This document shows positions 1 through 64,000 of a DNA stretch of 64,000 nucleotides, in pieces. The notes beneath the pieces were generated by a model, which ran no database searches, was not told the DNA's origin, and worked only from the letters and a program-made list of their open reading frames with translations. This stretch comes from Halomarina salina (lineage in GTDB: Archaea; Halobacteriota; Halobacteria; Halobacteriales; Haloarculaceae). Numbering within the stretch: position 1 is the first letter of the stretch; each line of letters opens with the position of its first letter. Made by a program: the position numbers and the translations under genes. Location of the stretch: assembly GCF_023074835.1 (NCBI RefSeq), contig NZ_JALLGW010000002.1, forward strand, positions 496,001 to 560,000, read 5' to 3'.

Positions 1-831
1 GTCGGTCGGGAGGACGTGCGGGTAGTCGAGGTACAGCGGGAACTCGTCGGGCGCGAGGTCGACGGCGTCGAGTTCCCGGTCGCCGACGCGGACGGTCTCC
101 ACGTCGCGGCCGACCGCCTCGGCGATGGCGTCTATCCACTCGGTCAACAGCGGGAGCGTGTGCGTCCCGACGTTGTACGCCTCGCCCGCCTCGCCCGCCT
201 CGGCGATAACCCGCAGCGCGCTCGCGACGTCCTCGACGTAGACGAGGTGGCGCAGTTCGGAGTACGGGACGAGCAGCCGGTCGTGGTTCTTCACGCGGTC
301 GATCCAGTAGTCGAAGCGGCGCGTGTAGTCGTGCGGACCGAACACGATGGGTGGGCGGATGGACATCGCCCGGACGCCCCGGTCGGCGGCGGCGAAGACG
401 GCGCGGTCGCCCTCGGCCTTCCGCGGGCCGTAGGTCTCGTCCTCGTCGCTGGTCGCCTGGTCGGGCGTGCAGTCGTGGAGCGGCGTGTCGTCCTCGCGTT
501 TCGGCGCTTCGTCGACGCCGTACGCCGCGCCCGAGGAGATGTAGACGTAGGCGTCGCAGTCGGCGAAGATCTGGGTCGCGGCGCGGACGTCCTTCGGGTA
601 GTAGGCGACGCAGTCGACCACCACGTCGGGGTCGACCTCCATTTTGGCGCGTTCGAGCGCCGAGTCGGTCGTGCGGTCGCCCTCGACGTGGCGCACGTCG
701 TCGTTCTCGGCGAACGGGTTCTCGTGGCTCCCCCGATTGAAGATGGTCACGTCGTAGCCGTGGTCGAGGAACTCCTCGACGGTGGGGCGGCCGATGAAGC
801 GCGTGCCGCCGATGATGAGCACCGAGTCCAT
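1..831 (-). CDS. NAD-dependent epimerase/dehydratase (C-terminus outside window)
   Basis: An extended short-chain dehydrogenase/reductase that probably acts on a nucleotide sugar or similar substrate; the substrate cannot be told. The N-terminus carries the Rossmann motif GGTRFIG (residues 8-14) and a Y-x3-K catalytic pair in YGPRK near residue 133, followed by the family region RPPIVFGPHDYT. It starts at an ATG and reads open to base 1, so 277 codons are present and the C-terminus is missing. It is a close paralogue of the next gene upstream on the same strand: both share the DCDAYVY, YGPRKAEGDRAVF and LAPD-x-FPLY segments, so the pair looks like a tandem duplication. The pair suggests related substrates, with this the only intact copy in the window. 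Confidence 0.85.
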   Translation of the reverse strand, partial: MDSVLIIGGTRFIGRPTVEEFLDHGYDVTIFNRGSHENPFAENDDVRHVEGDRTTDSALERAKMEVDPDVVVDCVAYYPKDVRAATQIFADCDAYVYISSGAAYGVDEAPKREDDTPLHDCTPDQATSDEDETYGPRKAEGDRAVFAAADRGVRAMSIRPPIVFGPHDYTRRFDYWIDRVKNHDRLLVPYSELRHLVYVEDVASALRVIAEAGEAGEAYNVGTHTLPLLTEWIDAIAEAVGRDVETVRVGDRELDAVDLAPDEFPLYLDYPHVLPTD

Positions 832-902
832 GCGTGGCGGTGCACCGGACGCGGGAAACGTGTAGCGATTCCGGGGGTCCAGACCGGCGGGAGACTCCCC
901 AC

Positions 903-1944
903 CTAGTCCGTCAGCGCGGCGATGACCTGCTCCTCGCGGTCGCGGCCGGGGTCGTACTCCTCGCCGGTCAGGCCACGCTCGCGGTGAGACCGTGCGGTCT
1001 CGCGGACCGCCGCCTCGGGCGGCGTCGAGTCCCAGCCTAACGCGTGGAGCTTCCCGGTCGCGGCGAGCGCCGGCGACGGCGTGTAGAGCGGGAAGTCGTC
1101 GGGTGCGAGGTCGCTGCGCGCGAGGTCGTGTTCGCTGGCGTGGACCACCTCGACGTCCGCGTCGAGCGCCTCGGCCGCCAGGTCGAGCGAGCGTTCGAGC
1201 GTCATCGCGTCGCGGTCGGCGACGTTCGTGAGAGCGAAGCTCTCACGAGCCAACCGGAACGCGGAGCGTTCCGGTGACGTTGTACGCCTCGCCCGGCTCC
1301 CCCTCCTCGGCGACGATGCGGAGCGCACGGGCCACGTCGCCGACGTACGCTCGGTGGAACAGGCCCCCGCCGTCCCCGGGCACGAGCACGCGGTCGTACT
1401 CCGCGACGCGGTCCACCCAGTAGGCGTAGCGCTCGGTGTAGTCGTGGGGGCCGTAGACGAGCATCGGCCGGACGGCCATCGCGTTCACGCCGTCGGCCGC
1501 GGCCTCGAAGACGGCGCGGTCGCCCTCGGCCTTCCGCGGGCCGTACGTCTCCATCGACTCGTCGTCTGCCTGCTCGTCGGTGCAGTCGTGCAGGGGCGTC
1601 TCGTCCTCGCGGAGCGGGACGTCCCCCGCTGCGTAGGCGCTGCCGCTGGAGACGTAGACGTAGGCGTCGCAGTCGGCGAACGCCTCGGTCGCCGCGCGGA
1701 CCTGTCGCGGGTGGTACGCACAGAGGTCAATGACGACGTCCGGGTCGGCCGTCTCGCGGGCACGGTCGAGCGTCTCGCGGTCGTTCCGGTCGCCCTGGAC
1801 GTTCGAGACGCGCTCCTCCTCGGCGAACGGGTCGTCGCTCTCGCCACGGGTGACGGTCGTCACGTCGTAGCCGCTGGCGAGCAGTTGCGCGACGGTGTGG
1901 CGGCCGATGAACCGCGTCCCGCCGACGGTGAGTGCGGTGGGCAT
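903..1944 (-). pseudogene. Epimerase/dehydratase paralogue, frameshifted by a palindromic insertion
   Basis: The N-terminal part (from ATG at 1944) is an ordinary extended SDR protein with GGTRFIG at residues 8-14, YGPRK and RPMLVYGPHDYTE. Reading stays in frame to GEAYNV, then enters a 55-base segment (1227-1281) and stops at 1243 after a few unrelated residues. The rest of the protein (ADRDAMTLERSLDLAAEAL onward, ending at 903) continues in another frame. Removing 55 bases joins GEAYNV to ADRDAM and gives a single 328-residue protein that aligns with the neighbouring paralogue, which has GEAYNV at the same place. The gene is therefore interrupted, not mis-called. Whether a truncated product of about 233 residues is made or still works is unknown; the NAD-binding half is intact. 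Confidence 0.85.
1221..1281. mobile_element. Short bipartite palindromic insertion with 6-bp direct repeats
   Basis: Two hairpins lie side by side. The first has 8-bp perfect arms GTGAGAGC / GCTCTCAC around a GAA loop (1228-1246). The second has 10-bp perfect arms ACCGGAACGC / GCGTTCCGGT around a GGA loop (1253-1275). They are separated by GAGCCA. The block is flanked by GACGTT at 1221-1226 and 1276-1281, which looks like a 6-bp target duplication. Unit plus one repeat is 55 bases, which breaks the reading frame of the host gene. It encodes nothing, so it would have to be moved by enzymes elsewhere, like a REP- or MITE-type element. Similar hairpin pairs occur near 42314-42363 and 62896-62946. 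Confidence 0.75.
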
Positions 1945-2012
1945 GGACGGAGCGTGGCGGGGCGCGGAGAAAAGTGTGCGAGTCGTCGCGTCCGCGTCCC
2001 ACCGACGACGGC

Positions 2013-2699
2013 CTACCGGTCGGCGAACTCGTCGTAGTCCATCTCGGTGAGGTCCGAGGCCGTCTGCTGGTCGACGGTCTCCGTCGCGCCGTCGAGCGCG
2101 TCGACGCCGTCCGTGAGCGCCGACGCACCCGCGTCGGCCCGTTCCGCCGCGCCCGCTTCGAGCAGTCGCTGGACGGCCGCCGGCGCGTACTCGGTGAGAC
2201 CGAGCAGCGTCTCCGCCGAGACGACGTCGGTGCTGTCGAGGACGCCCGCACCGAGACCCGCCAGCAGACCGACGTACGGCAGCGCAGCCCCGAACGGGAC
2301 GTACCGGCCGTACGTGCCGCCGTACTCGAACCCGCGTTTCCCGAAGCGGTAGGTCTCCTCGATGTCGACGGTCTGGACGAGACCGAGCGCCCGGACGCCG
2401 AACGCGCGCGCTGCCGGTCCGAGCTCGGCGGGGTCGGTCAGCAGACGGTCGGTCGGAATCGAGTACGACCGCGCCGTCGCGGCGAGGGTCGCCGGGTCCG
2501 GTGCCTCCTCGGGGAGTCGGGCGGGCACCTCGTCGGCCGCGCGGTTGCGAGCGGTCGTCGCGGCCGCCTTCGCCGCCGCGGCCGTCTCCGCCGCCGCGAC
2601 CGACGCGTCGGCGGCACCCGCCGAGAGGGACTCCCGCGCCTCGGCGGCCCGGTCGCTCGCCGATTCCGTCACTCCCGAGAGCGAGTCTGGCAGTTCCAT
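2013..2699 (-). CDS. Uncharacterised alanine-rich protein
   Basis: I do not recognise this 228-residue protein. The N-terminal third (MELPDSLSGVTESASDRAAEA, then Ala-rich sequence to about residue 60) looks like a long helix with coiled-coil potential. The middle has one hydrophobic stretch (YVPFGAALPYVGLLAGLGAGV, roughly residues 136-156) that could contact a membrane. The C-terminus is acidic and ends DEFADR. A GTG codon lies immediately before the ATG chosen here and would add one residue. It follows the epimerase pair with a short gap on the same strand and faces away from the hydrolase upstream. Third-position GC and acidic composition fit a real haloarchaeal gene. No function is proposed. 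Confidence 0.7.
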   Translation of the reverse strand: MELPDSLSGVTESASDRAAEARESLSAGAADASVAAAETAAAAKAAATTARNRAADEVPARLPEEAPDPATLAATARSYSIPTDRLLTDPAELGPAARAFGVRALGLVQTVDIEETYRFGKRGFEYGGTYGRYVPFGAALPYVGLLAGLGAGVLDSTDVVSAETLLGLTEYAPAAVQRLLEAGAAERADAGASALTDGVDALDGATETVDQQTASDLTEMDYDEFADR

Positions 2700-2781
2700 C
2701 ACCAGTAGGTGTCGGACGCGAGGAATACGCTCCGTGCTTGCGCAGTCACCGGCGACGTCCCCGCCGGACGCCTCGACCGGG

Positions 2782-3540
2782 CTACAGCTCGACCGTCTCG
2801 CCGTCGTCGGGTATCGTCACCTGTTCGGCGTGGTCCGCCTCCGCGAGCGCGTCGGTCAGGTCGTCGCGGGTCAGCAGGCAGTGGTTGATGGCCTCCATGT
2901 GGACGGCGACGATGGGTGCGTCGGTATGGTCACACACCTCGGCGACGTCCTCTGCGGCCATCGTGATGGGCCTGCTCTCGGTGAACTGCGCCGCGCCCGC
3001 GTTGACGACGACGGCCGTCGGGTCGTGGTCGTCGAGGGTCGCCTCTACGGCGTCGTACCAGACGGTGTCGCCAGCGAGGTACACCCGCTCGTCGTCCGTA
3101 CCGACGACGAACCCGCAGACGGGAGCCATCCGCTCGGCCCACTCGCCGTGGCCGTGCCGGGCGGGCGTCCGGGTGAGGGTGAGGCCGTCGAACGACGCCT
3201 CTTCTTCGACCACGCGCACGTCGTCGAACGTCTCCGCGAGGCTCGACTCGTCCTCCGGCTGGCAGAACACCGGCAGGTCGGCGTCGCCGAACCGCTCGCG
3301 GGCGGGGTCGTCGAGGTGGTCCTGGTGGAGGTGCGTGACGACCATCGCGTCGACGTCCTCGAACTCGCCGTCCCAGTCGGTGTCCGCGGGCAGGTCGACC
3401 AGCGGGTTCCGCCGGTCGTTCGACGACCCCTCGATAGGTGGGTTCGCACCCGCGTCGCTCAGCATCGGGTCCACGAGCAGTCGAGTGCCGTCGACGTCGA
3501 GAAGCAGTGTCGCGTGTCGGACGAGTGTGACCGAGGCCAT
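2782..3540 (-). CDS. MBL-fold metal-dependent hydrolase (UlaG-like)
   Basis: A cytoplasmic metallo-beta-lactamase-fold protein of the short UlaG/YycJ-like group. The zinc-binding signature THLHQDHLDD is present near residue 70, giving the H-x-H-x-D-H ligands. A later ARHGHG, a YLAGDTVWYD segment (the Asp bridging ligand) and a C-terminal VAVHMEAINHC supply the remaining metal-site positions. The N-terminus VTLVRHATLLLDVDG is the usual first strand pair of this group. Length of 252 residues is normal. I start at the ATG of MASVTLV; an in-frame codon five residues earlier gives an untypical N-terminus. Substrate is unknown; members include lactonases and phosphodiesterases. It stands alone, with about 100 bases separating it from gltB. 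Confidence 0.85.
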   Translation of the reverse strand: MASVTLVRHATLLLDVDGTRLLVDPMLSDAGANPPIEGSSNDRRNPLVDLPADTDWDGEFEDVDAMVVTHLHQDHLDDPARERFGDADLPVFCQPEDESSLAETFDDVRVVEEEASFDGLTLTRTPARHGHGEWAERMAPVCGFVVGTDDERVYLAGDTVWYDAVEATLDDHDPTAVVVNAGAAQFTESRPITMAAEDVAEVCDHTDAPIVAVHMEAINHCLLTRDDLTDALAEADHAEQVTIPDDGETVEL

Positions 3541-3647
3541 GCTCTCGTCTCGCACGCCGGGAGGAAACCGGTTGTGACGGCGGCAGAGTGGACGAGTGGA
3601 CGGGCGGACGGGCGGAGACGACGGCAGGGCTGTCGCCCGCTCGACCT

Positions 3648-6600
3648 TCAGTCGGACGCGCCGCTCAGTGCCTGCCGGTTCTCGCTGCCGGACGTCGCGG
3701 CGGCGGGCATCTCGCGGCGGACGTCGAACTCCTCGTTCTCCGCGACCACGTCCGCGTACGGGTCGGGGACGACCTTCACGAAGTCGGCGAGCGCGGCGTC
3801 CCAGTCCGCCAGCAGCTCCTCGGCGCGCGCCGAGTCGGTGTACGTGCGGTGGTTCTCCACCAGCCGGCGGAGCAGCTGTTCGTCGCGCTCGTCGAGCGAC
3901 CGCTCGCAGGTGACCATCCCGGGGTTGACGTCGTCGGTGAAGGTCCCGTCGGGGTCGTAGACGTACGCCAGGCCGCCGGACATCCCGGCGGCGAAGTTCC
4001 GACCCGTCTCCCCGAGGACGGCGACGACGCCGCCGGTCATGTACTCACAGCCGTGGTCGCCGACGCCCTCTACGACCGCGGTCGCGCCGGAGTTCCGGAC
4101 GGCGAACCGCTCGCCGGCGACGCCGTTGACGTACAGCGAGCCGTCGGTCGCTCCGTAGAGTGCGACGTTGCCGATGGCGACGCCCTCGGTCGGGTTGTAC
4201 GCCGCGTCGTGGGGCGTCTCGACGACGATGCGGCCGCCCGAGAGCCCCTTCCCGACGTAGTCGTTCGCGGTACCGGTGAGGTGCAGCGAGAGGCCGCTGG
4301 CGAGGAACGCCCCGAAGCTCTGTCCCGCGACGCCGTGCAGGTCCACGTCGACGGTCCCGTCGGGCAGTCCCTCGGGACCGTGCTGCTTCGCGACGTGGTA
4401 CGAGAGCGTCGACCCGACGGCGCGGTCGGTGTTCGCCACCTCGCGGTCGATGGTGACGTTCTCGGCCCGGTCGAGCGCGGGTCGCATCTGGGGGAGCAGG
4501 TCGTCGTCGAACCGCTCGTCCTCGAACTGCTCGGTCGTCTTGCGGCGCGGGCCCGAGGACTCGGCGAGCAGCGCCGAGCAGTCGAGCGCCGCGCGGTTGT
4601 CGACCTGCTGGTCCTCGCGCTGTTTCAGTAGGTCGACCCGGCCGACGAGTTCGTCGACGCTCCGCAGGCCGAGGTCCGCGAGGTACTGCCGGAGGTCCTC
4701 CGCGATGAACGTCATGTAGTTGACGACGTGGTCCGGGTGACCGGGGAACCGCGCCCGCAGTTCCTCGCGCTGGGTTGCGACGCCGACCGGACAGGTGTTG
4801 GCGTGGCACTTCCGGGCCATCACGCAGCCCGCGGTGACGAGCGACGCGGTTCCGAACACGTACTCCTCGGCCCCGAGTGCGGCGGCGACGGCCACGTCGC
4901 GACCGGTCTTCAGCCCGCCGTCCGTCGAGACGCGGATGCGGTCGCGCAGGCCGGTGTGCCGGAGCATCTGGTTCGCCTCGGCGACGCCGAGTTCCCACGG
5001 CAGGCCGGCGTGCTTGATGCTCGTCTTCGGCGACGCGCCGGTCCCCCCGGAGTGTCCCGAGATGTGAACCGAGTCCGCGCCGGCCTTCGCGACGCCCGCC
5101 GCGATGGTGCCGATGCCCGACCCGGCGACGAGTTTCACGTTGACGTCCGCCTCCGGGTTGATGGCCTTCAGGTCGAAGATGAGCTGTTTCAGGTCCTCGA
5201 TGGAGTAGATGTCGTGGAGCGGCGGCGGCGAGATGAGGCCGACGCCCGGCGTCGAACACCGGACGTGGGCGATGTACTCGTTGACCTTCGAGCCCGGTAG
5301 CTGACCGCCCTCGCCGGGTTTCGACCCCTGGGCCATCTTGATCTGTATCTCCTCGGCGTTCGCGAGGTACGCCGCAGTGACGCCGAAGCGGCCGGAGGCG
5401 ACCTGCTTCACGTTGCACTCGCGGGGCGTGTCGAACCGCTCGGGCGGTTCGCCGCCCTCGCCGGTGTTGGACTTCCCGCCGAGCCAGTTCATCGCGATGG
5501 CGTTCGTCTCGTGCATCTCCGGCGAGAGGCTGCCGAGGCTCATCGCGGCCGTCGAGAACCGCTGGACGATGTCCGCGACGGGTTCGACCTCCTCGACCGG
5601 AATCGGGTCGTTCTCGCCGTCGAACGCCAGTCGGCCGCGGAGCGTCCCGCGTTCCGCGTCGCGGTCGGCCAGGTCGGCGAACTCCGCGTACTGCTCCTCG
5701 TCGCCGTTCCGTACGGCCTGCTGGAGCGTGCCGACCGTCTCGGGGTTCCAGTCGTGGCGCATCCCCGTCTTGCGGTGGGCGAACTCGCCCTGCCGCTCCA
5801 GTTCCGGTTCGGTGACGGCCAGGTCGTGTCGTTCCCGGACCTGCTCCTCGACGTCCGTCAGGTCGAAGCCGCCCGTGCGAGCGGGCGTCCCCTCGAAGTA
5901 CTCGGCGACGAAGCCGCCGTCGAGACCGACCGCCTCGAACGTCTGCGCGCCGCGGTAGCTCTCGACCGTCGAGATGCCGAGGCGGGCCATCGTCTTCATC
6001 AGGCCGTGTTCCAGCGCGTGGTGGTACGCCTCGACCGCCTCCTCGGGGTCCGCGCCGTCCGGCCCCGCGACGATGTCCTCGACCGTCTGGGCGGCGAGGT
6101 ACGGGCAGACCGCGCCCGCCCCGTGACCGATGAGCGTCGCGAACTGGTGGACGGTGCGCACGTCGCCGGACTCGACGACGAGGCCGACGTGTTCGCGCGT
6201 CCCCTCCCGGACGAGGTGGTGGTGGACCGCGCTGGTCGCGAGCAGACTGGGAATCGCGACGCGGTCCGCCCCCACGGAGCGGTCCGAGAGCACGACGACG
6301 TCGGCGTCGTCGGTGGCGGCCGTCGCCCGCTCGCGGAGGTCCGCGACGGCCGTCTCCAGGTCGGTCCCGACGTCGAACGTCGTGTCGAGCACCTCGGTCG
6401 TGAGGTCACCGTCGAGTCCCTTCAGGTCGGCCAGTTCGGCGTCCGAGAGCACCGGCGAGTCGAGGACGACCTGCCGGGCGTGTTCGCGCGTCTCCGCCAG
6501 CAGGTTGCGCTGGTGGCCGAGCCGACACTCCAGCGAGGTGACGAGGTCCTCGCGGAGGTAGTCCAGCGGCGGGTTGGTGACCTGCGCGAACCCCTGTCGG

Positions 6601-8135
6601 AAGTGGCTCGCCAGCGGTCGGTCCTCGTTCTCCAGGCCGACGAGCGGCGTGTCGTCGCCCATCGACCCGACCGGGTCCTTCCCGTCGCGGGCCATCGGTT
6701 CGATCAGTTCGTCGAGTTCGTCCTGGCTGTAGCCGTGGAGCGTCTGGTGGGTGCGCAGGTCGTCGACGGGGTCGAGGCTCGTCACCGTCTCGCCCTCGGG
6801 GAGGTGGACCTGCTCGTCGCGGACCCACTCGCCGTAGCGGTCGTCGACGAGGTCCGCGAACGCCTCCTCGTCGGGGACGACGCGGCCCTCGTTCGGGTCG
6901 GCGAGGAACAGCTGTCCCGGCGAGAGACGGCCGCGCTCCTTCACCTCGCTGGCGGGGTAGTCGAGCGCGCCCACCTCGCTCGCGAGGACGAGTCGGTCGT
7001 TCTCCAGCACGTCGTAGCGACACGGGCGCAGACCGTTGCGGTCGAGCACCGCCCCGACCCGTTCGCCGTCCGTCGCGGCGACGAACGCCGGGCCGTCCCA
7101 CGGCTCCATGATGGAGGCGTGGTAGTCGTACCAGTCCCGTCGGTCGCCGGTGACGCCGGTCTCCTCGTTGCGCCACGCCTCGGGGACGAGCATCCGCAGG
7201 GCGTGGGGGAGGTCGCGGCCGCCTTCGAGCAGGAGTTCGAGCGACGCGTCGAGACACGCCGTGTCCGACGCCTCGGGGTCGACGACGGGTCGGAGTTCGT
7301 CCACCTCGTCGTCGGAGAAGTCGGGGTGTTCGATGTTGGCCTCCCGCGCCCGCATCCAGTTGACGTTCCCCTGGAGCGTGTTGAACTCGCCGTTGTGGAT
7401 GACCCGTCGATGGGGGTGCGCGAGGTGCCACTTCCCGAGGGTGTTCGTCGAGAAGCGGGCGTGGACCATCGCGAAGTTCGAGACGACCTGCTCGTCGCGC
7501 AGGTCGGGGTAGTAGCCGCGGAGTCCCTCCGCGGTGAGCATCCCCTTGTAGACGACGACCTGCCGGTCGAGCGAGCAGACGTAACAGCGTTCGGTGTCGA
7601 GCGAGGTGTCGTCGACCCGCCCCTCGAACGCGTTCCGGGCGACGTAGAGGCGGCGGTCGAACGCGGCGTCGTCCACCTCGTCGACGGCGGCGACCGCGGC
7701 CTGCCACACCGACGGTTCCGAGTTCAGCGCCGTCTCGCCGATACCCTCGTTCTCGGTCGGTACCTCGCGCCAGTCGACGACGGAGAGGCCGTGGGCCGCG
7801 ACGCTCTCCTCGAACAGCGTCCGGGCGCGCGCTCGGTCCTCGTCGCTCTTCGGCAGGAACAGCGTGCCGACTGCGGACTGCTCGGGGAGTCCGCCGAACG
7901 CGTCGTCGAAGAACGCGCGCGGCGTCTGGAGCATGATGCCCGCCCCGTCGCCGGTGTCGTCGGCCGTCGCGCCGCGGTGTTCGAGATTCGTCAGCAGTTC
8001 GAGCGCGTCGGAGACGACGTCGTGAGAACTGCCCCCGCCCAGGTCCATCACGACGCCGACACCGCAGTTCGCCCGTTCGTCGTCCGGCGGAGCGAGGCCG
8101 CCGCCGCTCGCGACACTTCGTAGATTCCCAGTCAT
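3648..8135 (-). CDS. gltB: Glutamate synthase, large subunit
   Basis: Transfers the amide of glutamine to 2-oxoglutarate, giving two glutamates. The 1495-residue chain has the full domain order: class II amidotransferase with Cys24 (ERANCGVG, implying removal of a 23-residue propeptide), a central domain, the FMN barrel with NWLGGKSNTGEGGE near residue 880 and SGIGTIAAGVAKAGAD, a 3Fe-4S site with cysteines near 1104, 1110 and 1115 (CVMARKCHANTC), and the C-terminal GXGXG beta-helix (GGRIVVETP, ATAVVEGVGDHGCEYMTGG). No small subunit GltD lies beside it, so ferredoxin may be the electron donor; that is inference. It sits downstream of proS on the same strand. Its own start is preceded by a promoter box and an inverted repeat that suggest nitrogen- or amino-acid-responsive control. 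Confidence 0.97.
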   Translation of the reverse strand: MTGNLRSVASGGGLAPPDDERANCGVGVVMDLGGGSSHDVVSDALELLTNLEHRGATADDTGDGAGIMLQTPRAFFDDAFGGLPEQSAVGTLFLPKSDEDRARARTLFEESVAAHGLSVVDWREVPTENEGIGETALNSEPSVWQAAVAAVDEVDDAAFDRRLYVARNAFEGRVDDTSLDTERCYVCSLDRQVVVYKGMLTAEGLRGYYPDLRDEQVVSNFAMVHARFSTNTLGKWHLAHPHRRVIHNGEFNTLQGNVNWMRAREANIEHPDFSDDEVDELRPVVDPEASDTACLDASLELLLEGGRDLPHALRMLVPEAWRNEETGVTGDRRDWYDYHASIMEPWDGPAFVAATDGERVGAVLDRNGLRPCRYDVLENDRLVLASEVGALDYPASEVKERGRLSPGQLFLADPNEGRVVPDEEAFADLVDDRYGEWVRDEQVHLPEGETVTSLDPVDDLRTHQTLHGYSQDELDELIEPMARDGKDPVGSMGDDTPLVGLENEDRPLASHFRQGFAQVTNPPLDYLREDLVTSLECRLGHQRNLLAETREHARQVVLDSPVLSDAELADLKGLDGDLTTEVLDTTFDVGTDLETAVADLRERATAATDDADVVVLSDRSVGADRVAIPSLLATSAVHHHLVREGTREHVGLVVESGDVRTVHQFATLIGHGAGAVCPYLAAQTVEDIVAGPDGADPEEAVEAYHHALEHGLMKTMARLGISTVESYRGAQTFEAVGLDGGFVAEYFEGTPARTGGFDLTDVEEQVRERHDLAVTEPELERQGEFAHRKTGMRHDWNPETVGTLQQAVRNGDEEQYAEFADLADRDAERGTLRGRLAFDGENDPIPVEEVEPVADIVQRFSTAAMSLGSLSPEMHETNAIAMNWLGGKSNTGEGGEPPERFDTPRECNVKQVASGRFGVTAAYLANAEEIQIKMAQGSKPGEGGQLPGSKVNEYIAHVRCSTPGVGLISPPPLHDIYSIEDLKQLIFDLKAINPEADVNVKLVAGSGIGTIAAGVAKAGADSVHISGHSGGTGASPKTSIKHAGLPWELGVAEANQMLRHTGLRDRIRVSTDGGLKTGRDVAVAAALGAEEYVFGTASLVTAGCVMARKCHANTCPVGVATQREELRARFPGHPDHVVNYMTFIAEDLRQYLADLGLRSVDELVGRVDLLKQREDQQVDNRAALDCSALLAESSGPRRKTTEQFEDERFDDDLLPQMRPALDRAENVTIDREVANTDRAVGSTLSYHVAKQHGPEGLPDGTVDVDLHGVAGQSFGAFLASGLSLHLTGTANDYVGKGLSGGRIVVETPHDAAYNPTEGVAIGNVALYGATDGSLYVNGVAGERFAVRNSGATAVVEGVGDHGCEYMTGGVVAVLGETGRNFAAGMSGGLAYVYDPDGTFTDDVNPGMVTCERSLDERDEQLLRRLVENHRTYTDSARAEELLADWDAALADFVKVVPDPYADVVAENEEFDVRREMPAAATSGSENRQALSGASD

Positions 8136-8166
8136 GTGACAACGTCTGTCACCTGCTACTGAAAAG
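8136..8166 (-). promoter_or_regulatory. gltB promoter box with overlapping inverted repeat
   Basis: On the gltB sense strand a box reading CTTTTCAG (8158-8166) is centred about 27 bases before the ATG, the distance for a leaderless transcript. Between it and the start lies a perfect inverted repeat GTGACA - 5 bases - TGTCAC (8136-8152), directly abutting the ATG. A protein bound there would cover the transcription start, so it is a candidate operator. The regulator is unknown. Confidence 0.5.
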
Positions 8167-8270
8167 GCTCTCCCTGAAGGTAATAGGACGTGAGTAAGAG
8201 ATAATAGGTCCTTAAGATGAGCTTCCGTGATGGACTCTCCCCCGGAAGCCGGGAGTAGTCGGTCGCGGCG

Positions 8271-9737
8271 TCAGTAGGTCCTGGCGAAGTACGCCGTCGT
8301 CTCGCTGGGCTCCCCACAGACGCCGCAGGTGTCGTGGATGGGGGTCTCGTGTTCCTCGTCGTCCTCCATGGGGATGGCGACGATCTCCGCTGCTATCTGG
8401 TCCTTGATCTCCGTCTCGCACTCCTCCTTCCCGCACCACCCGGTCTTGACGTAGCCGCCGTGCTGGCCGATGGTCCCGAGGATCTCGGACCGGCCGTGGG
8501 CCTCGCGGACCTCCTCCTCCAGTCGCTCCTCGCTGGCGGCGTACAGTTTGGCGTGGACCGTGTCGAGCGCGTCCGTGACGGCGGTTTCGAGGTCGGCACG
8601 GTCGGCGACCTCGTTCTCGCCGTCGGGGCGGTGGACGAGCGTGACCTCCTCGTCGTCGACCTCGTTGGGGCCGACCTCGATGCGCAGGGGGACGCCCTTC
8701 AGCTCCCACTCGTTGAACTTGAAGCCGGGGTTGCGCTCGTCCCGGTCGTCGAGTTCGACGCTCAGCCCCGCCGCTTCGAGGTCCGCCGTCAGCTCTTCAC
8801 AGTAGTCGAGCACCGCATCGCGGGTGTCCTCCTGCCAGATGGGGACGACGACGACCTGCTCGGGGGCGAGCGAGGGAGGCAGGACGAGACCCTGGTCGTC
8901 GGAGTGGCTCATGATGAGCGCCCCGAGCGCGCGCCACGACAGCCCCCACGAGGTGGTGTGGGCAAGCTGGTCCTCCTCGTCCTCGTCGGCGTAGGTGACG
9001 TCGTACGCCTCCGCGAACGAGGTGCCGAGGTAGTGGGAGGTGCCGCCCTGCACGGACTTCCCGTCGGGCATCAGCGCCTCGACGCTGGTGGTGGTGTCCG
9101 CGCCGGGGAACTTGTCGTGGGCGGGCTTCCGCCCGCGCAGGACGGAGAGCGCCAGCACCTCCTCGTAGAGGCGTTCGTACTGGTCGAGGCGGGTCATCGT
9201 CTCGTCCCAGGCACCCTCCTCGTCGCGGTGGGCGGTGTGGCCCTCCTGCCAGAGGAACTCCTTCGTGCGGAAGAACGGCTTCGTGTCCGTCGCCTCCCAC
9301 CGAATCACCGAACACCACTGGTTCAGGCGCATGGGCAGGTCGCGGTGGCTCCGGACCCACTGGCTCATGAACGGCGTGATGATGGACTCGCTGGTGGGAC
9401 GGACCGCCAGTCGCTCTTCGAGTTCCTCGTGGCCGCCGTGGGTCACCCACGCCACCTCGGGGTCGAACCCCTCGACGATGTCCTTCTCGGCTTCGAGGTA
9501 GCTCTCGGGGATGAGCATGGGGAAGTAGGCGTTCTGGACGCCCGTCTCCTTGAACCAGCCGTCGAGGTGGTTCTGGAGGCCCTCCCAGAGGGCGTAGCCG
9601 CGGGGTCGGGTCACGATGAACCCGCCCATCGGGGCGTAGTCCGCGAGGCCTGCTTTCTGTACCACTTCGGCGTACCACTCGCCGGTGCTGTGCTCCTTCG
9701 ACTCGGTGATGCCGAGTTCCTGTGTCTCGTCGCTCAT
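8271..9737 (-). CDS. proS: Prolyl-tRNA synthetase (archaeal/eukaryotic type)
   Basis: Charges tRNA-Pro with proline in the cytoplasm. Class II motifs are clear: motif 1 region FPMLIPESYL, motif 2 with RWEATDTKPFFRTKEFLWQEGHTAH, and motif 3 TTSWGLSWRALGALIMSH. The anticodon-binding domain follows (QVVVVPIWQ to about residue 400). The C-terminal domain typical of archaeal-type ProRS has cysteines CGKEEC and CGVCG, likely a zinc site, and ends in YFARTY with the C-terminal tyrosine seen in this type. There is no bacterial-type editing insertion. Length of 488 residues is normal. The start MSDETQELGITESKEHS is preceded by an AT-rich box at leaderless distance. Divergent from the glycosyltransferase gene. 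Confidence 0.98.
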   Translation of the reverse strand: MSDETQELGITESKEHSTGEWYAEVVQKAGLADYAPMGGFIVTRPRGYALWEGLQNHLDGWFKETGVQNAYFPMLIPESYLEAEKDIVEGFDPEVAWVTHGGHEELEERLAVRPTSESIITPFMSQWVRSHRDLPMRLNQWCSVIRWEATDTKPFFRTKEFLWQEGHTAHRDEEGAWDETMTRLDQYERLYEEVLALSVLRGRKPAHDKFPGADTTTSVEALMPDGKSVQGGTSHYLGTSFAEAYDVTYADEDEEDQLAHTTSWGLSWRALGALIMSHSDDQGLVLPPSLAPEQVVVVPIWQEDTRDAVLDYCEELTADLEAAGLSVELDDRDERNPGFKFNEWELKGVPLRIEVGPNEVDDEEVTLVHRPDGENEVADRADLETAVTDALDTVHAKLYAASEERLEEEVREAHGRSEILGTIGQHGGYVKTGWCGKEECETEIKDQIAAEIVAIPMEDDEEHETPIHDTCGVCGEPSETTAYFARTY

Positions 9738-9759
9738 ACGTACTGGTGATTTGCGGGTC

Positions 9760-9769
9760 GCTTAAACGC
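9760..9769 (-). promoter_or_regulatory. proS promoter box (TATA/Box A)
   Basis: On the proS strand the box reads GCGTTTAAGC, centred about 27 bases before the proS ATG. In a GC-rich neighbourhood this is the only AT-rich stretch, and the spacing fits a leaderless archaeal promoter. Confidence 0.6.
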
Positions 9770-9802
9770 GGTGCGTTTCGTCGGGGGCGTGAGAAGGAGA
9801 GA

Positions 9803-9820
9803 GGTGGCTCAGGAGCCACC
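9803..9820. repeat. 18-bp palindrome in proS/glycosyltransferase intergenic DNA
   Basis: Perfect arms GGTGGCTC / GAGCCACC are separated by AG. The half-site GGTGGCTC recurs alone at about 9845. The palindrome lies upstream of the proS box, where an activator or repressor could bind. It could also be a remnant of a hairpin repeat. The rest of the 298-base intergenic region holds no convincing gene. Confidence 0.45.
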
Positions 9821-9972
9821 CGGCGGCGATTGGGTGAGCGTGGCGGTGGCTCGCATCGCGGCGAACCCGGTCCGACGCTCGGTCATACTCCAACGATAGC
9901 CGGACGACGTGATATAGTCGGCGAAGGTGTGAGTCGGTGTGGCGCGACGAGTCGACGCGTGATTCTGACGGC

Positions 9973-9999
9973 GTGTCCGTGCCTCGCAGCAACGGACAC
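9973..9999 (+). repeat. Stem-loop upstream of glycosyltransferase gene
   Basis: Arms GTGTCCGT / ACGGACAC (8 bp, perfect) enclose an 11-base loop, ending 36 bases before the ATG. If transcription starts further upstream (an AT-rich GTGATATAG sits near 9909-9917), this would form a hairpin in the leader. No Shine-Dalgarno-like sequence is obvious at the start codon. Confidence 0.35.
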
Positions 10000-10035
10000 C
10001 CGGGGATTCATGTCGCGAGGCGACCCAGCGCGGGT

Positions 10036-11247
10036 ATGAATATCGCCATCGTCGTGACCCACACGCGCGACTGGCGCTCGCTGGCCCCCGCCCGCGAGAT
10101 GGAGTTGACGCGTCGCCTCGCCGAACGTCAGTCGGCGGCCGGCCACGAGGTGACGGTGTTCTGCACGCAGTTCTGGGACGGCTATGCCTCGACGCTCCGG
10201 CGCGACGGCGTCACCTATCGAGCGGTGACCGTCGCGCCGGCGAAGGCGGCGTTCACGGCGCGCCTCCCGGTCCTCGTCGCCGCGGCGCGGCCCGACGTGG
10301 TCCACGCCGCGCCGACGCCGGCGAGCGCGGTGGTCGCCGCCAAGCAGGGCGCACGACTCGCCGGAGCGCCGCTCGTCGTCGGCTGGGAGGGCCACGAGGT
10401 GCCGTCCGGCCGTCTCGAAGGGCGCGCGGCCAGAGCACCCGACGGCGTGGCCGTCCCGTCGAGCCTGGTCGGCACTCGCGCCCGGAAGGCCGGAACGCCG
10501 GAGCGCCGAGTGCGGACGATTCCGCAGGCCATCGACTTCGAGCGCGTCGAGCGCGTCGACCCGGTCGGCTCGTACGACGTGGTGGCCGCGACGCCGCTCG
10601 ACGAGTACGCGAACCTCGACGCCCTCCTGCTCTCGCTGGCGGAACTCAGACGGCGCGACTGGTCGGCGCTCCTCGTCGACACCGCGACAGAGGGCACCCA
10701 GAACAGGAGTACGCCGACCCCCACTCAGGGGCGGTCGCCGGACGACGACGCCGTTCCGGACACGAACGAGGCGAGGAGCGACGGCGGGACGGAGAGTACG
10801 GCCGAAGCGGACGGCCAATCGGCCACGGACGACGACGCCGAGCCGTCGCCGCGGGCGGCCGTCGACCGACAGCTCTCGGACCTCCGCATCGCCGACCGGG
10901 TGACCGTCGCCGACGGGATGGACCGCGACGAGCGACTCGCGCACTACCGCGGTGCACACGTCTTCGTCCAGACGCGCGCCCGGGAGTGGTTCGCGCGGGA
11001 GTTGCTGTGGGCACTCGCCTGTGGCTGCGTCGGCGTCGTGGAGTACCAGGCCGCCTCCAGCGCCCACGAACTGCTGGTCGACCACGACCGGGGGTTCCGC
11101 GTCACGACGCCCGAGGAGATAGAGGACGCCATCAGGGAGGCGGGCGAGATGGAGCGCCGGACCGTCGACCCGAAACTGCGACGCTACGACTGGGAGCGAA
11201 TCGTCGAGGAGTACGTCGAGTTCTACCGGGAGTCGGGCGAGGAGTAG
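10036..11247 (+). CDS. GT-B glycosyltransferase with acidic insertion
   Basis: A probable glycosyltransferase of the GT4-like fold. The N-terminal domain starts MNIAIVVTHTRDWRS and contains RLAERQSAAGHEVTVF, RPDVVHAAPTPAS and GWEGHEVP. The C-terminal nucleotide-sugar half has YRGAHVFVQTRAREWFARELLWALACGCVGVVEY, the usual E-x7-E-type region, and ends in the helix DWERIVEEYVEFY. Between the halves lies an Asp/Glu/Thr/Ser-rich low-complexity insertion (about residues 215-277), unusual for the family and probably a disordered surface loop. An in-frame upstream extension of 33 codons is rejected because homologous sequence starts at this ATG. The gene stands alone, so acceptor and sugar are unknown. 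Confidence 0.8.
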   Translation: MNIAIVVTHTRDWRSLAPAREMELTRRLAERQSAAGHEVTVFCTQFWDGYASTLRRDGVTYRAVTVAPAKAAFTARLPVLVAAARPDVVHAAPTPASAVVAAKQGARLAGAPLVVGWEGHEVPSGRLEGRAARAPDGVAVPSSLVGTRARKAGTPERRVRTIPQAIDFERVERVDPVGSYDVVAATPLDEYANLDALLLSLAELRRRDWSALLVDTATEGTQNRSTPTPTQGRSPDDDAVPDTNEARSDGGTESTAEADGQSATDDDAEPSPRAAVDRQLSDLRIADRVTVADGMDRDERLAHYRGAHVFVQTRAREWFARELLWALACGCVGVVEYQAASSAHELLVDHDRGFRVTTPEEIEDAIREAGEMERRTVDPKLRRYDWERIVEEYVEFYRESGEE

Positions 11248-11331
11248 CGCTCCTGCGTCGACCGTGGAGCTACACGCGCGAGAGGAGTTGGCGTCGGTCC
11301 CTGCCATCGAGTCCCCGTCGTTCGTCCGTCG

Positions 11332-12006
11332 TCAGGCCGAAGCGTCCTCGTCGGAGTCCTCGAACCCGAGCGCACGACGGTTCAGCGTCGCCTGCGCCCG
11401 CCTGAGGAGCTCCGAGGCGGCCTGGTGGGAGATGTCGGCCTCGGCGGCGAGTTCCTCCAGACCGATGCGTCGCGGGACGTCGAAGTAACCCTGGCGGGTC
11501 GCCATCTCCAGCAGGTGGCGCTGTTTCTCCGTCAGGCCGAACGTCCGGTGGTCGTCGTCGGGGCCGCCCGGTTGCTCGTAGATGCGGCTGACCTCGTACC
11601 GCAGGTCGTGTTCCTCGCAGAAGTCGCGGAACTCGTCGAGGGAGTCCCGGCCGGGGAACGCGACCCGGAACTGCCACCCCTCGCTGCTCGCCGACAGATG
11701 CTCGATGATGCTCGCCTCCTCGACCAGCGCCGGGTAGACGCTCATGGAGGTGCTCTCCGCGGAGAGGACGATCTGGTAGAGTCGGCGCTGACCGGTCTCC
11801 GCCGCACAGTCGAACTCCGTGACCGACGGGTCGCCGTCGAGGGCGTCCTCGAACGCGTCGACGTCCGCACCCTCCGCCCAGACGACGACGTGTTGTCCAC
11901 CGTCGTCGAGTCGGTGTGACTGTTCCCAGACGAGACGCGTCTCGGGGGCAGAGCGGAGCGCCTCCCGGAGAATCGGATGGTCGAGGGTGAATTCGACGAG
12001 TATCAT
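11332..12006 (-). CDS. Bat-type HTH-10 transcriptional regulator
   Basis: A haloarchaeal DNA-binding regulator of the bacterio-opsin-activator HTH-10 family. The N-terminal 160 residues are a sensor-like domain (MILVEFTLDHPILREAL, then GWQFRVAFPGRDSLDEFRDFCEEHDL). The C-terminal part has the family pattern LTEKQRHLLEMA, GYFDVPRRI, then the helix-turn-helix LAAEADISHQAASELLRRA (about residues 165-215). The chosen start is the ATG at 12006; ten extra upstream codons are also open but do not resemble the family. An AT-rich box CCTTTTAAC (plus-strand 12047-12055) lies upstream. It is next to the ABC pair on the same strand with a 156-base gap, so it may control either neighbour. Confidence 0.85.
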   Translation of the reverse strand: MILVEFTLDHPILREALRSAPETRLVWEQSHRLDDGGQHVVVWAEGADVDAFEDALDGDPSVTEFDCAAETGQRRLYQIVLSAESTSMSVYPALVEEASIIEHLSASSEGWQFRVAFPGRDSLDEFRDFCEEHDLRYEVSRIYEQPGGPDDDHRTFGLTEKQRHLLEMATRQGYFDVPRRIGLEELAAEADISHQAASELLRRAQATLNRRALGFEDSDEDASA

Positions 12007-12162
12007 CGTGGCGGATTGAGTCGTAAACGTATGCACGACGACCTCCCTTTTAACTGCTGGCCAATCCAGCGAGTGACAGCGTGCCTCGCGGGAACTATCG
12101 GTAGACAGTCACGAGGACGGTCGACGGCACCCGACGGCGTGTCGAACCGCGGACGGACCCCG

Positions 12163-13404
12163 TCACTCGTAGCGAAGTGCGTCGATGGGGTCGGTCCGGG
12201 CCGCGTTCCAGGCGGGGTAGAGGCCCGCCCCGACGCCGACGAGGAGACCGACCGCGACGGCGACGACGCCCCACTCCCACGGGACGACGAACGGCAGGTC
12301 GACGTACACCGTCCCCGCGTACCCGGCGAGGAGACCGACGACGGTGCCGACGAGCGCGCCCACCAGACCGAGGACGACGGCCTCGGTGAGGAACAGGCCG
12401 AGGACGTCCCGGTCGCGCGCGCCGACGGCCTTCATGATGCCGATTTCGCGGGTGCGCTCGGTGACGCTGACGAGCATGATGTTGGCGATGCCGATGGCCC
12501 CGACGACGAGCGAGATGACCGCGACGCCCGTGACGAACGCTGTGAGCGTGTCGAGGATCTCTCGGACCTGGTCGAGCAACTGCTCGTTGGTCTGGGCGAC
12601 GAACTCGACGTTCGGCGGGACGAGCGTGGCGGCGTCCGACTCGTCGGTCAGGTACGCGAGCGTTCTGGCTTGGACCTCCTCGACGTCCTCGGGTCCGTCG
12701 GCGATGACGAACACCGCCGGGTAGACGCGTTCGGGGTCGCCGGTGGCGGGACTGGTGATGACGCGCTGGTAGAACGGGTCGGTCGGGACGTAGACGCGCG
12801 GCCCCTGGCTGAACCCCTCGAACGGGTCCTGCGCGGTGGACGTGTCGAGCACCCCGGCCACCCGCACGTCGACCTCGGTGCCGTCGGCCAGCGTCAGCGT
12901 CACCGCGTCGCCCGCCGAGAGGTCCTCCTCGAACAGGCTGGCGGCGGCCGGGTTGAGGACGACCTCGTTCGTCCCCTGTCTGAAGGTCCGGCCCTCCCGG
13001 AAGTCCTCGGCCGTGAAGTACTCGCGGCCGTAGGCGGTCGCCTGCTGGAGGGCGACGGTGTCGTCGCCGTCGCGCACCGCCGCCAGCGGCACCGACCCGC
13101 GCGGAACGACCTCGCGGACCCCGTCGAGGCTGCCCAGTTCGCGCACGTCGTGGCTCGTGAACACCGGTTGTGCGCCCGCGCCTGGCGGCCCTTCGGCGTC
13201 GGCCGGGCCGGACCAGACGTTGACGTTCGCCGCTCCCTCGCCGCCGATGTCGCCGAGCAATCCGACCTGGAGGCTACCGCCGAGCGTGACGAAGGTGATG
13301 ACCGCGGCGACGCCGATGACGACGCCGAGCACCGTCAGTCCCGACCGGAGTTTGTGCGCTCTGATGGCACTCATGCTCATCGAGAACGACTCGCCGAGTT
13401 GCAT
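12163..13404 (-). CDS. MacB/FtsX-like ABC transporter permease
   Basis: Membrane subunit of a type VII (MacB-like) ABC system. The first transmembrane helix (HKLRSGLTVLGVVIGVAAVITFV, roughly residues 16-40) is followed by a large external domain of about 240 residues and three C-terminal helices in the FtsX domain (TAFVTGVAVISLVVGAIGIANIM near 290, AVVLGLVGALVGTVVGLLAGY and WGVVAVAVGLLVGVGAGLYPAWNAARTDPIDALRYE at the end). The GIMKAVGARDRDVLGLFLTEA stretch is the standard coupling segment. Its ATG overlaps the TGA of the ATPase gene by one base, showing co-expression. These systems move lipoproteins, peptides or small molecules, or transmit force; which applies here is unknown. Confidence 0.92.
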   Translation of the reverse strand: MQLGESFSMSMSAIRAHKLRSGLTVLGVVIGVAAVITFVTLGGSLQVGLLGDIGGEGAANVNVWSGPADAEGPPGAGAQPVFTSHDVRELGSLDGVREVVPRGSVPLAAVRDGDDTVALQQATAYGREYFTAEDFREGRTFRQGTNEVVLNPAAASLFEEDLSAGDAVTLTLADGTEVDVRVAGVLDTSTAQDPFEGFSQGPRVYVPTDPFYQRVITSPATGDPERVYPAVFVIADGPEDVEEVQARTLAYLTDESDAATLVPPNVEFVAQTNEQLLDQVREILDTLTAFVTGVAVISLVVGAIGIANIMLVSVTERTREIGIMKAVGARDRDVLGLFLTEAVVLGLVGALVGTVVGLLAGYAGTVYVDLPFVVPWEWGVVAVAVGLLVGVGAGLYPAWNAARTDPIDALRYE

Positions 13405-14117
13405 CAGGACCGCACCAGCGTCTCGACGTACTCGACCCGGCCGTCGAGCACGTGCACGATGCGGTCGGCGTGTTCGGCCACCGCGCGTTCGTGGGTGACC
13501 AGGAGGACGGTGTTGCCCTCCGCGTGGAGGTCGTCGAACAGCGCCATCACGTCGGCGCTGGTCGCGGAGTCGAGGTTCCCGGTCGGTTCGTCCGCGAGGA
13601 GGAGTTCGGGGTCGTTCGCCAGTGCGCGGGCGATGGCGACCCGCTGGCGCTGCCCGCCCGAGAGTTCGCTGGGTCGGTGGTCCAGTCGGTCGCCGAGGCC
13701 GACGCGCCGGAGGAGGTGGCGGGCGCGCGCCTCCCGGTCGTCGCGGGAGACGCCCGCGAACACCATGGGGAGGGCGACGTTGTCGAGCGCGCTCATCCGG
13801 GGCATGAGGTTGAACGTCTGGAAGACGAACCCGACCGCCTCGCCACGCAGGTCGGTGCGTTCGTCCTCCGAGAGCGTACTCACGTCGGTCCCGGCGACGA
13901 CGACGTCGCCCTCGGTCGGGGTGTCGAGCAGTCCGACGACGTTCATGAGGGTGCTCTTCCCGGACCCGCTCGGTCCCATCACGGCGGTGTAGGAGCCACG
14001 GAGGAGGTCGAGCGAGACGTCGTCGAGCGCGAGGATGGGTTCGTTCAGGTCGTACCGCTTCCGAACGTTGCGGAGCGAGACGGCCGACTCGACGGATGTG
14101 TTGGAGACGGCAGCCAT
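13404..14117 (-). CDS. ABC transporter ATP-binding protein (MacB/LolD family)
   Basis: ATPase partner of the permease that follows it. Walker A GPSGSGKST is at residues 48-56, the Q-loop is in FVFQTFNLMPRMSALDNVALP (a LolD/MacB-type sequence), the signature LSGGQRQRVAIARAL is near 146-160, Walker B is LLLADEPTGNLDS, and the switch histidine is in LLVTHERAVAEHADRIV. Length of 237 residues is standard. The stop codon is shared with the permease start (TGATG). The 14118-14156 gap to the next small gene on the same strand is short, so all three could be one transcript. Confidence 0.95.
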   Translation of the reverse strand: MAAVSNTSVESAVSLRNVRKRYDLNEPILALDDVSLDLLRGSYTAVMGPSGSGKSTLMNVVGLLDTPTEGDVVVAGTDVSTLSEDERTDLRGEAVGFVFQTFNLMPRMSALDNVALPMVFAGVSRDDREARARHLLRRVGLGDRLDHRPSELSGGQRQRVAIARALANDPELLLADEPTGNLDSATSADVMALFDDLHAEGNTVLLVTHERAVAEHADRIVHVLDGRVEYVETLVRS

Positions 14118-14156
14118 ACCGCTAGCAGGCGAGCAGCCCGCATAACGGTTCGCTCA

Positions 14157-14348
14157 CTACCGATAGTCTGAGATGTCAACGACGAGTGCGGACGAGATCC
14201 AGCCGTCGCGGTTTCCCTCCTCGACGAGGAGCGTCCGCCCCGGCGCGGTCGAACACGCGGTCGTCCGAACGTCGTTGTCCGGGGCGGACGCCCCCGCGGT
14301 CGAACTCGCGTCGGCCGAGTCGTCACGGTCGGACTGGGGGCGGGTCAC
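14157..14348 (-). CDS. Small acidic protein, GTG start
   Basis: A 63-residue protein. The first half is polar and disordered-looking; the second half (RTLLVEEGNRDGWISSALVVDISDYR) has alternating hydrophobic residues typical of a small folded unit in short haloarchaeal proteins. The GTG start lies about 24 bases after a clear AT-rich box, which supports a leaderless transcript beginning at or near this codon. It is on the same strand as the ABC pair and immediately upstream of it. No function can be given; I have not matched it to a named family. Confidence 0.6.
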   Translation of the reverse strand: MTRPQSDRDDSADASSTAGASAPDNDVRTTACSTAPGRTLLVEEGNRDGWISSALVVDISDYR

Positions 14349-14354
14349 AGACGG

Positions 14355-14377
14355 GTTTAGGATGGCCTAAACTTAAA
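14355..14377 (-). promoter_or_regulatory. Promoter box overlapped by GTTTAGG/CCTAAAC inverted repeat
   Basis: The sense-strand box TTTAAGTTTA (14368-14377) is centred about 24 bases before the GTG of the small gene. A perfect 7-bp inverted repeat GTTTAGG - ATGG - CCTAAAC (14355-14372) overlaps its downstream edge and extends to within six bases of the start codon. This is the layout of a repressor site. The half-site resembles TTAGG-type sites of DtxR-family metal regulators, but the spacing differs, so the identity is open. Confidence 0.5.
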
Positions 14378-14446
14378 CTGTACGACTCCGCCATCCGTCG
14401 GTCGGTCGACACGTCTGAACGGGCACGCTTCCGTGAGCCACGTCCG

Positions 14447-16906
14447 TCACGGCCCCTCATCGTTCCCGGCGTCGTCCATCGCCCCGTCCAGCGCGTGGGC
14501 GGTCCGGACCGCGACGACGTTCTCGGGTACGTCGTGGACGCGAATCACGTCCGCGCCACGGTCGGCGGCGAGCGCCGAGGCCGCGACGGTCCCGGCCGGT
14601 GCGTCGCCCCCCTCCTCGCCGACGAGCGAGAACATCGACTTGTGGGAGTGGCCGACGAGCACCGGACAGCCCAGCGCGTGGAACTCGTCGAGTCGGTCCA
14701 GCAGTTCGAAGTTCTCGTGGCGGGACTTCCCGAAGCCGAGACCGGGGTCGACGATGATGCGCGACCGGTCGAGGCCCGCCTTCTCCGCGAGCAGGACGCG
14801 CTCTCGCACCTGCTCGACGACGTCCTCGACGACGTCGTCGTACTCGACGTCGGTGTCGGGGTCGACCGGCGCGTCGATGGAGTGCATCACGACGGTCGGT
14901 GGCCGGTACTCCGCGACCACCTCGCGCATCTCCGGGTCGTCGAGGCCCGTCACGTCGTTGATGATGTCCGCACCGGCGTCGAGGGCAGCGCGGGCGACCT
15001 CGGCCTTCCGCGTGTCGACGGAGACGAGCGCGTCGAGGTCGGCCACCGCCTCGACGAGCGGGACGACCCGCCGAATCTCCTCTTCGACCGGCACGGGCTC
15101 CGCGCCGGGTCGGGTCGACTCCCCACCGACGTCGAGGATGTCGACCCCCGCCTCGACCATCGCCTCCGCGCGCTCCCGTGCCTCGTCGAGCGCGTCGTAC
15201 TCGCCGCCGTCGTGGAACGAGTCCGGCGTGACGTTGATGATGCCCATCACCGCCGTCCCCGCCTCCCACGGGTACTCCGGGTCGTCCGTCCGGATACCGA
15301 GCGTCTCGCGGAGTCGCTCGCCGACCTGCTGGAGCCCGTAGGGCTGGTCGGCCAGTCGTTCCAGCAGTCGTCGGAACTGCGCGAGCGTCCCCATCAGGAC
15401 CACGTCGACGGGGTCGTACTCCTGTGCCGACAGCCCGGAGACCGCACACTCGCCGTCCAGCGACAGCATCTCCTGCTTGAGGTAGCGGGCCTGCCGCGGC
15501 CGGACGCGCGTCTTGACGACGCGGTGGACGCCCTCGCCTCGCATCCGCCGGACGCCGCCCTCGGTGACGTCGGCCGATTCGAGCGCCGCGCGGGCCTCGT
15601 CGAGGCCGGTGACGCGCTTCGGTATCTCCGGGCGCACCCATTCCTCGCGCGCTTCCGCGACGACGTACAGCGACCCGGTGAGGAGCACGGCGTCGCCTGA
15701 ACCGGCCGCACTCCGGGCGGCGGCCAGCGCGTCGGGGACGTTCCCGCCGACGTGTACCTCGCCCGACCGACCGCTGGCCTCGAACGCACGGGCCAGGACC
15801 GCGGGCGACTCCGCGCGCTCGTTGTCCGCGCGGCAGGTGTAGACGTGGTCGGCGCGGGGGAGCGCCGCGGCCATCCCGGCGTGGTCCTTGTCGCTCATCG
15901 CGCCGACCACGAGGTGGAGGTCGTCGTAGTCGAACTCCGCGAGCGTCGCGGCGACCGACTCGCAGCTACCTGGATTGTGCGCTCCGTCGAGGACCGTCAA
16001 CGGGTCGCGGTTCATCACTTCGAACCGGCCGGGCCAGTGCGCGCCCGCGAGGCCGCGCTCGACCGTCGCCTCGTCCAGCGGGACGTCGAGCGCCTCGGCG
16101 ACCTGCCTCGAGAGCGTTGCGGCGACGCCCGCGTTCGCGGCCTGGTGCGTGCCGAGCTGCGAGAGGCGCGTCTCGACCGACCAGTCCGGCCCGTCGAGCG
16201 CGACGCGTCCCGAGAGCCCGTCCCGGCCCTCGTAGCGGGCGCGGACGTCGGCGCTCGCGCCGCCCACGGTGACGACCGCCTCGACCTCGTCGCGGACTGC
16301 GGCCAGCGCGTCGCCCGTCGTCGACGTGACCAGCGGCGACGTACCAGCGACCTGCGCCTTGTCGCGGGCGATCTCGGCGACGGTGTCGCCCAGCAGTTCG
16401 GTGTGTTCGAGCGTGACGCTCGTGACGGCGCTCGCGAGCGGGTCCACCACGCTCGTGGCGTCGTAGCGCCCGCCGATGCCGACTTCGAGGACCGCCACGT
16501 CCACCTCGGCCCGCGCGAACGCCCACAGCGCGAGGACGGTCGTCGACTCGAAGAACGTCGGGCAGTCGCCCTCTGCGGCGGCGTCCAGCACGTGCTCCCG
16601 GACGGCGTCGGTGTACTCGCACACCGCCCGCTTCGTCACCTTCCGGCCGTTCACGCGGACGCGTTCGCGGAGGTCGGAGAGATGTGGAGAGGTGAACAGC
16701 CCCACGTCGAGCCCCGCCTCGCGCAGCGTGCGCTCGACCATCCGCGCGGTCGAGCCCTTCCCGTTCGACCCGGCTATCTGGACGCAGACGAGGTCGTCCT
16801 GTGGGTTCCCGAGAGAGTCGCAGAGCGCGCGCGTCGCGTCGAGGCCCTCACGCGACGGGTACCGGCGCAGGTCGAAGAGGAAGTTCGCGGCCTCGTGGTA
16901 CTCCAT
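14447..16906 (-). CDS. folCP: Dihydrofolate synthase / dihydropteroate synthase fusion
   Basis: One 819-residue protein covers two folate steps: FolP joins a pterin diphosphate to p-aminobenzoate, and FolC adds glutamate. The N-terminal FolC/Mur-ligase half (about 1-430) has the P-loop GSNGKGS (46-52), TSPHLSDLRERVRVNG, VGIGGRYDATS and LDGAHNPGS. The C-terminal half starts with the helical extension of long dihydropteroate synthases (RPRQARYLKQEMLSLDG, VLMGTLAQFRRL) and then has the FolP barrel motifs MGIINVTPDSFHDGG near 554, DVGGESTRPGA near 589, and VGHSHKSMF. Fusion of these two enzymes is known in halophilic archaea. The start is the ATG before EYHEAANFLFDLRRYP; longer open sequence upstream is antisense to other genes. 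Confidence 0.95.
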   Translation of the reverse strand: MEYHEAANFLFDLRRYPSREGLDATRALCDSLGNPQDDLVCVQIAGSNGKGSTARMVERTLREAGLDVGLFTSPHLSDLRERVRVNGRKVTKRAVCEYTDAVREHVLDAAAEGDCPTFFESTTVLALWAFARAEVDVAVLEVGIGGRYDATSVVDPLASAVTSVTLEHTELLGDTVAEIARDKAQVAGTSPLVTSTTGDALAAVRDEVEAVVTVGGASADVRARYEGRDGLSGRVALDGPDWSVETRLSQLGTHQAANAGVAATLSRQVAEALDVPLDEATVERGLAGAHWPGRFEVMNRDPLTVLDGAHNPGSCESVAATLAEFDYDDLHLVVGAMSDKDHAGMAAALPRADHVYTCRADNERAESPAVLARAFEASGRSGEVHVGGNVPDALAAARSAAGSGDAVLLTGSLYVVAEAREEWVRPEIPKRVTGLDEARAALESADVTEGGVRRMRGEGVHRVVKTRVRPRQARYLKQEMLSLDGECAVSGLSAQEYDPVDVVLMGTLAQFRRLLERLADQPYGLQQVGERLRETLGIRTDDPEYPWEAGTAVMGIINVTPDSFHDGGEYDALDEARERAEAMVEAGVDILDVGGESTRPGAEPVPVEEEIRRVVPLVEAVADLDALVSVDTRKAEVARAALDAGADIINDVTGLDDPEMREVVAEYRPPTVVMHSIDAPVDPDTDVEYDDVVEDVVEQVRERVLLAEKAGLDRSRIIVDPGLGFGKSRHENFELLDRLDEFHALGCPVLVGHSHKSMFSLVGEEGGDAPAGTVAASALAADRGADVIRVHDVPENVVAVRTAHALDGAMDDAGNDEGP

Positions 16907-16932
16907 GCCTCCGAGTGTGCACGGTGGCGGTT

Positions 16933-17529
16933 TTAGCCTATCGAAGTACGGGATTTCCCTGACTGTGTCCCGTCCGTGAACTCGGCCGGGAGCGCGACCA
17001 GCCGCGGGAACGGGAGACAGCACACCCCCAGCACCAGCGCGTCGGCGGCGAGCGCCAGCCACCAGGCCACCCCGACGCCGCCGAGGACCGAGGGACCGAG
17101 CGCGAACAGCACGCAGGCCAGCAGGAACGCGGGCAACAGCCACCCGTGACGGCGCATCACGACGCCCCACGCCGAGACGATGCGGGCGCTCGTCGCCGCC
17201 CACGTCCGGGGAGCCGCGAGGTCGTAGTGCAACGCCCGGTCGTCGGGGTAGGTTCGCATCGCCGCCGCGGCGACGAACAGGTCGACGTGGGCGTACGCGA
17301 CGACGCCGAGCAGTGCGGCGGCCCACGCCACAACGAGCGGTATCGCGGGTCCCACACCGCCAGCGGTACCGAGCGCCAGCAACCCGACGCTCACGCCGGC
17401 CAGCGCGAGGAGCGTGTGCCACCCCTGGCGAGCGACGGTCAGCGCTCCCGCCCGAACGCGCCCGCTCCGGCTGACCCACAGCGTCGCGTAGGGGAGGACG
17501 ACGAGGCCGACGGCCAGCGCGGGGAGCAT
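16933..17529 (-). CDS. Uncharacterised multi-pass membrane protein
   Basis: A 198-residue integral membrane protein with about five predicted helices: MLPALAVGLVVLPYATLWV at the N-terminus, LLALAGVSVGLLALG, IPLVVAWAAALLGVVAYAHVDLF, WLLPAFLLACVLFALGPSVLG and VAWWLALAADALVLGVCCL. A soluble loop between the third and fourth helices has AMRTYPDDRALHYDLAAPRTW. The open frame extends upstream but the residues before this ATG are basic and unlike haloarchaeal protein, so the short form is chosen. It begins two bases from a divergent reading frame and ends 26 bases before folCP on the same strand, so they may be cotranscribed. Family and role unknown. Confidence 0.75.
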   Translation of the reverse strand: MLPALAVGLVVLPYATLWVSRSGRVRAGALTVARQGWHTLLALAGVSVGLLALGTAGGVGPAIPLVVAWAAALLGVVAYAHVDLFVAAAAMRTYPDDRALHYDLAAPRTWAATSARIVSAWGVVMRRHGWLLPAFLLACVLFALGPSVLGGVGVAWWLALAADALVLGVCCLPFPRLVALPAEFTDGTQSGKSRTSIG

Positions 17530-17650
17530 GCACGTCGACCGTCGGCGGCCGGGACCAAACCCGCTGCGGCGTGTCCGCGCCGCTGAGCGACGGTTCGGCG
17601 AGACTGGCAAGCAACAGCCACACACCGGGACCGCGAGTCGGCCAGAGCGG

Positions 17651-17995
17651 ATGACAGAGTACACGCTCCACGTGCCGTCGATCCGCGGAACGACGAACGA
17701 CTCGCCGGACATGCCGTACCAGGAGAAGGAGTTCGCGACGGACGATATGGCGGACATCGACGACTACTTCCTGCTGTCGACGTCGGACATCCCGCCAGAG
17801 GACTTCGACGACCTCTATCTCCCGGTCGCGCACCTCGACCAGCGCCTCAGCCTCCCGCTGCTTCGCCGGGCGCTCGAAGAGATAGACACCCTGGAGGACC
17901 TCGACCCGCAGACGAAGAAGGACACCATCAACATGATTCACGGACTCGGCGAGTGCTTCCCCGACGACGGGTTGCACGGCGGCTACGAGGGCTGA
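17651..17995 (+). CDS. Uncharacterised small acidic protein
   Basis: A soluble 114-residue protein with a very acidic middle (EFATDDMADIDDYFLLSTSDIPPEDFDDLYLPV) and a helical C-terminal half (LPLLRRALEEIDTLEDLDPQTKKDTINMIHGLGECF). The second half has the feel of a small helical repeat or protein-binding unit. The ATG of MTEYTLHVPSIRG is chosen because the open sequence before it is basic and overlaps the divergent membrane protein. It is convergent with the purine fusion gene. Unrecognised, but composition and codon use are those of a real gene. Confidence 0.75.
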   Translation: MTEYTLHVPSIRGTTNDSPDMPYQEKEFATDDMADIDDYFLLSTSDIPPEDFDDLYLPVAHLDQRLSLPLLRRALEEIDTLEDLDPQTKKDTINMIHGLGECFPDDGLHGGYEG

Positions 17996-18029
17996 GTAGC
18001 GAACCGACCGTTCTCCTGTTGTTCCGGCG

Positions 18030-19646
18030 TCAGTCGTGCTTAAAACACCTGTTACCGGTGAACGCCATCGCGACGCCGAGTTCGTCGCACGTCTCGATGA
18101 CGTCGTCGTCGTTGACGCTCCCGCCCGGCTGGACGACGGCCTCGATACCCGCCTCGGCGGCCTCCTCGACCCCGTCAGGGAACGGGAAGAACGCGTCCGA
18201 GGCCATCACCGCGCCCTGCGCGTCCTTGCCCTCGGCGTGTTCATCGGCCTTCATCGCGGCGAGGCGGACCGCGTCGACGCGGGAGACCTGCCCCATCCCG
18301 ACGCCGACCGTCTCCGTGCCGTCGGCGAACACGATGGCGTTGGACTTGACGTGCTTGGCGACCTGCCACGCGAACAGCATCGTCTCGACCTGCTCTTCGC
18401 TCGGTTCGCGCTCGGTGACGAACGTCAGGTCCTCACGGGTGAGGCGCTGGTCGTCGCGCTCCTGGACGAGTCGCCCGCCGGTGACGGGCTTGACGGTGAA
18501 CTCCTCGCGCTCCTCGTCGGGCGTGTCGAGGGAACCACAGTCGAGGACCCGGAGGTTCTCCTTCTCGCGGAGGATGCCCAGTGCATCCTCGGAGTAGCCG
18601 GGGGCGACGCACACCTCCTTGAACGAGTCGACGACTCGCTCGGCGGTGGCCGCGTCGCACTCGCGGTTGAGCGCGACGATGCCGCCGAAGGCGCTCATCG
18701 GGTCCGTCGAGAGCGCGTCGGCGTAGGCGTCGGCGAGCTTCTCGGCCGTGGCACACCCGGCGGGGTTGGTGTGCTTGATGACGGCGGCGGCGGGCGCGTC
18801 GAACTCCTTGACGATGTCCAGCGCCGCGTCGGCGTCGTTGTAGTTGTTGTAGCCCATCCCCTTCGCACCCTCGTTCAACTGGTCGGCGTGGACGACGCTC
18901 GCCTCGTCGGTCGGCGTCGCGTACAGCGCGGCGTCCTGATGCGGGTTCTCGCCGTAGCGAAGCGTCTCGGCGCGGTCTGCCGAGGCGAGGTCGCGGACCG
19001 GGAAGGTACCGCCCTCGTCGCCCTCGACGGTCACGCTGCCATCCTCCGCGACGGTAACGCTGTCCTCGGCGAACCAGCGGACGGCGCGGGGGTACGCCCG
19101 GAACTCGCCCTCGGAGAGCACCCTGTGCTTCAGGTCGTCGGCGTCGTCGCCCTCGTAGACGGGCACCGGTTCCTGCGTGACGATGGGGCCGCCGTCCACC
19201 TCGCCCTCGACGACCTCGCCGTCCTCGTCGACGGCGTCCGTGACGACGTGGACGGTACAGCCGGTCACCCGAGCGCCTGCGTCGAGTGCGTCGCCCCACG
19301 CGTCCGTCCCGGGGAACGACGGCAGGAGGGAGGGGTGGACGTTCAGCGTCGTCGGCGCGGCGTCGAGGAACGTCTCGCTCAGGACGCGCATGTAGCCGTC
19401 GAGGCAGACGAGGTCGAACTCGTAGCCGTCGAGGGCGTCGAGGACGCGGCGCTCGTGGTCGCGGCGGTCCTCGCCCTCGCGGAGCGGGACCGTCTCGGTG
19501 GGAATCCCGCGTTCTGCGGCCGCGTCCAGCACCGGCGCGTCTTCGTCGGTGGCGACGATTACTGCTAGCTCCGCGCCGCCCGGCGCACGGTCGGCGATGT
19601 TCAGGAGGTTGCGCCCTCGGTTGCCCGCCATCCCGGCGATGTGCAT
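18030..19646 (-). CDS. purNH: PurN-AICAR transformylase fusion (no IMP cyclohydrolase domain)
   Basis: Combines the two formyl-tetrahydrofolate-dependent steps of purine synthesis. Residues 1 to about 185 are glycinamide ribonucleotide formyltransferase: LVCLDGYMRVLS, the catalytic LNVHPSLLPSFPG (Asn and His) and TVHVVTD-x12-VDGGPIVTQ with the catalytic Asp. Residues about 205-538 are AICAR formyltransferase: LRYGENPHQDAALY, the KHTNPAGCA active-site Lys-His pair, DPMSAFGGI and the C-terminal FTGNRCFKH. The MGS-like IMP cyclohydrolase domain that precedes AICARFT in bacterial PurH is absent; archaea usually use a separate PurO for that step. Formyl-folate could come from products of the folCP pathway. 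It is divergent from purB with a shared palindrome between them. Confidence 0.95.
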   Translation of the reverse strand: MHIAGMAGNRGRNLLNIADRAPGGAELAVIVATDEDAPVLDAAAERGIPTETVPLREGEDRRDHERRVLDALDGYEFDLVCLDGYMRVLSETFLDAAPTTLNVHPSLLPSFPGTDAWGDALDAGARVTGCTVHVVTDAVDEDGEVVEGEVDGGPIVTQEPVPVYEGDDADDLKHRVLSEGEFRAYPRAVRWFAEDSVTVAEDGSVTVEGDEGGTFPVRDLASADRAETLRYGENPHQDAALYATPTDEASVVHADQLNEGAKGMGYNNYNDADAALDIVKEFDAPAAAVIKHTNPAGCATAEKLADAYADALSTDPMSAFGGIVALNRECDAATAERVVDSFKEVCVAPGYSEDALGILREKENLRVLDCGSLDTPDEEREEFTVKPVTGGRLVQERDDQRLTREDLTFVTEREPSEEQVETMLFAWQVAKHVKSNAIVFADGTETVGVGMGQVSRVDAVRLAAMKADEHAEGKDAQGAVMASDAFFPFPDGVEEAAEAGIEAVVQPGGSVNDDDVIETCDELGVAMAFTGNRCFKHD

Positions 19647-19730
19647 GTGCGAGACGCGCCGGGCGAACGGGAAAGCGGTGTCGGTTCTTCCACACGGACG
19701 TGGCTGTCGGCGCGTTCGACAGCCTCGTTT

Positions 19731-19748
19731 GATGCACGAACGTGCATC
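19731..19748. promoter_or_regulatory. 18-bp palindrome between purNH and purB
   Basis: Perfect arms GATGCACG / CGTGCATC are separated by AA. It lies in the 166-base divergent region, 85 bases upstream of purNH and 65 bases upstream of purB, clear of both core promoters. This is a natural place for one regulator to control both purine genes. Confidence 0.5.
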
Positions 19749-19782
19749 GAATCGGTGGTGCGAGCGACCACCCTTCGATACG

Positions 19783-19792
19783 CTTTTTCAGG
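19783..19792 (+). promoter_or_regulatory. purB promoter box
   Basis: CTTTTTCAGG, with the T-run centred 27 bases before the purB ATG. The same GTTTTT-like box at the same distance precedes several other genes here (phosphoribosyltransferase, PUA protein, NAC, D-aminoacyl-tRNA deacylase). Confidence 0.6.
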
Positions 19793-19812
19793 CACCGTCC
19801 CCACCTCCGGCC

Positions 19813-21186
19813 ATGCGAACCCCACTCGACGCAGTCTCACCCCTCGACGGCCGGTACGCGTCGTACACGGAGCCGCTGGTCCCCTACGCCAGCGAGGCGG
19901 GCCTGATGCGCGCCCGCGTCCACGTCGAGGTGGAGTACCTCCTCGCGCTCGCGGACCTCGACGCCACGCCGCTGTCGATTCCCGACGGCGAGCGCGAGGC
20001 GCTGCGCGACCTGTACCGTGAGTTCGACGAGGAGGACGCCAGCTTCGTCAAGCGAATCGAGACGGAGGGTACGGAGGAGTTCCCGGCGACCAACCACGAC
20101 GTGAAGGCCATCGAGTACTTCGTCCGGGACTCGTTCCCCGAGTACGCCCCCTGGATACACTTCGGCCTCACCAGCGAGGACGTCAACAACCTCGCCCACC
20201 GACTACTCGTCCGCGATGCCGTGAGCGAGGTGCTGGTCCCCCAGTTACGGACCGTCCGGGACGAACTCGCCGACCTGGCCCGCGAGCACCGGGACGTCCC
20301 GATGCTCGCCCGGACCCACGGCCAGCCGGCGACGCCGACGACGTTCGGCAAGGAGATGGCCGTCTACGCGGCCCGGCTCGGGCAGGCGCTCGGTACCATC
20401 GAGCGCATCGACCTCGCCGGGAAGCTGGCGGGCGCGTCGGGGACCTACGCCGCCCACCGCGCCGCCTACCCGGACGTGGACTGGCGGTCGTTCTCGGCGT
20501 CGTTCGTCGAGTCGCTCGGCTTCGAGCACGTCTCGCTGACGACGCAGGTCAACCCGTGTGACGACCTCGCGGCGCTGTTCGACGCGTTCCGCCGGGCGAA
20601 CGACGTGCTGCTGGACCTCGACCGGGACGTCTGGCTCTACGTCAGCCAGCGCTACCTCGGGCAGGAGGCCGCCGCGGGCGAGACGGGCAGTTCGACGATG
20701 CCCCACAAGGTCAACCCCATCGACTTCGAGAACAGCGAGGGCAACCTCTCGAAGGCCAACTCGGACCTCGCGTTCCTCGCGGACTACGTCACCACCTCGC
20801 GCCTCCAGCGCGACCTCTCGGACTCGACGGTCAAGCGCACCATCGGCGGCACGCTCGCCCACTGCCTCCTCGCGTACCAGAAGACCGAGAACGGACTGGC
20901 GAAGGTCGTCCCGAACGAGACGGTGATGCGCGAGGACCTGGAGGCGAACCCCGCTGTCGTCGGGGAGGCCGTCCAGACCATCCTCCGCCGAGAGGGTCAC
21001 GCCGACGCCTACGAGCGCGTCAAAGAGGCGACGCGCGGCCGCGAGGTCACCCTCGACAACTTCCACGACATGTACGAGGACCTCGACGTGAGCGACGACG
21101 TGCGCGAAGAGCTGCTCGCGCTCACCCCCGCCACCTACACCGGGTTCGCGTCGGACCTCGTGGGCGAACTGGACCAAACGGACTGA
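19813..21186 (+). CDS. purB: Adenylosuccinate lyase
   Basis: Removes fumarate from SAICAR and from adenylosuccinate, so it serves both IMP synthesis and AMP formation. The 457-residue protein begins with the family sequence TPLDAVSPLDGRYASYTEPL. It has the active-site segment LARTHGQPATPTTFGKE, the fumarase/aspartase signature GSSTMPHKVNPIDFEN near residue 292, and the C-terminal region EANPAVVGEAVQTILRREG. The N-terminal form resembles the longer E. coli-type PurB. The start is the ATG 27 bases after a T-run promoter box; longer open sequence upstream overlaps the divergent gene and is not homologous. Paired divergently with purNH. Confidence 0.97.
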   Translation: MRTPLDAVSPLDGRYASYTEPLVPYASEAGLMRARVHVEVEYLLALADLDATPLSIPDGEREALRDLYREFDEEDASFVKRIETEGTEEFPATNHDVKAIEYFVRDSFPEYAPWIHFGLTSEDVNNLAHRLLVRDAVSEVLVPQLRTVRDELADLAREHRDVPMLARTHGQPATPTTFGKEMAVYAARLGQALGTIERIDLAGKLAGASGTYAAHRAAYPDVDWRSFSASFVESLGFEHVSLTTQVNPCDDLAALFDAFRRANDVLLDLDRDVWLYVSQRYLGQEAAAGETGSSTMPHKVNPIDFENSEGNLSKANSDLAFLADYVTTSRLQRDLSDSTVKRTIGGTLAHCLLAYQKTENGLAKVVPNETVMREDLEANPAVVGEAVQTILRREGHADAYERVKEATRGREVTLDNFHDMYEDLDVSDDVREELLALTPATYTGFASDLVGELDQTD

Positions 21187-21259
21187 ACCGCGAACGAGAA
21201 CGTCTGCGACACACCCCGACGAGGCGTTTTTCCCGCTCGACCGCGCATCTTCAGGTGTC

Positions 21260-21883
21260 ATGTTCACAGACCGCACGGACGGTGGCGAGCGACTCGGCCG
21301 ACTGCTCCTCGACCGTGGCGTCGACGCCGACGTCGTCCTCGCCATCCCGCGCGGTGGGCTTCCGGTCGGTCGGGCCGTCTCGGACGCGCTCTCCCTCCCG
21401 CTGGACGTGGTCGTCGCGCGGAAACTCGGCGCGCCGGGCAACCCGGAACTCGCCGTCGGCGCGGTGGGCGCGGAGGGGGCGCTGTGGCTGAACGAGGACC
21501 TGCTCGACCACATCGGCGTCACCGACGGCTACCTCGAACGCGAGCGGGAGCGCCAGACGTCGGTCGTCCGGGAGAAACTCGACCGCTACCGGGCGGGGCG
21601 GCCGCCGCTGGACCTCGACGGGAAGACGGTGCTCGTCGTCGACGACGGTCTCGCCACGGGCGCGACGGCCATCGCGTGCGTCCGGACGGTCCGCGCGGCG
21701 GGAGCGGACCGGGTCGTCGTCGCCGTCCCCGTCGCACCGCCCGAGACGGTCGACCGACTCCGGTCCGTCGCCGACGAGGTGGTCGCCGTCGAGACGCCGG
21801 GTCGGTTCGGCGCGGTCGGGGCGTTCTACCGCTCGTTCGCGCAGGTGAGCGACGACGAGGCTCGGGGGTACCTTGACACGTAA
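21260..21883 (+). CDS. Phosphoribosyltransferase-fold protein
   Basis: A type I phosphoribosyltransferase-fold protein of 207 residues. The PRPP-binding loop VLVVDDGLATGATA is at about residues 122-135, and AIPRGGLPVGRAVSDAL near the N-terminus is the pyrophosphate-loop region. The hood-like KLGAPGNPELAVGAVGAEG segment places it with the broad group of uncharacterised phosphoribosyltransferases, some fused elsewhere to dienelactone-hydrolase-like domains. The base substrate is unknown. It follows purB on the same strand but has its own T-run box 31 bases before the ATG, so it is probably transcribed separately; a purine-salvage role is only suggested by the neighbourhood. Confidence 0.85.
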   Translation: MFTDRTDGGERLGRLLLDRGVDADVVLAIPRGGLPVGRAVSDALSLPLDVVVARKLGAPGNPELAVGAVGAEGALWLNEDLLDHIGVTDGYLERERERQTSVVREKLDRYRAGRPPLDLDGKTVLVVDDGLATGATAIACVRTVRAAGADRVVVAVPVAPPETVDRLRSVADEVVAVETPGRFGAVGAFYRSFAQVSDDEARGYLDT

Positions 21884-21927
21884 ACCTACTGAACACTTTT
21901 GTAGTCGTGCGTGAATTGTCGAACGCA

Positions 21928-22152
21928 ATGTCCTCCAGCAACCGACCGGGCGACGGCGACGGCTGTCCGAAGTGCGGTCACACCGAGGTCGACATCGGCG
22001 AGATATCGACGACCGGCAGCGGCCTCAGCAAGATGTTCGACATCCAGACGAACCGGTTCAACGTGGTCACCTGTACCGGCTGTGGCTACTCCGAACTGTA
22101 CCGCGACGTGGGCTCCTCGGGGAGCGACATCGTCGACGTGTTCTTCGGGTAG
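21928..22152 (+). CDS. Zn-ribbon protein (zinc_ribbon_13 / DUF2082-like)
   Basis: A 74-residue single zinc-ribbon protein. Ligands are CPKC near residue 13 and CTGC near residue 51, framing VDIGEISTTGSGLSKMFDIQTNRFNVV and ending GYSELYRD. This spacing and the TTGSGLS-x-FDIQ segment match the small nucleic-acid-binding Zn-ribbon family found in bacteria and archaea. I start at the ATG of MSSSNRPG; a GTG seven codons earlier is also open. The membrane-protein gene follows three bases after the stop, so the two are cotranscribed. The molecular role of the family is not established. Confidence 0.8.
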   Translation: MSSSNRPGDGDGCPKCGHTEVDIGEISTTGSGLSKMFDIQTNRFNVVTCTGCGYSELYRDVGSSGSDIVDVFFG

Positions 22153-22155
22153 CCG

Positions 22156-22497
22156 ATGGCGAGCGACTACGGCCGCCGGAACCGCTCGACGCCGCTCGGC
22201 ATCTACCTCGTCGGTGGCCTCGCCATCCTCGGCGGGGTAGAGGGAATCCTCGGCGGTCTCGGTCAGATAGGAAGCATCGTCGGTATCCCGTTCGGGGTCG
22301 TCAGCATCGTGCTCGGCGTGGCGGGGGTGCTCGTCGGACTCGGCCTCCTGACGCGGAGTCGGACGGCGTACACCGTCGCACTGCTCGTCTTCGGCCTCCG
22401 GGCGCTGGCGGCGCTCGTCACGTTCGACGTCGTCGGCCTGCTGATCGCGGTGGTCGTCGTCGGCTACCTGCTGTCGAAGTCGGCGTACTTCCACTGA
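22156..22497 (+). CDS. Small membrane protein, about four helices
   Basis: A 113-residue hydrophobic protein. A short polar N-terminus (MASDYGRRNRSTP) is followed by hydrophobic segments GIYLVGGLAILGGVEGILGGL, IVGIPFGVVSIVLGVAGVLVGLGLL, YTVALLVFGLRALAALVTF and VVGLLIAVVVVGYLLS. Glycine-rich helices suggest tight packing. It begins three bases after the Zn-ribbon gene and is convergent with dapE. The family is not recognised; small tetraspan proteins of this type are common in haloarchaea. Confidence 0.75.
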   Translation: MASDYGRRNRSTPLGIYLVGGLAILGGVEGILGGLGQIGSIVGIPFGVVSIVLGVAGVLVGLGLLTRSRTAYTVALLVFGLRALAALVTFDVVGLLIAVVVVGYLLSKSAYFH

Positions 22498-22539
22498 GAG
22501 TCCATTTTTCGGCCAGAGCGAACCCTTGCAGAGGACCGA

Positions 22540-23676
22540 CTACAGCGACGACAGCGAGTCGAGCGCCGCCCCGAGCACTTCGCTCGCCCGTTCGACGTCT
22601 CCCCGACGGACGTACTCCCGGCGACCGTGCGCGACGGGTCCCACGTCGTCGACGAGCACGCCGGGACCGAACACGACCACGGGAGCGGGCGCGAAGTACG
22701 ACGCCTCCGTCGCCGCTGTGAACTGCCGAGGCGGTCCGGCACCGGCGTCCTCGAACGTTCGCACCAGCGGGTGGTCGGTCGGCGTGGCGAACGCCTCCAG
22801 GAACGGCGTCTCTCTGTCGGTGAGCGCGAACTCGACGCTCGCGTCCGGGACCGGACCGTCCGCGACGGCCGCCCCGAGGTGGGCGTTCAGCGCCCGCTCG
22901 TACCCGGCGGCCGTCTCGGGCGGGACGCTCCGCCGGTCGACGGTCACCCGAGCGTGCTCCGGTAGCTGGTTGGCCGCCTCGCCCGCCGCGACGACGGTCG
23001 GCGTCAGCGTCGACGGGCCGAGTTGCTCGTGGGTGTCGGGCCCGTGCGCGTCGTCGAACAACCGGAGCGCCGCGAGCACCGACTCCAGCGCGGCGGTGGC
23101 GTTGACGCCGTCCTCGGGGTGAGCGGCGTGGGCCGCGTCGCCCGCGACGGTGACGTGTCCCTCGAACCGACCCTTCGCCGCGGTACAGACCGCGAGGTCG
23201 GTCGGTTCGCCGACGACGTAGCAGTCGGCGTCGAGCGAGAGCGCGTGTGCCCCGGCGCTCGTCGTCTCCTCGTCGGGCGTCAGCGCGAGCGTCAGGCGAC
23301 CGGGCGGATTCGCCCGCAGAAACGCGTCGAGCATCGCCGCCAGCGGCCCCTTCGCATCGCACGCGCCCCGACCGAGCACCACGTCGCCATCTGGGTCGGC
23401 GGGAGCGTCCCCGTCCTCGTCGGGCGGTCCAGCGACGCGCTCGAACGGGACGTGCGGCGGAACGGTGTCGAGGTGCGTGTTGAGGACGACGTGCGGGTCG
23501 CCCGCGCCGCGCGAGGCGAGGACGTTGCCCGCGTCGTCCACGTCGGGCGGGTGGCCGGCCCCGGTCAGCGTCTCGACGACGAGGTCGCGCATCGCGTCGG
23601 GCGACTCGTGGGAGGGCGTCCGCACCGCCGCCTCGTGGAAGTCGAGCAGGTCGAATCCGGTCTCGTGGGCACTCAT
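22540..23676 (-). CDS. dapE: Succinyl-diaminopimelate desuccinylase
   Basis: M20-family dimetallic amidohydrolase that removes succinate from N-succinyl-diaminopimelate, the last deacylation before DAP. Metal and catalytic motifs are present: NTHLDTVPPH (first His and Asp), GRGACDAKGPLAAML (bridging Asp), DEETTSAGA (general-base Glu), VVGEPTDL, and the dimerisation domain with GHVTVAGDAAHAAHPEDGVNA. The C-terminal GPVAHGRREYVRRGDVERA holds the last His ligand. The 378-residue length is normal. It is the last gene of the lysine operon and its ATG overlaps the dapF stop by four bases. M20 enzymes vary in substrate, but the operon fixes the assignment. Confidence 0.93.
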   Translation of the reverse strand: MSAHETGFDLLDFHEAAVRTPSHESPDAMRDLVVETLTGAGHPPDVDDAGNVLASRGAGDPHVVLNTHLDTVPPHVPFERVAGPPDEDGDAPADPDGDVVLGRGACDAKGPLAAMLDAFLRANPPGRLTLALTPDEETTSAGAHALSLDADCYVVGEPTDLAVCTAAKGRFEGHVTVAGDAAHAAHPEDGVNATAALESVLAALRLFDDAHGPDTHEQLGPSTLTPTVVAAGEAANQLPEHARVTVDRRSVPPETAAGYERALNAHLGAAVADGPVPDASVEFALTDRETPFLEAFATPTDHPLVRTFEDAGAGPPRQFTAATEASYFAPAPVVVFGPGVLVDDVGPVAHGRREYVRRGDVERASEVLGAALDSLSSL

Positions 23677-24608
23677 CGCTGGAGCGCGAGCGTCGTCTGG
23701 AACTCGCGCTCGGCCGGGCCGCGCAGGAACGACGCGTCGTCGGTAACGCGTACCTCCAGCGGACCGCCGGGCGGACGCACCGTCACCCACTCGTCGCCGA
23801 CGAGGCCGCGTCGCCGGGCGACCGCACCGACGGCGACCGCTCCGGTCCCGCAAGCGTTCGTCTCCCCCTCGACGCCGCGTTCGTACGTCCGCTGGTCGAA
23901 CCCGCCCGCGTCGTCCGGGGCCGCGAGGACGACGTTCGTCCCCTCGGGGAAGGCGTCCGCGTGTCGGACGGGCGGCGCGACCGCTTCGAGGTCGACCGCG
24001 CTCACGTCGTCCACGAACGCGACGGCGTGGGGGACGCCGGTGTTCACCGCGGTCACGGTGAGTCCCTCGACGGTCTCCTCGACGAGCGGCGTCGTGTGGT
24101 CGGGCGCGAGCGGTACGTCCCAGGGGGCGAACGACGGGCGACCCATCCCGACGGTGACGGTCGCGTGGTCACCGGCGTCGTCCACGGTCGAGGGGCGGTC
24201 GCCCGCGGGCGTGACGACGACCACGTCGGCCGGTTCGTCGACGCCGAGGCCGAGTTCGCGGGCACCCCACAGCGCCGCACAGCGCACGCCGTTGCCGCAC
24301 ATCTCGGCGACGGAGCCGTCGGGCTGGACGTGGGTCATCTCGACGCGGGGCGGCGTCGCCTCGCCGTCCACCGCGAGGAAGAGGACGCCGTCCGCGCCGG
24401 TCCGGTCCGAGTCCGGGTGAGACAGCCCCGTCTCGCGGTCGCAGCGGTCGGCCGTGAACGCGAACCGGTCCCCGACCGGCGCGTCGGCGGTGTCCTCGCG
24501 GCTCCCTTCGGTCGCCGCTCGGTCTCCCGAGGCGGCGGCCTCGCTGACTACCAGAAAGTCGTTGCCCGCGCCGTGGTACTTCTCGACGGCTATCTCGACG
24601 TCGCTCAC
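23673..24608 (-). CDS. dapF: Diaminopimelate epimerase
   Basis: Interconverts LL- and meso-diaminopimelate without a cofactor, using two cysteines. Both are visible: Cys104 in MCGNGVRC and Cys253 in ETNACGTGAVA. The YHGAGNDFLV start, NTGVPHAVAFVDD and EGTNVVLAA are family landmarks. An Asp/Glu/Ser-rich segment at about residues 25-50 after the first strand is longer than usual, as in many haloarchaeal enzymes. The 311-residue length is slightly above typical. Both ends overlap neighbours by four bases (ATGA). Confidence 0.96.
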   Translation of the reverse strand: MSDVEIAVEKYHGAGNDFLVVSEAAASGDRAATEGSREDTADAPVGDRFAFTADRCDRETGLSHPDSDRTGADGVLFLAVDGEATPPRVEMTHVQPDGSVAEMCGNGVRCAALWGARELGLGVDEPADVVVVTPAGDRPSTVDDAGDHATVTVGMGRPSFAPWDVPLAPDHTTPLVEETVEGLTVTAVNTGVPHAVAFVDDVSAVDLEAVAPPVRHADAFPEGTNVVLAAPDDAGGFDQRTYERGVEGETNACGTGAVAVGAVARRRGLVGDEWVTVRPPGGPLEVRVTDDASFLRGPAEREFQTTLALQR

Positions 24609-25936
24609 GCGTCGTCACCCCGAGTGTCGGCGGTTCGGGTGTCGGCGCCACGAGTGCCGTCGTCGTCACCGTCGGCTTCGAGGCGCGTGAGGTCCGCCAG
24701 CGTCTCGCGGCGGGCGACCGTCTCGCCGTCGAGCGTGACGACGGCGGGTCGCGGTCGGGAGTTGTACGTCGAGGCCATCTCGTAGCCGTACGCGCCGGTC
24801 GTGCCGACCGTGAGCAGGTCGCCGCGCTCCGGAGCGGGGAGCACGCGCTCCTCGCCCAGCACGTCGGCCGTCTCGCAGACCGGCCCGGCGACGAGACAGA
24901 GCGTCGGGTCCCGCGCGTGGCGGTCGTCGCCGTCGACGGTGCCCGAGAGGCTCCGAATCTCGTGGTAGGCGTCGTACAGCGCGGGCCGGAGGAGCGTCGT
25001 CATCCCGGCGTCGACGCCGACGACGACCGTCTCCTCGGTCTCCTTCACGGTCGTCGCCTCGGTCAGGAGGATGCCCGCGTCCGCGACGACGTACCGTCCC
25101 GGTTCGACGGCGAGGCGGGCGTCACAGTCGAACGCGTCGCGGGTCGCGTCGGCGACCGACTCCAGGTCGAGCGGCGGTTCGTCCCGACTGTACGGGACGC
25201 CGAGCCCGCCGCCGACCGAGACGAACTCCGGCGCCGGGTCGAGTTCGTCGGCGAGCATCGCCATCCGGGCGACCAGCACCTCGTGGGCCGAGAGGTCCTC
25301 GCCGGAGACGCCGCTCCCGACGTGGGCGTGCAGGCCGACGAACTCACCCACGTCATCTGCCGCGGTGCAGACCTCGTCCGCCCGGTCGAACGGGACGCCG
25401 AACTGCGGGGCGTCGCCCGTCGTCACTTTCTCGTGGTGGCCCGCGCCGACGCCGGGGTTGACGCGGACGCAGAGGCGGCCGTCGTAGCCGCGTTCGGCCA
25501 GGGCGTCCAGCGCGTCCCGCGCGCCGACGGTGACGGTGAGGCCGTCGCCGCCCTCGCGCCACCAGTCCACGACGGCGTCGAGGTCGGCGGCGGGCGGGTT
25601 GACCGCGGTGTAGCGCACGCGTTCCGCCGGAAATCCTGCGTCGAGGGCTCGACGGACTTCGCCCGCGGAGGCGCACTCCGCGCCGAGTCCCGCCTGTTCG
25701 ACGGTTTCGAGGACTGTTCGGGTGGTGTTGGCCTTCACCGCGTAGTCGACCGTCGCGTCGGGGAACGCACCCAGCAGGCGCTCGCAGTTCTGCCGGACCC
25801 GGTCGGGGTCGAGGACGTACAGCGGCGTGCCGTACTCCGCGGCGAGCGAGCGGAGGCGCTCGGCGTCCCAGTCGGCGGGCCGTCGTACTGGCGGATTCGT
25901 CGTCCGCTCGCCTGCTGTCCGGTCCGACCCGCTCAT
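24605..25936 (-). CDS. lysA: Diaminopimelate decarboxylase
   Basis: PLP enzyme that decarboxylates meso-DAP to lysine. The fold-type III barrel carries the PLP lysine at residue 68 (DYAVKAN), the phosphate-binding GGGLGVPY, and the C-terminal GPVCETADVL with the cross-subunit Cys-Glu pair, followed by GAYGYEMASTYNSRPRP. The N-terminus (to about residue 22) is polar. The last 25 residues are Asp/Thr-rich and probably disordered. It sits third from last in the operon, so the pathway ends in lysine even though dapF and dapE are encoded after it; archaea have no DAP cell wall, so all flux should go to lysine. Confidence 0.96.
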   Translation of the reverse strand: MSGSDRTAGERTTNPPVRRPADWDAERLRSLAAEYGTPLYVLDPDRVRQNCERLLGAFPDATVDYAVKANTTRTVLETVEQAGLGAECASAGEVRRALDAGFPAERVRYTAVNPPAADLDAVVDWWREGGDGLTVTVGARDALDALAERGYDGRLCVRVNPGVGAGHHEKVTTGDAPQFGVPFDRADEVCTAADDVGEFVGLHAHVGSGVSGEDLSAHEVLVARMAMLADELDPAPEFVSVGGGLGVPYSRDEPPLDLESVADATRDAFDCDARLAVEPGRYVVADAGILLTEATTVKETEETVVVGVDAGMTTLLRPALYDAYHEIRSLSGTVDGDDRHARDPTLCLVAGPVCETADVLGEERVLPAPERGDLLTVGTTGAYGYEMASTYNSRPRPAVVTLDGETVARRETLADLTRLEADGDDDGTRGADTRTADTRGDDA

Positions 25937-26778
25937 TCGCGGAGCGCGCCCTCGCGCTGGGTCGCCTCCAGCGTCTCGTCCTCGACGTCGGTGGCGACTA
26001 CCGCGGGCTTGTACGCGCCGCCGTCGCCGAACAGATCGTGGTCGGCGACGCTCGACTCGACGTACCGCGTGAACGCCCGGCGATTCGACGGTAAGTGGCC
26101 GTACACCACCTCCTCCTCGACGAGGTCGTAGACGGGGATGCGCGGCGTGAGCAGCGTGTTCTCGCCGACGACGCTGCCCTCGCCGACGACGAATCCCGAG
26201 GTGACCCGGCAGCCGGCACCGAGCGAGACGTCGTCCTCGATGATCACAGGGGCGCTCTCGACGGGTTCGAGAACACCTCCCAGGAGCGTGTTCGCGCCGA
26301 GTTTCACGTCGTCGCCGACCTGCGCGCAGGAGCCGACCGTGTCACAGGAGTCGACGAGCGTCCCGTCGCCGACGTACGCGCCGACGTTGACGAAGCTCGG
26401 ACTCATCATGATGGCGTCGCTACCGAGGTACGCCCCGCGCCGAATCACGGTGCCGTCGGGCGTGTTCCGCGTCCCGCGACGGGCGAGGTCCCCCGTATCC
26501 CGGAGCGGGAGCACGTCGTTGTAGTCGACGTCGCCGTACGAGCGCTGGCGTGACTCCCGCAGGGAGAAGTTCAGCAGGATGCCGCGCTTGACCCACTCGT
26601 TGGCGGTCCACTCGCCGCCGTCGCTCTCCTTCTCGGCTGCGCGGACCTCGCCCGATTCGAGGGCGTCGAGGAAGTCGTCGAGCGTCGCCCGGTCGTCGTG
26701 GGTCACGTCGCTCGCGGCGAGGCCCGACTCGCGGCGCTCCCAGAGGTCCTCGACGTCCGATTCGAGCGCGTTCGTCAT
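25933..26778 (-). CDS. dapD: Tetrahydrodipicolinate N-succinyltransferase
   Basis: Adds succinate from succinyl-CoA to tetrahydrodipicolinate, which defines this as the succinylase variant of lysine synthesis. The helical N-terminus (LWERRESGLAA, DRATLDDFLDALESGEVRAAE) is followed by WTANEWVKRGILLNFSLRES. The left-handed beta-helix of hexapeptide repeats follows (RRGAYLGSDAIMMSPSFVNVGAYVGDGTLVDSCDTVGSCAQVGDDVKLGANTLLGG, from about residue 125). The C-terminus contains VYGHLPSNRRAFTRYVES. The 281-residue length is right. ATGA overlaps occur on both sides. Confidence 0.95.
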   Translation of the reverse strand: MTNALESDVEDLWERRESGLAASDVTHDDRATLDDFLDALESGEVRAAEKESDGGEWTANEWVKRGILLNFSLRESRQRSYGDVDYNDVLPLRDTGDLARRGTRNTPDGTVIRRGAYLGSDAIMMSPSFVNVGAYVGDGTLVDSCDTVGSCAQVGDDVKLGANTLLGGVLEPVESAPVIIEDDVSLGAGCRVTSGFVVGEGSVVGENTLLTPRIPVYDLVEEEVVYGHLPSNRRAFTRYVESSVADHDLFGDGGAYKPAVVATDVEDETLEATQREGALRE

Positions 26779-27542
26779 GCCAGCACCTCCTCGAACTCGT
26801 ACCAGCCAGCGTCACGACCCGCCAGCCACTCGGCCGCGTCGAGCGCACCGGACGCGAACACGCGCCGGGAGCCAGCGCGGTGGGCGAGCGTCAGCGACTC
26901 GTCGCCGCCCGCGAACAGCACCTCGTGTTCGCCACGGACGCCGCCCGCCCGCCGGGCGTGGACGCCGATGTCACCATCGTCCCGTGGAGCGACGCCCTCG
27001 CGGCCGTGGACGCGTTCGCCGGAGTCCTGGCCCGCGTCCGCTCGCTCGGCCTCGATGGCGTCGAGCAGCGCGTTCGCGGTGCCGCTGGGTGCGTCGCGCT
27101 TCTCGCGGTGGTGGGTCTCGGTCAGTTCGACGTCGTAGTCGGGGAGCAGTCGCGTCGCGCGCTCGACGAGGTCGGTCAGCACCGCGACGCCCCGCGAGAA
27201 GTTCGGCGCGTGCAGGACGGGCACCTCGTCGCTCGCCCGCCGGAGCGCGTCGAGCTGGTCGTCGGAGAAGCCGGTCGTCCCGATTACGGCCGGGACGCCT
27301 GCCTCCGCGCACGCGGCGACGTACTCGACGCTCGCTTCGGGGTCGGTGAAGTCCACCAGCGCGTCGGGTCGCTCCTCGGCGAGCAGGGTCGGGAGGTCGT
27401 CCGCCGGAGAGACCTCGAACCCGTCGACTCGCTCCGCGCCCCGCGACACGGCCAGCGTCTCGTCGCCGCGCTCGTCGGCCTCGGCGACGACCTCCTGAGC
27501 CATCCGGCCCGTCGCGCCCGTGACGGCGAGTCGCAGGCTCAT
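26775..27542 (-). CDS. dapB: 4-hydroxy-tetrahydrodipicolinate reductase
   Basis: NAD(P)H-dependent second step of DAP synthesis. The Rossmann motif VTGATGRMAQEV is at residues 7-18, IGTTGF is near 88-92, and the active-site ETHHREKRDAPSGTA has His144-His145 and Lys148. The C-terminal LTLAHRAGSRRVFASGALDAAEWLAGR is typical. The ATG at 27542 overlaps the dapA stop by four bases; a much longer open frame upstream runs through dapA in another frame and is not coding. Confidence 0.96.
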   Translation of the reverse strand: MSLRLAVTGATGRMAQEVVAEADERGDETLAVSRGAERVDGFEVSPADDLPTLLAEERPDALVDFTDPEASVEYVAACAEAGVPAVIGTTGFSDDQLDALRRASDEVPVLHAPNFSRGVAVLTDLVERATRLLPDYDVELTETHHREKRDAPSGTANALLDAIEAERADAGQDSGERVHGREGVAPRDDGDIGVHARRAGGVRGEHEVLFAGGDESLTLAHRAGSRRVFASGALDAAEWLAGRDAGWYEFEEVLA

Positions 27543-28459
27543 ACGTCCGCCTCCGGAGGCTGTGTCGGCTCTTCCTCGTCCCCTTCGAGACCCGTCAGCG
27601 CCTCGCGGAGTTCGTCTCGGTGGCGCTCGCTCAGCCGCGAGAGCGGCGAACGCAGGCGCTCGGGGTAGTCCTCGCGCATCGACAGCGCCGCCTTCAGCGG
27701 GATGGGGTTGGTCTCCAGGAACAGCGCCCGCGAGAGCGGCCCGAGGTCGTAGTGGTACTGGCGAGCGGCGACGAACTCGTCTTCGAGCGCCGCGTCGACC
27801 ATCGCCACCGTCCGCTCGGGTTCGACGTTCGCGGTGACGCTGATACAGCCCGTCGCTCCCATCGACATGAGCGGGAGGTTGAGCCCGTCCTCGCCCGAGA
27901 GGACCGAGAACGCCTCGTCCTGCGTCCGCTCGAGTATCTCGCCGGAGCGCCCCAGGTCGCCGCTGGCGGCCTTGTAGCCGACGACGTTGGGGTGGGAGGC
28001 GAGCGAGACGGCCGTCTCGACGGCGATGTTCCGTCCCGTCCGCGACGGGACGTTGTAGATCACCTGCGGCACGTCGAGGGTGTCCGCGACGGCCCGGAAG
28101 TGCTCCTCCATCCCGGCGGGTTCGGGGTTGTTGTAGTACGGCGAGATGAGCAGCAGGCCGTCCGCGCCTGCGTCGACGGAGCGCTGGGCGAGTTCCAGCG
28201 CCTCGTGGGTGGCGTTCGACCCCGCGCCCGCGACGACGGGCACGGTGACGGCGTCGGCCACCGTCTCGACGACGGCGACGTGTTCGTCGTGGGTCAGCGT
28301 CGCGCTCTCGCCGGTCGTCCCGACGGGGACGACCCCCGCGACGCCCGCGTCCTCCATCCGCCGGGCGTGGTCGGCGAGTGTCTCGTGGTCGATGCTGTCG
28401 TCGTCGTGGAACGGCGTCGGGAGTGCCGGATAGACACCGGCGTACGGTTGGTGTGTCAT
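27539..28459 (-). CDS. dapA: 4-hydroxy-tetrahydrodipicolinate synthase
   Basis: First committed step of lysine synthesis: condensation of pyruvate with aspartate semialdehyde. The TIM-barrel enzyme carries GTTGES (48-53), Tyr135 in YNVPSRTG and the Schiff-base Lys163 in GYKAASGD. The C-terminus (EGDEEEPTQPPEADV) is an acidic tail. It is the first gene of the six-gene lysine operon. Aspartokinase, aspartate-semialdehyde dehydrogenase and the DAP aminotransferase are not in the window. Upstream lies an unusual U-poor leader region; no lysine riboswitch is visible. Confidence 0.96.
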   Translation of the reverse strand: MTHQPYAGVYPALPTPFHDDDSIDHETLADHARRMEDAGVAGVVPVGTTGESATLTHDEHVAVVETVADAVTVPVVAGAGSNATHEALELAQRSVDAGADGLLLISPYYNNPEPAGMEEHFRAVADTLDVPQVIYNVPSRTGRNIAVETAVSLASHPNVVGYKAASGDLGRSGEILERTQDEAFSVLSGEDGLNLPLMSMGATGCISVTANVEPERTVAMVDAALEDEFVAARQYHYDLGPLSRALFLETNPIPLKAALSMREDYPERLRSPLSRLSERHRDELREALTGLEGDEEEPTQPPEADV

Positions 28460-28867
28460 GTGGTGTGTGGTCCGTCGTGGTCGTTGGGTCGTCGGTTAGT
28501 CGTCGGTGGGTGGTCCGACGTGAGTCCGTGGTGTCCCGGACCCGTCGTCGGTCGTGTCGTGTAGTCGCGTTGCTGTGTGGTCGAACTCGGAGAATAGCCC
28601 GCGACGGGTCGCCAGCCCGCCGTGAACCGACAGCTACGCGCGTTTCACGCGGTGGCGTACACACCCGCCCGCGGATGTGAGTCGCATACACGACGGACGG
28701 CGTCCCGACGACTTAGCGGTTGCGCCGAGCGCGACACCTGCCGGAACTCGCGCGTCTCACACACCCGAGCCGTCGCGGCGGCGCCGCCGGACGACGGCGA
28801 GCAGCCGGGAACGACCCGTCGACGGGGGAATACCAACCTCTTTGAGAGCGGGCGCGTGAGTCGACGT
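28460..28867. other. Divergent intergenic region with T-poor dapA leader
   Basis: No gene found in 408 bases. Next to dapA, the dapA-sense strand has only four T residues between 28461 and 28560. It is made of ACC, ACGAC and GACC-like runs, so a transcript here would be C/A-rich and largely unstructured. A possible dapA promoter box is GGCTATTCTC (around 28591-28600, sense strand), which would give a leader of over 100 bases. At the other end, CTCTTTGAG (28838-28846) is about 26 bases before the NYN gene and is its likely promoter box. Confidence 0.55.
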
Positions 28868-29365
28868 ATGCCACCGCTGCATCCCGACCAGCGCGTCGCG
28901 GTGCTCGCCGACGCGCGCAACCTCTACCACACCTCTCACAGCCTCTACTCCCGGAACGTCGACTACACGGCAGTACTCGACACGGCAGTGCAGGACCGTC
29001 GCCTCGTCCGCGCCATCGCGTACGTCGTCCGCGCCCACGCCCCCGAGGAGGAGTCGTTCTTCGACGCGCTGGACGACATCGGCTTCGAGACACGCATCAA
29101 GGACCTGAAGACGTTCTCCGACGGGACGAAGAAGGCCGACTGGGACGTCGGTATCAGCCTCGACGCCGTCACGCTCGCCGGCAAGGTGGACACCGTCGTC
29201 ATCTGCTCGGGTGACGGCGACTTCACCCGCCTCTGCTCGCACATCCGTCACGAGGGCACCCGCGTCGAGGTGATGAGCTTCGGCCCGTCTACCGCCGAGA
29301 CGCTCGTCGAAGCCGCCGACTCGTTCGTCGACATGAGCGAACAGAAAGAGAAGTACCTGCTGTAG
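28868..29365 (+). CDS. NYN-domain (LabA/DUF88-like) protein
   Basis: A 165-residue PIN-like fold protein, probably an RNA-processing nuclease. Conserved acidic positions are visible: Asp15 in AVLADARNLYHT, Asp near residue 94 in KADWDVGISLDAV, and the cluster CSGDGDFTRL near residue 115. C-terminal GTRVEVMSFGPSTAETLVEAADSFVDM is also typical of LabA-type proteins. Three acidic clusters imply a metal-dependent active site. It is a single gene with its own promoter box 26 bases upstream; the longer open sequence before this ATG is Arg/Thr-rich and non-coding. Confidence 0.88.
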   Translation: MPPLHPDQRVAVLADARNLYHTSHSLYSRNVDYTAVLDTAVQDRRLVRAIAYVVRAHAPEEESFFDALDDIGFETRIKDLKTFSDGTKKADWDVGISLDAVTLAGKVDTVVICSGDGDFTRLCSHIRHEGTRVEVMSFGPSTAETLVEAADSFVDMSEQKEKYLL

Positions 29366-29434
29366 GAACCGTCGCGTGAACACCGAAGAAGACGTGCCGT
29401 CGTAATCGGCTCCCCGTAGCGAGACGTCGCCGTC

Positions 29435-29617
29435 TCAGACCCGCGCGCCCTCTTCCGAGAGGCCGACGAGGAGCGACCCCGCGGCCATCGCGAGCGCGGC
29501 CACGAACCCGAGCGCGTTGACCACGAAGATGTCGGTGACGGCCGAGAAGAGGACGAAGAGGGTGCTGACGACCAGCAGCGCGACGCCGATCCAGAGCTGT
29601 CGTTTGTCGGTTGGCAT
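29435..29617 (-). CDS. Small two-helix membrane protein
   Basis: A 60-residue protein with two hydrophobic helices, WIGVALLVVSTLFVLFSAVTDI and ALGFVAALAMAAGSLLVGL, joined by a short turn (IFVVN). It has a basic N-terminus (MPTDKRQ), consistent with N-in, C-in topology. An isolated small gene between the NYN and PUA genes, convergent with the first. The family is not recognised. Composition and a clean ATG support it as real. Confidence 0.65.
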   Translation of the reverse strand: MPTDKRQLWIGVALLVVSTLFVLFSAVTDIFVVNALGFVAALAMAAGSLLVGLSEEGARV

Positions 29618-29800
29618 TGGCCGGGGCTACGGAATGGACGACATAAATCCCGTCGAAACCCGCCGACTGCGGTACGATTTGACATAGCACGGAGGCGGTG
29701 AACGGTTCGTCGTCTCTCGCCGTCGCTGGCCACGTGCCCACGACGCCCAGCGGCGGGGACGACTCGGGGCGTTTTTGTCCGCCGACGGACGACCACCGGC

Positions 29801-30262
29801 ATGGACGAGGACGAACGCGCGCGTCTGCGGACCGTCGCGGACTACCAGTTCGGGGCCGGGGCGGGCGCGGCGCTGTTCCCCGCCGACGAGTCGCTGACGG
29901 TGCTCCGGACCTCCACGGGGCGACCCCAGCAGGTGCTGAGCCACGACGAGGACCGACTCGTCTCCTACACCGTCGAGGGGCGGTTCACGCTCGCCGCCAG
30001 TGGCGGTCGACGGCTGTTCGACCGGCTCGGTGCCCCGCACGTCGAGGTCGGCGACGAGTCCGTCCCGTTCGTCCGCGACGGGAAGAACGCGTTCGCGAAG
30101 TTCGTCCAGGCCGTGGACGACGAGGTTCGCCCCGGCGACGAGGTGGCGGTGACGTTCGACGGGACCGTCATCGCCGTCGGGCGGGCGGAGCTACCCGCCG
30201 ACGGGATGCGCGACTTCCAGTCGGGCGTCGCGGTGAAGGTGCGAGAGGGTATCGACGCCTGA
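29801..30262 (+). CDS. PUA-domain RNA-binding protein
   Basis: A 153-residue protein whose second half (about residues 75-150) is a PUA domain: [45 protein letters not shown] and [16 protein letters not shown]. This is the archaeosine-transglycosylase style of PUA domain, which binds tRNA or other structured RNA. The N-terminal half ([20 protein letters not shown], ...[21 protein letters not shown]) resembles the region preceding PUA in archaeal TGT-related proteins. No catalytic domain is present, so it is probably an RNA-binding accessory subunit. A GTTTTTG box is 27 bases before the ATG. Confidence 0.8.
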
Positions 30263-30356
30263 GTCGGCCGTCGTCTCGTCCCGACCAGTCGACCGCAAGC
30301 ACACCGTGGGCACCGAGTGCGCTGGGTTTTTGAGTGCTGCTACCGACCAGTCGCGT

Positions 30357-30788
30357 ATGTTTGGAGGAGGCGGCGGACTCGACCCGCGCAAGATGAAGCA
30401 GATGATGAAGCAGATGGGCATCGAGGTCACGGAGATCGACGCCAACGAGATCGTCATCCGGACCGACGACGAGGAACTCGTGTTCACCGACGTCGAGGTC
30501 CAGCGCATGGACGCGCAGGGCCAGGCGACCTACCAGATCGTCGGCGACCCCGAGTCCCGGCCGCTCGGCGAGGGCGGCGACAGTGGCGGTGATGGCGACG
30601 TGGACGTCGAGGAGGAGATCACGGCGAGCGGTGGCGCGGACGAGGTCGACGTCGGCGCTGGCGAGGAGATCCCCGACTCGGACGTCGAGATCGTCGCGCA
30701 GCGAACCGGCGCGAGCGAGGAGCAGGCCCGAGAAGCACTGGAAGCCGAGAACGGCGACCTGGCCGCGGCCGTCTCGCGACTGGAGTGA
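30357..30788 (+). CDS. nac: Nascent polypeptide-associated complex protein
   Basis: Archaeal homodimeric NAC, which binds emerging chains at the ribosome exit. The N-terminus [22 protein letters not shown] is diagnostic. The NAC beta-domain follows ([12 protein letters not shown] to about residue 65), then a long acidic linker and a C-terminal UBA domain ([34 protein letters not shown]). The linker is longer than in many archaeal NACs, making the protein 143 residues. A GGGTTTTTG box is 28 bases upstream. Its TGA overlaps the GTG start of trmI, a pairing common in archaea. Confidence 0.95.
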
Positions 30789-31510
30789 TACTTCTCGTCC
30801 GAGAGGACCGCGAATACCTCCGCGAGCGCGGCGACACCCTCGAAACCGACCTCGGCGTGCTGGAGATTCCCGAGGACGCGACCCCCGGCGAGACCCTGGA
30901 GACGCATCTGGGCGAGCAGTTCGAGGTTCGCGAACTTCGCGGCCCCGACCTGTTCAACCACCTCGAACGTACCGGCGCGCCGATGATGCCCCGCGACATC
31001 GGTCTCGTCGTCGGGCACACCGGCATCGCCGCGGGCGACCGCGTGCTCGACGCCGGGACCGGGACGGGCGTCCTGAGCGCCTACCTCGGTCGCGTCGGCG
31101 CGCGGGTCACGACGTACGAACGCGACCCCGAGTTCGCCGAAGTGGCGCGGTCGAACATGGCGATGGCGGAGGTGACCGACCTCGTGGACGTGCGCGTCGG
31201 CGACCTCGCCGCCGACCTCGACGACGTCGTCGCCGAGGAGGACCCCTTCGACGTGCTCACGCTCGACACCGAGGACGCACCAGCGGTCGCCGCCCGCGCC
31301 GACGAACTGCTCGTTCCCGGCGGGTATCTCGTCGCGTACGTCCCGTTCGTCGAGGGGACCAGAGCGGTCGTCGAGGCGGCCCGCGAGTCGCTCGGCGAGG
31401 TCGAGACGTTCGAGACCATCCAGCGCCGGATGGACTTCGACGACCGCGGCTCCCGCCCAGGAACCGCGGGCGTCGGCCATACTGGGTATCTCGTCTTCGC
31501 CAGAGCGTAG
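30785..31510 (+). CDS. trmI: tRNA (adenine-N1)-methyltransferase (TrmI)
   Basis: SAM-dependent enzyme forming 1-methyladenosine at positions 57/58 of tRNA. It has the N-terminal beta-barrel ([19 protein letters not shown]), the linker [23 protein letters not shown], motif [13 protein letters not shown] (88-95 core), [15 protein letters not shown], and [28 protein letters not shown]. The 241-residue length is standard. The start is a GTG overlapping the nac stop (GTGA), so the two are translated from one message. The two-gene unit links tRNA modification with nascent-chain handling only by co-expression. Confidence 0.93.
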
Positions 31511-31611
31511 CGCTACTGTCGAGAGATCCAGCCAGTTCCACCCCGCTTCGAACCGGCAACCGCGAGGGTCGCGGGTAGTCTTATACTGACGACGACCGTA
31601 CCACTCCTGTC

Positions 31612-31836
31612 ATGAGCGAGTCAGAACCAGACGCGGAGCTGGACGAGACGACGACGACCTGGCCCGACCTCGGCATCGCACTGTACGACCGGCTGACGGG
31701 ACGCAACGCCGTCATCGAGTACGAGTTCGACGACATGAACGTCTTCGTCCCGAGTCGAGCGGGCGAGGACGCGGACCACGCCCACTGGCGACTCGACGGC
31801 ACGCTCACCATCTCGACGCGGGAGCGAGACGATTGA
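31612..31836 (+). CDS. Uncharacterised acidic protein
   Basis: A 74-residue protein with a disordered acidic N-terminus (MSESEPDAELDETTTT) followed by WPDLGIALYDRLTGRNAVIEYEFDDMNVFVPS and a C-terminal beta-rich segment (HWRLDGTLTISTRERDD). A CTTATAC box about 29 bases before the ATG supports expression. The stop overlaps the next gene. This and the following gene look like a two-gene unit; neither is recognised. Confidence 0.7.
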   Translation: MSESEPDAELDETTTTWPDLGIALYDRLTGRNAVIEYEFDDMNVFVPSRAGEDADHAHWRLDGTLTISTRERDD

Positions 31837-32168
31837 GCCGAGCGCGTGCCCTCGACGTCACCGCCGACCTGACGCTCACGATCGACGGCGAACCTATCGC
31901 TATCGAGTCGTACACCGACACGGTACTCGTCGACTTCCCGTCGGTACGGGCGCTCGCCGCCGTCGCACGGACGGAGCGCCAGCGACTGCCCTCACTGGAA
32001 CGCACGCTCCGCCGGATGGACCTGACGGTCGTCGTCCTCGTCGACGGCGTGGCGGTCGGGACGGTCGGGGCGCGCGCGAAGCCGCAGTCGAACCGACTCC
32101 CGCTGGAAGTCGACGCGGGAGGGACGCTCCGGGCGGCCGTCGCCGCACCGCTTCGCTTCTTCAACTGA
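31833..32168 (+). CDS. Uncharacterised protein, TTG start overlapping previous stop
   Basis: A 111-residue protein with the look of a compact alpha/beta fold: LDVTADLTLTIDGEPIAIESYTDTVLVDFPSVRALAAVART, then SLERTLRRMDLTVVVLVDGVAVGTVGARAKP and LRAAVAAPLRFFN. Its N-terminal strands echo the C-terminal strands of the preceding protein, so the two may form a complex. No ATG or GTG is available in frame near the beginning; the TTG overlaps the previous TGA (TTGA), which fits translational coupling. Its last eight bases overlap the convergent gene. Function unknown. Confidence 0.65.
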   Translation: MSRARALDVTADLTLTIDGEPIAIESYTDTVLVDFPSVRALAAVARTERQRLPSLERTLRRMDLTVVVLVDGVAVGTVGARAKPQSNRLPLEVDAGGTLRAAVAAPLRFFN

Positions 32169-32760
32169 CCGCGCGGACGAACCGGACGAGGTCGTCACGA
32201 GACGCCTGTGGCGTCGGTACCTCAACCCCCTCACCGACCAGTTCGCGAAGGTCGGTCGGGTAGGCGCCACCGGCGATGCGGAACTCGCCGTCGGTCGACC
32301 AGACGCCGAGCCACCCCTCGACGGCCAGCGCTCGCTCGTCCTCGACCGGAAGCCGACCGCGGTACGACTGGAGTCGTACCCGGTCGCCAGCGCTCGTCCG
32401 AATCCGCTCGTTCCGGTCGCGAGCGACGTCGACGAAGCCTCGCTCCCCCAGGTCGTCGAGGAACGCTCGATGGGCCTCGCTGGAGACCATCGGCCGGACC
32501 ATCGCCGTCCCGATACCGGGCGCGAGCGGTGGTGAGAAGACGACGCGCGTCGCGAAGACGAACCGCCACGTCCGGTCCACCCCGGTCGCCGCTCCGACGC
32601 GCTCTCGCAGGGACTCGTCCTCGTAGACCTGCGTCGCGCCCTCGACGCGTGCCGCTGGCAGCGTCGCCAGCGTCTCCGCACGCGATTCGAGCGGGGACCA
32701 GTTACCCGCCGAGAGCAGTCGCTCGGGGACCTCCGGCGGTCGCAGACTGTCGGGGGCCAT
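32161..32760 (-). CDS. Uncharacterised haloarchaeal protein (possibly DUF6517-like)
   Basis: A 199-residue soluble protein. Segments WSPLESRAETLATLPAARVEGATQVYED, TWRFVFATRVVFSPPLAPGIG and AFLDDLGERGFVDVARDRNERIRTSAGDRVRLQSYRG recall a haloarchaeal family I associate with DUF6517, but I am not certain. The rest is beta-rich (LAVEGWLGVWSTDGEFRIAGGAYP). I start at the ATG of MAPDSLRPPEV; a GTG four codons upstream is also open. There is no signal peptide. Its 3-prime end overlaps the convergent gene by eight bases. Confidence 0.7.
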   Translation of the reverse strand: MAPDSLRPPEVPERLLSAGNWSPLESRAETLATLPAARVEGATQVYEDESLRERVGAATGVDRTWRFVFATRVVFSPPLAPGIGTAMVRPMVSSEAHRAFLDDLGERGFVDVARDRNERIRTSAGDRVRLQSYRGRLPVEDERALAVEGWLGVWSTDGEFRIAGGAYPTDLRELVGEGVEVPTPQASRDDLVRFVRAVS

Positions 32761-32948
32761 CGTCCTCACCACGGCGGCCGGACTAATCAGTCCGGGTGTC
32801 TGAGCGAACAGGCGACACGCTCCCCCGCGAGACGACGTGTCGCGCTCCCGCTACACGTCCCGCGGTGACTGGCTACGTCACGCGCAGGGCTGGTCGCGTA
32901 CTCTGACTTGAACGTTCGGAGTGTGTTGCAGTGCTGGGCAGTTGGCTC

Positions 32949-33108
32949 GTGTGTCGTACCGCGAGCGAACGAAGTGAGCGAGCGGGCCAAGGAACCCGTG
33001 AGCCGAAGGCGAACGGGTGACGCTGGCTTTTGGTCCAGATTTTGCCAGCGAGTCAGTGACGACAGCCGAGCAACGCGAGGCTCGTCGTCACGTCGCGAGC
33101 GCAGCAAA
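32949..33108. repeat. Cluster of stem-loop repeats in the 32761-33119 intergenic region
   Basis: A CGAGCGAACGAAGTGAGCGAG-type stretch (32961-32982) is followed by three stem-loops. The first (32994-33018) has ACCCGT/ACGGGT arms, symmetric GA/GA internal mismatches and an inner GCC-GAA-GGC hairpin. The second (33021-33050) has CGCTGGC/GCCAGCG arms. The third (33058-33090) has an 11-bp stem with one bulge and a loop of about ten bases. GTACCGCGA-x-CGA and CTTTTG-x-CCAGA elements recur in the cluster near 42079-42187. No gene or tRNA is visible in this 359-base gap. Confidence 0.6.
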
Positions 33109-33119
33109 AGGTGGGTGCT

Positions 33120-33440
33120 TTAGTGGTCGTCCTCGCGCCACTTGTGCTCGCACTCGGTGCAGATGAAGAAGCGCGTCTCGGACTCGTCGGCCGAGCGGAT
33201 CTGCTGCATGTAGTAGTAGGCGCGGTCGTTCTCGCAGTTCGGACACTTCACCTTCGTCGTCGGGAGGCCGTTGTCCTCGGCCTCGCTGACGTCGATTATC
33301 TCGCTGTCTTCCTGGCCCTGCGTCGTGACCATCCCGGCCTCCTTCTCGCTGTTCCGGGCCTTCTGGTTGCCGCAACTCCCGCACGTCCAGACGCCGTCTT
33401 CGACTTTCATCATCGAGCCGCACTCGTCGCAGAATTCCAT
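33120..33440 (-). CDS. tfs: Transcription factor S (RNA cleavage factor)
   Basis: Archaeal TFIIS/Rpb9-like factor that rescues backtracked RNA polymerase by stimulating transcript cleavage. Two zinc ribbons are intact: Cys4, Cys7, Cys20, Cys23 at the N-terminus and Cys66, Cys69, Cys94, Cys97 at the C-terminus. The acidic hairpin that reaches the polymerase active site has Asp85-Glu86 (RSADES), so cleavage activity is expected. The 106-residue length is standard. An alternative start three codons upstream is open, but MEFCDECGSMM is the family start. Confidence 0.96.
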   Translation of the reverse strand: MEFCDECGSMMKVEDGVWTCGSCGNQKARNSEKEAGMVTTQGQEDSEIIDVSEAEDNGLPTTKVKCPNCENDRAYYYMQQIRSADESETRFFICTECEHKWREDDH

Positions 33441-33502
33441 AGCGGGCACAATCGGTTCGGACGCTTAAGCGACGTGGTTGGCGAGGAGTACCGGGGCTGC
33501 GT

Positions 33503-33760
33503 CTAGCCCTCTCCCTCCGACTGGTACGGTTCGCCGACGGCGTTTCGCGGCAGGTTGCCGAGCACCTCTCCACGGAGGTCGTCGGCGCTGTCGAACTCGT
33601 CGGCCGAGAGGCTCTGGACCGCCTCGCCGAGGTTCGTCTCGCCGTCGGCGAGCAGGAGCGTCACGTCGTCGAACGCGCTGGCGGCCCCGGCGCGCGAGGT
33701 GGGGTAGTCGTGGTCTGCGAGGACGGCGTCGATGCGACTCAGTTTGACGGAGCGTGTCAT
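33503..33760 (-). CDS. DUF5789-like small protein
   Basis: An 85-residue protein, MTRSVKLSRIDAVLADHDYPTSR..., ending SADDLRGEVLGNLPRNAVGEPYQSEGEG. The LSRID-x-VL-x8-P start, FDDVTLLLADGETNLGEAV and the GEPYQSEG tail match my recollection of the haloarchaeal DUF5789 family, which is of unknown function. The middle is predicted helical with SLSADEFDSADDL. A longer open frame exists upstream but has non-haloarchaeal composition. Divergent from the MFS gene and downstream of tfs on the same strand. Confidence 0.75.
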   Translation of the reverse strand: MTRSVKLSRIDAVLADHDYPTSRAGAASAFDDVTLLLADGETNLGEAVQSLSADEFDSADDLRGEVLGNLPRNAVGEPYQSEGEG

Positions 33761-33854
33761 GGTACCTGATGGCGCGCAGAGGGCTTGTACGTAGCGACGA
33801 GGGGACCACCGGGAGGAGAAACGGTATGGGGATGGCACCCTTCCCTCCAGTCGA

Positions 33855-35177
33855 ATGGTTCTGGGCACGGACAACCGTGTGCTGACGCTCGGTATCGCTC
33901 GCATGGCCGACGCACTCGGGAACTCCTTCCTCATCATCGTCCTCCCGCTGTACATCGAGAGCGGCCAGATCGACCTCGACGGCATCGTCGGGACGCAGTT
34001 GTTCGGCGTCGAACTCACGACGGCGCTGCTCGTCGGCCTCGTGCTGTCGCTGTTCGGCTTCCTCAACAGCTTCGGCCAACCGCTGACCGGGCGGTTCTCC
34101 GACCGCGTCGGCAAGCGCCGTGCGTTCGTCCTGTTCGGGTTGGGGCTGTTCGGCGTCGCCAGTTCGCTCTACCCGTTCGTCGAGCAGTACGAACTCGTCC
34201 TGCTCATCCGCGCGCTCCAGGGACTGGGCGCGGCGTTCACTATCCCGGCCACCGTCGCCCTCGTCAACGAGTTCGCCGCCAGCAACACCGAACGCGGCGG
34301 TAACTTCGGCGTGTTCAACACGTTCCGACTCATCGGGTTCGGGTTCGGCCCCATCGTCGCCGGTATCGTCGTCTCCTCGGGGCCGTACGCGACCCCGTGG
34401 GGCGGACTCTCCGGGTTCAACGCGGCGTTCGGCGTCGCCGTCCTCGGCGCTATCGTCAGTTTCGCCCTCGTGACGCTGCTCATCGAGGACCCGCCGCGGA
34501 CCGAGAGCGACGCGAGCGACGACGTCTCGTTCCGCGTGTTCGACCGGTCGGGAAACCTGCTGTTCGACCCCGTGTTCACGCTCGGGGTCGGGACGCTGTT
34601 CATGGCGACGACCATCGCCCTGTTCGCCACGCTCCAGCAGGACATCACCCGCGAACTGAGCGAGGGGTCGTTCCTGTTCAGCGTCCAGTTCGCCGCGGTC
34701 GTCATCGCCAACGTCGTCTTCCAGGTCCCCATCGGTCGCGCGAGCGACGAGTACGGCCGGCGACCGTTCATCGTCGCCGGGTTCGCGCTGCTCGTCCCTT
34801 CGGTGTTCCTCCAGGGGTACGTCCCCGCGATAGCGACCGCGCTGACGGGCGGCGAGACGCTGTTCGGCCCGATAGCGATGCTCCTGCTCCGACTGCTCCA
34901 GGGCGTCGCCGTCGCTCTCGTGTTCGCACCGTCGCTTGCGCTGGCCGGTGACCTCGCGGGTCGCGGCCGCTCCGGGACGACGCTGTCCGTGCTGACGACG
35001 GCGTTCGGTCTCGGCGTCGCCATCGGACCGCTGGCGGCGGGCTACTTCGTCCGCTTCGGCTTCGCGGCGCCGTTCACCTTCGGCGCGGCCATCGCCGCCG
35101 TCGCCCTCGTCCTCGTCTACTCGCAGGTCGAGGACACGATCACCAGCACGGCGACGGGTCCCGCGCCCCACGACTGA
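33855..35177 (+). CDS. MFS transporter
   Basis: A 440-residue major facilitator superfamily carrier with 12 predicted helices. The loop 2-3 signature GRFSDRVGKRRAFVLFG is clear near residue 78, and the matching loop 8-9 motif GRASDEYGRRPFIVAGF is near residue 295. A central acidic loop (EDPPRTESDASDDVSFRVFDRSG) separates the two six-helix halves. The motifs are those of drug/H+ or sugar exporters, but the substrate cannot be assigned. There is no regulator gene beside it. The start MVLGTDNRVLTLGIARMADALG leads straight into helix 1. Confidence 0.92.
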   Translation: MVLGTDNRVLTLGIARMADALGNSFLIIVLPLYIESGQIDLDGIVGTQLFGVELTTALLVGLVLSLFGFLNSFGQPLTGRFSDRVGKRRAFVLFGLGLFGVASSLYPFVEQYELVLLIRALQGLGAAFTIPATVALVNEFAASNTERGGNFGVFNTFRLIGFGFGPIVAGIVVSSGPYATPWGGLSGFNAAFGVAVLGAIVSFALVTLLIEDPPRTESDASDDVSFRVFDRSGNLLFDPVFTLGVGTLFMATTIALFATLQQDITRELSEGSFLFSVQFAAVVIANVVFQVPIGRASDEYGRRPFIVAGFALLVPSVFLQGYVPAIATALTGGETLFGPIAMLLLRLLQGVAVALVFAPSLALAGDLAGRGRSGTTLSVLTTAFGLGVAIGPLAAGYFVRFGFAAPFTFGAAIAAVALVLVYSQVEDTITSTATGPAPHD

Positions 35178-35289
35178 CGCCCCCCACGACAGAGACCGTC
35201 GTGGACGGGTGGTGAGGAGTCGCGTGCCGCTCGCGTGCCGTGCTCACACGAGCCACCGCGTTTATCCTGTCCCCGGACCGAGTTCCGAC

Positions 35290-36297
35290 ATGGCAGGAGT
35301 CAACAGCAGAGAACGGGCGCTCGGACACCTCGCTGTCGTGCTGGCTGGCGGTCTCGTCGGTCTGCTCGTCGGCTGGTTCCTCTTCATCTGGCTACCGCTG
35401 GTCCCGACCGTCCTCGGAGTCGTGGGCATGCTCGTCGTCGGCTATCTCGGCGTGCGCGTCGGTGGGAACGTCGCCTCGCGGGCGGTGCCGCGGTACAACG
35501 TCGCCGAGGTGGCCGTGGAGGGACCTATCACCCGCGACGGCGGCTCCGGGCCGGTTCCGGGCGGCGTCCGCGGCACGCCCGCCGACCGAATCGTCGACCA
35601 GATAGAGGCCGCGGCGGACGACGACAACGTCGACGCGCTGCTCGTGAAGCTGAACACCCCCGGCGGCGAGGTGGTTCCCAGCGACGACATCCGCAACGCG
35701 GCGCAGGCGTTCGACGGGCCGACGGTCGCCTACACCACGGACACCTGCGCCAGCGGGGGCTACTGGATAGCGAGCGGCTGTGACGAACTCTGGGCGCGCG
35801 ACACCAGCATCGTCGGCTCCATCGGCGTCATCGGCTCGCGCGTCAACGCGACTGACCTCGCCGACCAACTGGGCCTCTCCTACGAACGGTTCGCCGCCGG
35901 GAAGTACAAGGACAGCGGGACGGCGCTCCGGGAACTCGAACCCGAGGAGCGCGACTACCTCCAGGGCATCATCGACGACTACTACCAGCACTTCGTCGAG
36001 CGGGTCGCGCAGGGTCGGGAGATGGCACCCGGCGACATCCGCGAGACGGAGGCGAAGGTGTTCATCGGCGAGCGAGCGTACGACCTCGGCCTCGTGGACT
36101 CGCTCGGGACGCGCGACGACGTGCTCGACCACGTCGAGTCGCTGCTCGGAGAGGAGGTGAGCGCCGCCGAGTTCGAACCCTCCGTCTCACCGATGCAACG
36201 CCTGTCGCGCGGTGCGAGCAGGACCGCCTACGCGTTCGGAGCGGGCGTCGCCAGCCAGCTTGGGACCGATGGCGACGACCTGACGATTCGACTGTAG
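35290..36297 (+). CDS. sppA: SppA-like signal peptide peptidase (S49)
   Basis: Membrane-bound serine protease that degrades leftover signal peptides. Two N-terminal helices (LGHLAVVLAGGLVGLLVGWFLFIWLPL and VPTVLGVVGMLVVGYLGVRVG) precede the crotonase-like domain. LLVKLNTPGGEVVPSDDI, the nucleophile Ser155 in TCASGGYW, and Lys207 in KYKDSG form the Ser-Lys dyad of the short SppA type. RAYDLGLVDSLGTRDDVLDHV is the usual C-terminal motif. The start is the ATG 26 bases after a GTTTATCC box; open sequence before it is not homologous. The 335-residue length fits archaeal/Bacillus SppA. Confidence 0.93.
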   Translation: MAGVNSRERALGHLAVVLAGGLVGLLVGWFLFIWLPLVPTVLGVVGMLVVGYLGVRVGGNVASRAVPRYNVAEVAVEGPITRDGGSGPVPGGVRGTPADRIVDQIEAAADDDNVDALLVKLNTPGGEVVPSDDIRNAAQAFDGPTVAYTTDTCASGGYWIASGCDELWARDTSIVGSIGVIGSRVNATDLADQLGLSYERFAAGKYKDSGTALRELEPEERDYLQGIIDDYYQHFVERVAQGREMAPGDIRETEAKVFIGERAYDLGLVDSLGTRDDVLDHVESLLGEEVSAAEFEPSVSPMQRLSRGASRTAYAFGAGVASQLGTDGDDLTIRL

Positions 36298-36370
36298 AAC
36301 CACCGGACGCAGTCGCGTCGGCCGGCGCTGCCGACGCGCGCGCTCACCGTCGCTCCGCTCGTCTACAGGT

Positions 36371-36378
36371 TATTTATC
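36371..36378 (+). promoter_or_regulatory. Promoter box for DUF373 gene
   Basis: TATTTATC is centred 27 bases before the GTG start, an excellent match to archaeal Box A. It confirms the GTG as the start of a leaderless message. Confidence 0.65.
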
Positions 36379-36400
36379 GCGGGCGGGCTTCCTCGCAGTC

Positions 36401-37531
36401 GTGACCACGCTGGTGCTGTGTCTCGACCGGGACGGCCGCATCGCGGGCGACCGCGACCCGCCGCTCGTCGGCGACGAGCAGGTCTCCGCGCTCGTCACCG
36501 GCGTCGGCATCCGGGACCCGGAGGACGCTCGGGTCAACAGTCTCCTCGAAGCACTCCGCGTCGCCCGCGACCTGCGGAGCGAGGGCGACGAGGCAGTCGT
36601 CGCCGTCGTCTCCAGCGCCAGCGACAGCGTGGACGGGGACCGGACCATCGCCCGGCAGGTCGAGGAACTGGTCGCCACGCACCGTCCGGACGCCGCCGTC
36701 ATCGTCGTCGACAGCGCCGAGGACGAGCAGATCGTCCCCATCGTCGAGAGCCGCGTCCGCGTCGACGCCGTCGACCGGGTCGTCGTCCGACAGGCCCGCG
36801 ACATCGAGTCGACCTACTACCTGCTCAAGCAGTTCCTCGGCGACGAGGAGTTGCGCGCCGCGGTGCTGGTACCGCTCGGCGTCGCGCTCGTCGCCTTCCC
36901 CGTCCTCCTCGCAGTCGCCGACAGCATCGCCGTCGCGCTCTCCGTCGTCGCGGGCGTCATCGGGACGTTCTTCCTCTACAAGGGCCTCGGCGTCGACGAC
37001 CTGCTGACGAGCCTCCCGCGGGCCGCCAGCGACGCGTTCTACTCCGGGCAGGTGTCGTTCGTCACCTACGTCGTCGCGGCCGGACTGGCGCTCGTCGGCG
37101 CGTTCGTCGGCGGCCTCGCAGCCACGGAGATGGACCAGGGCGTCCTGCTCGCGGGGATGCGCTTCTGTTACGAGAGCGTCCCGTGGCTGGCGCTGGCCGC
37201 CCTCGCGGCCGCCACCGGTCGACTGCTCGACGAGGTGCTCCGCGAGGACCGGGTACCCAACGCCGTGATGAACCTCCCGTTCGGCATCGTCGCCATCGGG
37301 TTAGTCGTCCGCGGGTTCACGGCGTACTTCCTGGAGAACGCCGAGGTCGTCGGCCCACTCGTGGTCCCGGCCAGCCAGTTCGGCGCGTTCGCGGTCGAGC
37401 GCGTCCAGTTCACGCCGGAGTCCCGCCTCGTCGTGTTCGTCGTCGCCGGCGTCGTCGTCAGCCTCGTCGGCGTCGTCGTCTCCTCGTTCATGAACGGGCC
37501 GTCCGTAGACGAGGTGGAGACGCGGCAGTGA
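36401..37531 (+). CDS. DUF373 family membrane protein
   Basis: A 376-residue archaeal protein of the DUF373 family. The cytoplasmic N-terminal domain of about 150 residues is Rossmann-like (TTLVLCLDRDGRI, PLVGDEQVSALVTGVGIRDPEDARVNSLLEALRVARDL, AVVAVVSSASDSVDGDRTIARQVEEL, QARDIESTYYLLKQF). It is followed by about seven membrane helices, starting at AAVLVPLGVALVAFPVLLAVADSIAVAL. The N-terminal domain looks able to bind a small molecule or nucleotide. Function unknown. The GTG start is set by the promoter box 27 bases upstream. Confidence 0.88.
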   Translation: MTTLVLCLDRDGRIAGDRDPPLVGDEQVSALVTGVGIRDPEDARVNSLLEALRVARDLRSEGDEAVVAVVSSASDSVDGDRTIARQVEELVATHRPDAAVIVVDSAEDEQIVPIVESRVRVDAVDRVVVRQARDIESTYYLLKQFLGDEELRAAVLVPLGVALVAFPVLLAVADSIAVALSVVAGVIGTFFLYKGLGVDDLLTSLPRAASDAFYSGQVSFVTYVVAAGLALVGAFVGGLAATEMDQGVLLAGMRFCYESVPWLALAALAAATGRLLDEVLREDRVPNAVMNLPFGIVAIGLVVRGFTAYFLENAEVVGPLVVPASQFGAFAVERVQFTPESRLVVFVVAGVVVSLVGVVVSSFMNGPSVDEVETRQ

Positions 37532-37568
37532 GCGGTGTCGTGTTCACGAGAGTGGGGAGGTCGGCCGG

Positions 37569-38558
37569 TCAACACTCCTCGTCGGCGATTGCCTCCGCCC
37601 GCTTCGCTGCTGCGCGCTGTCTGTCTGGATTCCCGGCGCGGTCGTACGACACTGCGAGTTCCATCTGACGGCAGTACCGGGCGAAGTTGTCTACTCGGCA
37701 GGTCAGTCCGGTGAACCACTCTCCCGTGGTGGGACCCACTTCTGGTGTCCCCGCACAGAACGCCTCTTTCGCGGTGACGAACTGTTCGACTGCAGTCCGG
37801 GCCTTCGCTATCGCCCGTTCTAGCTCGTCGTTCTCGTAGTGTTCGCCGAGCTCCAGATTCGAGACGAGTCCCTCGTATCGGGGTATCTGTCCACGGAGGT
37901 ACCACTCGTAGTTGGTGACGATGGTGTCGAGGTGCGAGAGTCGCGCCCGGGTGCCGACGGTAACCGTCTCCTGTTCGTTCGTCACCGTCGACTCCCCGGC
38001 GACCGCTCGTGCTCGCTCGACCGACGACCGTGCGTCCTCGATAGCTGGCTCGGCCTCCTCCATGAACGAGATAGCCGCTCTCAGCTTCGGGATGTCCCGT
38101 CCCGGGTCGAGTGTCGCCTGGCGGTGGAGGAGTGCGTTCGCCGTCGACACCGCGACGAGACTGTCGGAGGCGTGTCGGGCGAACGCAACTATCGGGCCGT
38201 CGATCGATGGCGTGCTCGGCGGAGTACTACTGCCATCCCGCAACAGGCGGTCGACCTCGTCCCCGTCGTAAGTCTCGTCGCTGTAGATCACCTGCTTGAG
38301 GTCCTGAAAGGTGCGAAGTGCCGCACTGACTCGTTCGATCGCGCTCTGGAGGTCGCTCGTCGAACCACTCGGCGCGTCGGTACCGACGACCGGCGGGAGC
38401 ATGAGCGTCCACTCGGAGTCGGCCACCTCCGTGGTACAGTCGGGTATCGAGTTCGTCGGGGTCACCGTCTCCGAAGCGGGTGTCGAACCGAACTCGGCGC
38501 AACCGGCCAGTCCGACCGACCCAGCGGTGATCGACGCGAGGAGGGCACGTCGTCGCAT
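37569..38558 (-). CDS. Secreted lipoprotein, uncharacterised
   Basis: A 329-residue lipoprotein. MRRRALLASITAGSVGLAGC has basic residues, a hydrophobic core and the lipobox LAGC with Cys20 as the lipidation site. The mature part is helical (LQSAIERVSAALRTFQDLKQVIYSDET, FARHASDSLVAVSTANALLHRQA, KLRAAISFMEEAEPAIEDARSSVERARAVA), with cysteines in FCAGTP, LTCRVDNFARYC and the final EEC. Its sequence is visibly less GC-biased at third codon positions than the flanking genes, suggesting more recent acquisition or weak expression. Not recognised as a named family; a substrate-binding or cell-surface structural role is possible. Confidence 0.8.
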   Translation of the reverse strand: MRRRALLASITAGSVGLAGCAEFGSTPASETVTPTNSIPDCTTEVADSEWTLMLPPVVGTDAPSGSTSDLQSAIERVSAALRTFQDLKQVIYSDETYDGDEVDRLLRDGSSTPPSTPSIDGPIVAFARHASDSLVAVSTANALLHRQATLDPGRDIPKLRAAISFMEEAEPAIEDARSSVERARAVAGESTVTNEQETVTVGTRARLSHLDTIVTNYEWYLRGQIPRYEGLVSNLELGEHYENDELERAIAKARTAVEQFVTAKEAFCAGTPEVGPTTGEWFTGLTCRVDNFARYCRQMELAVSYDRAGNPDRQRAAAKRAEAIADEEC

Positions 38559-38659
38559 CGTACTCGAGTTCGTGTCTGCAATGAAGTATCTTCGCCCCGA
38601 CGAACGGTCGTCCGACGTGGTACCGCAGGCGCTAACCGCCCCGACTCGATAGCAGGGGT

Positions 38660-39373
38660 ATGCATCCCTGGGTCAGCCTCTTCTCGGGCGGGAAGGACTC
38701 CTCCTGGGCGCTCTACCGCGCGCTGGAGGCGGACTACCCCGTCGAACGCCTCGTCACCGTCCACCCGCAAGGCGATTCGTACATGTACCACACCCCGGCG
38801 ACGGACCTCGCCGCCCTCGCCGCCGAGTCCGTCGGTATCGAACTGCTCAACGTCCACCCCGAAGACTTCGGGGCCGACGACGTCTCCGACTCCGGCGCGC
38901 AGGGGGACGCCGAACTCGAACCGCTCGAACGCGCCCTCGAATCGCTCGCCGAGGAGTGGGGCGGCATCGGCGGCGTCACCGCGGGCGCCGTCGAGAGCGA
39001 CTACCAGACCTCCCGCATCGAGGGGATGTGTGAACGCCTCGGCGCGGACCTGTTCGCCCCGCTCTGGCAGGAGGACCCCCACGAACTCGCCGACGCGATG
39101 CTCGACGCGGGGTTCGAGATTCGCATCGTCCAGGTCGCGGCCCACGGACTCGACGAGTCGTGGCTCGGTCGAACCCTCGACCGCGAGGCGATGGCGGACC
39201 TGACGGCGCTCAACGACCAGTACGGCGTCCACGTCCTCGGCGAGGGTGGCGAGTTCGAGACGCTGGTGGTGGACGGGCCGCACATGGACCGCCGCATCGA
39301 ACTGGAGTACGAGACGGTCTGGGAGGGGACGCGAGGCTACCTCCGCATCGAGGACGCGTGGCTCGACGAGTGA
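38660..39373 (+). CDS. dph6: Diphthine-ammonia ligase
   Basis: ATP-dependent amidation of diphthine on elongation factor 2, the final step of diphthamide formation. The PP-loop SGGKDSS at residues 9-15 binds ATP, and the family motifs HPQGDSYMYHTP, GVTAGAVESDYQTSRIEGMCERLG, LFAPLWQEDPHELADAMLDAGFEIRIVQVAAHGLDESWLGR and GEGGEFETLVVDGP are all present. The 237-residue length is normal for the single-domain archaeal enzyme. A stand-alone gene. Confidence 0.93.
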   Translation: MHPWVSLFSGGKDSSWALYRALEADYPVERLVTVHPQGDSYMYHTPATDLAALAAESVGIELLNVHPEDFGADDVSDSGAQGDAELEPLERALESLAEEWGGIGGVTAGAVESDYQTSRIEGMCERLGADLFAPLWQEDPHELADAMLDAGFEIRIVQVAAHGLDESWLGRTLDREAMADLTALNDQYGVHVLGEGGEFETLVVDGPHMDRRIELEYETVWEGTRGYLRIEDAWLDE

Positions 39374-39424
39374 GTGCCGTGTGAGCCGGTGGTTTGATTA
39401 CCAATAGGTCGACAGGTCTACGGG

Positions 39425-39577
39425 ATGGCGACGCAGTCCGAACTGCTCAGTGTGCTCGTCCTCTCCCAGTTCGTCTTCTGGGGCGTCGTCGGACTGATTC
39501 TGGACTTCGAGGCCGCACTACCCGTCCTTCCGCTGGTCCTGCTCTTCGGGTTCGCGCTCTACGCGTACCTCTCGTGA
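39425..39577 (+). CDS. Small membrane protein of 50 residues
   Basis: ATG at 39425 to TGA at 39577 encodes MATQSELLSVLVLSQFVFWG, then about VVGLILDFEAALPVLP and the helix LVLLFGFALYAYLS. Two hydrophobic helices are split by an acidic turn (DFE). It lies 51 bases after dph6 on the same strand and is convergent with the protease gene. An AT-rich stretch TTTGATTACCAATAGG is about 25 bases before the ATG. Length is too short for statistical proof, but codon use is haloarchaeal and the helices are convincing. Role unknown. Confidence 0.6.
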   Translation: MATQSELLSVLVLSQFVFWGVVGLILDFEAALPVLPLVLLFGFALYAYLS

Positions 39578-39595
39578 GCCGTAGTGAATACCGTA

Positions 39596-40879
39596 TCAGG
39601 CCGGACAACTGGTCCCGTCGCCCGTGCCGTCGTCGTCGGAGTCGTACTCCAGCGCGGCCGCGACGTCGAGCAGGCCCGCTCCCTGCTCGTCGCCCGCCTT
39701 CCCGATGTCCTCGGCCGTGTCGAGCAGTCGCTCGCGGGCCTCGTCGGGGCCGTAGCCGTCGGCGACGAGCTGTGCGACGGCACCGGTGACGTGCGGTGAC
39801 GCCATCGACGTGCCGTCGAAGACGCCGTGGCCGTCCCTGACCGCAGAACAGACGTCCTTCCCGGGAGCCGCGACGTCCACCTCGGGACCGGTCGAGGAGA
39901 ACGCGGCGACGCCGTCGTCGATGTCGGTCGCCGAGACGGCGATGAACTCCTCGTAGGCCGCCGGGTAGCCGACCGAGTCGGGTCGGCCCGCGTTCCCTGC
40001 GGCGGCGACCAGCACGACGCCCGCCTCGCGGGCGTACTGTCCGGCGGCCTGCAGCGCCGGTGACTCGGCTGACGACCCGAGACTGAGGTTCACCACGTCC
40101 CACCCCTCGTCGGCGGCGTGGCGGATGGCGTCGGCGATGTCCGAGGTGCGACAGCCACCGCCGCCGCTACACACCTTCAGCGCGTGCAGCGTCGCCTCGG
40201 GGGCGACGCCGACCACCCCGTCGTCGCCCTCCCCGGCCGCGACGGTCCCCGCGACGTGCGTCCCGTGGTCGCCGTCGTCGGACCACGGGTAGTCGCAGTC
40301 CTCGCCCTGACAGTCCACCCAGGCTCTGTGGTTGCCGTCGGCGTCCGGGTCGGCGAGGTTCCCCGCCAGGTCGGGGTGGCTCGCGTCGATACCGCCGTCG
40401 ACGATGCCCACGTCGACGCCCGCCCCCGTCGCACCCTGCTCGTGGGCCACGTCGGCGTCGACCCGGTCGATACCCCAGGGGAGCGTCTGCCCGTCGGCAG
40501 CGTCGCTCAGGTTCGTCACGTCGGCCGCGTCCGCCGCATCGGCCGCGTTCGTCGCCTCGCGCTCGCTGGCGGGCGTCGAGACGTACGACAGCGACCGGTC
40601 GGGCTGGACGAAGGCGACGTCGTTCCGCGAGCGCAGCGACTGCCTGCCCGCCTGCGAGTACGCACCGACGACGAGCGTCAGCGACGTGTGTTCGGTGAGG
40701 TCGATGCGCTCCTCGCGAGTGTCGGAGATGGACGCCGCGGCGACGGCGGCGTCGCGGTCCCGCGCCCCGACGATGTACCGGTCCATTTGGTCGAGGACGA
40801 CGGCCCCGACGCCGACCGCGACCGCACCCGTTCCGAGGACCTCCAGCACCTCCCGGCGGGACCACTCCGAATTCGACAT
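39596..40879 (-). CDS. Tat-exported subtilisin-like serine protease (halolysin type)
   Basis: An extracellular S8 peptidase of 427 residues. The N-terminus has a twin-arginine signal (S7-R8-R9-E with the hydrophobic LGTGAVAVGVGAVVLD). An I9-type propeptide follows (SLTLVVGAYSQAGRQSLRSRNDVAFVQPD). The catalytic triad is Asp161 (GIVDGGID), His205 (HGTHVAGT) and Ser358 (FDGTSMASPHV), with oxyanion Asn296 (AAAGNAG). An Asp/Ala-rich linker (about 108-130) joins propeptide and catalytic domain. Cysteines at 190/195 and 237/243 could form disulphides. There is no C-terminal extension beyond a short acidic tail with a Cys. Confidence 0.93.
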   Translation of the reverse strand: MSNSEWSRREVLEVLGTGAVAVGVGAVVLDQMDRYIVGARDRDAAVAAASISDTREERIDLTEHTSLTLVVGAYSQAGRQSLRSRNDVAFVQPDRSLSYVSTPASEREATNAADAADAADVTNLSDAADGQTLPWGIDRVDADVAHEQGATGAGVDVGIVDGGIDASHPDLAGNLADPDADGNHRAWVDCQGEDCDYPWSDDGDHGTHVAGTVAAGEGDDGVVGVAPEATLHALKVCSGGGGCRTSDIADAIRHAADEGWDVVNLSLGSSAESPALQAAGQYAREAGVVLVAAAGNAGRPDSVGYPAAYEEFIAVSATDIDDGVAAFSSTGPEVDVAAPGKDVCSAVRDGHGVFDGTSMASPHVTGAVAQLVADGYGPDEARERLLDTAEDIGKAGDEQGAGLLDVAAALEYDSDDDGTGDGTSCPA

Positions 40880-40995
40880 GGACTACCATTGTCAGTAGTA
40901 CGTGATAAGTTTTCGAGAGATCCGATCGGGACGGCGACCGCTCGAAATCGTGCAGTTCGACTCGTCAGAGCCGGAGGGAGGGCGAGGTGAGCTGA

Positions 40996-41406
40996 CTACA
41001 GGTCGCTCCGTCGGCGGGGGGACTCCTCGACCGGTCGGGTGAGACCGTCGCGGAGGTCGTTGCCGAAGTACGCCCCGAGCACGCCCGTCGTGAGGCTGAG
41101 CGCCGCCGAGATGACCAGCAACTGCGGCTGGAGCGTGATGAGACCGATGATGGCGTCGACGATGCCGCCACCGATGAGTTTCGAGACCAGCAGGACGCCC
41201 ATCCCGGCGAACAGGCCCGCCAGTCCGGACTCCACCAGCGGTCGGTCCTCGAACGCGAGTCCGGCGGCGAACCCGCCGAGCAGCGTCCCGACGTAGACGC
41301 CGACCAGCGGGACGAACTCCATCCCCAGCACCGCACCGACGCCGACCGTCAGGAGGGCGACGACGAACCGCTTGAGGGAGAACAGCGACGAGTCGGTATC
41401 GGCCAT
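40996..41406 (-). CDS. Uncharacterised membrane protein
   Basis: A 136-residue protein with about four helices: FVVALLTVGVGAVLGMEFVPLVGVYVGTLLGGFAAGLAF, SGLAGLFAGMGVLLVSKLIG and IIGLITLQPQLLVISAALSLTTGVLGAYFG. Polar ends are MADTDSSLFSLKR and RDGLTRPVEESPRRRSDL. Such DUF456-like or small glycine-rich membrane proteins are common in haloarchaea; I cannot assign a family with confidence. It lies just upstream of the protease gene on the same strand, with a 116-base gap containing an AT-rich region. Confidence 0.75.
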   Translation of the reverse strand: MADTDSSLFSLKRFVVALLTVGVGAVLGMEFVPLVGVYVGTLLGGFAAGLAFEDRPLVESGLAGLFAGMGVLLVSKLIGGGIVDAIIGLITLQPQLLVISAALSLTTGVLGAYFGNDLRDGLTRPVEESPRRRSDL

Positions 41407-41494
41407 ACGTACGACATGTATCTAGTGTGCTATGTGTGTTTCCCCGAGGGTCGGAGGAACTCGAATCGCGGTCTCCCGGACGTGAGCCTCGTGT

Positions 41495-42001
41495 TCAGTA
41501 GGTCACGGAGAGGTCGTCTCGCTGGAGACTGTTCGTCGTGTAGTCGACGAGTCCGACCATCTCGCGGACGGTGAGGAAGTTCGTCGTCTCGTTCGAGCCT
41601 TCCGGGAGGTGGTATCTGATACCTCCGTCCGAGTACTCCGCGACGATGGCCTTGTGCAGGGCTGGATGCTCGTCGAGCAGCGTCCTCCGGACCTCGTCCA
41701 GGTCTTCGTGTGCGTCGTCGTACTTGCGCTCCAGAATCGCCCGCCGTATCTCGGCCTGTGCATCTATCGCCACGTCCTCGGGTCGGAGGGCGACCGGACG
41801 CCCGAAGTCGTTCGCGACGAAGACGACGAGCGCACCGTCGAACGAGTCGTTCGCCCGGCGAACGTCGCTGGCGACGGCGCCGACGTCGAAGAACTCGACG
41901 TCGTCTCTCCGACCACGCAATCTCGCCATCTCCGCGCGCAGGAGCCGGTACTGCTCGTTCAGGTCGTCGGTCGCGGCGTACTCCTCGGTCCAGTCCCCCA
42001 T
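41495..42001 (-). CDS. Uncharacterised soluble protein
   Basis: A 168-residue acidic protein with helical segments (LNEQYRLLRAEMARLRGRRDDVEFF, AIDAQAEIRRAILERKYDDAHEDLDEVRRTLLDEHPALHKAIVAEY) and a C-terminal mixed part (GIRYHLPEGSNETTNFLTVREMVGLVDYTT). The first helix may form a coiled coil. Not recognised. It is flanked downstream by the membrane gene and upstream by the large palindrome cluster. ATG start MGDWTEEYAATDD. Confidence 0.65.
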   Translation of the reverse strand: MGDWTEEYAATDDLNEQYRLLRAEMARLRGRRDDVEFFDVGAVASDVRRANDSFDGALVVFVANDFGRPVALRPEDVAIDAQAEIRRAILERKYDDAHEDLDEVRRTLLDEHPALHKAIVAEYSDGGIRYHLPEGSNETTNFLTVREMVGLVDYTTNSLQRDDLSVTY

Positions 42002-42078
42002 GGCCGAGCGTGACCGTCCGAACGAATAGAGCCACTGATAGACACGGATGCTGGTCTCGTGCGGTGCGGTCGGACACC

Positions 42079-42374
42079 GTACCGCGAACGAGTGTACCGA
42101 GTGAGCGAGGTGACTGAACCGTCGAGGGAGCGGAGCGACCGAGGTGGTGAGGGAGTCCTTTTGTCGCCAGAAATCTCCGATTTCTGGCTACTAACCAGAA
42201 CGGCGGAGCCGTTCTGGTGATGCGGTCAGAGCGCGGCGCGCTCTGACTGCCTGCAGACTCGCGGCGCGAGTCTGCGATGGTCGAGCTTTTGCACTGCCGG
42301 GGTCGCTGCGCGCGTGGCGGTGAAGCCGCCACGACGTGCGGTTGCGGGCCTCCGGCCCGCAACCCGACCCCGGC
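42079..42374. repeat. Large palindrome array filling the 42002-42392 intergenic region
   Basis: A GTACCGCGAACGA...GTGAGCGAGG stretch (42079-42110) and GAGCGGAGCGA (42128-42138) are followed by six short-loop hairpins. In order they are: 42167-42187 (9-bp arms, loop TCC), 42194-42218 (11 bp, GGA), 42225-42247 (10 bp, GGC), 42253-42275 (10 bp, GGC), 42314-42332 (GTGGCGG/CCGCCAC) and 42341-42363 (GTTGCGGGCC/GGCCCGCAAC, TCC). An outer stem GCCGGGGTCG (42296-42305) / CGACCCCGGC (42365-42374) encloses the last two. No gene is present. It lies just beyond the 3-prime end of the nucleotidyltransferase gene, so it would be its transcribed tail and may act as terminator or RNA-stability element. Confidence 0.75.
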
Positions 42375-42392
42375 GCGGGCATAAAAGGTCGT

Positions 42393-43349
42393 CTAGCAGA
42401 GCCGCGAGTACGACCCGACCAGCGAGTGGGTGAGGTCCTTGCCGTGGACCTCGGCGTGTTCGTCGACGATGGAGTCGACGATGTCGCTGTCCTCGATGGT
42501 CGCCTCGGGGAAGACGATGCTGTCGGTGAGCGAGACGTCCGTCAGTTCCGCGCCCGGCATGACGTGGACGTTGTCCCCCAGGTCGCAGTTCTCGACGACG
42601 GCGTCGTCGGCGATGCGGTTCTCGCCGTCGAGCGCCCACGCGACGGCCTCGCGGTAGGCGTCGGGCGTGCCGATGTCGAACCACGGCTCCTCGAACGAGT
42701 AGGCGTACACGGAGTCGTTGGCCTGGAGCCACTCGATGTACCAGCCCGGTTCGTCGGGGTTGTTGTCCCCCGAGAGGTACTCCGAGAACCGCACCGACTC
42801 CTGGGGGAACGCGTAGCAGCAGATGGAGACGAGCGTGCTCTTGGGGTCCTCGGGTTTCTCCTGGAAGTCGACGACGCGGTCGCCGTCGAGCGCGACCAGC
42901 CCGTAGGACTTCGCCTTCTCGCGGGAGCCGACGTCGTAGGCCGCGATTGTCGGCGCGTCCTGCTCCTCGTAGAAGTCGAGGAAGGTGCCCATCTCGAAGC
43001 CGATGAGGTTGTCACCGGCGACGACGAGCAGGTCGTCGTCGACCTCCTCGCGCTCGACGAGCTGGGCGAGCGCGCCGACGACGCCGAACTTCTCGGTCTC
43101 GGCGCTGGTGTCCTCGATAGAGAGTTCCGCCTTCTCGTAGTTCTTGTCGGCGATGTGCTCTTCGAAGGCGGGCGCGAACCGCTCGTTCGTCGAGAGGTAG
43201 ACCGTGTCGATCCGGTCGTCGGTCTCGAAGTCGGAGAGGAGTCTGTCGATGACCGTCGAGTCGCCGACGGGGAGGAGCATCTTGGGGCGGTGGCGCGTGA
43301 TAGGCCAGAGACGGGTGGCGTACCCACCCGCGAGAACGACCGCGTGCAT
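42393..43349 (-). CDS. Sugar-phosphate nucleotidyltransferase
   Basis: Makes an NDP-sugar from a sugar 1-phosphate and NTP. The N-terminal nucleotidyltransferase fold starts MHAVVLAGGYATRLWPITRHRPKMLLPV (nucleotide-binding loop GG-x-ATRL and the Lys of RPK). It continues with VVAGDNLIG (metal Asp), VDFQEKPEDPKS, YIEWLQAN and WFDIGTPDAYREA. The C-terminal 70 residues are hexapeptide-repeat beta-helix (NCDLGDNVHVMPGAELTDVSLTDSIVFPEATIEDSDIVDSIVDEHAEV). The pattern fits glucose-1-phosphate thymidylyl/uridylyl transferases of archaeal surface glycosylation. The 318-residue start is set by homology; open sequence upstream is antisense-like. No sugar-pathway neighbours. Confidence 0.92.
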   Translation of the reverse strand: MHAVVLAGGYATRLWPITRHRPKMLLPVGDSTVIDRLLSDFETDDRIDTVYLSTNERFAPAFEEHIADKNYEKAELSIEDTSAETEKFGVVGALAQLVEREEVDDDLLVVAGDNLIGFEMGTFLDFYEEQDAPTIAAYDVGSREKAKSYGLVALDGDRVVDFQEKPEDPKSTLVSICCYAFPQESVRFSEYLSGDNNPDEPGWYIEWLQANDSVYAYSFEEPWFDIGTPDAYREAVAWALDGENRIADDAVVENCDLGDNVHVMPGAELTDVSLTDSIVFPEATIEDSDIVDSIVDEHAEVHGKDLTHSLVGSYSRLC

Positions 43350-43477
43350 GTGTGGCGCGACAGTTGCCGCCGTGATAGGCGTTGCGCCTTCCACGTCGAC
43401 CCGGCGACAGACCCTCCCGAACCGCCCACTCTCACCGCCCGAACACGTATATCGTCGGACGTGGTACCGGACCTCGT

Positions 43478-43768
43478 ATGCGCGCCGAGGAGGAGACGAC
43501 GCGCCAGCGTATCGCCGACCGCCTCCGCGACGACCCCGCGCCCGCCGGTGCCCTCGCCCGCGAGTTCGGCGTCCGGACGGCGACGGTGTTCTCGCACGTC
43601 GAACACATCTCGAAGTCACTCGACCCGAGCGACGAGCAACTGCTGGCCGCGCCGCCGGAGTGTCGGGACTGCGGGTTCACCGACTTCGACGACCTGATCA
43701 ACCGCCCCTCTCGCTGCCCGGAGTGCAAGAGCGAGAGCGTCGACGAACCGGTGTTCACCATCGAGTAG
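43478..43768 (+). CDS. HTH + Zn-ribbon transcriptional regulator (COG3357-like)
   Basis: A 96-residue predicted regulator. A winged-helix domain occupies the first 55 residues (TRQRIADRLRDDPAPAGALAREFGVRTATVFSHVEHISKSL), followed by a C-terminal zinc ribbon with CRDCGF and CPEC. This HTH-ribbon fusion is an archaeal family of unknown target. A TATATC-containing box (43444-43452) is about 29 bases before the ATG, so a leaderless transcript is likely. Divergent from the nucleotidyltransferase gene, a possible target. Confidence 0.85.
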   Translation: MRAEEETTRQRIADRLRDDPAPAGALAREFGVRTATVFSHVEHISKSLDPSDEQLLAAPPECRDCGFTDFDDLINRPSRCPECKSESVDEPVFTIE

Positions 43769-43881
43769 GCCGTCATCGGTCGACAATCGAGGGGACCGTC
43801 GGGTCGAGAGGACCTGCGTCGACTGGTGGGGTACGGCGACCGAGCGTCAGTTAGCGTGACGGCGAACAGTGAGCAGTCGCC

Positions 43882-44601
43882 TCACCCGGTCGTCGGGAGT
43901 TCGACGGCCACTTCGTTCTCCCGGAGAAACGGCGGCGTCAGCGGCGGGTCGTACTGGAACACCACCGGGTCGCTCGCCGGGGTGAGGTCGTGTTCGGCGA
44001 GCGTCGACAGCAGCGCACGCTCCTCGCCCCGCGTTCGGTCGTCGGTCGCCCACCACGAGAACGGGCGGACGGCGAGGCGTCGCGGCGGTTGCGCCCGGAG
44101 CGCGACCTGAGAGTTCGTCGGCCGAGGGGCGGAGGCACCGGTGTAGGAGTCAGGGAGGTAGAACCCCATCGTCACCCGGTCGCCGACGGTCGCCGACCGG
44201 ACCGGGGACGTGGTCGCCACGGACATCCCGTGGAGGCGAATCGGTGCGGTCGCTCGCCTCGCACCGGTCGCGGCCGTCGCTGTCGCTGCGCTCGTCACAG
44301 CGCCGGTCGCGCCACGTCCCTCGGCGTACGACCGGACGGGCGCGGTCATCGACACGTCCGTCCGGGACTCGTTGGCGCCGGAGAGGTAGCGGGCCAGTCG
44401 GTCGAACGCCTCGGGTTCGGACGCTGCGGTCGTCTCGACCACGACGAGGGCGGGGTACTCACGTATCTCGACGCCGTCGACCGTCCGGACCGTCGTGAAC
44501 GGCACCCGCTCGGTCGAGCGCTTCGTGTACGCACCCCACCCGACCCAGGCGGTCAGGAGGCCGAGCGTAGCGGCCACTGCCAGTCCGGTCTTCCGACCCA
44601 T
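43882..44601 (-). CDS. SOUL-family heme-binding-like protein
   Basis: A 239-residue SOUL/HBP-fold protein anchored or exported by one N-terminal hydrophobic segment (GLAVAATLGLLTAWVGWGAYT). The core has VPFTTVRTVDGVEIREYPALVVVETTA, the SOUL opening strands, then FDRLARYLSGANESRTDVSMTAPV and the C-terminal VAVELP. An Ala/Thr-rich insertion (about residues 95-120) separates two strands and looks disordered. The family binds tetrapyrroles in some eukaryotic members, while archaeal roles are unknown. ATG start. Confidence 0.85.
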   Translation of the reverse strand: MGRKTGLAVAATLGLLTAWVGWGAYTKRSTERVPFTTVRTVDGVEIREYPALVVVETTAASEPEAFDRLARYLSGANESRTDVSMTAPVRSYAEGRGATGAVTSAATATAATGARRATAPIRLHGMSVATTSPVRSATVGDRVTMGFYLPDSYTGASAPRPTNSQVALRAQPPRRLAVRPFSWWATDDRTRGEERALLSTLAEHDLTPASDPVVFQYDPPLTPPFLRENEVAVELPTTG

Positions 44602-44716
44602 GGCAGGCGTACGCAGGGCTGGACGATAAACCGGCGGTAGGAGCCGTCAAGCGGCTGGATAGTCCCACTTCGAGGGTCGTCGTCGGGGGCCACGTCGACG
44701 GGGCGTCGCCACCCGC

Positions 44717-45142
44717 TCAGAAGTCGATTCGGCTCCCGGTCGAGAGGTCGTGGTCGCCCGAGGGGCCGAGGCCGTCGAACTCGTAGCCGTCCTCGCCGAG
44801 GTACACCGCGCCGTCCTCGACCGTCACGTCGATTGCGTCGAGGTACGCGCCCTCACAGGGGCCGTGCGTGCACTGCCCGCTCCCCTTCTCGAACGTCGCG
44901 GCGTGGCGCTGACAGAGCACCTCGCCGTCGCGGACGGCCGCGCCCGACCCCTTGTCGAGGCGCACGTCGGTCCAGTGCTGGCAGTAGTTCTTCCACGCGT
45001 GGACCGCGTCGCTCGCCTCGGACTCGCCGCCGAGTCGTACGAGGAAGGCCTCCTCGCGGTCGAAGCCGTCGCGGATGGTGAACAGCAGCGTGCCGTCGGT
45101 GGGAACCTCGGAGACGGCGGCGATGCGTCGGTCCTCGTCCAT
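44717..45142 (-). CDS. Rieske [2Fe-2S] ferredoxin-like protein
   Basis: A 141-residue soluble Rieske-domain protein. Cluster ligands are visible as Cys54-x-His56 (NYCQHW) and Cys77-x2-His80 (LCQRH), with GPCEGAYLDAIDVTVEDGAVYL after them. The second box lacks the classical disulphide cysteines of high-potential Rieske proteins, so it resembles dioxygenase-type or assimilatory ferredoxins. There is no membrane anchor. It probably passes electrons to an unidentified oxygenase or reductase; neighbours do not reveal it. Confidence 0.85.
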   Translation of the reverse strand: MDEDRRIAAVSEVPTDGTLLFTIRDGFDREEAFLVRLGGESEASDAVHAWKNYCQHWTDVRLDKGSGAAVRDGEVLCQRHAATFEKGSGQCTHGPCEGAYLDAIDVTVEDGAVYLGEDGYEFDGLGPSGDHDLSTGSRIDF

Positions 45143-45257
45143 GGACGCGATAGCGGGCCGGTGCGGTCAAGCGTTCTGATTCCCGCAGCCGAGAGAGTCA
45201 GTCGGACCGACTGCCGCGAGCGCGCCACCTTTCTGCCGCCCGTGACAACGACGGCCC

Positions 45258-46337
45258 ATGACGACGCTGCTCATCTACGGCGCGTACGGCTACACCGGGC
45301 GACTCGTCACCGACCGCGCGGTCGACGAACTCGACGCCGACCTCGTGCTCGCCGGTCGCTCGCCGTCGAAGCTCGAACCGCTGGCCGACGAGCACGACCT
45401 GCCCTCGCGGGCGTTCACGCTCGACCATCGGCGCGTGGTCGAACGTCACCTCGACGGCGTAGACGCGGTGCTCAACTGCGCCGGCCCGTTCTCGCGGACC
45501 GCGGACTCGCTGGTCGACGCCTGCGTCGAGACCGGCACGGACTACCTCGACATCACGGGCGAGATCGAGGTGTTCGAGGCGCTGGCCGCCCGCGACGCCG
45601 AGGCCGAAGAGGCAGACATCGCCGTCCTGCCGGGCGTCGGGTTCGACGTCGTGCCGACGGACTGCCTCGCCGCCCACCTCGCCGAGGCGCTGCCCGACGC
45701 CACCGAACTCTCGCTCGGGTTCCAGGCGTTCGGGTCGTTCTCGCGGGGGACCGTCCGGACCGCCGTCGAGTCCATCGGCGAGGGGGGCGCGATTCGCCGG
45801 GATGGCCGCGTCACGGCCGTCTCGTCGGTCCACGAGACCCGCCGCATCGACTTCGGGAACGGCGAGACGCTGGCCGTGACGATACCGTGGGGCGACGTGG
45901 CGACGGCGTACCACTCGACGGGCGTCCCGAACGTGCAGGTGTTCACGGCCGTCCCGGAGCGAGCGGTACAGGCGCTCGACGCGACGGACCGCCTCGCGCC
46001 CCTCCTCGACCGCGAGTGGGTCCAGCGGACGCTGTCGGCGGTCGTCGACCGGACCATGGTCGGCCCCGACGCGGACGAGCGCGAGGAGGGGAAGGCACTG
46101 GTGTGGGGCGAGATAGGGGATGGCGAGGAGACGTACGAAGCCCGCCTCCGGACGCCCGAGACGTACACGCTGACCGCGATGACCGCGGTGGAGGCGGCCC
46201 GACGCACGCTCGCCGGCGAGACGCCGACGGGCTACCAGACGCCCTCCTCGGCGTTCGGAGCCGACTTCGTCACCCAGTTCGAGGGCGTCGAGCGAGAGGA
46301 CGCACGGCCGGTCGGCACGACCGTGAGCGACGACTGA
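45258..46337 (+). CDS. Saccharopine dehydrogenase-like reductase
   Basis: A 359-residue NAD(P)-binding protein of the saccharopine dehydrogenase/trans-acting enoyl reductase group. The N-terminal Rossmann motif is GAYGYTG (8-14). AVLNCAGPFSRTADSLVDACVETGTDYLDITGE, LPGVGFDVVPTDCLAAHLAEAL and GSFSRGTVRTAVESI are characteristic of the enoyl-reductase-like branch. TMTAVEAARRTLAGETPTGYQTPSSAFG closes the protein. Homologues are often linked to lipid metabolism, for example geranylgeranyl or polyketide lipids, but the substrate here is unknown. Divergent from the Rieske gene with 115 bases between. Confidence 0.82.
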   Translation: MTTLLIYGAYGYTGRLVTDRAVDELDADLVLAGRSPSKLEPLADEHDLPSRAFTLDHRRVVERHLDGVDAVLNCAGPFSRTADSLVDACVETGTDYLDITGEIEVFEALAARDAEAEEADIAVLPGVGFDVVPTDCLAAHLAEALPDATELSLGFQAFGSFSRGTVRTAVESIGEGGAIRRDGRVTAVSSVHETRRIDFGNGETLAVTIPWGDVATAYHSTGVPNVQVFTAVPERAVQALDATDRLAPLLDREWVQRTLSAVVDRTMVGPDADEREEGKALVWGEIGDGEETYEARLRTPETYTLTAMTAVEAARRTLAGETPTGYQTPSSAFGADFVTQFEGVEREDARPVGTTVSDD

Positions 46338-46408
46338 ACCGGTCGCCCGGTCTCCCCCCGTCGCTCTCTCTCCCCCGGTCTCGCCCGGCCACGCCTCGCG
46401 CTCCCCGT

Positions 46409-47293
46409 TCAGCCCCCGTAACAGCGCCGTTCGACCAGGTCGTCGTACAGTCGCTGGAGCAGTCGCGTCACCGGCCCGGCACCCATCTCGATGCCGTCGA
46501 CGGTCGCTATCGGCCGCACCTCCCACGTCGTGTTGGTGAGGAACGCCTCGTCGGCCTCGCGGACGTCATCTGGCGTGTACTGCCCCGTCTCGACCGGAAA
46601 CGACTCGCCCTCGGCGAGGTCGAGGACGGTTCGACGGGTGATGCCCGGCAGGAGCGACCCTTCAGCGGGCGTCTTCAGCGTCCCGTCGTCGACGAAGAAC
46701 AGGTTCGACGACGACCCCTCGGCGACGTACCCCTCCGCGTCGCGCAGCAGCGCCTCGTCCGGCCGGTAGGCGTCGCTCGACGCGCGCCGGAGTTCGAGAC
46801 GCGCGAGGATGCTGTTGAGGTAGTTGTGCGTCTTCGCGTCCGGCGGGAGGGCGCTCGCGTCCGGCTTTCGCGTCTTCACCGACTGGACGACGGCGTGGCC
46901 GTCCCAGACGCGCTCGCCACCCGCTGCCGGTCGGCCGCCCCGCGGGAGGTCCGTCACCACGACGACCACCGTCGGGTCCACCTCCTCCCGAGGCGTGAGC
47001 TTCCCCGGCTGGACGCCGCGCGAGACGGAGACCCGGACGTACGCGTCGTCGAGGTCGTTGGCGTCGAGCGTCTCCGCGACCCGAACCGCGAGGTCCGCGG
47101 GCACCGCCTCGGGCATCCCGAGCGTCTCGCAGGTGCGTTCGAGGCGCTCGGCGTGGGCGTCCCACGCGAACACCTCGCCGCCGTAGGCCCGACACGTCTC
47201 GAAGGCCGCGTCGCCGTAGCGCCAGCCCCGGTCCTCGACGGAGACGGTCGCCCGCTCCCGGTCGACGAGTTCGCCGTCGACGTGGTACTGCAT
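46409..47293 (-). CDS. pabC: Aminotransferase class IV, probable aminodeoxychorismate lyase
   Basis: A PLP fold-type IV enzyme of 294 residues. The PLP lysine is Lys154 in DAKTHNYLNSILARLE, and VSVEDRGWRYGDAAFETCRAYGG, EALLRDAEGYVAEGSSSNLFFVDDG and LLPGITRRTVLDLA are family motifs. It would split 4-amino-4-deoxychorismate into p-aminobenzoate and pyruvate. Sequence alone does not exclude a branched-chain or D-amino-acid aminotransferase. Its position as the third gene after a chorismate-binding enzyme and glutamine amidotransferase makes PabC the best call. The start is at MQYHVDGELVDRER; upstream open sequence is unrelated. Confidence 0.82.
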   Translation of the reverse strand: MQYHVDGELVDRERATVSVEDRGWRYGDAAFETCRAYGGEVFAWDAHAERLERTCETLGMPEAVPADLAVRVAETLDANDLDDAYVRVSVSRGVQPGKLTPREEVDPTVVVVVTDLPRGGRPAAGGERVWDGHAVVQSVKTRKPDASALPPDAKTHNYLNSILARLELRRASSDAYRPDEALLRDAEGYVAEGSSSNLFFVDDGTLKTPAEGSLLPGITRRTVLDLAEGESFPVETGQYTPDDVREADEAFLTNTTWEVRPIATVDGIEMGAGPVTRLLQRLYDDLVERRCYGG

Positions 47294-47384
47294 GGGCGGG
47301 GCTACCGGGGGACGGGACTTGGCCGTACCGCGTTCGTCTCGCGGGCGGTCGTCGGTGAACGACCAGAGGACGACCAGAGGACGA

Positions 47385-48029
47385 CTACAGCACGTCGCCG
47401 ACCGCCGGTGCCTCGGGCGCGTCTGCCTCGGGCCACTCGCCGCGCACCGCCCGCGCACAGAAGTTCCACACCATCCGGCGACCGCCGTCGGTGAGGATAC
47501 TTTCGGGGTGGAACTGGACGCCGACGTGGGGGCGCTCGTGGTGCCGGACCGCCATCAGCGTCCCGTCTGCGGTGTGAGCGGTCGGTTCGAGGGTCCTGGC
47601 GGCGCTGAGGTCCCCCGTCGCGCAGAGCGAGTGGTACCGCCCGACCGCGAGTTCGTCGGGCAGTCCGGCGAAGACGCCGTGTCCGTCGTGGGTGACCGTC
47701 GAGGGCTTGCCGTGGACCACCTCGGGCGCGTGGCCGACCGCGACGCCGCTGGCGACGCAGAGCGCCTGGTGACCGAGACAGACGCCGAGCGCGGGATACG
47801 GCAGGTCGAACACGTCGACGGAGACGCCCGCCTCCTCCGGCGTGCCGGGGCCGGGCGAGACGACGATACCCTCCGGGTCGAGGTCACGGACGGCCGCCGC
47901 GTCGAGCGCGTCGTTCCGCCGGACGACGATGTCCTCGTAGGGGTCGCGGTCGAGGTTCAGGAGCGCCTCCCCGACGAACTGCACGAGGTTGTACGCGAAC
48001 GAGTCGTAGTTGTCGACGACCAGAATCAT
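47385..48029 (-). CDS. pabA: Glutamine amidotransferase of ADC/anthranilate synthase
   Basis: Class I glutamine amidotransferase supplying ammonia to its chorismate-using partner. MILVVDNYDSFAYNLVQFVGE is the start. The nucleophile is Cys84 in GVCLGHQAL, with His174 and Glu176 in VQFHPES, and SPGPGTPEEAGVS is the oxyanion region. The 214-residue length is standard. TrpG and PabA cannot be separated by motif; the adjacent pabC-like gene favours p-aminobenzoate synthesis. It is separated from pabB by 186 bases of repeat-rich DNA and followed by pabC after 91 bases. Confidence 0.88.
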   Translation of the reverse strand: MILVVDNYDSFAYNLVQFVGEALLNLDRDPYEDIVVRRNDALDAAAVRDLDPEGIVVSPGPGTPEEAGVSVDVFDLPYPALGVCLGHQALCVASGVAVGHAPEVVHGKPSTVTHDGHGVFAGLPDELAVGRYHSLCATGDLSAARTLEPTAHTADGTLMAVRHHERPHVGVQFHPESILTDGGRRMVWNFCARAVRGEWPEADAPEAPAVGDVL

Positions 48030-48215
48030 GGCTCTGGAGTACTCGTTGCAGTCTCTGTCTTCGAAATCGTCGAGAACACCTCCGAAGCCCTCGCGGTCTG
48101 CGCTCCCGGGACTCGCTGCGCGCCTCGCTCGCGATCGCTCGCTCGGTGCTCGCTTCGTCCGGGTTCCCGCAGACCGCTCGCCCTTCGATTCCGCCAGGAC
48201 CGCACCCGCACTGGG
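48030..48215. repeat. Repeat-rich spacer between pabB and pabA
   Basis: This gap of 186 bases interrupts an otherwise tight set of same-strand genes. It contains GGGACTCGCTGCGCGCCTCG and a run of CTCGCTCGCGATCGCTCGCTC with GCTCGCTTCGTCC, the same degenerate CGCTCGCTTCG motif as in the other repeat clusters read on the opposite strand. It also has the imperfect arms GCGGTCTGC / GCAGACCGC (48089-48097 and 48170-48178), 9 bp and perfectly complementary, enclosing about 70 bases. No gene seen. Confidence 0.5.
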
Positions 48216-49832
48216 TCACCCATCGCTCTCACCCTCCACGCGCAGGTTTCGGGACTCGACGGCGGTGTCGAGGGCCTTCACGAGCGCACGGCCCTTCGCC
48301 AGCGTCTCCTCGAACTCGGCGTCCGGGTCGGAGTCGTGGACGATGCCCGCGCCGACCCGGAGGCGGTACTCGTCGTCGGGGCGCGCGAGCGTCCGGATGA
48401 CGATGTTGAGCGTCGCGCGGTCGTCGAAGCCGAACACGCCGATAGAGCCGGTGTAGGGACCGCGGCGGGTCGGCTCCACCTCGTCGATGAGTTCCATCGT
48501 CCGGGGTTTCGGCGCGCCGGTGATGGTGCCGCCGGGGAAGACGGCCGCGACGGCGTCGGCGAGGGTCCGGTCCTCCCGGAGGCGACCCTCGACGAGCGAG
48601 ACGAGGTGCATCACCTCCGAGTAGCGGTCGACGCGTCGGTACTCGCTGACCGCGACGCTGCCGAACCGGCTCACCTTCCCGAGGTCGTTGCGTTCGAGGT
48701 CCACCAGCATCGCGTGCTCGGCGCGCTCCTTCTCGTCGCCGAGCAGTTCGGCTTCGAGGGCGTCGTCCTCCTCGGGCGTCGCACCGCGAGGGCGCGTTCC
48801 CGCGATGGGTTCGGTGAGCAGCCGCGTTCCGCCGGACTCGTCGTCGCTCTCACTGTCACCGGCACCCGACTCGCCGACCGGTTCGGCGTGGAGCAGGAGT
48901 TCCGGACTCGCGCTGACGAGGTCGCAGGACGGGAACTCCACGAGCGCGGAGTACGGCGCGGGGTTCACCTCGCGGAGCGCCGCGTAGGCGTCGACCGGGT
49001 GGACGGCGGCCGGCGCGCGCAACCGCTGGGAGACGTTCGTCTGGAACGTCTCGCCGTCGCGGATGGCGCGCTTGATGGTCCGGACGCGGTCGGCGAACTC
49101 CCCGGGCGTGCAGTCGCTCTCGAACTCGACGGTTCCGGCCGCACCGCCCTCGTGCTCACCCGCGTCGACCGGCGGCGCGCCGACCGCCGGGTCGCCCTCC
49201 GTCATCGCCTCGACGAGGTCGCGAGCGCGTTCGAGACCCCGGTCGTAGGCCGCCTCGAGCGACGCGGTGTCGCCCCTGTCGGTCGCTTCGGGCGCGTCGG
49301 CCGCGTCGGCTGCCCCGTGGACGACCGGACAGGCGGTGACCCGAACCTCCGTCTCGCCGTCGTGGGGGTCGCGCCACGTGGCGACGCGGTCGAAGGTGCC
49401 GACTTCGAGGTGCGGGTACGGTGTGTCGCGGACCGCGTGAGTCGGCAGGTCCTCCAGTTCGCGGGCCACGTCGTAGGAGAGCCAGCCGAACAGGCCACAC
49501 GGGTACGGGACGGTGCAGTCGCCGCGGGCGAGGCGCGTGTCGTCGAGGAGGCGTTCGAGGACCGGCAGCGCCGCCGCGTCGGACGAGACCGTCGTGGTCG
49601 AGACGGGGTCGGTGGCGAGGTAGCCCCAGCCTTCCGCGCCGCCGGAGGTTTCCAGGAACACGCAGTGGTCGCCGTCGCGCGCCCGTCGGTAGGCGTCAAA
49701 CGGGTCGACGCGGACCCGGAGTTCGACCGGGACGCGGAGTCGACTCGCACGGGACTGGGCCGAGCGGTCGGCACCGGCGAGTGCGTCGCTCGCCGTGGCG
49801 ACGAACGTCTCGCGGTCGGTGACGACGCGCAT
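48216..49832 (-). CDS. pabB: Chorismate-binding aminodeoxychorismate/anthranilate synthase component I
   Basis: Aminates chorismate with ammonia from the amidotransferase encoded next. The TrpE/PabB catalytic domain is complete: FQTNVSQRL, SPELLL, PIAGTRPRG, EHAMLVDLERNDLG, VMHLVSLVEG, FPGGTITGAPKPRTMELI and VGAGIVHDSDPDAEFEET. The N-terminal domain is about 200 residues. The PIAGT box has Ala344 where E. coli PabB has the catalytic Lys (PIKGT), the anthranilate-synthase state, so sequence and context disagree. A GTG immediately precedes the ATG used here. Upstream are aroE and an HhH protein on the same strand. Confidence 0.88.
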   Translation of the reverse strand: MRVVTDRETFVATASDALAGADRSAQSRASRLRVPVELRVRVDPFDAYRRARDGDHCVFLETSGGAEGWGYLATDPVSTTTVSSDAAALPVLERLLDDTRLARGDCTVPYPCGLFGWLSYDVARELEDLPTHAVRDTPYPHLEVGTFDRVATWRDPHDGETEVRVTACPVVHGAADAADAPEATDRGDTASLEAAYDRGLERARDLVEAMTEGDPAVGAPPVDAGEHEGGAAGTVEFESDCTPGEFADRVRTIKRAIRDGETFQTNVSQRLRAPAAVHPVDAYAALREVNPAPYSALVEFPSCDLVSASPELLLHAEPVGESGAGDSESDDESGGTRLLTEPIAGTRPRGATPEEDDALEAELLGDEKERAEHAMLVDLERNDLGKVSRFGSVAVSEYRRVDRYSEVMHLVSLVEGRLREDRTLADAVAAVFPGGTITGAPKPRTMELIDEVEPTRRGPYTGSIGVFGFDDRATLNIVIRTLARPDDEYRLRVGAGIVHDSDPDAEFEETLAKGRALVKALDTAVESRNLRVEGESDG

Positions 49833-49979
49833 CACCTCGAGAACTGGTGGGGTTCGCTATCGGCGTTTCGGTACCGGGAGGTCCGGAGACCGGAACGGTC
49901 CGATACCAGGACGGTTCGGCCAGACGGCTCTCGTCGTTCCGACGACCGGCAGAAGCGGAGTTCGTGGCCGGGTCGTCGC

Positions 49980-51032
49980 TCAGCGGTTCTTCGCGCGACC
50001 GATCCAGCGGCCGAGACGCTTCTCCGAGATACCGGTGTCGTCGGAGAGGTCCTCGGCGTCCGCGTTGGCCAGGTCGTCGATGCTCTCGACGCCGGCGTCC
50101 GCGAGGGTCTTGGCGTACGCCGGGCCGATGCCCTTGATGTCGTCGACGGTGTCGGCGGTCTCGGCGTCCTCCGTCGCGTCCGGGGTCGGTCCGGCGGCCT
50201 CGGCGGGTTCGGCCGCCTCGGTGGCGTCCGGGTCGGCCGCCCCGACGGCCTCGCCCGGTTCGATGCCGGTGTCCTGGTCGACCAGGTCGCCGCTCGCCTC
50301 GGCGTCGGGTTCGTCGGCCGTCGGCGACGGTTCGTCGGTGTCCTCCTCACCCGGTTCCTCCTCGGTCGCGTCGTCCGCGTCCGTTTCGTCCGCGTCCGCG
50401 TCTCCTTCGCCGGCTTCGTCGTCGCTCTCGTCGACCGCTGGCGCGTCCTCCAGGTCCGACTCGTCCGCTTCGTCGACGGTGTCCGCGTCGGGGTCTTCTG
50501 TGTCGGCGTCGAGGTCGCTGGGCTGTTCGGACTGCGACTCCGGACCGGCGGCCTCGGCGACCTCCGTGGCCCCTTCGACGCCCTGGTCCGGCGGCTCTTC
50601 GGTCATGGACCCGGTGGACGCCGACGAGTCGGTGTCCGCGACGGCCGTCTCGTCCATCTCGTCGAACTCCTCGTCCGGCTCCTCGTCGGCGTCGAGGTCG
50701 CTCGGCTGTTCGGACTGGGACGCCGGTCCGGCGGCCTCCGCCGCCTCCGTCGCCGCCTCGATGTCCTCGTCGGGGGCTTCCTCGGTCATCGACCCGGTGG
50801 ACGCGGACGCATCGGTGTCCGTGGCGGCCGACTCGTCCTCTTCGGCCGCGTCCGATGTCTCCCCGGTCGGCTCCGTGCTGGTCTGGTCCGACGCATCGGT
50901 CTCGTCCGTCTCGTCCGTCGCTGCCGTTCCACGTTCGCGCTCGACGTGGACACCGCGACCGGACCCCGACGACTCCTCGTCCGACGTCGATCCCATCCCG
51001 AGTAACGACTTGATTCTGTCGAGGATGCTCAT
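49980..51032 (-). CDS. Acidic repeat protein with C-terminal helix-hairpin-helix
   Basis: A 350-residue protein in three parts. Residues 1-13 (MSILDRIKSLLGM) form an amphipathic helix. About 280 residues of Asp/Glu/Ala/Thr-rich low-complexity sequence follow, containing a 46-residue duplication (71-116 and 132-177, each including ASTGSMTEE and SQSEQPSDLDAD). The last 55 residues are a helix-hairpin-helix domain (IKGIGPAYAKTLADAGVESIDDLANA, then ISEKRLGRWIGRAKNR) of the kind that binds DNA or RNA non-specifically. It starts 26 bases after aroE and precedes pabB, so it is probably in that transcription unit. A long acidic, probably disordered linker ending in a nucleic-acid module is suggestive of a tether or decoy; function unknown. 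Confidence 0.8.
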   Translation of the reverse strand: MSILDRIKSLLGMGSTSDEESSGSGRGVHVERERGTAATDETDETDASDQTSTEPTGETSDAAEEDESAATDTDASASTGSMTEEAPDEDIEAATEAAEAAGPASQSEQPSDLDADEEPDEEFDEMDETAVADTDSSASTGSMTEEPPDQGVEGATEVAEAAGPESQSEQPSDLDADTEDPDADTVDEADESDLEDAPAVDESDDEAGEGDADADETDADDATEEEPGEEDTDEPSPTADEPDAEASGDLVDQDTGIEPGEAVGAADPDATEAAEPAEAAGPTPDATEDAETADTVDDIKGIGPAYAKTLADAGVESIDDLANADAEDLSDDTGISEKRLGRWIGRAKNR

Positions 51033-51058
51033 GTGCGATAGTAGTTTGCCCGGACTAC

Positions 51059-51889
51059 TTAAAGCCGTACCCGTAGCGCTCGCGACATCGCCGCGACCGG
51101 TGCGGGTTCGCCCGTCCACCGCTCGAACGCTTCGACTCCCTGGTACAACAGCATCCACCCGCCGTCGACCGTCGTCGCGCCCGCATCGGCGGCCTCGCGG
51201 AGCAAGCGCGTCTCCAGCGGCACGTACACCGCGTCCATCACCGCGAGGTCGGCGTGGAGGGCGCTCGCGGGGACGGGCGTCTCGTCGGTGGCGTCATCGT
51301 CGTCCTCGTCTTCCATCCCGACGCTCGTGCAGTTGACGAGCAGCGACGCGTCCGAGAGGCAGTCGCCGAGGGCGTCGAGGCCGTGTGCGGTCGCCTCGAC
51401 GCCCTCCTCGCGGAGGTCGGCGACGAGTGCCTCCGCGCGCTCGACGGTGCGGTTGGCGACCCGCACTGGCATCCCCTCGTCGGCGAGTCCGAACGCGACG
51501 GCCCGGCCCGCGCCGCCAGCGCCGACGACGACGGCCGTCCCGTCGAGGGCGACGTCGTGGTGTCGTAGCGCCCGGACCGCGCCGCTGGCGTCCGTGTTGT
51601 ACCCCGTCGGCGGGTCGGTCGAAAAGTCGACGGTGTTGACCGCGCCGATGCGCGCCGCGAGCGGTGCGGCCTCGACGTGGTCGAGGACGCCCTGCTTGAA
51701 CGGGATGGTGACGTTCAGTCCCGAGACGCCGAGCGCCGCCGCACCGTCGAGCGCACGGCCGAGGTCGTCGGGCGCGGGTTCGAACGTGACGTACCGGGCG
51801 TCGATGTCGAGGTCGTCGTAGGCGGCCTCGTGCATCGGCGGCGACAGCGAGTGGCCGACCGGGTTGCCGAGGAGACCGAACACCTGCAT
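51059..51889 (-). CDS. aroE: Shikimate dehydrogenase
   Basis: NADPH-dependent reduction of 3-dehydroshikimate in the chorismate pathway. The substrate side has [25 protein letters not shown] with catalytic Lys65, and NTDASG with Asp100. The nucleotide-binding motif is [15 protein letters not shown] (123-128 core) and [10 protein letters not shown]. The C-terminus has [19 protein letters not shown]. The 276-residue length is normal. An acidic insertion ([11 protein letters not shown]) after NCTSVGM is haloarchaeal. It is the first gene of the aroE-HhH-pabB-pabA-pabC string and divergent from the exchanger gene. Confidence 0.95.
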
Positions 51890-52076
51890 ACACGAGCGTC
51901 GGTACGGCGGGCGATAAGCGCCGTGGACGACGGCAAGTGTCGTCCGGGGCGGGTACTCTGCGCTGATATCGAGTCAGTGGCCGCCGCCCAGTCGCCGACT
52001 CGAAGGTGTCCGGACTCGGGAACGAAGAGCGACCGAACCGACAGAAAAACGTAACAGACCCCCGAGGCTCGACACG

Positions 52077-53471
52077 ATGAGTAACCGTTTGCGTCACCCG
52101 CTGAGCGCCGTCGCGTTCGCGTTCCTCCTGACCGCTCCGTGGGTCGCGACGCGTCTGTACGTCCTCTCCTCGTCGAGTCTCGGGTCGCCGGAAGAACTGC
52201 TCCCAGTAGGGCAGGTCGTCGCCGTGAGTGGTCTCGCCGTCCTCGGTGCGTCGTTCCTCCTCGCGTGGGGGGCGGAGACGGCCGAGAAGGACGTCCCCCG
52301 GGCGTTCGCCATCGCTGTCCTCGCCATCCTCGCGGTGGCACCGGAGTACGCCGTCGACGCGCTGTACGCGTGGACCGCGGGTGCGAACGCCGGCACGCAG
52401 GAGGGCGCGGAGGCCGCGAACCTCGCGGTCGCCAACATGACCGGTGCGAACCGCATCCTCATCGGTATCGGCTGGTCCGCCATCGCGCTGTTCACCGTCT
52501 ACAAGGCCCGGTCGACGAACGACCCGGCGGTCGAGAGCCGGAGCGGGTTCCTGAAGGACGCCGTCTCGCTGGACCGCGACATCGCCACCGAGATAACGTT
52601 CCTGCTCGCGGCGACGGCGTTCGCGTTCCTCGTCCCGTTCAGCATGAGCACGTTCAACGGTGGTGGGTCGGTCGGTGGTATCGGCATCATCGACACGCTC
52701 GTCCTCGTCGGTCTCTACCTCCTCTACATCGCTATCATCGTCCGCGGCGAGGTCGAGGAGGAGGAGCAGGTCGGCGTCCCCGCCTACCTCCAGTCGTGGT
52801 CGAAGGGGCCGCGCATCGCCTCGGTCCTCTTCCTGTTCGTCTACTCCGGCGTGATGATATTCATCTCCGTCGAGCACTTCGCCCACGGGCTCGAACAGTT
52901 GGGAGTCGACAACGGCATCCCCGAGTTCTTCATGATACAGTGGGTCGCGCCGCTGGCCTCGGAAGCGCCGGAACTCATCGTCGTCGCCTACCTCGTCAAC
53001 AAGGCGCGGTCGACCGCGGGGTTCAACGCGCTCATCTCCTCGAAGCTCAACCAGTGGACGCTGCTCATCGGGACCATCGCGGTCGTCTACTCCATCGCGG
53101 CCGGCGAGGTGGGGACGCTCCCGTTCGACGAGAAGCAGATGGCCGAGATCTGGATCACGGCGGCCCAGAGCCTCTTCGCCATCGCCATCCTGACGAACTT
53201 CGAGATATCGCTCCGGGAGGCCGTCGGGCTGTTCGTCCTGTTCATCTCGCAGGTGGCCATCGAGTTCGCCTTCATCGTCACCCTCTCGGAGTCGGCCGCC
53301 GAGACGTACAGCCTCTGGGTGCTGTACGCGTACACCGTCGTCTACCTCGTCCTCGGGGGCTACCTGTTCGTCGCGCGCCGCGACGAGTTGCGCAGCCTGT
53401 TCGGTCGGACCGTCACGACCGCCCGCGAAGCGTTCGGCGACGAGACCGCCCAGCCAGACCACGCCGACTGA
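52077..53471 (+). CDS. Sodium/calcium exchanger-like membrane protein
   Basis: A 464-residue cation antiporter of the Na/Ca exchanger fold with ten or so helices. Both alpha-repeats carry the acidic ion-binding pattern: GASFLLAWGAETAEKDVP with AVAPEYAVDALYAW near residue 88, and APLASEAPELIVVAYLVNKARSTAGFNALISSKLNQWTL near residue 292. The central hydrophilic loop is short (RGEVEEEEQVGVPAYLQ). It likely exports Ca2+ in exchange for Na+. There is no regulatory domain. AAAAACGTA about 31 bases upstream of the ATG is a weak promoter box. Confidence 0.88.
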   Translation: MSNRLRHPLSAVAFAFLLTAPWVATRLYVLSSSSLGSPEELLPVGQVVAVSGLAVLGASFLLAWGAETAEKDVPRAFAIAVLAILAVAPEYAVDALYAWTAGANAGTQEGAEAANLAVANMTGANRILIGIGWSAIALFTVYKARSTNDPAVESRSGFLKDAVSLDRDIATEITFLLAATAFAFLVPFSMSTFNGGGSVGGIGIIDTLVLVGLYLLYIAIIVRGEVEEEEQVGVPAYLQSWSKGPRIASVLFLFVYSGVMIFISVEHFAHGLEQLGVDNGIPEFFMIQWVAPLASEAPELIVVAYLVNKARSTAGFNALISSKLNQWTLLIGTIAVVYSIAAGEVGTLPFDEKQMAEIWITAAQSLFAIAILTNFEISLREAVGLFVLFISQVAIEFAFIVTLSESAAETYSLWVLYAYTVVYLVLGGYLFVARRDELRSLFGRTVTTAREAFGDETAQPDHAD

Positions 53472-53585
53472 GCCGACGACCGAGACGCTCACTCCTCGGC
53501 GAGCCGACGACGGCTCGACATCGACGACGTCTCGATGTCGGCGGCGTCTCGACACCGTTTTTCACGCGAGCGTCGTAGCCCGCCC

Positions 53586-55025
53586 GTGCTCGGAATCGTC
53601 GTCAGCCGCGCCGACAGCGCCTCGGAACGCATCGGTGAGCACCTGCGCTCGCTCGCCGACTGGGAGGAGACGACCGACGACTCGCGGCCCGACGCCGAGG
53701 GCGGCGGGGCCGTCTACCGCCTTCGCGACGACGAGGGTCGCCCGGACGCCGAACTGCGCGTCTTCGACGACCTCCACATCTACCTCACCGGCGTCGAGGA
53801 GGCGTTCGACGCCGACCTCGACTGCCTCGCGTTCGTCTCGCGGCACGCCGGCGACACCGGCCCGCTGTTGACCGCCCACCCGACCGGGAACGTCGGCCAG
53901 GCGGAGTACGGCGGCGAGGACCACCGGTTCGCCCGCGCCGCACCCGGCGCACTGAAGAGGGTGCGCGAGTCGCTCGACCGGTACGCCCCCGAGGACTACG
54001 ACGTCGGGATGGAGTGTACCCACCACGGTCCGACGAACCTCGACACGCCCTCGCTGTTCGTCGAGGTGGGGAGCGACGAGGCCCAGTGGGCGGACGACGA
54101 CGCGGCCCGGGCGGTGGCGCGGGCCACCCTCGACCTGCGCGACGTGGACCCCACTCCGGAGCGAACGCTCGTCGGCTTCGGCGGCGGCCACTACGTCCCC
54201 CGGTTCGAGCGCGTCGTCCGCGAGACGGACTGGGCCGTGGGCCACGTCGCCGCCGACTGGGGACTGGACGACCTGCCGGAGGACCCGGAGACGTACCGTG
54301 CGGTGCTGCGCCGGGCGTTCGAGCGGTCCGGCGCGACCCGCGTGCTCGTCGACGGCGAGCGCTCGTTCCTCCGCGAGACGCTCGCCGACCTGGGCTACGA
54401 GGTGGTGAGCGAGACGTGGACCCGCGAGACGACGGGCGTCCCGCTGGCGCTGGTCGAGCGCCTCGAACGCGAGGTGGCGAGCGTCGATGAGGGGCTTCGG
54501 TTCGGTGCGCTGGCGCGCGACGCCGGTTCGGTGAGTGAGAGCGACGACGTGGCCGACTACACGGTCCTCGCGCTCCCCGACGACCTGCTCGCCGAAGCCA
54601 ACGGTATCGACCACGAGACCACGCTCGCCGCCGTCCGCGAGCGGAGCGTCGCCGTCGCCACCGACGAGGGCGGGACACGACTCGCCGGCCCGGCGGTCGT
54701 CCCCGCGGCCGTCGAGAACTCGTCGAGTGAGGACGACCCGGTCACCCCTCTCGTCGACGCGCTGGTCGGCGTGCTGGAGACGACGTACGACCACGTCGAA
54801 CGAGGGGACGAGGCGGTGGTGGTCCGGGACCGTGCCTTCGACCCGGACCTGGCCCGTGAACGGGGCGTCAGCGAGGGGCCGGCGTTCGGTCGTCTCTCGG
54901 CCGGCGAGACGGTCGAGGTGGACGGTCGAGTCGTCGCACCCGCCGATGTCCACCGCGAGCGAGAGCGTCGATTCTCCCTCGACGCCCTGTCAGACACTCG
55001 TCGGACATCGTCGAAAGATAGTTAA
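53586..55025 (+). CDS. dtdA: D-aminoacyl-tRNA deacylase (DtdA/GEK1 type)
   Basis: Hydrolyses D-amino acids mischarged on tRNA; archaea and plants use this zinc-dependent DTD2 family. LGIVVSRADSASERIGEHL opens the protein. HIYLTGVEEAFDADLDCLAFVSRHAGDTGPLLTAHPTGNVG, the metal-site ECTHHGPTNLDTPSLFVEVGS and VGFGGGHYVPRFERVV are diagnostic. After about residue 270 there is a haloarchaeal extension of some 200 residues (LALVERLEREVASVDEGLRFG to the end) not present in shorter archaeal enzymes. The GTG start is 26 bases after a GTTTTTC box. It precedes ftsZ1 by 27 bases on the same strand, an arrangement I recall from Haloferax. Confidence 0.92.
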   Translation: MLGIVVSRADSASERIGEHLRSLADWEETTDDSRPDAEGGGAVYRLRDDEGRPDAELRVFDDLHIYLTGVEEAFDADLDCLAFVSRHAGDTGPLLTAHPTGNVGQAEYGGEDHRFARAAPGALKRVRESLDRYAPEDYDVGMECTHHGPTNLDTPSLFVEVGSDEAQWADDDAARAVARATLDLRDVDPTPERTLVGFGGGHYVPRFERVVRETDWAVGHVAADWGLDDLPEDPETYRAVLRRAFERSGATRVLVDGERSFLRETLADLGYEVVSETWTRETTGVPLALVERLEREVASVDEGLRFGALARDAGSVSESDDVADYTVLALPDDLLAEANGIDHETTLAAVRERSVAVATDEGGTRLAGPAVVPAAVENSSSEDDPVTPLVDALVGVLETTYDHVERGDEAVVVRDRAFDPDLARERGVSEGPAFGRLSAGETVEVDGRVVAPADVHRERERRFSLDALSDTRRTSSKDS

Positions 55026-55052
55026 TCCAACTCTGTTATATCCCGCGCAGGC

Positions 55053-56255
55053 ATGGACTCGCTTATCGAGGACGCCATCGACGAGGCCGAACAAACTCGG
55101 GAGGAGAATCCCCCGCGTGGGAACGGGGCGGAGTCCGAGGACTCCACGAACACCGACGCCGCGCCCGGCAACACCTCCGGGGCGATGACGGACGAGGAAC
55201 TCGCAGACGTCGTCAAGGACCTGGAGACGAAGATCACGGTGTTCGGGTGCGGCGGCGGCGGCGGCAACACCGTCACCCGGATGGCCCAGGAGGGCATCCA
55301 CGGCGCGACGACGGTCGCCGCCAACACCGACGCCCAGCACCTCGCGGATCAGGTGCAGGCGGATTCGAAGATCCTCATCGGTCGCCAGCGCACGGGCGGC
55401 CGGGGAGCCGGTTCGGTCCCGCAGATTGGCGAGGAGGCGGCACAGGAGAACATCGACGACATCCAGATGGCCATCGGGGACTCCGACATGGTGTTCATCA
55501 CCGCCGGACTCGGCGGCGGCACCGGGACGGGGAGCGCCCCGGTCGTCGCACAGGCCGCCCAGGAGGCGGGCGCGCTCACCATCGCCGTCGTCACCATCCC
55601 GTTCACCGCGGAGGGCGAGCGACGGCGCGCGAACGCAGACGCCGGTCTCGAACGCCTGCGTCAGGTCGCCGACACGGTCATCGTCATCCCGAACGACCGA
55701 CTGCTCGACTACGCGCCGAACCTCCCGCTCCAGGACGCGTTCAAGATCTGTGACCGCGTGCTGATGCGCTCGGTGAAGGGGATGACCGAACTCATCACCA
55801 AACCCGGCCTCGTCAACGTCGACTTCGCCGACGTGAAGACCATCATGGAGAACGGCGGCGTCGCCATGATCGGTCTCGGCGAGTCCGACTCCGAGAACCG
55901 CGCGCAGGACTCCATCCGCTCTGCGCTTCGTTCGCCGCTGCTCGACGTCGAGTTCTCGGGTGCGAACTCCGCGCTCATCAACGTCGTCGGCGGCCCCGAC
56001 ATGTCCATCGAGGAGGCCGAGGGCGTCGTCGAGGAGATCTACGAGCGCATCGACCCCGACGCCCGCATCATCTGGGGCGCGTCGGTCAACCCGGACTTCG
56101 AGGACAAGATGGAGACGATGGTCGTCGTCACCGGCGTCGACTCCCCGCAGATCTACGGCAAGGGCGACGAGGCCGAGGGCGTCTCGACCGAGCGCGTCGA
56201 AGGCCAGCAGGAGCCGGACCCCGACGACGACGGCGACATCGACTTCATCGAGTAA
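55053..56255 (+). CDS. ftsZ1: Cell division GTPase FtsZ1
   Basis: Tubulin-superfamily GTPase that forms the mid-cell scaffold. The N-terminal 60 residues are acidic and variable. The GTPase domain has [17 protein letters not shown], the tubulin signature GGGTGTGS (154-161), and [18 protein letters not shown]. The T7 loop [11 protein letters not shown] has the Asp residues that complete the neighbour's GTP site, so the protein should hydrolyse GTP. The C-terminal domain ends in an acidic tail ([12 protein letters not shown]). Its position between dtdA and secE-spt5 identifies FtsZ1 rather than FtsZ2. AT-rich sequence (GAAAGATAGTTAATCC) lies about 30-40 bases before the ATG. Confidence 0.97.
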
Positions 56256-56300
56256 TCGGACGACGGACACGTTCTTCTCGCCGCACCGCCACGAGGGCGT

Positions 56301-56510
56301 ATGGAGTCCCTCTCGCCGACGCCGGGTCGGACCGCCGTGGCGCTGGTTCTGCTCGTCACCTCCTACGCGGCCATCGACGGGGCCGTCTACATGCAGTTCG
56401 CGGTGTTCGCGAGCGTCGTCTTCGTACTCAGCGCGTGCGTCCTGGCGCTCCAGGCCTACGGAGCGTACCGCGCGTGGACCGGTCGCGGGGAGCCGTCGAC
56501 GGGCGAGTGA
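56301..56510 (+). CDS. Small membrane protein between ftsZ1 and secE
   Basis: A 69-residue protein with two helices, TAVALVLLVTSYAAIDGAVYM and FAVFASVVFVLSACVLALQAYG, a short Pro-rich N-terminus and a polar tail (RAWTGRGEPSTGE). It lies 45 bases after ftsZ1 and 61 bases before secE on the same strand. Composition and a clean start support coding. No family recognised; a division- or translocon-related role is only positional guesswork. Confidence 0.7.
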   Translation: MESLSPTPGRTAVALVLLVTSYAAIDGAVYMQFAVFASVVFVLSACVLALQAYGAYRAWTGRGEPSTGE

Positions 56511-56535
56511 GGGCGGACCGGCTCATATCGTTGTA

Positions 56536-56549
56536 GAAAGATAGAAAAA
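56536..56549 (+). promoter_or_regulatory. secE-spt5 promoter region
   Basis: GAAAGATAG runs into AAAAAG, with the A-run about 26 bases before the secE ATG. The same GAAAGATAG lies 40 bases before ftsZ1, so the two promoters share an upstream element, possibly a transcription factor B recognition element. Confidence 0.5.
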
Positions 56550-56571
56550 GCCCGACCGGTAACTCCGGCCC

Positions 56572-56745
56572 ATGGAAGTACCGAAAGACCTGACCTCGTA
56601 CGTTCGCGTGCTGAAACTCGCCAGCACGCCCTCCTGGGAGGAGTTCTCGCAGGTGGCGCTCATCGCGGGGGCCGGCATCGCGTTCGTCGGCTTCATCGGG
56701 TTTCTCATCTTCGTAATCATGACGTTCCTGCCCGGAGGCGTCTGA
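56572..56745 (+). CDS. secE: Protein translocase subunit SecE/Sss1
   Basis: A 57-residue gamma subunit of the Sec61/SecYEG channel. [20 protein letters not shown] is the amphipathic surface helix, [15 protein letters not shown] continues it, and [19 protein letters not shown] is the single membrane helix that clamps SecY. The TGA overlaps the spt5 ATG by one base (TGATG). Gene order secE-spt5 is conserved across archaea and matches bacterial secE-nusG. It is too short for most length cut-offs but sequence and context are unambiguous. Confidence 0.95.
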
Positions 56746-57182
56746 TGGCTATCTTCGCCGTCAAGACGACCGCCAGCCAGGAGCGGACGGTCGCCGATAT
56801 GATCATCAACCGCGAGGAGGAGAGCATCCACGCCGCGCTCGCGCCCGACTCGCTGACCAGCTACGTGATGGTGGAGGCCGAGGAGTCGGCCGTCTTCGAC
56901 CGCATCCTCGACGAGATTCCCCACGCACGGGGGGTCGTCCCCGGCAAGTCGAGCATCATGGAGGTAGAGCACTTCCTCTCGCCGAAACCCGACGTCGAGG
57001 GTATCGCCGAGGGGGACATCGTCGAACTCATCGCCGGACCGTTCAAGGGCGAGAAGGCGCAGGTCCAGCGCATCGACGAGGGGAAAGACCAGGTCACGGT
57101 CGAACTGTACGAGGCGACGGTCCCGATTCCGGTCACCGTGCGTGGCGACCAGATTCGCGTGCTGGACTCGGAAGAGCGCTGA
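56745..57182 (+). CDS. spt5: Transcription elongation factor Spt5 (NusG-like)
   Basis: A 145-residue processivity factor that binds the RNA polymerase clamp. The NGN domain (about 1-80) starts [20 protein letters not shown] and includes [29 protein letters not shown]. The KOW domain (about 85-122) has [43 protein letters not shown]. The partner Spt4 is encoded elsewhere. Translation is coupled to secE by the overlapping stop/start. Confidence 0.97.
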
Positions 57183-57235
57183 CGCGCTCTTCGTCGGACG
57201 ATACCACAGCACGGCCGACGGTTCGCTTTTCGAAC

Positions 57236-57245
57236 CGGTTAAACG
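57236..57245 (+). promoter_or_regulatory. Promoter box for PHP-domain gene
   Basis: CGGTTAAACG is centred 27 bases before the GTG start chosen for the downstream gene. The surrounding sequence is the only AT-rich stretch after spt5, supporting a separate leaderless transcript and the GTG start. Confidence 0.55.
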
Positions 57246-57267
57246 ATGTCCACGAGTAGCGACTCCC

Positions 57268-58023
57268 GTGACGGCAGACGGGTTCCGCGTCGACATGCAC
57301 GTGAAGATTCTCGACGAACGGGTCGTCGAGCGTGCGAAAGCCCGGGGGCTGGACGCGCTCGTCTACGCCCCCCACTTCACGCGCCTGCCGAACATCGCGG
57401 CGAAGGCCGAGGCGTTCTCCGACGACGACCTCCTCGTCGTCCCGGCCCGCGAGATATTCACGGGTAACTGGAACAGTCGCAAGCACATCCTCGCGGTGGG
57501 GTTGACCGACCCGATTCCGGACTTCATCACGCTGGAGGGAGCGATGGCGGAACTGGACCGACAGGACGCCGCCGTGCTCGCGCCACACCCCGAGTTCCTC
57601 ACCGTGAGCCTCGACCTGTACGACATCGAGCGGTTCGACGTCGACGCCGTCGAGGTGTACAACCCGAAGCACCTCCCGCGGGACAACGAGCGGGCGATCC
57701 GAATCGCGCGCGAGGCGGGACTACCGGGGTTCACGTCGTCGTACGCACACCTGCTCGGCACCGTCGGCGAAGCGTGGACGGAGTTCGACGAGGAGATAAC
57801 GGACGCCGCGGACCTCGCCGAGTTGCTGAAATCGCGTGCGCCACGGCGGGTGTACCACCGCGAGGGCGTCGAGCACGAACTACGCTGTGCGGCGGAGTTC
57901 GCCCACCTCGGGTTCGAGAACACGTGGGGAAAGGTCGACCGGGTGTTGCTGTCGGCGACCGAACCGACCCACCCAGGACACATCGCCTACGACGGGCGGT
58001 TCGACGACGTGCGGGTGTACTGA
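57268..58023 (+). CDS. PHP-domain metal-dependent phosphoesterase-like protein
   Basis: A 251-residue member of the PHP superfamily. The N-terminal metal motif is DMHVKILDERVVERAKARGLDALVYAPHFTRLPN (Asp and His ligands), followed by VVPAREIFTG, AVLAPHPEFLTVSLDLYDI with another His pair, and VEVYNPKHLPRDNERAIRIAREAGLPGFTSSYAHLLGTVG. The pattern of ligands suggests two or three metals, with an additional C-terminal domain (SRAPRRVYHREGVEHELRCAAEFAHLGFENTW) seen in archaeal PHP-associated proteins. Substrate unknown. The GTG start is fixed by the promoter box; longer open sequence upstream overlaps spt5. Confidence 0.82.
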   Translation: MTADGFRVDMHVKILDERVVERAKARGLDALVYAPHFTRLPNIAAKAEAFSDDDLLVVPAREIFTGNWNSRKHILAVGLTDPIPDFITLEGAMAELDRQDAAVLAPHPEFLTVSLDLYDIERFDVDAVEVYNPKHLPRDNERAIRIAREAGLPGFTSSYAHLLGTVGEAWTEFDEEITDAADLAELLKSRAPRRVYHREGVEHELRCAAEFAHLGFENTWGKVDRVLLSATEPTHPGHIAYDGRFDDVRVY

Positions 58024-58044
58024 CGATAGCCGCGTCGACTGGTT

Positions 58045-58539
58045 CTACAGTAGCAGGTCCGGCAGCGGCGGAATCGACCCGAGGTCGTCGACCAGTTCGG
58101 GCGCGTAGCGGACGACGGCGGCCGCGACGAGCAGTTCGGCGGCCGTGATGACCAGCGTGACGAGGTTCGCGTACCGGTTGCTGGTCGCCACGCCGGTCGG
58201 GAAGTCGTACTCCGTCGGGATGGGGTAGAACAGCGCCATGCCGCGCTTGCTCCCGACGAGGTCGAGGACGTAGTGGGTGAGCACGCCGACCCAGACCCAG
58301 TGGAGGTTGTCGAAGACGACCGGGAACGCGACGAACAGGCCCAGCGTGGCGAGGTTGTGGAGCGTCTTCCGGTGCCTGCCGAAGGCGGTGTCGACGTCGG
58401 GGAACAGCGCACCCAGCACGACGGGGACGGTGACCGCCGCCACCGTGCGGAGCGTCGCCCAGTCGCCGCCGGGCTGGAGGATGAACCCGAGGCCCACGCC
58501 GAGCAGGAGACCGTTGACGACGTGTCCTTCCTTGTTCAC
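58045..58539 (-). CDS. Membrane-bound YdjM/DUF457-like metal-dependent hydrolase
   Basis: A 164-residue integral membrane protein. VNKEGHVVNGLLLGVGLGF contains an early His, GALFPDVDTAFGRHRKTLHNLATLGLFVAFP has the DVD and H-R-K-T-x-HN pattern of the YdjM family, and VWVGVLTHYVLDLVGSKRGMALFYPIP has the His-x3-Asp. These residues form a putative metal site inside the membrane. Four helices are predicted. I start at GTG; the longer frame adds nine unrelated residues. It is convergent with the PHP gene. The substrate of the family is uncertain. Confidence 0.8.
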   Translation of the reverse strand: MNKEGHVVNGLLLGVGLGFILQPGGDWATLRTVAAVTVPVVLGALFPDVDTAFGRHRKTLHNLATLGLFVAFPVVFDNLHWVWVGVLTHYVLDLVGSKRGMALFYPIPTEYDFPTGVATSNRYANLVTLVITAAELLVAAAVVRYAPELVDDLGSIPPLPDLLL

Positions 58540-58611
58540 CCGAGGAGGTGGCCCCGCCGCCGGCAAAGCATCACCGGTCCACCGTCGTCGGCGCGTCCTC
58601 CGGCGGTTGCG

Positions 58612-59133
58612 TCACCGGTCGGTCTCGATGCGAGCGAGGAGGTCGGTCAGCGCCTGCTCGGCGAACCGGCGTTTCAGTTCGTCGCGGTCGCCGTCGAACT
58701 CGTGGCGCTCGACCGTGGTCCGCGAGTCACCGCTCCCCCACGACGCCGCGTTGGCGACGCCGACGTAGACGGTCCCGACCGGTTTCTCCTCGGTGCCGCC
58801 GTCGGGGCCCGCGATACCGGTCGTCGCCACGCCCCAGTTCGTGTCCGCAGTGTCACAGACCGCCCGCGCCATCTGCGCGGCGACCGGTCCGCTCACCGCG
58901 CCCTCGGCGTCAAGCGTCTCCCGCGAGATGGCGAGCAGGTCGCGCTTCGCTGCGTAGGAGTACGTCACCACGGAGCGGTCGAAGTAGTCGCTCGACCCCG
59001 GAACGTCGGTCAGCAGCGACCCGACGAGGCCACCGGTACAGGACTCGGCCACGGCGAGCGTCCAGCCGTCGCGTCGGAGCGCGGTTCCGACGCGCTCTGC
59101 GATGGGGTCGTCGGAGTCGTCGAACGGGTTCAT
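58612..59133 (-). CDS. CinA C-terminal-type nicotinamide-nucleotide amidase
   Basis: A 173-residue stand-alone CinA-C/PncC domain. AVAESCTGGLVGSLLTDVPGSSDYFDRSVVTYSYAAKRDLL contains the active-site Ser31-Cys32-Thr33 region, and GVATTGIAGPDGGTEEKPVGTVYVGVA is the second family motif. It would deamidate NMN to nicotinate mononucleotide, recycling pyridine nucleotides. The N-terminal MoCF-like domain of full CinA is absent. Monocistronic; ATG start. Confidence 0.92.
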   Translation of the reverse strand: MNPFDDSDDPIAERVGTALRRDGWTLAVAESCTGGLVGSLLTDVPGSSDYFDRSVVTYSYAAKRDLLAISRETLDAEGAVSGPVAAQMARAVCDTADTNWGVATTGIAGPDGGTEEKPVGTVYVGVANAASWGSGDSRTTVERHEFDGDRDELKRRFAEQALTDLLARIETDR

Positions 59134-59237
59134 ACCGATAGCTGGCGGGCGGCGTCAAAGAAGGTGCGTGCCGGGCATCCGCGTCTGGGCGGGCACTCGG
59201 AGGCGGGAGCCGGTCACCCGAGCCGCGAGTCGGGCCG

Positions 59238-61121
59238 TCAGCGACTCGGGAGCACGTCTCGCTCCCCCGCCTGGACGCCCCAGAGGTCGGCGTAGATGCC
59301 GTCCTCGGCGAGCAGGCGGTCGTGGGTACCGCGCTCGACGACCCGCCCGTCTTCGAGGACGAGAATCTGGTCGGCACCCTTGATGGTCGAGAGGCGGTGG
59401 GCGATGGCGAGGACGGTCCGGTCCTCGACGAGTCGGTCGATGGAGCGCTGGATGCGCAGTTCCGTCTCGGTGTCCACGTCGCTCGTCGCCTCGTCGAGGA
59501 TGAGGATGTCCGGGTCCTGCAGGAGGACGCGGGCGATGCCGACGCGCTGTTTCTGCCCGCCCGAGAGCTTCACGCCGCGCTCGCCGACCAGCGTGTCGTA
59601 GCCGTCGTCGAACTCGGTGATGAACTCGTGGGCCTCGGCCATCTCCGCGGCGCGGCGGATCTCCTCGTCGGTGGCGTCGAACGTGCCGTACGCGATGTTC
59701 TCCTTGACGCTCCCGTAGAACAGGAACGTCTCCTGGCTGACGTAGCCGATGGAGCGCCGGAGGCTGCCGAGGGTGACGTCACGGACGTCGTGGCCGTCGA
59801 TGCGGATGGCCCCCTCGTGGACGTCGTAGAGGCGCGGCAGGAGCTTCAGGACGGTCGACTTCCCCGCACCGGTCGGGCCGACGAGCGCGAGCATCTCGCC
59901 CGAGTCGAGGTCGAAGTCCACGCCGTCGAGGACGGCGGAGTCCTCCTCGTACCCGAACGAGACGTCGTCGTACTCGACGCGACCCTCGGTGACTGCGAGG
60001 TCCTCGGCGTCGTCACGTTCGGGGAGGCTGGTCGGTTCGTCGACCAGTCCGAAGATACGCTCGGCGGACGCCTGCGCCCGCTGGTAGAGGTTGATGAGCT
60101 GTCCGAACTGCGCCATCGGCCAGATGAGGCGCTGGCCGAGGTAGACGAACGTGACGAACTGGCCGATCTCCAGCACCCCCGTGAAGGGACCGGGCGGGCC
60201 CTGGAACACCCAGACGCCGCCCACGACGAACGTGACGACGAAGCCGATGCCCGCCGTGAGCTGGAGGCCGGGGAAGAACTTCACGCGGGTCGTGATGGCC
60301 TCGAGGTTCGTGTCGTAGTACTCCTTCGAGGTGTCGGTGACGCGGTCGGTCTCGTAGGACTCGGTGTTCGAGGCCTTGATGACCTCGATGCCGCCGAGGT
60401 TGTTCTCCAGGCGGGAGTTCATCCGGCCGACCGTCGAGCGCACGTCGGCGTACATCGGCTGGATGGTCTGGACGAACCGGTGGGTGAACACGGCGATGAC
60501 GGGCACCGTCACGAGCGTGAGCAGCGCCAGTTGCGGGTTGACGTAGAACAGCAGCCCCGCGACGCCGAGGACGGTGACGAGCAGCTGTGTCAGAACGTTG
60601 AGCCCGCCGTTGAGGAACTGCTCCAGCCTGTTCACGTCGTTGTTGAGGATGCTCATCAGTTCGCCCGTCTGCTTGTCGGCGAAGAAGCCCAGGTCGAGGC
60701 CCTGCATCGCGTCGTAGGTGTCCGAGCGCACGTCGTGCTGGACGCGCTGGGCGAACACGCTCAGTCCCCAGCCCTTCCCCCACTGGAAGACGGCCGAGAG
60801 GAGGAACGAGGCGGCGACGAGGCCCGCCGAGAGCCAGAACTGGCCGCTCTGGCTGGCCGGGAGCCACGACTGGGGGACGAGCGGGAGGCCGAACTCGCGG
60901 GTGTCGAGGAAGACGGCGTCGATGGCGACGCCGAGGACGAACGGTGGGAGCAGCGCCAGCGTGTGGGCGAACAGGCTCGCACCGAGGCCGAGACCGAGCG
61001 GTCCCCGGTGGAGGCGGCCGTACTCGCCGAACAGGCGGCGCATCGGGTGGTCGATGCGGGCCCGCTGTTCTTCGAACGTCTTCTCGTCGTCGTCGTCGAG
61101 TGTGTCCTGCGTGGTAGTCAT
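59238..61121 (-). CDS. ABC exporter, fused permease-ATPase (multidrug/lipid type)
   Basis: A 627-residue half-transporter that works as a homodimer. The six-helix transmembrane domain spans about residues 40-360, with GFFADKQTGELMSILNNDVNRLEQFL, the coupling-helix sequence of type IV exporters. The ATPase domain has GPTGAGKST near 413-421, YVSQETFLFYGSVKENIAYG, the signature LSGGQKQRVGIARVLLQ near 517, Walker B LILDEATSDVDTETE and switch AHRLST. The start ATG overlaps by four bases the TGA of a short upstream reading frame. Substrate unknown; lipid or drug export is typical. Confidence 0.93.
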   Translation of the reverse strand: MTTTQDTLDDDDEKTFEEQRARIDHPMRRLFGEYGRLHRGPLGLGLGASLFAHTLALLPPFVLGVAIDAVFLDTREFGLPLVPQSWLPASQSGQFWLSAGLVAASFLLSAVFQWGKGWGLSVFAQRVQHDVRSDTYDAMQGLDLGFFADKQTGELMSILNNDVNRLEQFLNGGLNVLTQLLVTVLGVAGLLFYVNPQLALLTLVTVPVIAVFTHRFVQTIQPMYADVRSTVGRMNSRLENNLGGIEVIKASNTESYETDRVTDTSKEYYDTNLEAITTRVKFFPGLQLTAGIGFVVTFVVGGVWVFQGPPGPFTGVLEIGQFVTFVYLGQRLIWPMAQFGQLINLYQRAQASAERIFGLVDEPTSLPERDDAEDLAVTEGRVEYDDVSFGYEEDSAVLDGVDFDLDSGEMLALVGPTGAGKSTVLKLLPRLYDVHEGAIRIDGHDVRDVTLGSLRRSIGYVSQETFLFYGSVKENIAYGTFDATDEEIRRAAEMAEAHEFITEFDDGYDTLVGERGVKLSGGQKQRVGIARVLLQDPDILILDEATSDVDTETELRIQRSIDRLVEDRTVLAIAHRLSTIKGADQILVLEDGRVVERGTHDRLLAEDGIYADLWGVQAGERDVLPSR

Positions 61122-61240
61122 CGATAGGGTCGTGTCGGGCGTCTGGAGAGCGGTGCTGAGTCGGGCGGGAGGTCCGTCGGGTCGGCGTCGGCGGGTGGTC
61201 GGGCGGCGGTACGGACTCGAATCGGTGTGGTAGTCGTCAT
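61118..61240 (-). CDS. Possible 40-residue ORF coupled to the ABC exporter
   Basis: An ATG at 61240 opens a frame of 40 codons, MTTTTPIRVRTAARPPADADPTDL then a Pro/Arg-rich end, whose TGA overlaps the exporter start (ATGA). That overlap is the classic layout for translational coupling. The product is low-complexity and may simply be a leader reading frame rather than a functional protein. I cannot tell whether it is translated. Confidence 0.3.
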   Translation of the reverse strand: MTTTTPIRVRTAARPPADADPTDLPPDSAPLSRRPTRPYR

Positions 61241-61525
61241 GGTGTAGGATGCGTCGCACGAGGCGACCGGGCGGTCGAGACGCGTCGCGACGGGTCGCTG
61301 GCGAGCGACACACGTTACGTCAGAACGATTTCGCGTCTGTCATCAACCCTCCCGAATCGATGGATGCCGGTCGGTTAACGGTTTCTGTGGTGTGTGAGTG
61401 AATCACAACTCGCGTCGTGACCGTCGGACTGCTACACCTCGGTCGGACGCTCTCCGTTCTGCGTGTAGCGCGAGTTAGCCGACCGTACCAACGGATACTC
61501 GTGTCCAGGCCGGGAACGTGGGGGC
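61122..61525. other. Divergent intergenic region, exporter / Get3-like ATPase
   Basis: Apart from the possible short frame ending at 61118, I see no gene. TGTGA - 5 bases - TCACA (61393-61407) is a weak inverted repeat. The region from about 61310 to 61405 (GAACGATTTCGCG, GGTTAACGGTTTCTGTGG) is the least GC-rich part and probably holds both promoters. No clear box at leaderless distance is present before 61526. Confidence 0.4.
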
Positions 61526-62749
61526 ATGAGCAGTATCGAGGTCGAGGCCGTCGACGACATCGACGCCGAGGAGGTCACGCCGGAGGGCGTCGACGCCCCC
61601 GACTACGTCCTCTACGGGGGGAAAGGAGGCGTCGGTAAGACGACGATGGCGGCGGCGACGGCGCTCGCCAGCGCCAACGACGGGACGGCGACGCTGGCCG
61701 TCTCGACGGACCCCGCCCACTCGCTGTCGGACGTGCTCGGGACGCCGATACCGGACGAACCGGCGCGTATCCGCGACGACATGCCGCTGTACGCGGTCGA
61801 GATAGACCCCGAGAAGGCCGACGACCCACTCGGCGGAGCGGGCGGCCCCGGCGGGATGGGCGGTATGGGTGGCATGGGCGCTGGCGGTCCCGGTGGGATG
61901 GGCGGGACGGCCGGTGACCCCGACGACGAGTCGGGGACCGGCGGCCCGTTCGGTGGCGGCGGGCTCGGCGGGTTCATGGGCGGCAGCGCAGGCGGCGGCC
62001 CCGGAGCCGGTGAGTCGGGGGCGCAGGGCGGGTTCGACGTGAACGAGGGGTTCGGTGCCGCGGACGCGATGTTCGGCGGGATGAACCCGATGGGCGGCGG
62101 TGGCGGCGCGATGCCCGGCGACGACGAGACGGCCGCGATGCAGCTCCTGCTCCGGTACATGGACGACGAGCGGTTCGACCGGGTCGTCGTCGACACCGCC
62201 CCGACGGGCCACACGCTCCGCCTCCTCCAGCTCCCCGAGGCGCTCGACTCGATGCTCGGGCGGATGCTCCAGTTCCGCGAGCAGATGAGCGGGATGCTCG
62301 GCGACATGCCGGGACCGTTCGGTGACCCCGACGCGACGGACGTCGGCGGGTTGCGGGAGTTCGCCGACCGCGTCGAGCGTCTCCGCGACGCGCTTCAGGA
62401 CCCCGACAGGACCGACTTTCGGGTCGTGATGGTGCCCGAGACGTTGAGCGTCATCGAGTCCGAGCGACTGCTGCGCGAACTCGGTGACTACGGCGTCGCG
62501 TCGAGTACGGTCGTCGTCAACCGGGTCACCGAGGACGTGACGAACGTCGCCGACGTGGACCCCGACGCGTTCGTCACGCCGGACCCGGAGAACTGCGAGT
62601 TCTGCTCGCGGCGCTGGGAGAGCCAGCAGAAGGCCCTCCAGCGCGCCAACGAGGTGTTCCGCGGGAAGGACATCGAGCGGGTCCCGCTGTTCGCCGAGGA
62701 GGTCTCGGGCGAGACGATGCTGCGGGTCGTCGCGGCCTGTCTGGAGTAG
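61526..62749 (+). CDS. ArsA/Get3-family ATPase with Gly/Met-rich insertion
   Basis: A 407-residue SIMIBI ATPase. It has the deviant P-loop GGKGGVGKTT (31-40), switch I STDPAHSLSDVLG (60-72), VVDTAPTGHTLRLLQLPE (switch II) near 222, MVPETLSVIESERLLREL, VVNRV, and Cys357-x2-Cys360, the zinc-binding CxxC of Get3 dimers. Between about residues 103 and 200 the usual helical client-binding subdomain is partly replaced or preceded by a Gly/Met-rich low-complexity stretch (GGMGGMGGMG, GGPGGMGG, FGGMNPMGGGGGAMPG). Get3 proteins deliver tail-anchored proteins, and ArsA proteins export arsenite; the lack of arsenite cysteines plus the CxxC favours the Get3 side. No ars genes are nearby. Confidence 0.88.
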   Translation: MSSIEVEAVDDIDAEEVTPEGVDAPDYVLYGGKGGVGKTTMAAATALASANDGTATLAVSTDPAHSLSDVLGTPIPDEPARIRDDMPLYAVEIDPEKADDPLGGAGGPGGMGGMGGMGAGGPGGMGGTAGDPDDESGTGGPFGGGGLGGFMGGSAGGGPGAGESGAQGGFDVNEGFGAADAMFGGMNPMGGGGGAMPGDDETAAMQLLLRYMDDERFDRVVVDTAPTGHTLRLLQLPEALDSMLGRMLQFREQMSGMLGDMPGPFGDPDATDVGGLREFADRVERLRDALQDPDRTDFRVVMVPETLSVIESERLLRELGDYGVASSTVVVNRVTEDVTNVADVDPDAFVTPDPENCEFCSRRWESQQKALQRANEVFRGKDIERVPLFAEEVSGETMLRVVAACLE

Positions 62750-62946
62750 GGAGACGCGAGCGGAGCGAGCGTCTCCGAACAGACGAACGGCGACCAGCGG
62801 GAGCCGTGAGTAGTGAGGCGCGCGCGGGTCGCGCCTCGGATAGCCGAACGAGGAGCGGAGCGACTCGTGAGGAGTAGCGCGGTTCGGACCGAGCGGGTTG
62901 CGGGCCGCTGGCCCGCAACCGAATGTCGTGGCGACTCCGTCGCCAC
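62750..62946. repeat. Hairpin repeat cluster after the Get3-like gene
   Basis: Five hairpins occur. 62750-62776 has GGAGACGC/GCGTCTCC arms and an 11-base loop GAGCGGAGCGA. 62815-62837 has GAGGCGCG/CGCGCCTC arms. 62848-62868 has ACGAG/CTCGT arms and the identical GAGCGGAGCGA loop. 62896-62920 has an 11-bp stem GGTTGCGGGCC/GGCCCGCAACC around GCT. 62928-62946 has GTGGCGAC/GTCGCCAC around TCC. The last two, read on the minus strand, repeat the hairpin pair at 42314-42363. The 276-base gap contains no gene. Confidence 0.7.
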
Positions 62947-63025
62947 GCACAGCGAGGGAGAACCGCGAACGGTGAGCGGGGAGCGCGAGCGACCCGCGGA
63001 TGGCGAGACGCGAGCAGTAGAAGGC

Positions 63026-64000
63026 TCAGCCCGACGCGGGCGGGTCCACGAGCACGACCCGCAGGTCGTTGACGTTCGTCGCGCTCTCGACGGAGAGCAG
63101 CGCGTCGCACTCGGACAGAAGGGGGAGGGCGTCGTTGCTTGCAAGAGCCGAGCGTGCGCGTTCGCGCCCCTCGGCCGCCGAACTGATGGCGTCGGCATCG
63201 CCGTCCGCGCCCGACTCGCGGAGCGTCGCGCTGTCGACGACCGCGCCGGCCACGTCCGTCCCGCCGTCGCGGCCGTCGGTATCGACGCTCGCCAGCGTGG
63301 TCCCGTCGGGGAGTTCGAGGGCGGCGGCCAGCGCGAACTCCAGGTTCGGCCCGCCCTCGCCGTCGCCGCGGACGGTCACCGTCAGTTCGCCGCCCGAGAG
63401 CAGCGCCAGCGGCGGCGCGGCGGGGTCGCCCGTCGCCCGCGCCTCCTCGGCGACGGCGACGTGCGCGAGGGCGTTCTCGCGGGCCTCGCCGCGCATCCGC
63501 GAGGAGAGGATGAGCGGGTCGTAGCCCGCCTCGCTCGCCCGGTCGGCGGCCGCGTCGATGGCCGTCCGCGCCGTCGTCAGCATGTGGACGTGGACGTGCT
63601 CGAACGGGCCGGTAGCGGGCGACGCGTCCGCGATGGCCTCGCGGGCCTCGTCGCTCGCGTCGACGTCGTGGCGGTCGAGCACGTCGAGCGCCTCGCCCGC
63701 GCTCGTCTCGTCGGGCGTGAACGGCCCGCTGGCGATGATGCCGGGGTCGTCGCCGACCACGTCGCTGACGAGCAGCGCGACGACCGTCGCGGGCGCGGCG
63801 CGCTCGGCGAGGCCGCCGCCTTTCACCCGCGAGAGGCGCTTCCGGACGGCGTTTATCTCGTGGATGGTCGCGCCGCTCTCGACCAGCGCGTCGGTGAGGT
63901 CCCGGAAGTCGTCGAGCGGTATCGTCGGTGCGGCGAGCAGTGCGCTCCCGCCGCCGGTGACCGGCGCGAGGACGAGCGTCCGGTCGTCCGCCTCGTCGAG
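63026..64000 (-). CDS. Glycerate 2-kinase (DUF4147/MOFRL type), N-terminus outside window
   Basis: 325 codons are in the window (324 residues plus stop) of the type II glycerate kinase family, which phosphorylates D-glycerate. The visible part begins LAPVTGGGSALLAAP and continues IHEINAVRKRLSRVKGGGLA, a nucleotide- and substrate-binding loop, then LLVSDVVGDDPGIIASGPFTPD. The C-terminal MOFRL domain has LALLSGGELTVTVRGDGEGGPNLEFALAAAL, ASVDTDGRDGGTDVAGAVVD and NVNDLRVVLVD. The reading frame is open through the right edge, so an internal GTG sometimes usable as a start is not the true start. It ends 80 bases from the hairpin cluster. Confidence 0.92.
   Translation of the reverse strand, partial: LDEADDRTLVLAPVTGGGSALLAAPTIPLDDFRDLTDALVESGATIHEINAVRKRLSRVKGGGLAERAAPATVVALLVSDVVGDDPGIIASGPFTPDETSAGEALDVLDRHDVDASDEAREAIADASPATGPFEHVHVHMLTTARTAIDAAADRASEAGYDPLILSSRMRGEARENALAHVAVAEEARATGDPAAPPLALLSGGELTVTVRGDGEGGPNLEFALAAALELPDGTTLASVDTDGRDGGTDVAGAVVDSATLRESGADGDADAISSAAEGRERARSALASNDALPLLSECDALLSVESATNVNDLRVVLVDPPASG

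Follow-up and report, generated by a model that had tools for sequence, protein, structure and literature searches.

Putatively mobile two-hairpin units inserted in a terminator-like repeat as the probable origin of a dense hairpin cluster in a haloarchaeal intergenic spacer

INTRODUCTION

How does a single haloarchaeal intergenic spacer come to hold six near-perfect hairpins and an outer stem within some 200 bases? The cluster lies in a window of 64,000 nucleotides, the whole stretch of DNA analysed here, which is part of a 4.46-Mb haloarchaeal genome. An earlier note on this DNA had proposed either nested insertions of one element family or a structured RNA tail of the nucleotidyltransferase transcript. 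Our analysis indicates that the spacer is probably best explained as a composite, in which probably mobile units have been inserted in a terminator-like element.

RESULTS

The spacer (42002-42392) separates two genes, both on the minus strand. The nucleotidyltransferase ORF (42393-43619; PF00483, E = 3.6e-38) is the longest frame, with a probable internal start, and its stop codon at 42393 abuts the element described below; the next gene (41495-42001, 168 aa) has no Pfam match. The first four hairpins, given on the plus strand, are h1 (42166-42188; 10-bp perfect arms, loop TCC), h2 (42194-42218; 11-bp perfect arms, loop GGA), h3 (42225-42247) and h4 (42253-42275), the latter two both with 10-bp perfect arms and a GGC loop. 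Hairpin h5 (42313-42333) can be drawn either with 8 bp and a TGAAG loop or with 9 bp, one G.T pair and a GAA loop, and h6 (42340-42364) has 11-bp perfect arms and a TCC loop. An outer stem, GCCGGGGTCG/CGACCCCGGC (42296-42305 and 42365-42374), surrounds h5 and h6. The earlier note had thus correctly placed the six hairpins and the stem enclosing the last two. Its figure of 9-11 bp for most arms fits five hairpins, whose arms are of 10-11 bp, h5 alone having a short perfect arm; it had also located the cluster properly, but the structured unit starts at 42164 rather than 42167.

The claim that such density cannot be due to chance was borne out. Counting only hairpins whose arms pair perfectly over 10 bp or more around a loop of 3-5 nt, the window contains eight, as against zero to two in each of five Markov-simulated windows, and five of the eight fall inside these 200 bases. 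RNA folding of 42160-42392 gave z scores of -12.3 for the minus strand and -11.4 for the plus strand, a stability reached by none of 200 shuffles. Together, the simulated windows and the shuffled folding rule out a chance origin.

When the spacer was used as a query in the same genome, it retrieved a copy (L003, C1:2222756-2222901) devoid of both h1-h4 and h5-h6, in which the counterparts of 42076-42163, 42278-42305 and 42365-42391 run contiguously. A second empty copy was found at L010. The locus can therefore be read as a base element split into three parts, all given on the plus strand. The left part (42076-42163, GAACGAG...GGTGAGGGAGTCCTTTTG) ends in a T-tract at 42159-42162 and recurs at several positions in the genome. 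The middle part (42280-42312, GTCGAGCTTTTGCACTGCCGGGGTCGCTGCGCG) carries a plus-strand T-tract at 42287-42290 and the 5′ arm of the outer stem (42296-42306), and matches both L003 and the orthologous spacer of genome G052. The right part (42365-42391) holds the 3′ arm (42365-42374) and a minus-strand T-tract (AAAA at 42383-42386); it is 100% identical to L003 and lies 4 nt from the nucleotidyltransferase stop codon. In the orientation of the window, the element thus reads ...GGTGAGGGAATCCTTTTGGTCCAGCTTTTGCCC-GC stem-...AAAAGGTGG-stop codon. The stretch from 42076 to 42150 is degenerate and rich in GAGCGA (..GCGAACGAG..GAGCGAGGTGACTGAACC..), and is repeated in copies of the element.

Among 22 copies of the base element from different genera, 15 have their AAAAGG end 4-8 nt away from the stop codon that closes a long ORF; the other 7 are farther from a stop or have no long ORF by the same test. 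The element places T-tracts directly downstream of stop codons, on both strands, which is why we read it as a bidirectional terminator. In Haloferax volcanii, termination at T-stretches is established, and some 3′ ends are associated with hairpins (PMC7237163). The base element resembles such T-stretch terminators in its T-tracts and its position just past stop codons, and differs from them in that it is repeated, is bidirectional in layout and has a GC stem. A role in transcription termination, possibly in both directions, thus appears reasonably likely from sequence features.

The six hairpins form three pairs, each belonging to a non-coding unit of about 52-59 bases with two hairpins. Unit A (42164-42222, plus strand, 59 nt) has the form TCGCC-h1-GGCTACTAACC-h2-GGTGATG, and the same junction is found at L002, at L004 and in other genomes; the unit is missing at L003 and L010 and in G051 and G053. 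Unit C (42223-42279, plus strand, 57 nt; CGGTC-h3-GACTGCCTGC-h4-GCGATG) has the architecture of A with different stems and directly follows the GATG with which A ends. G052, G056 and other genera likewise have A and C in tandem. Unit B (42313-42364, plus strand, about 52 nt) reads CGTGGCGG-h5-CCGCCACG-ACGTGC-GGTTGCGGGCC-h6-GGCCCGCAACC, its ends being exact to within a few bases only, in particular on the left. It occupies the loop of the outer stem, which is the base element's GC stem, and its removal in silico produced an 11-bp stem identical to that of the orthologous G052 spacer. A second B copy is present in the window in reverse orientation (62896-62947, minus strand), in a spacer near an ORF end. 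Other copies were found at L007, L008 and L056, with a decayed one at L057, and 23 of 96 genomes have members of the family. The G052 spacer, which matches in other respects, lacks the unit. The window and L007 copies suggested that hairpin tips might be the invariable insertion point of B, which proved not to be general in 11 copies.

A and C share an architecture and B is of a different family, so that the spacer holds at least two families. The suggestion of nested insertions of one element family is thus upheld as regards successive insertion, but the cassettes are not of one family, and the outer stem is part of the host terminator-like element and not of an inserted unit.

The order of events can be followed downstream of the orthologous nucleotidyltransferase gene in Halomarina congeners, which include Halomarina oriensis and H. 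rubra. The spacers of G051 and G053 contain the bare base element, that of G052 has the base element with A and C, and the present genome has the base element with A, C and B; the element is absent from the orthologous spacers of G054-G057. This series provides direct evidence for stepwise growth of the array.

The general form of unit A is TG|TCGCC-hairpin-GGCTGCTAACC-hairpin-GGTGATG. A search with a linker-only pattern found it in Halorubrum, Halolamina, Halalkalicoccus, Halorientalis, Halocatena, Halobium, Haloarchaeobius, Halomarina and strain YIM A00010, and the reversed-pattern control gave no matches. YIM A00010 contains about 20 unit copies or more. Relatives elsewhere, whose lack the earlier note had listed among the observations that would speak against it, were thus looked for and found. 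The linker contains TGCTA (TAGCA on the minus strand) in 73 of 93 units and TACTA, giving GTAG, in about 6, copy numbers of units being lower bounds to be read as at least these values. In searches that did not require it, TG directly preceded 64 of 65 units, at target sites such as GGTG, TTTG and GCTG. The flanks of the 65 units show no consistent target duplication, 58 of them sharing 0-1 nt and the maximum being 3. Unit A has an imperfect terminal inverted repeat of 7 nt (TCGCCAG/CTGGTGA). Tandem units occur in several genomes, each later one following the ATG end of the previous unit. Lone CCAGAAATC-loop-GATTTCTGG matches in other genera, considered as candidate A units, were assigned to further two-hairpin families with other linkers.

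These families were seen at L092, L094, L099, L100, L136 and L139, examples being a CCAGAA..TTCTGG hairpin followed by TGTGCGAACGAGACGC.., and GGTCGCCAGAC..GTCTGGCGGGCAGCCAGAA... Some of their members adjoin, or lie within, sequence resembling TnpB genes. At L156, in genome G044, a two-hairpin unit lies within a Y1 transposase (TnpA) gene.

Copies of unit A are also found in protein-coding genes. Removal of the TCGCC...GATG segment at L115 restored a GNAT acetyltransferase ORF, and removal of A at L122 restored a TnpB ORF, both confirmed by Pfam; a closely similar restored ORF was obtained at L238. At L119 the unit constitutes an in-frame addition of 19 aa to an AMP-binding enzyme. In a multicopy protein family (..GVW^CKPC..), A occupies the same codon in every copy seen in two genomes, those of Halocatena pleomorpha (L134, L135, L199, L204 and L217) and YIM A00010 (L225, L228 and L233); L134, the locus tested, had no Pfam match.

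Independently, the window offers a second case of an interrupted gene. A sister two-hairpin unit of 55 nt (1226-1280, plus strand), with feet TCG.../...GGTGACGT and linker CGAGCCAACC, interrupts a minus-strand epimerase-like ORF. Its deletion in silico gave a single ORF (PF01370, E = 1.1e-29), and a paralogous reading nearby has no break at that position.

Right ends of TnpB elements with the arrangement GAGGGTG|A|GGGCTT were observed in several genera (L042, L045, L103, L130, L178, L181 and L192), others being empty. As omega RNA in Halobacterium is made from the TnpB right-end region (PMC12558985), their occurrence would fit the idea that A is a TnpB omega-RNA scaffold, or else a piece of an IS605 right end that has persisted in terminators. 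The predicted A-free right end, AAGCCCCACCCTC, was then found in 56 of 293 genomes, with a TnpB-like coding sequence nearby in 7 of 12 fetched loci. Such A-free ends are common and run through the site with exact continuity, which marks A as inserted here as well and not as an integral part of the right end. Copies in terminators also lack the remainder of a right end (hairpin plus GGGTAGTT tail), and the copy in the window has neither a right-end tail nor tnpB. An origin of A as omega-RNA scaffold or right-end remnant is thus very unlikely.

The hairpins of unit A were compared between copies. An equal-length alignment of 31 units showed 96 cells changed on both sides of a stem and 4 changed on one side, with double changes in 14 of 20 stem pairs, and pairing was lost when the partners were slid. 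Because this alignment had been chosen partly by hairpin quality, the analysis was repeated on units found by linkers only. In 59 such distinct units, 747 of 780 inner positions (95.8%) were Watson-Crick paired, versus 27% after shuffling, and 13 were G.T pairs; 96 of the 118 hairpins were perfect. The loops are mostly GAA, TTC, GGA or TCC, which are GNA triloops on one strand or the other and very stable in DNA. RNA helices usually change via G-U pairs. Stems that change on both sides by Watson-Crick pairs, and hardly ever by way of G-U, thus speak for a structure in DNA and not in RNA, and we take it that the hairpins act, or are maintained, at the DNA level.

This pattern bears on the proposal that the hairpins are a functional 3′-UTR, small RNA or terminator cluster of the nucleotidyltransferase transcript under RNA selection. 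The element does begin 4 nt past the stop codon, which keeps the RNA tail of the earlier note conceivable, the folding z score is about -12, and hairpins precede some 3′ ends in H. volcanii (PMC7237163). However, the hairpins are not specific to that transcript; the same gene in congeners is followed by the bare element or lacks it, and the same units interrupt protein genes. Folding is equally good on both strands, the stems covary in Watson-Crick fashion without G-U intermediates (4 of the 100 standard changed cells), unlike typical RNA helices, and Rfam 15 has no match in the window at gathering thresholds. We consider an RNA-level function of the cluster improbable.

Perfect arms and double changes restricted to Watson-Crick pairs would also be produced by arm-to-arm copying. 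Arrays might accordingly grow by replication errors, i.e., template switching and palindrome correction, together with tandem duplication, and with no transposase. Tandem arrays are indeed common, C lies directly behind A, and the window's B is located in the loop of a pre-existing stem. However, B is not inserted at hairpin tips as a rule, and a discrete copied unit is needed to account for linkers that are the same in different genera, for the constant TG junction and for new sites in unrelated genes. Growth by replication errors is thus unlikely, if somewhat less so than an RNA-level function.

DISCUSSION

We are highly confident of the description itself, namely, that a repeated, stop-adjacent base element has received A, C and later B, that relatives of A and B are dispersed, and that A lies after TG with no duplication. 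The units have two hairpins with constant unpaired feet and a constant short target, leave no duplication and contain no gene, and so lend themselves to mobilization in trans by an enzyme that reads hairpins in single-stranded DNA. The occupied and empty sites make it rather likely that they have been moved in this manner.

The base element came first. A was added to it, then C behind the 3′ end of A, and later B within the GC stem. In the scenario that we propose, the units would be minimal non-autonomous transposable elements, whose enzyme, supplied in trans, would recognize the hairpin pair in single-stranded DNA through the unpaired feet (TC-, -TGCTA- and -GATG). In the manner of IS200/IS605 (Y1) and REP transposases, it would cut the donor after TG and insert the unit directly behind a TG in the target; these transposases use hairpins with unpaired feet and a short target and cause no duplication (PMC3116915, PMC8266576). 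As A and C end in ..ATG, they carry a new target along, so that tandem arrays can grow. Units would be tolerated in the base element because they are located between its T-tracts, any effect on transcripts being secondary.

That the mobilizing enzyme is of the Y1 type in particular is a tentative proposal, which we would sooner doubt than adopt. No match to Y1_Tnp (PF01797) was found in G052, G054 and G056, three Halomarina genomes that hold units; IS605-type TnpA is present in other genomes. The enzyme may have been lost from the Y1-free Halomarina genomes, or may be of another kind. IS605 left ends near TnpA genes were considered as parents of A and bear no resemblance to it. A transposase substrate would not usually have stems that diverge as widely as these do from unit to unit. 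Finally, A recurs at the same sites, in the base element and in TnpB right ends, and its spread may thus be partly vertical or by composite copying.

The nearest haloarchaeal category to these units are SMRs. SMR-A and SMR-B of Haloquadratum walsbyi are about 80-110 bp long, with prominent inverted repeats and a highly conserved sequence (PMC3119063). They are similarly non-coding, make no target duplication, often lie within IS605-type elements and are mobilized in an enigmatic manner; the short imperfect terminal repeat of unit A is a further likeness. In contrast, A, C and B are about 51-61 nt long, lack prominent terminal repeats, consist of a pair of distinct hairpins whose stems diverge, and are found in terminators and genes as well. 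PATEs in their terminal-only 52-bp forms (PMC3119063) have two palindromes, a length of about 52 bp and a conserved terminal oligonucleotide, with neither duplication nor gene. However, PATE palindromes match IS605 ends, whereas A is unlike IS605 left ends and is inserted inside right ends. As the units are not IS605 ends, we do not class them as PATEs.

REPINs, or REP dimers, with their RAYT transposases (PMC3116915, PMC3733652, PMC8266576) share with our units the paired palindromes, single-stranded DNA hairpins, tandem clusters and compensating stem changes. A, C and B differ in having no conserved GTAG/CGTC tag, and their two hairpins are not inverted copies of one repeat. In view of this and of the lack of a RAYT-like gene in the three host genomes searched (G052, G054 and G056), we do not class them as REPINs. 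Nor do they correspond to classical MITEs, with terminal repeats of a known transposon and a target duplication, since no consistent duplication was found. Double-hairpin elements of fungal mitochondrial DNA, for which an RNA-mediated route was proposed (Paquin et al. 2000, as cited in PMC2800124), similarly have two hairpins and a short linker, no flanking duplication and insertions in genes; they are mitochondrial, from unrelated genomes, and the comparison is one of descriptions. It is conceivable, though we would not expect it, that haloarchaea host an undescribed superfamily of two-hairpin mobile elements of about 50-60 nt, defined by their feet rather than their stems, with their own TG target and a shape-reading single-stranded DNA enzyme that is neither IS200/IS605 nor REP.

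For hairpin clusters in haloarchaeal spacers, this work provides an anatomy, a target rule (after TG, with no duplication), empty sites and an evolutionary series. The elements can disrupt genes or add amino acids in frame, and some TnpB right ends, the omega-RNA region, hold such insertions. Right ends with and without A offer a natural experiment on the amount of additional structure that an omega RNA can accommodate. The question raised is which enzyme recognizes a hairpin pair whose stem sequences can change freely.
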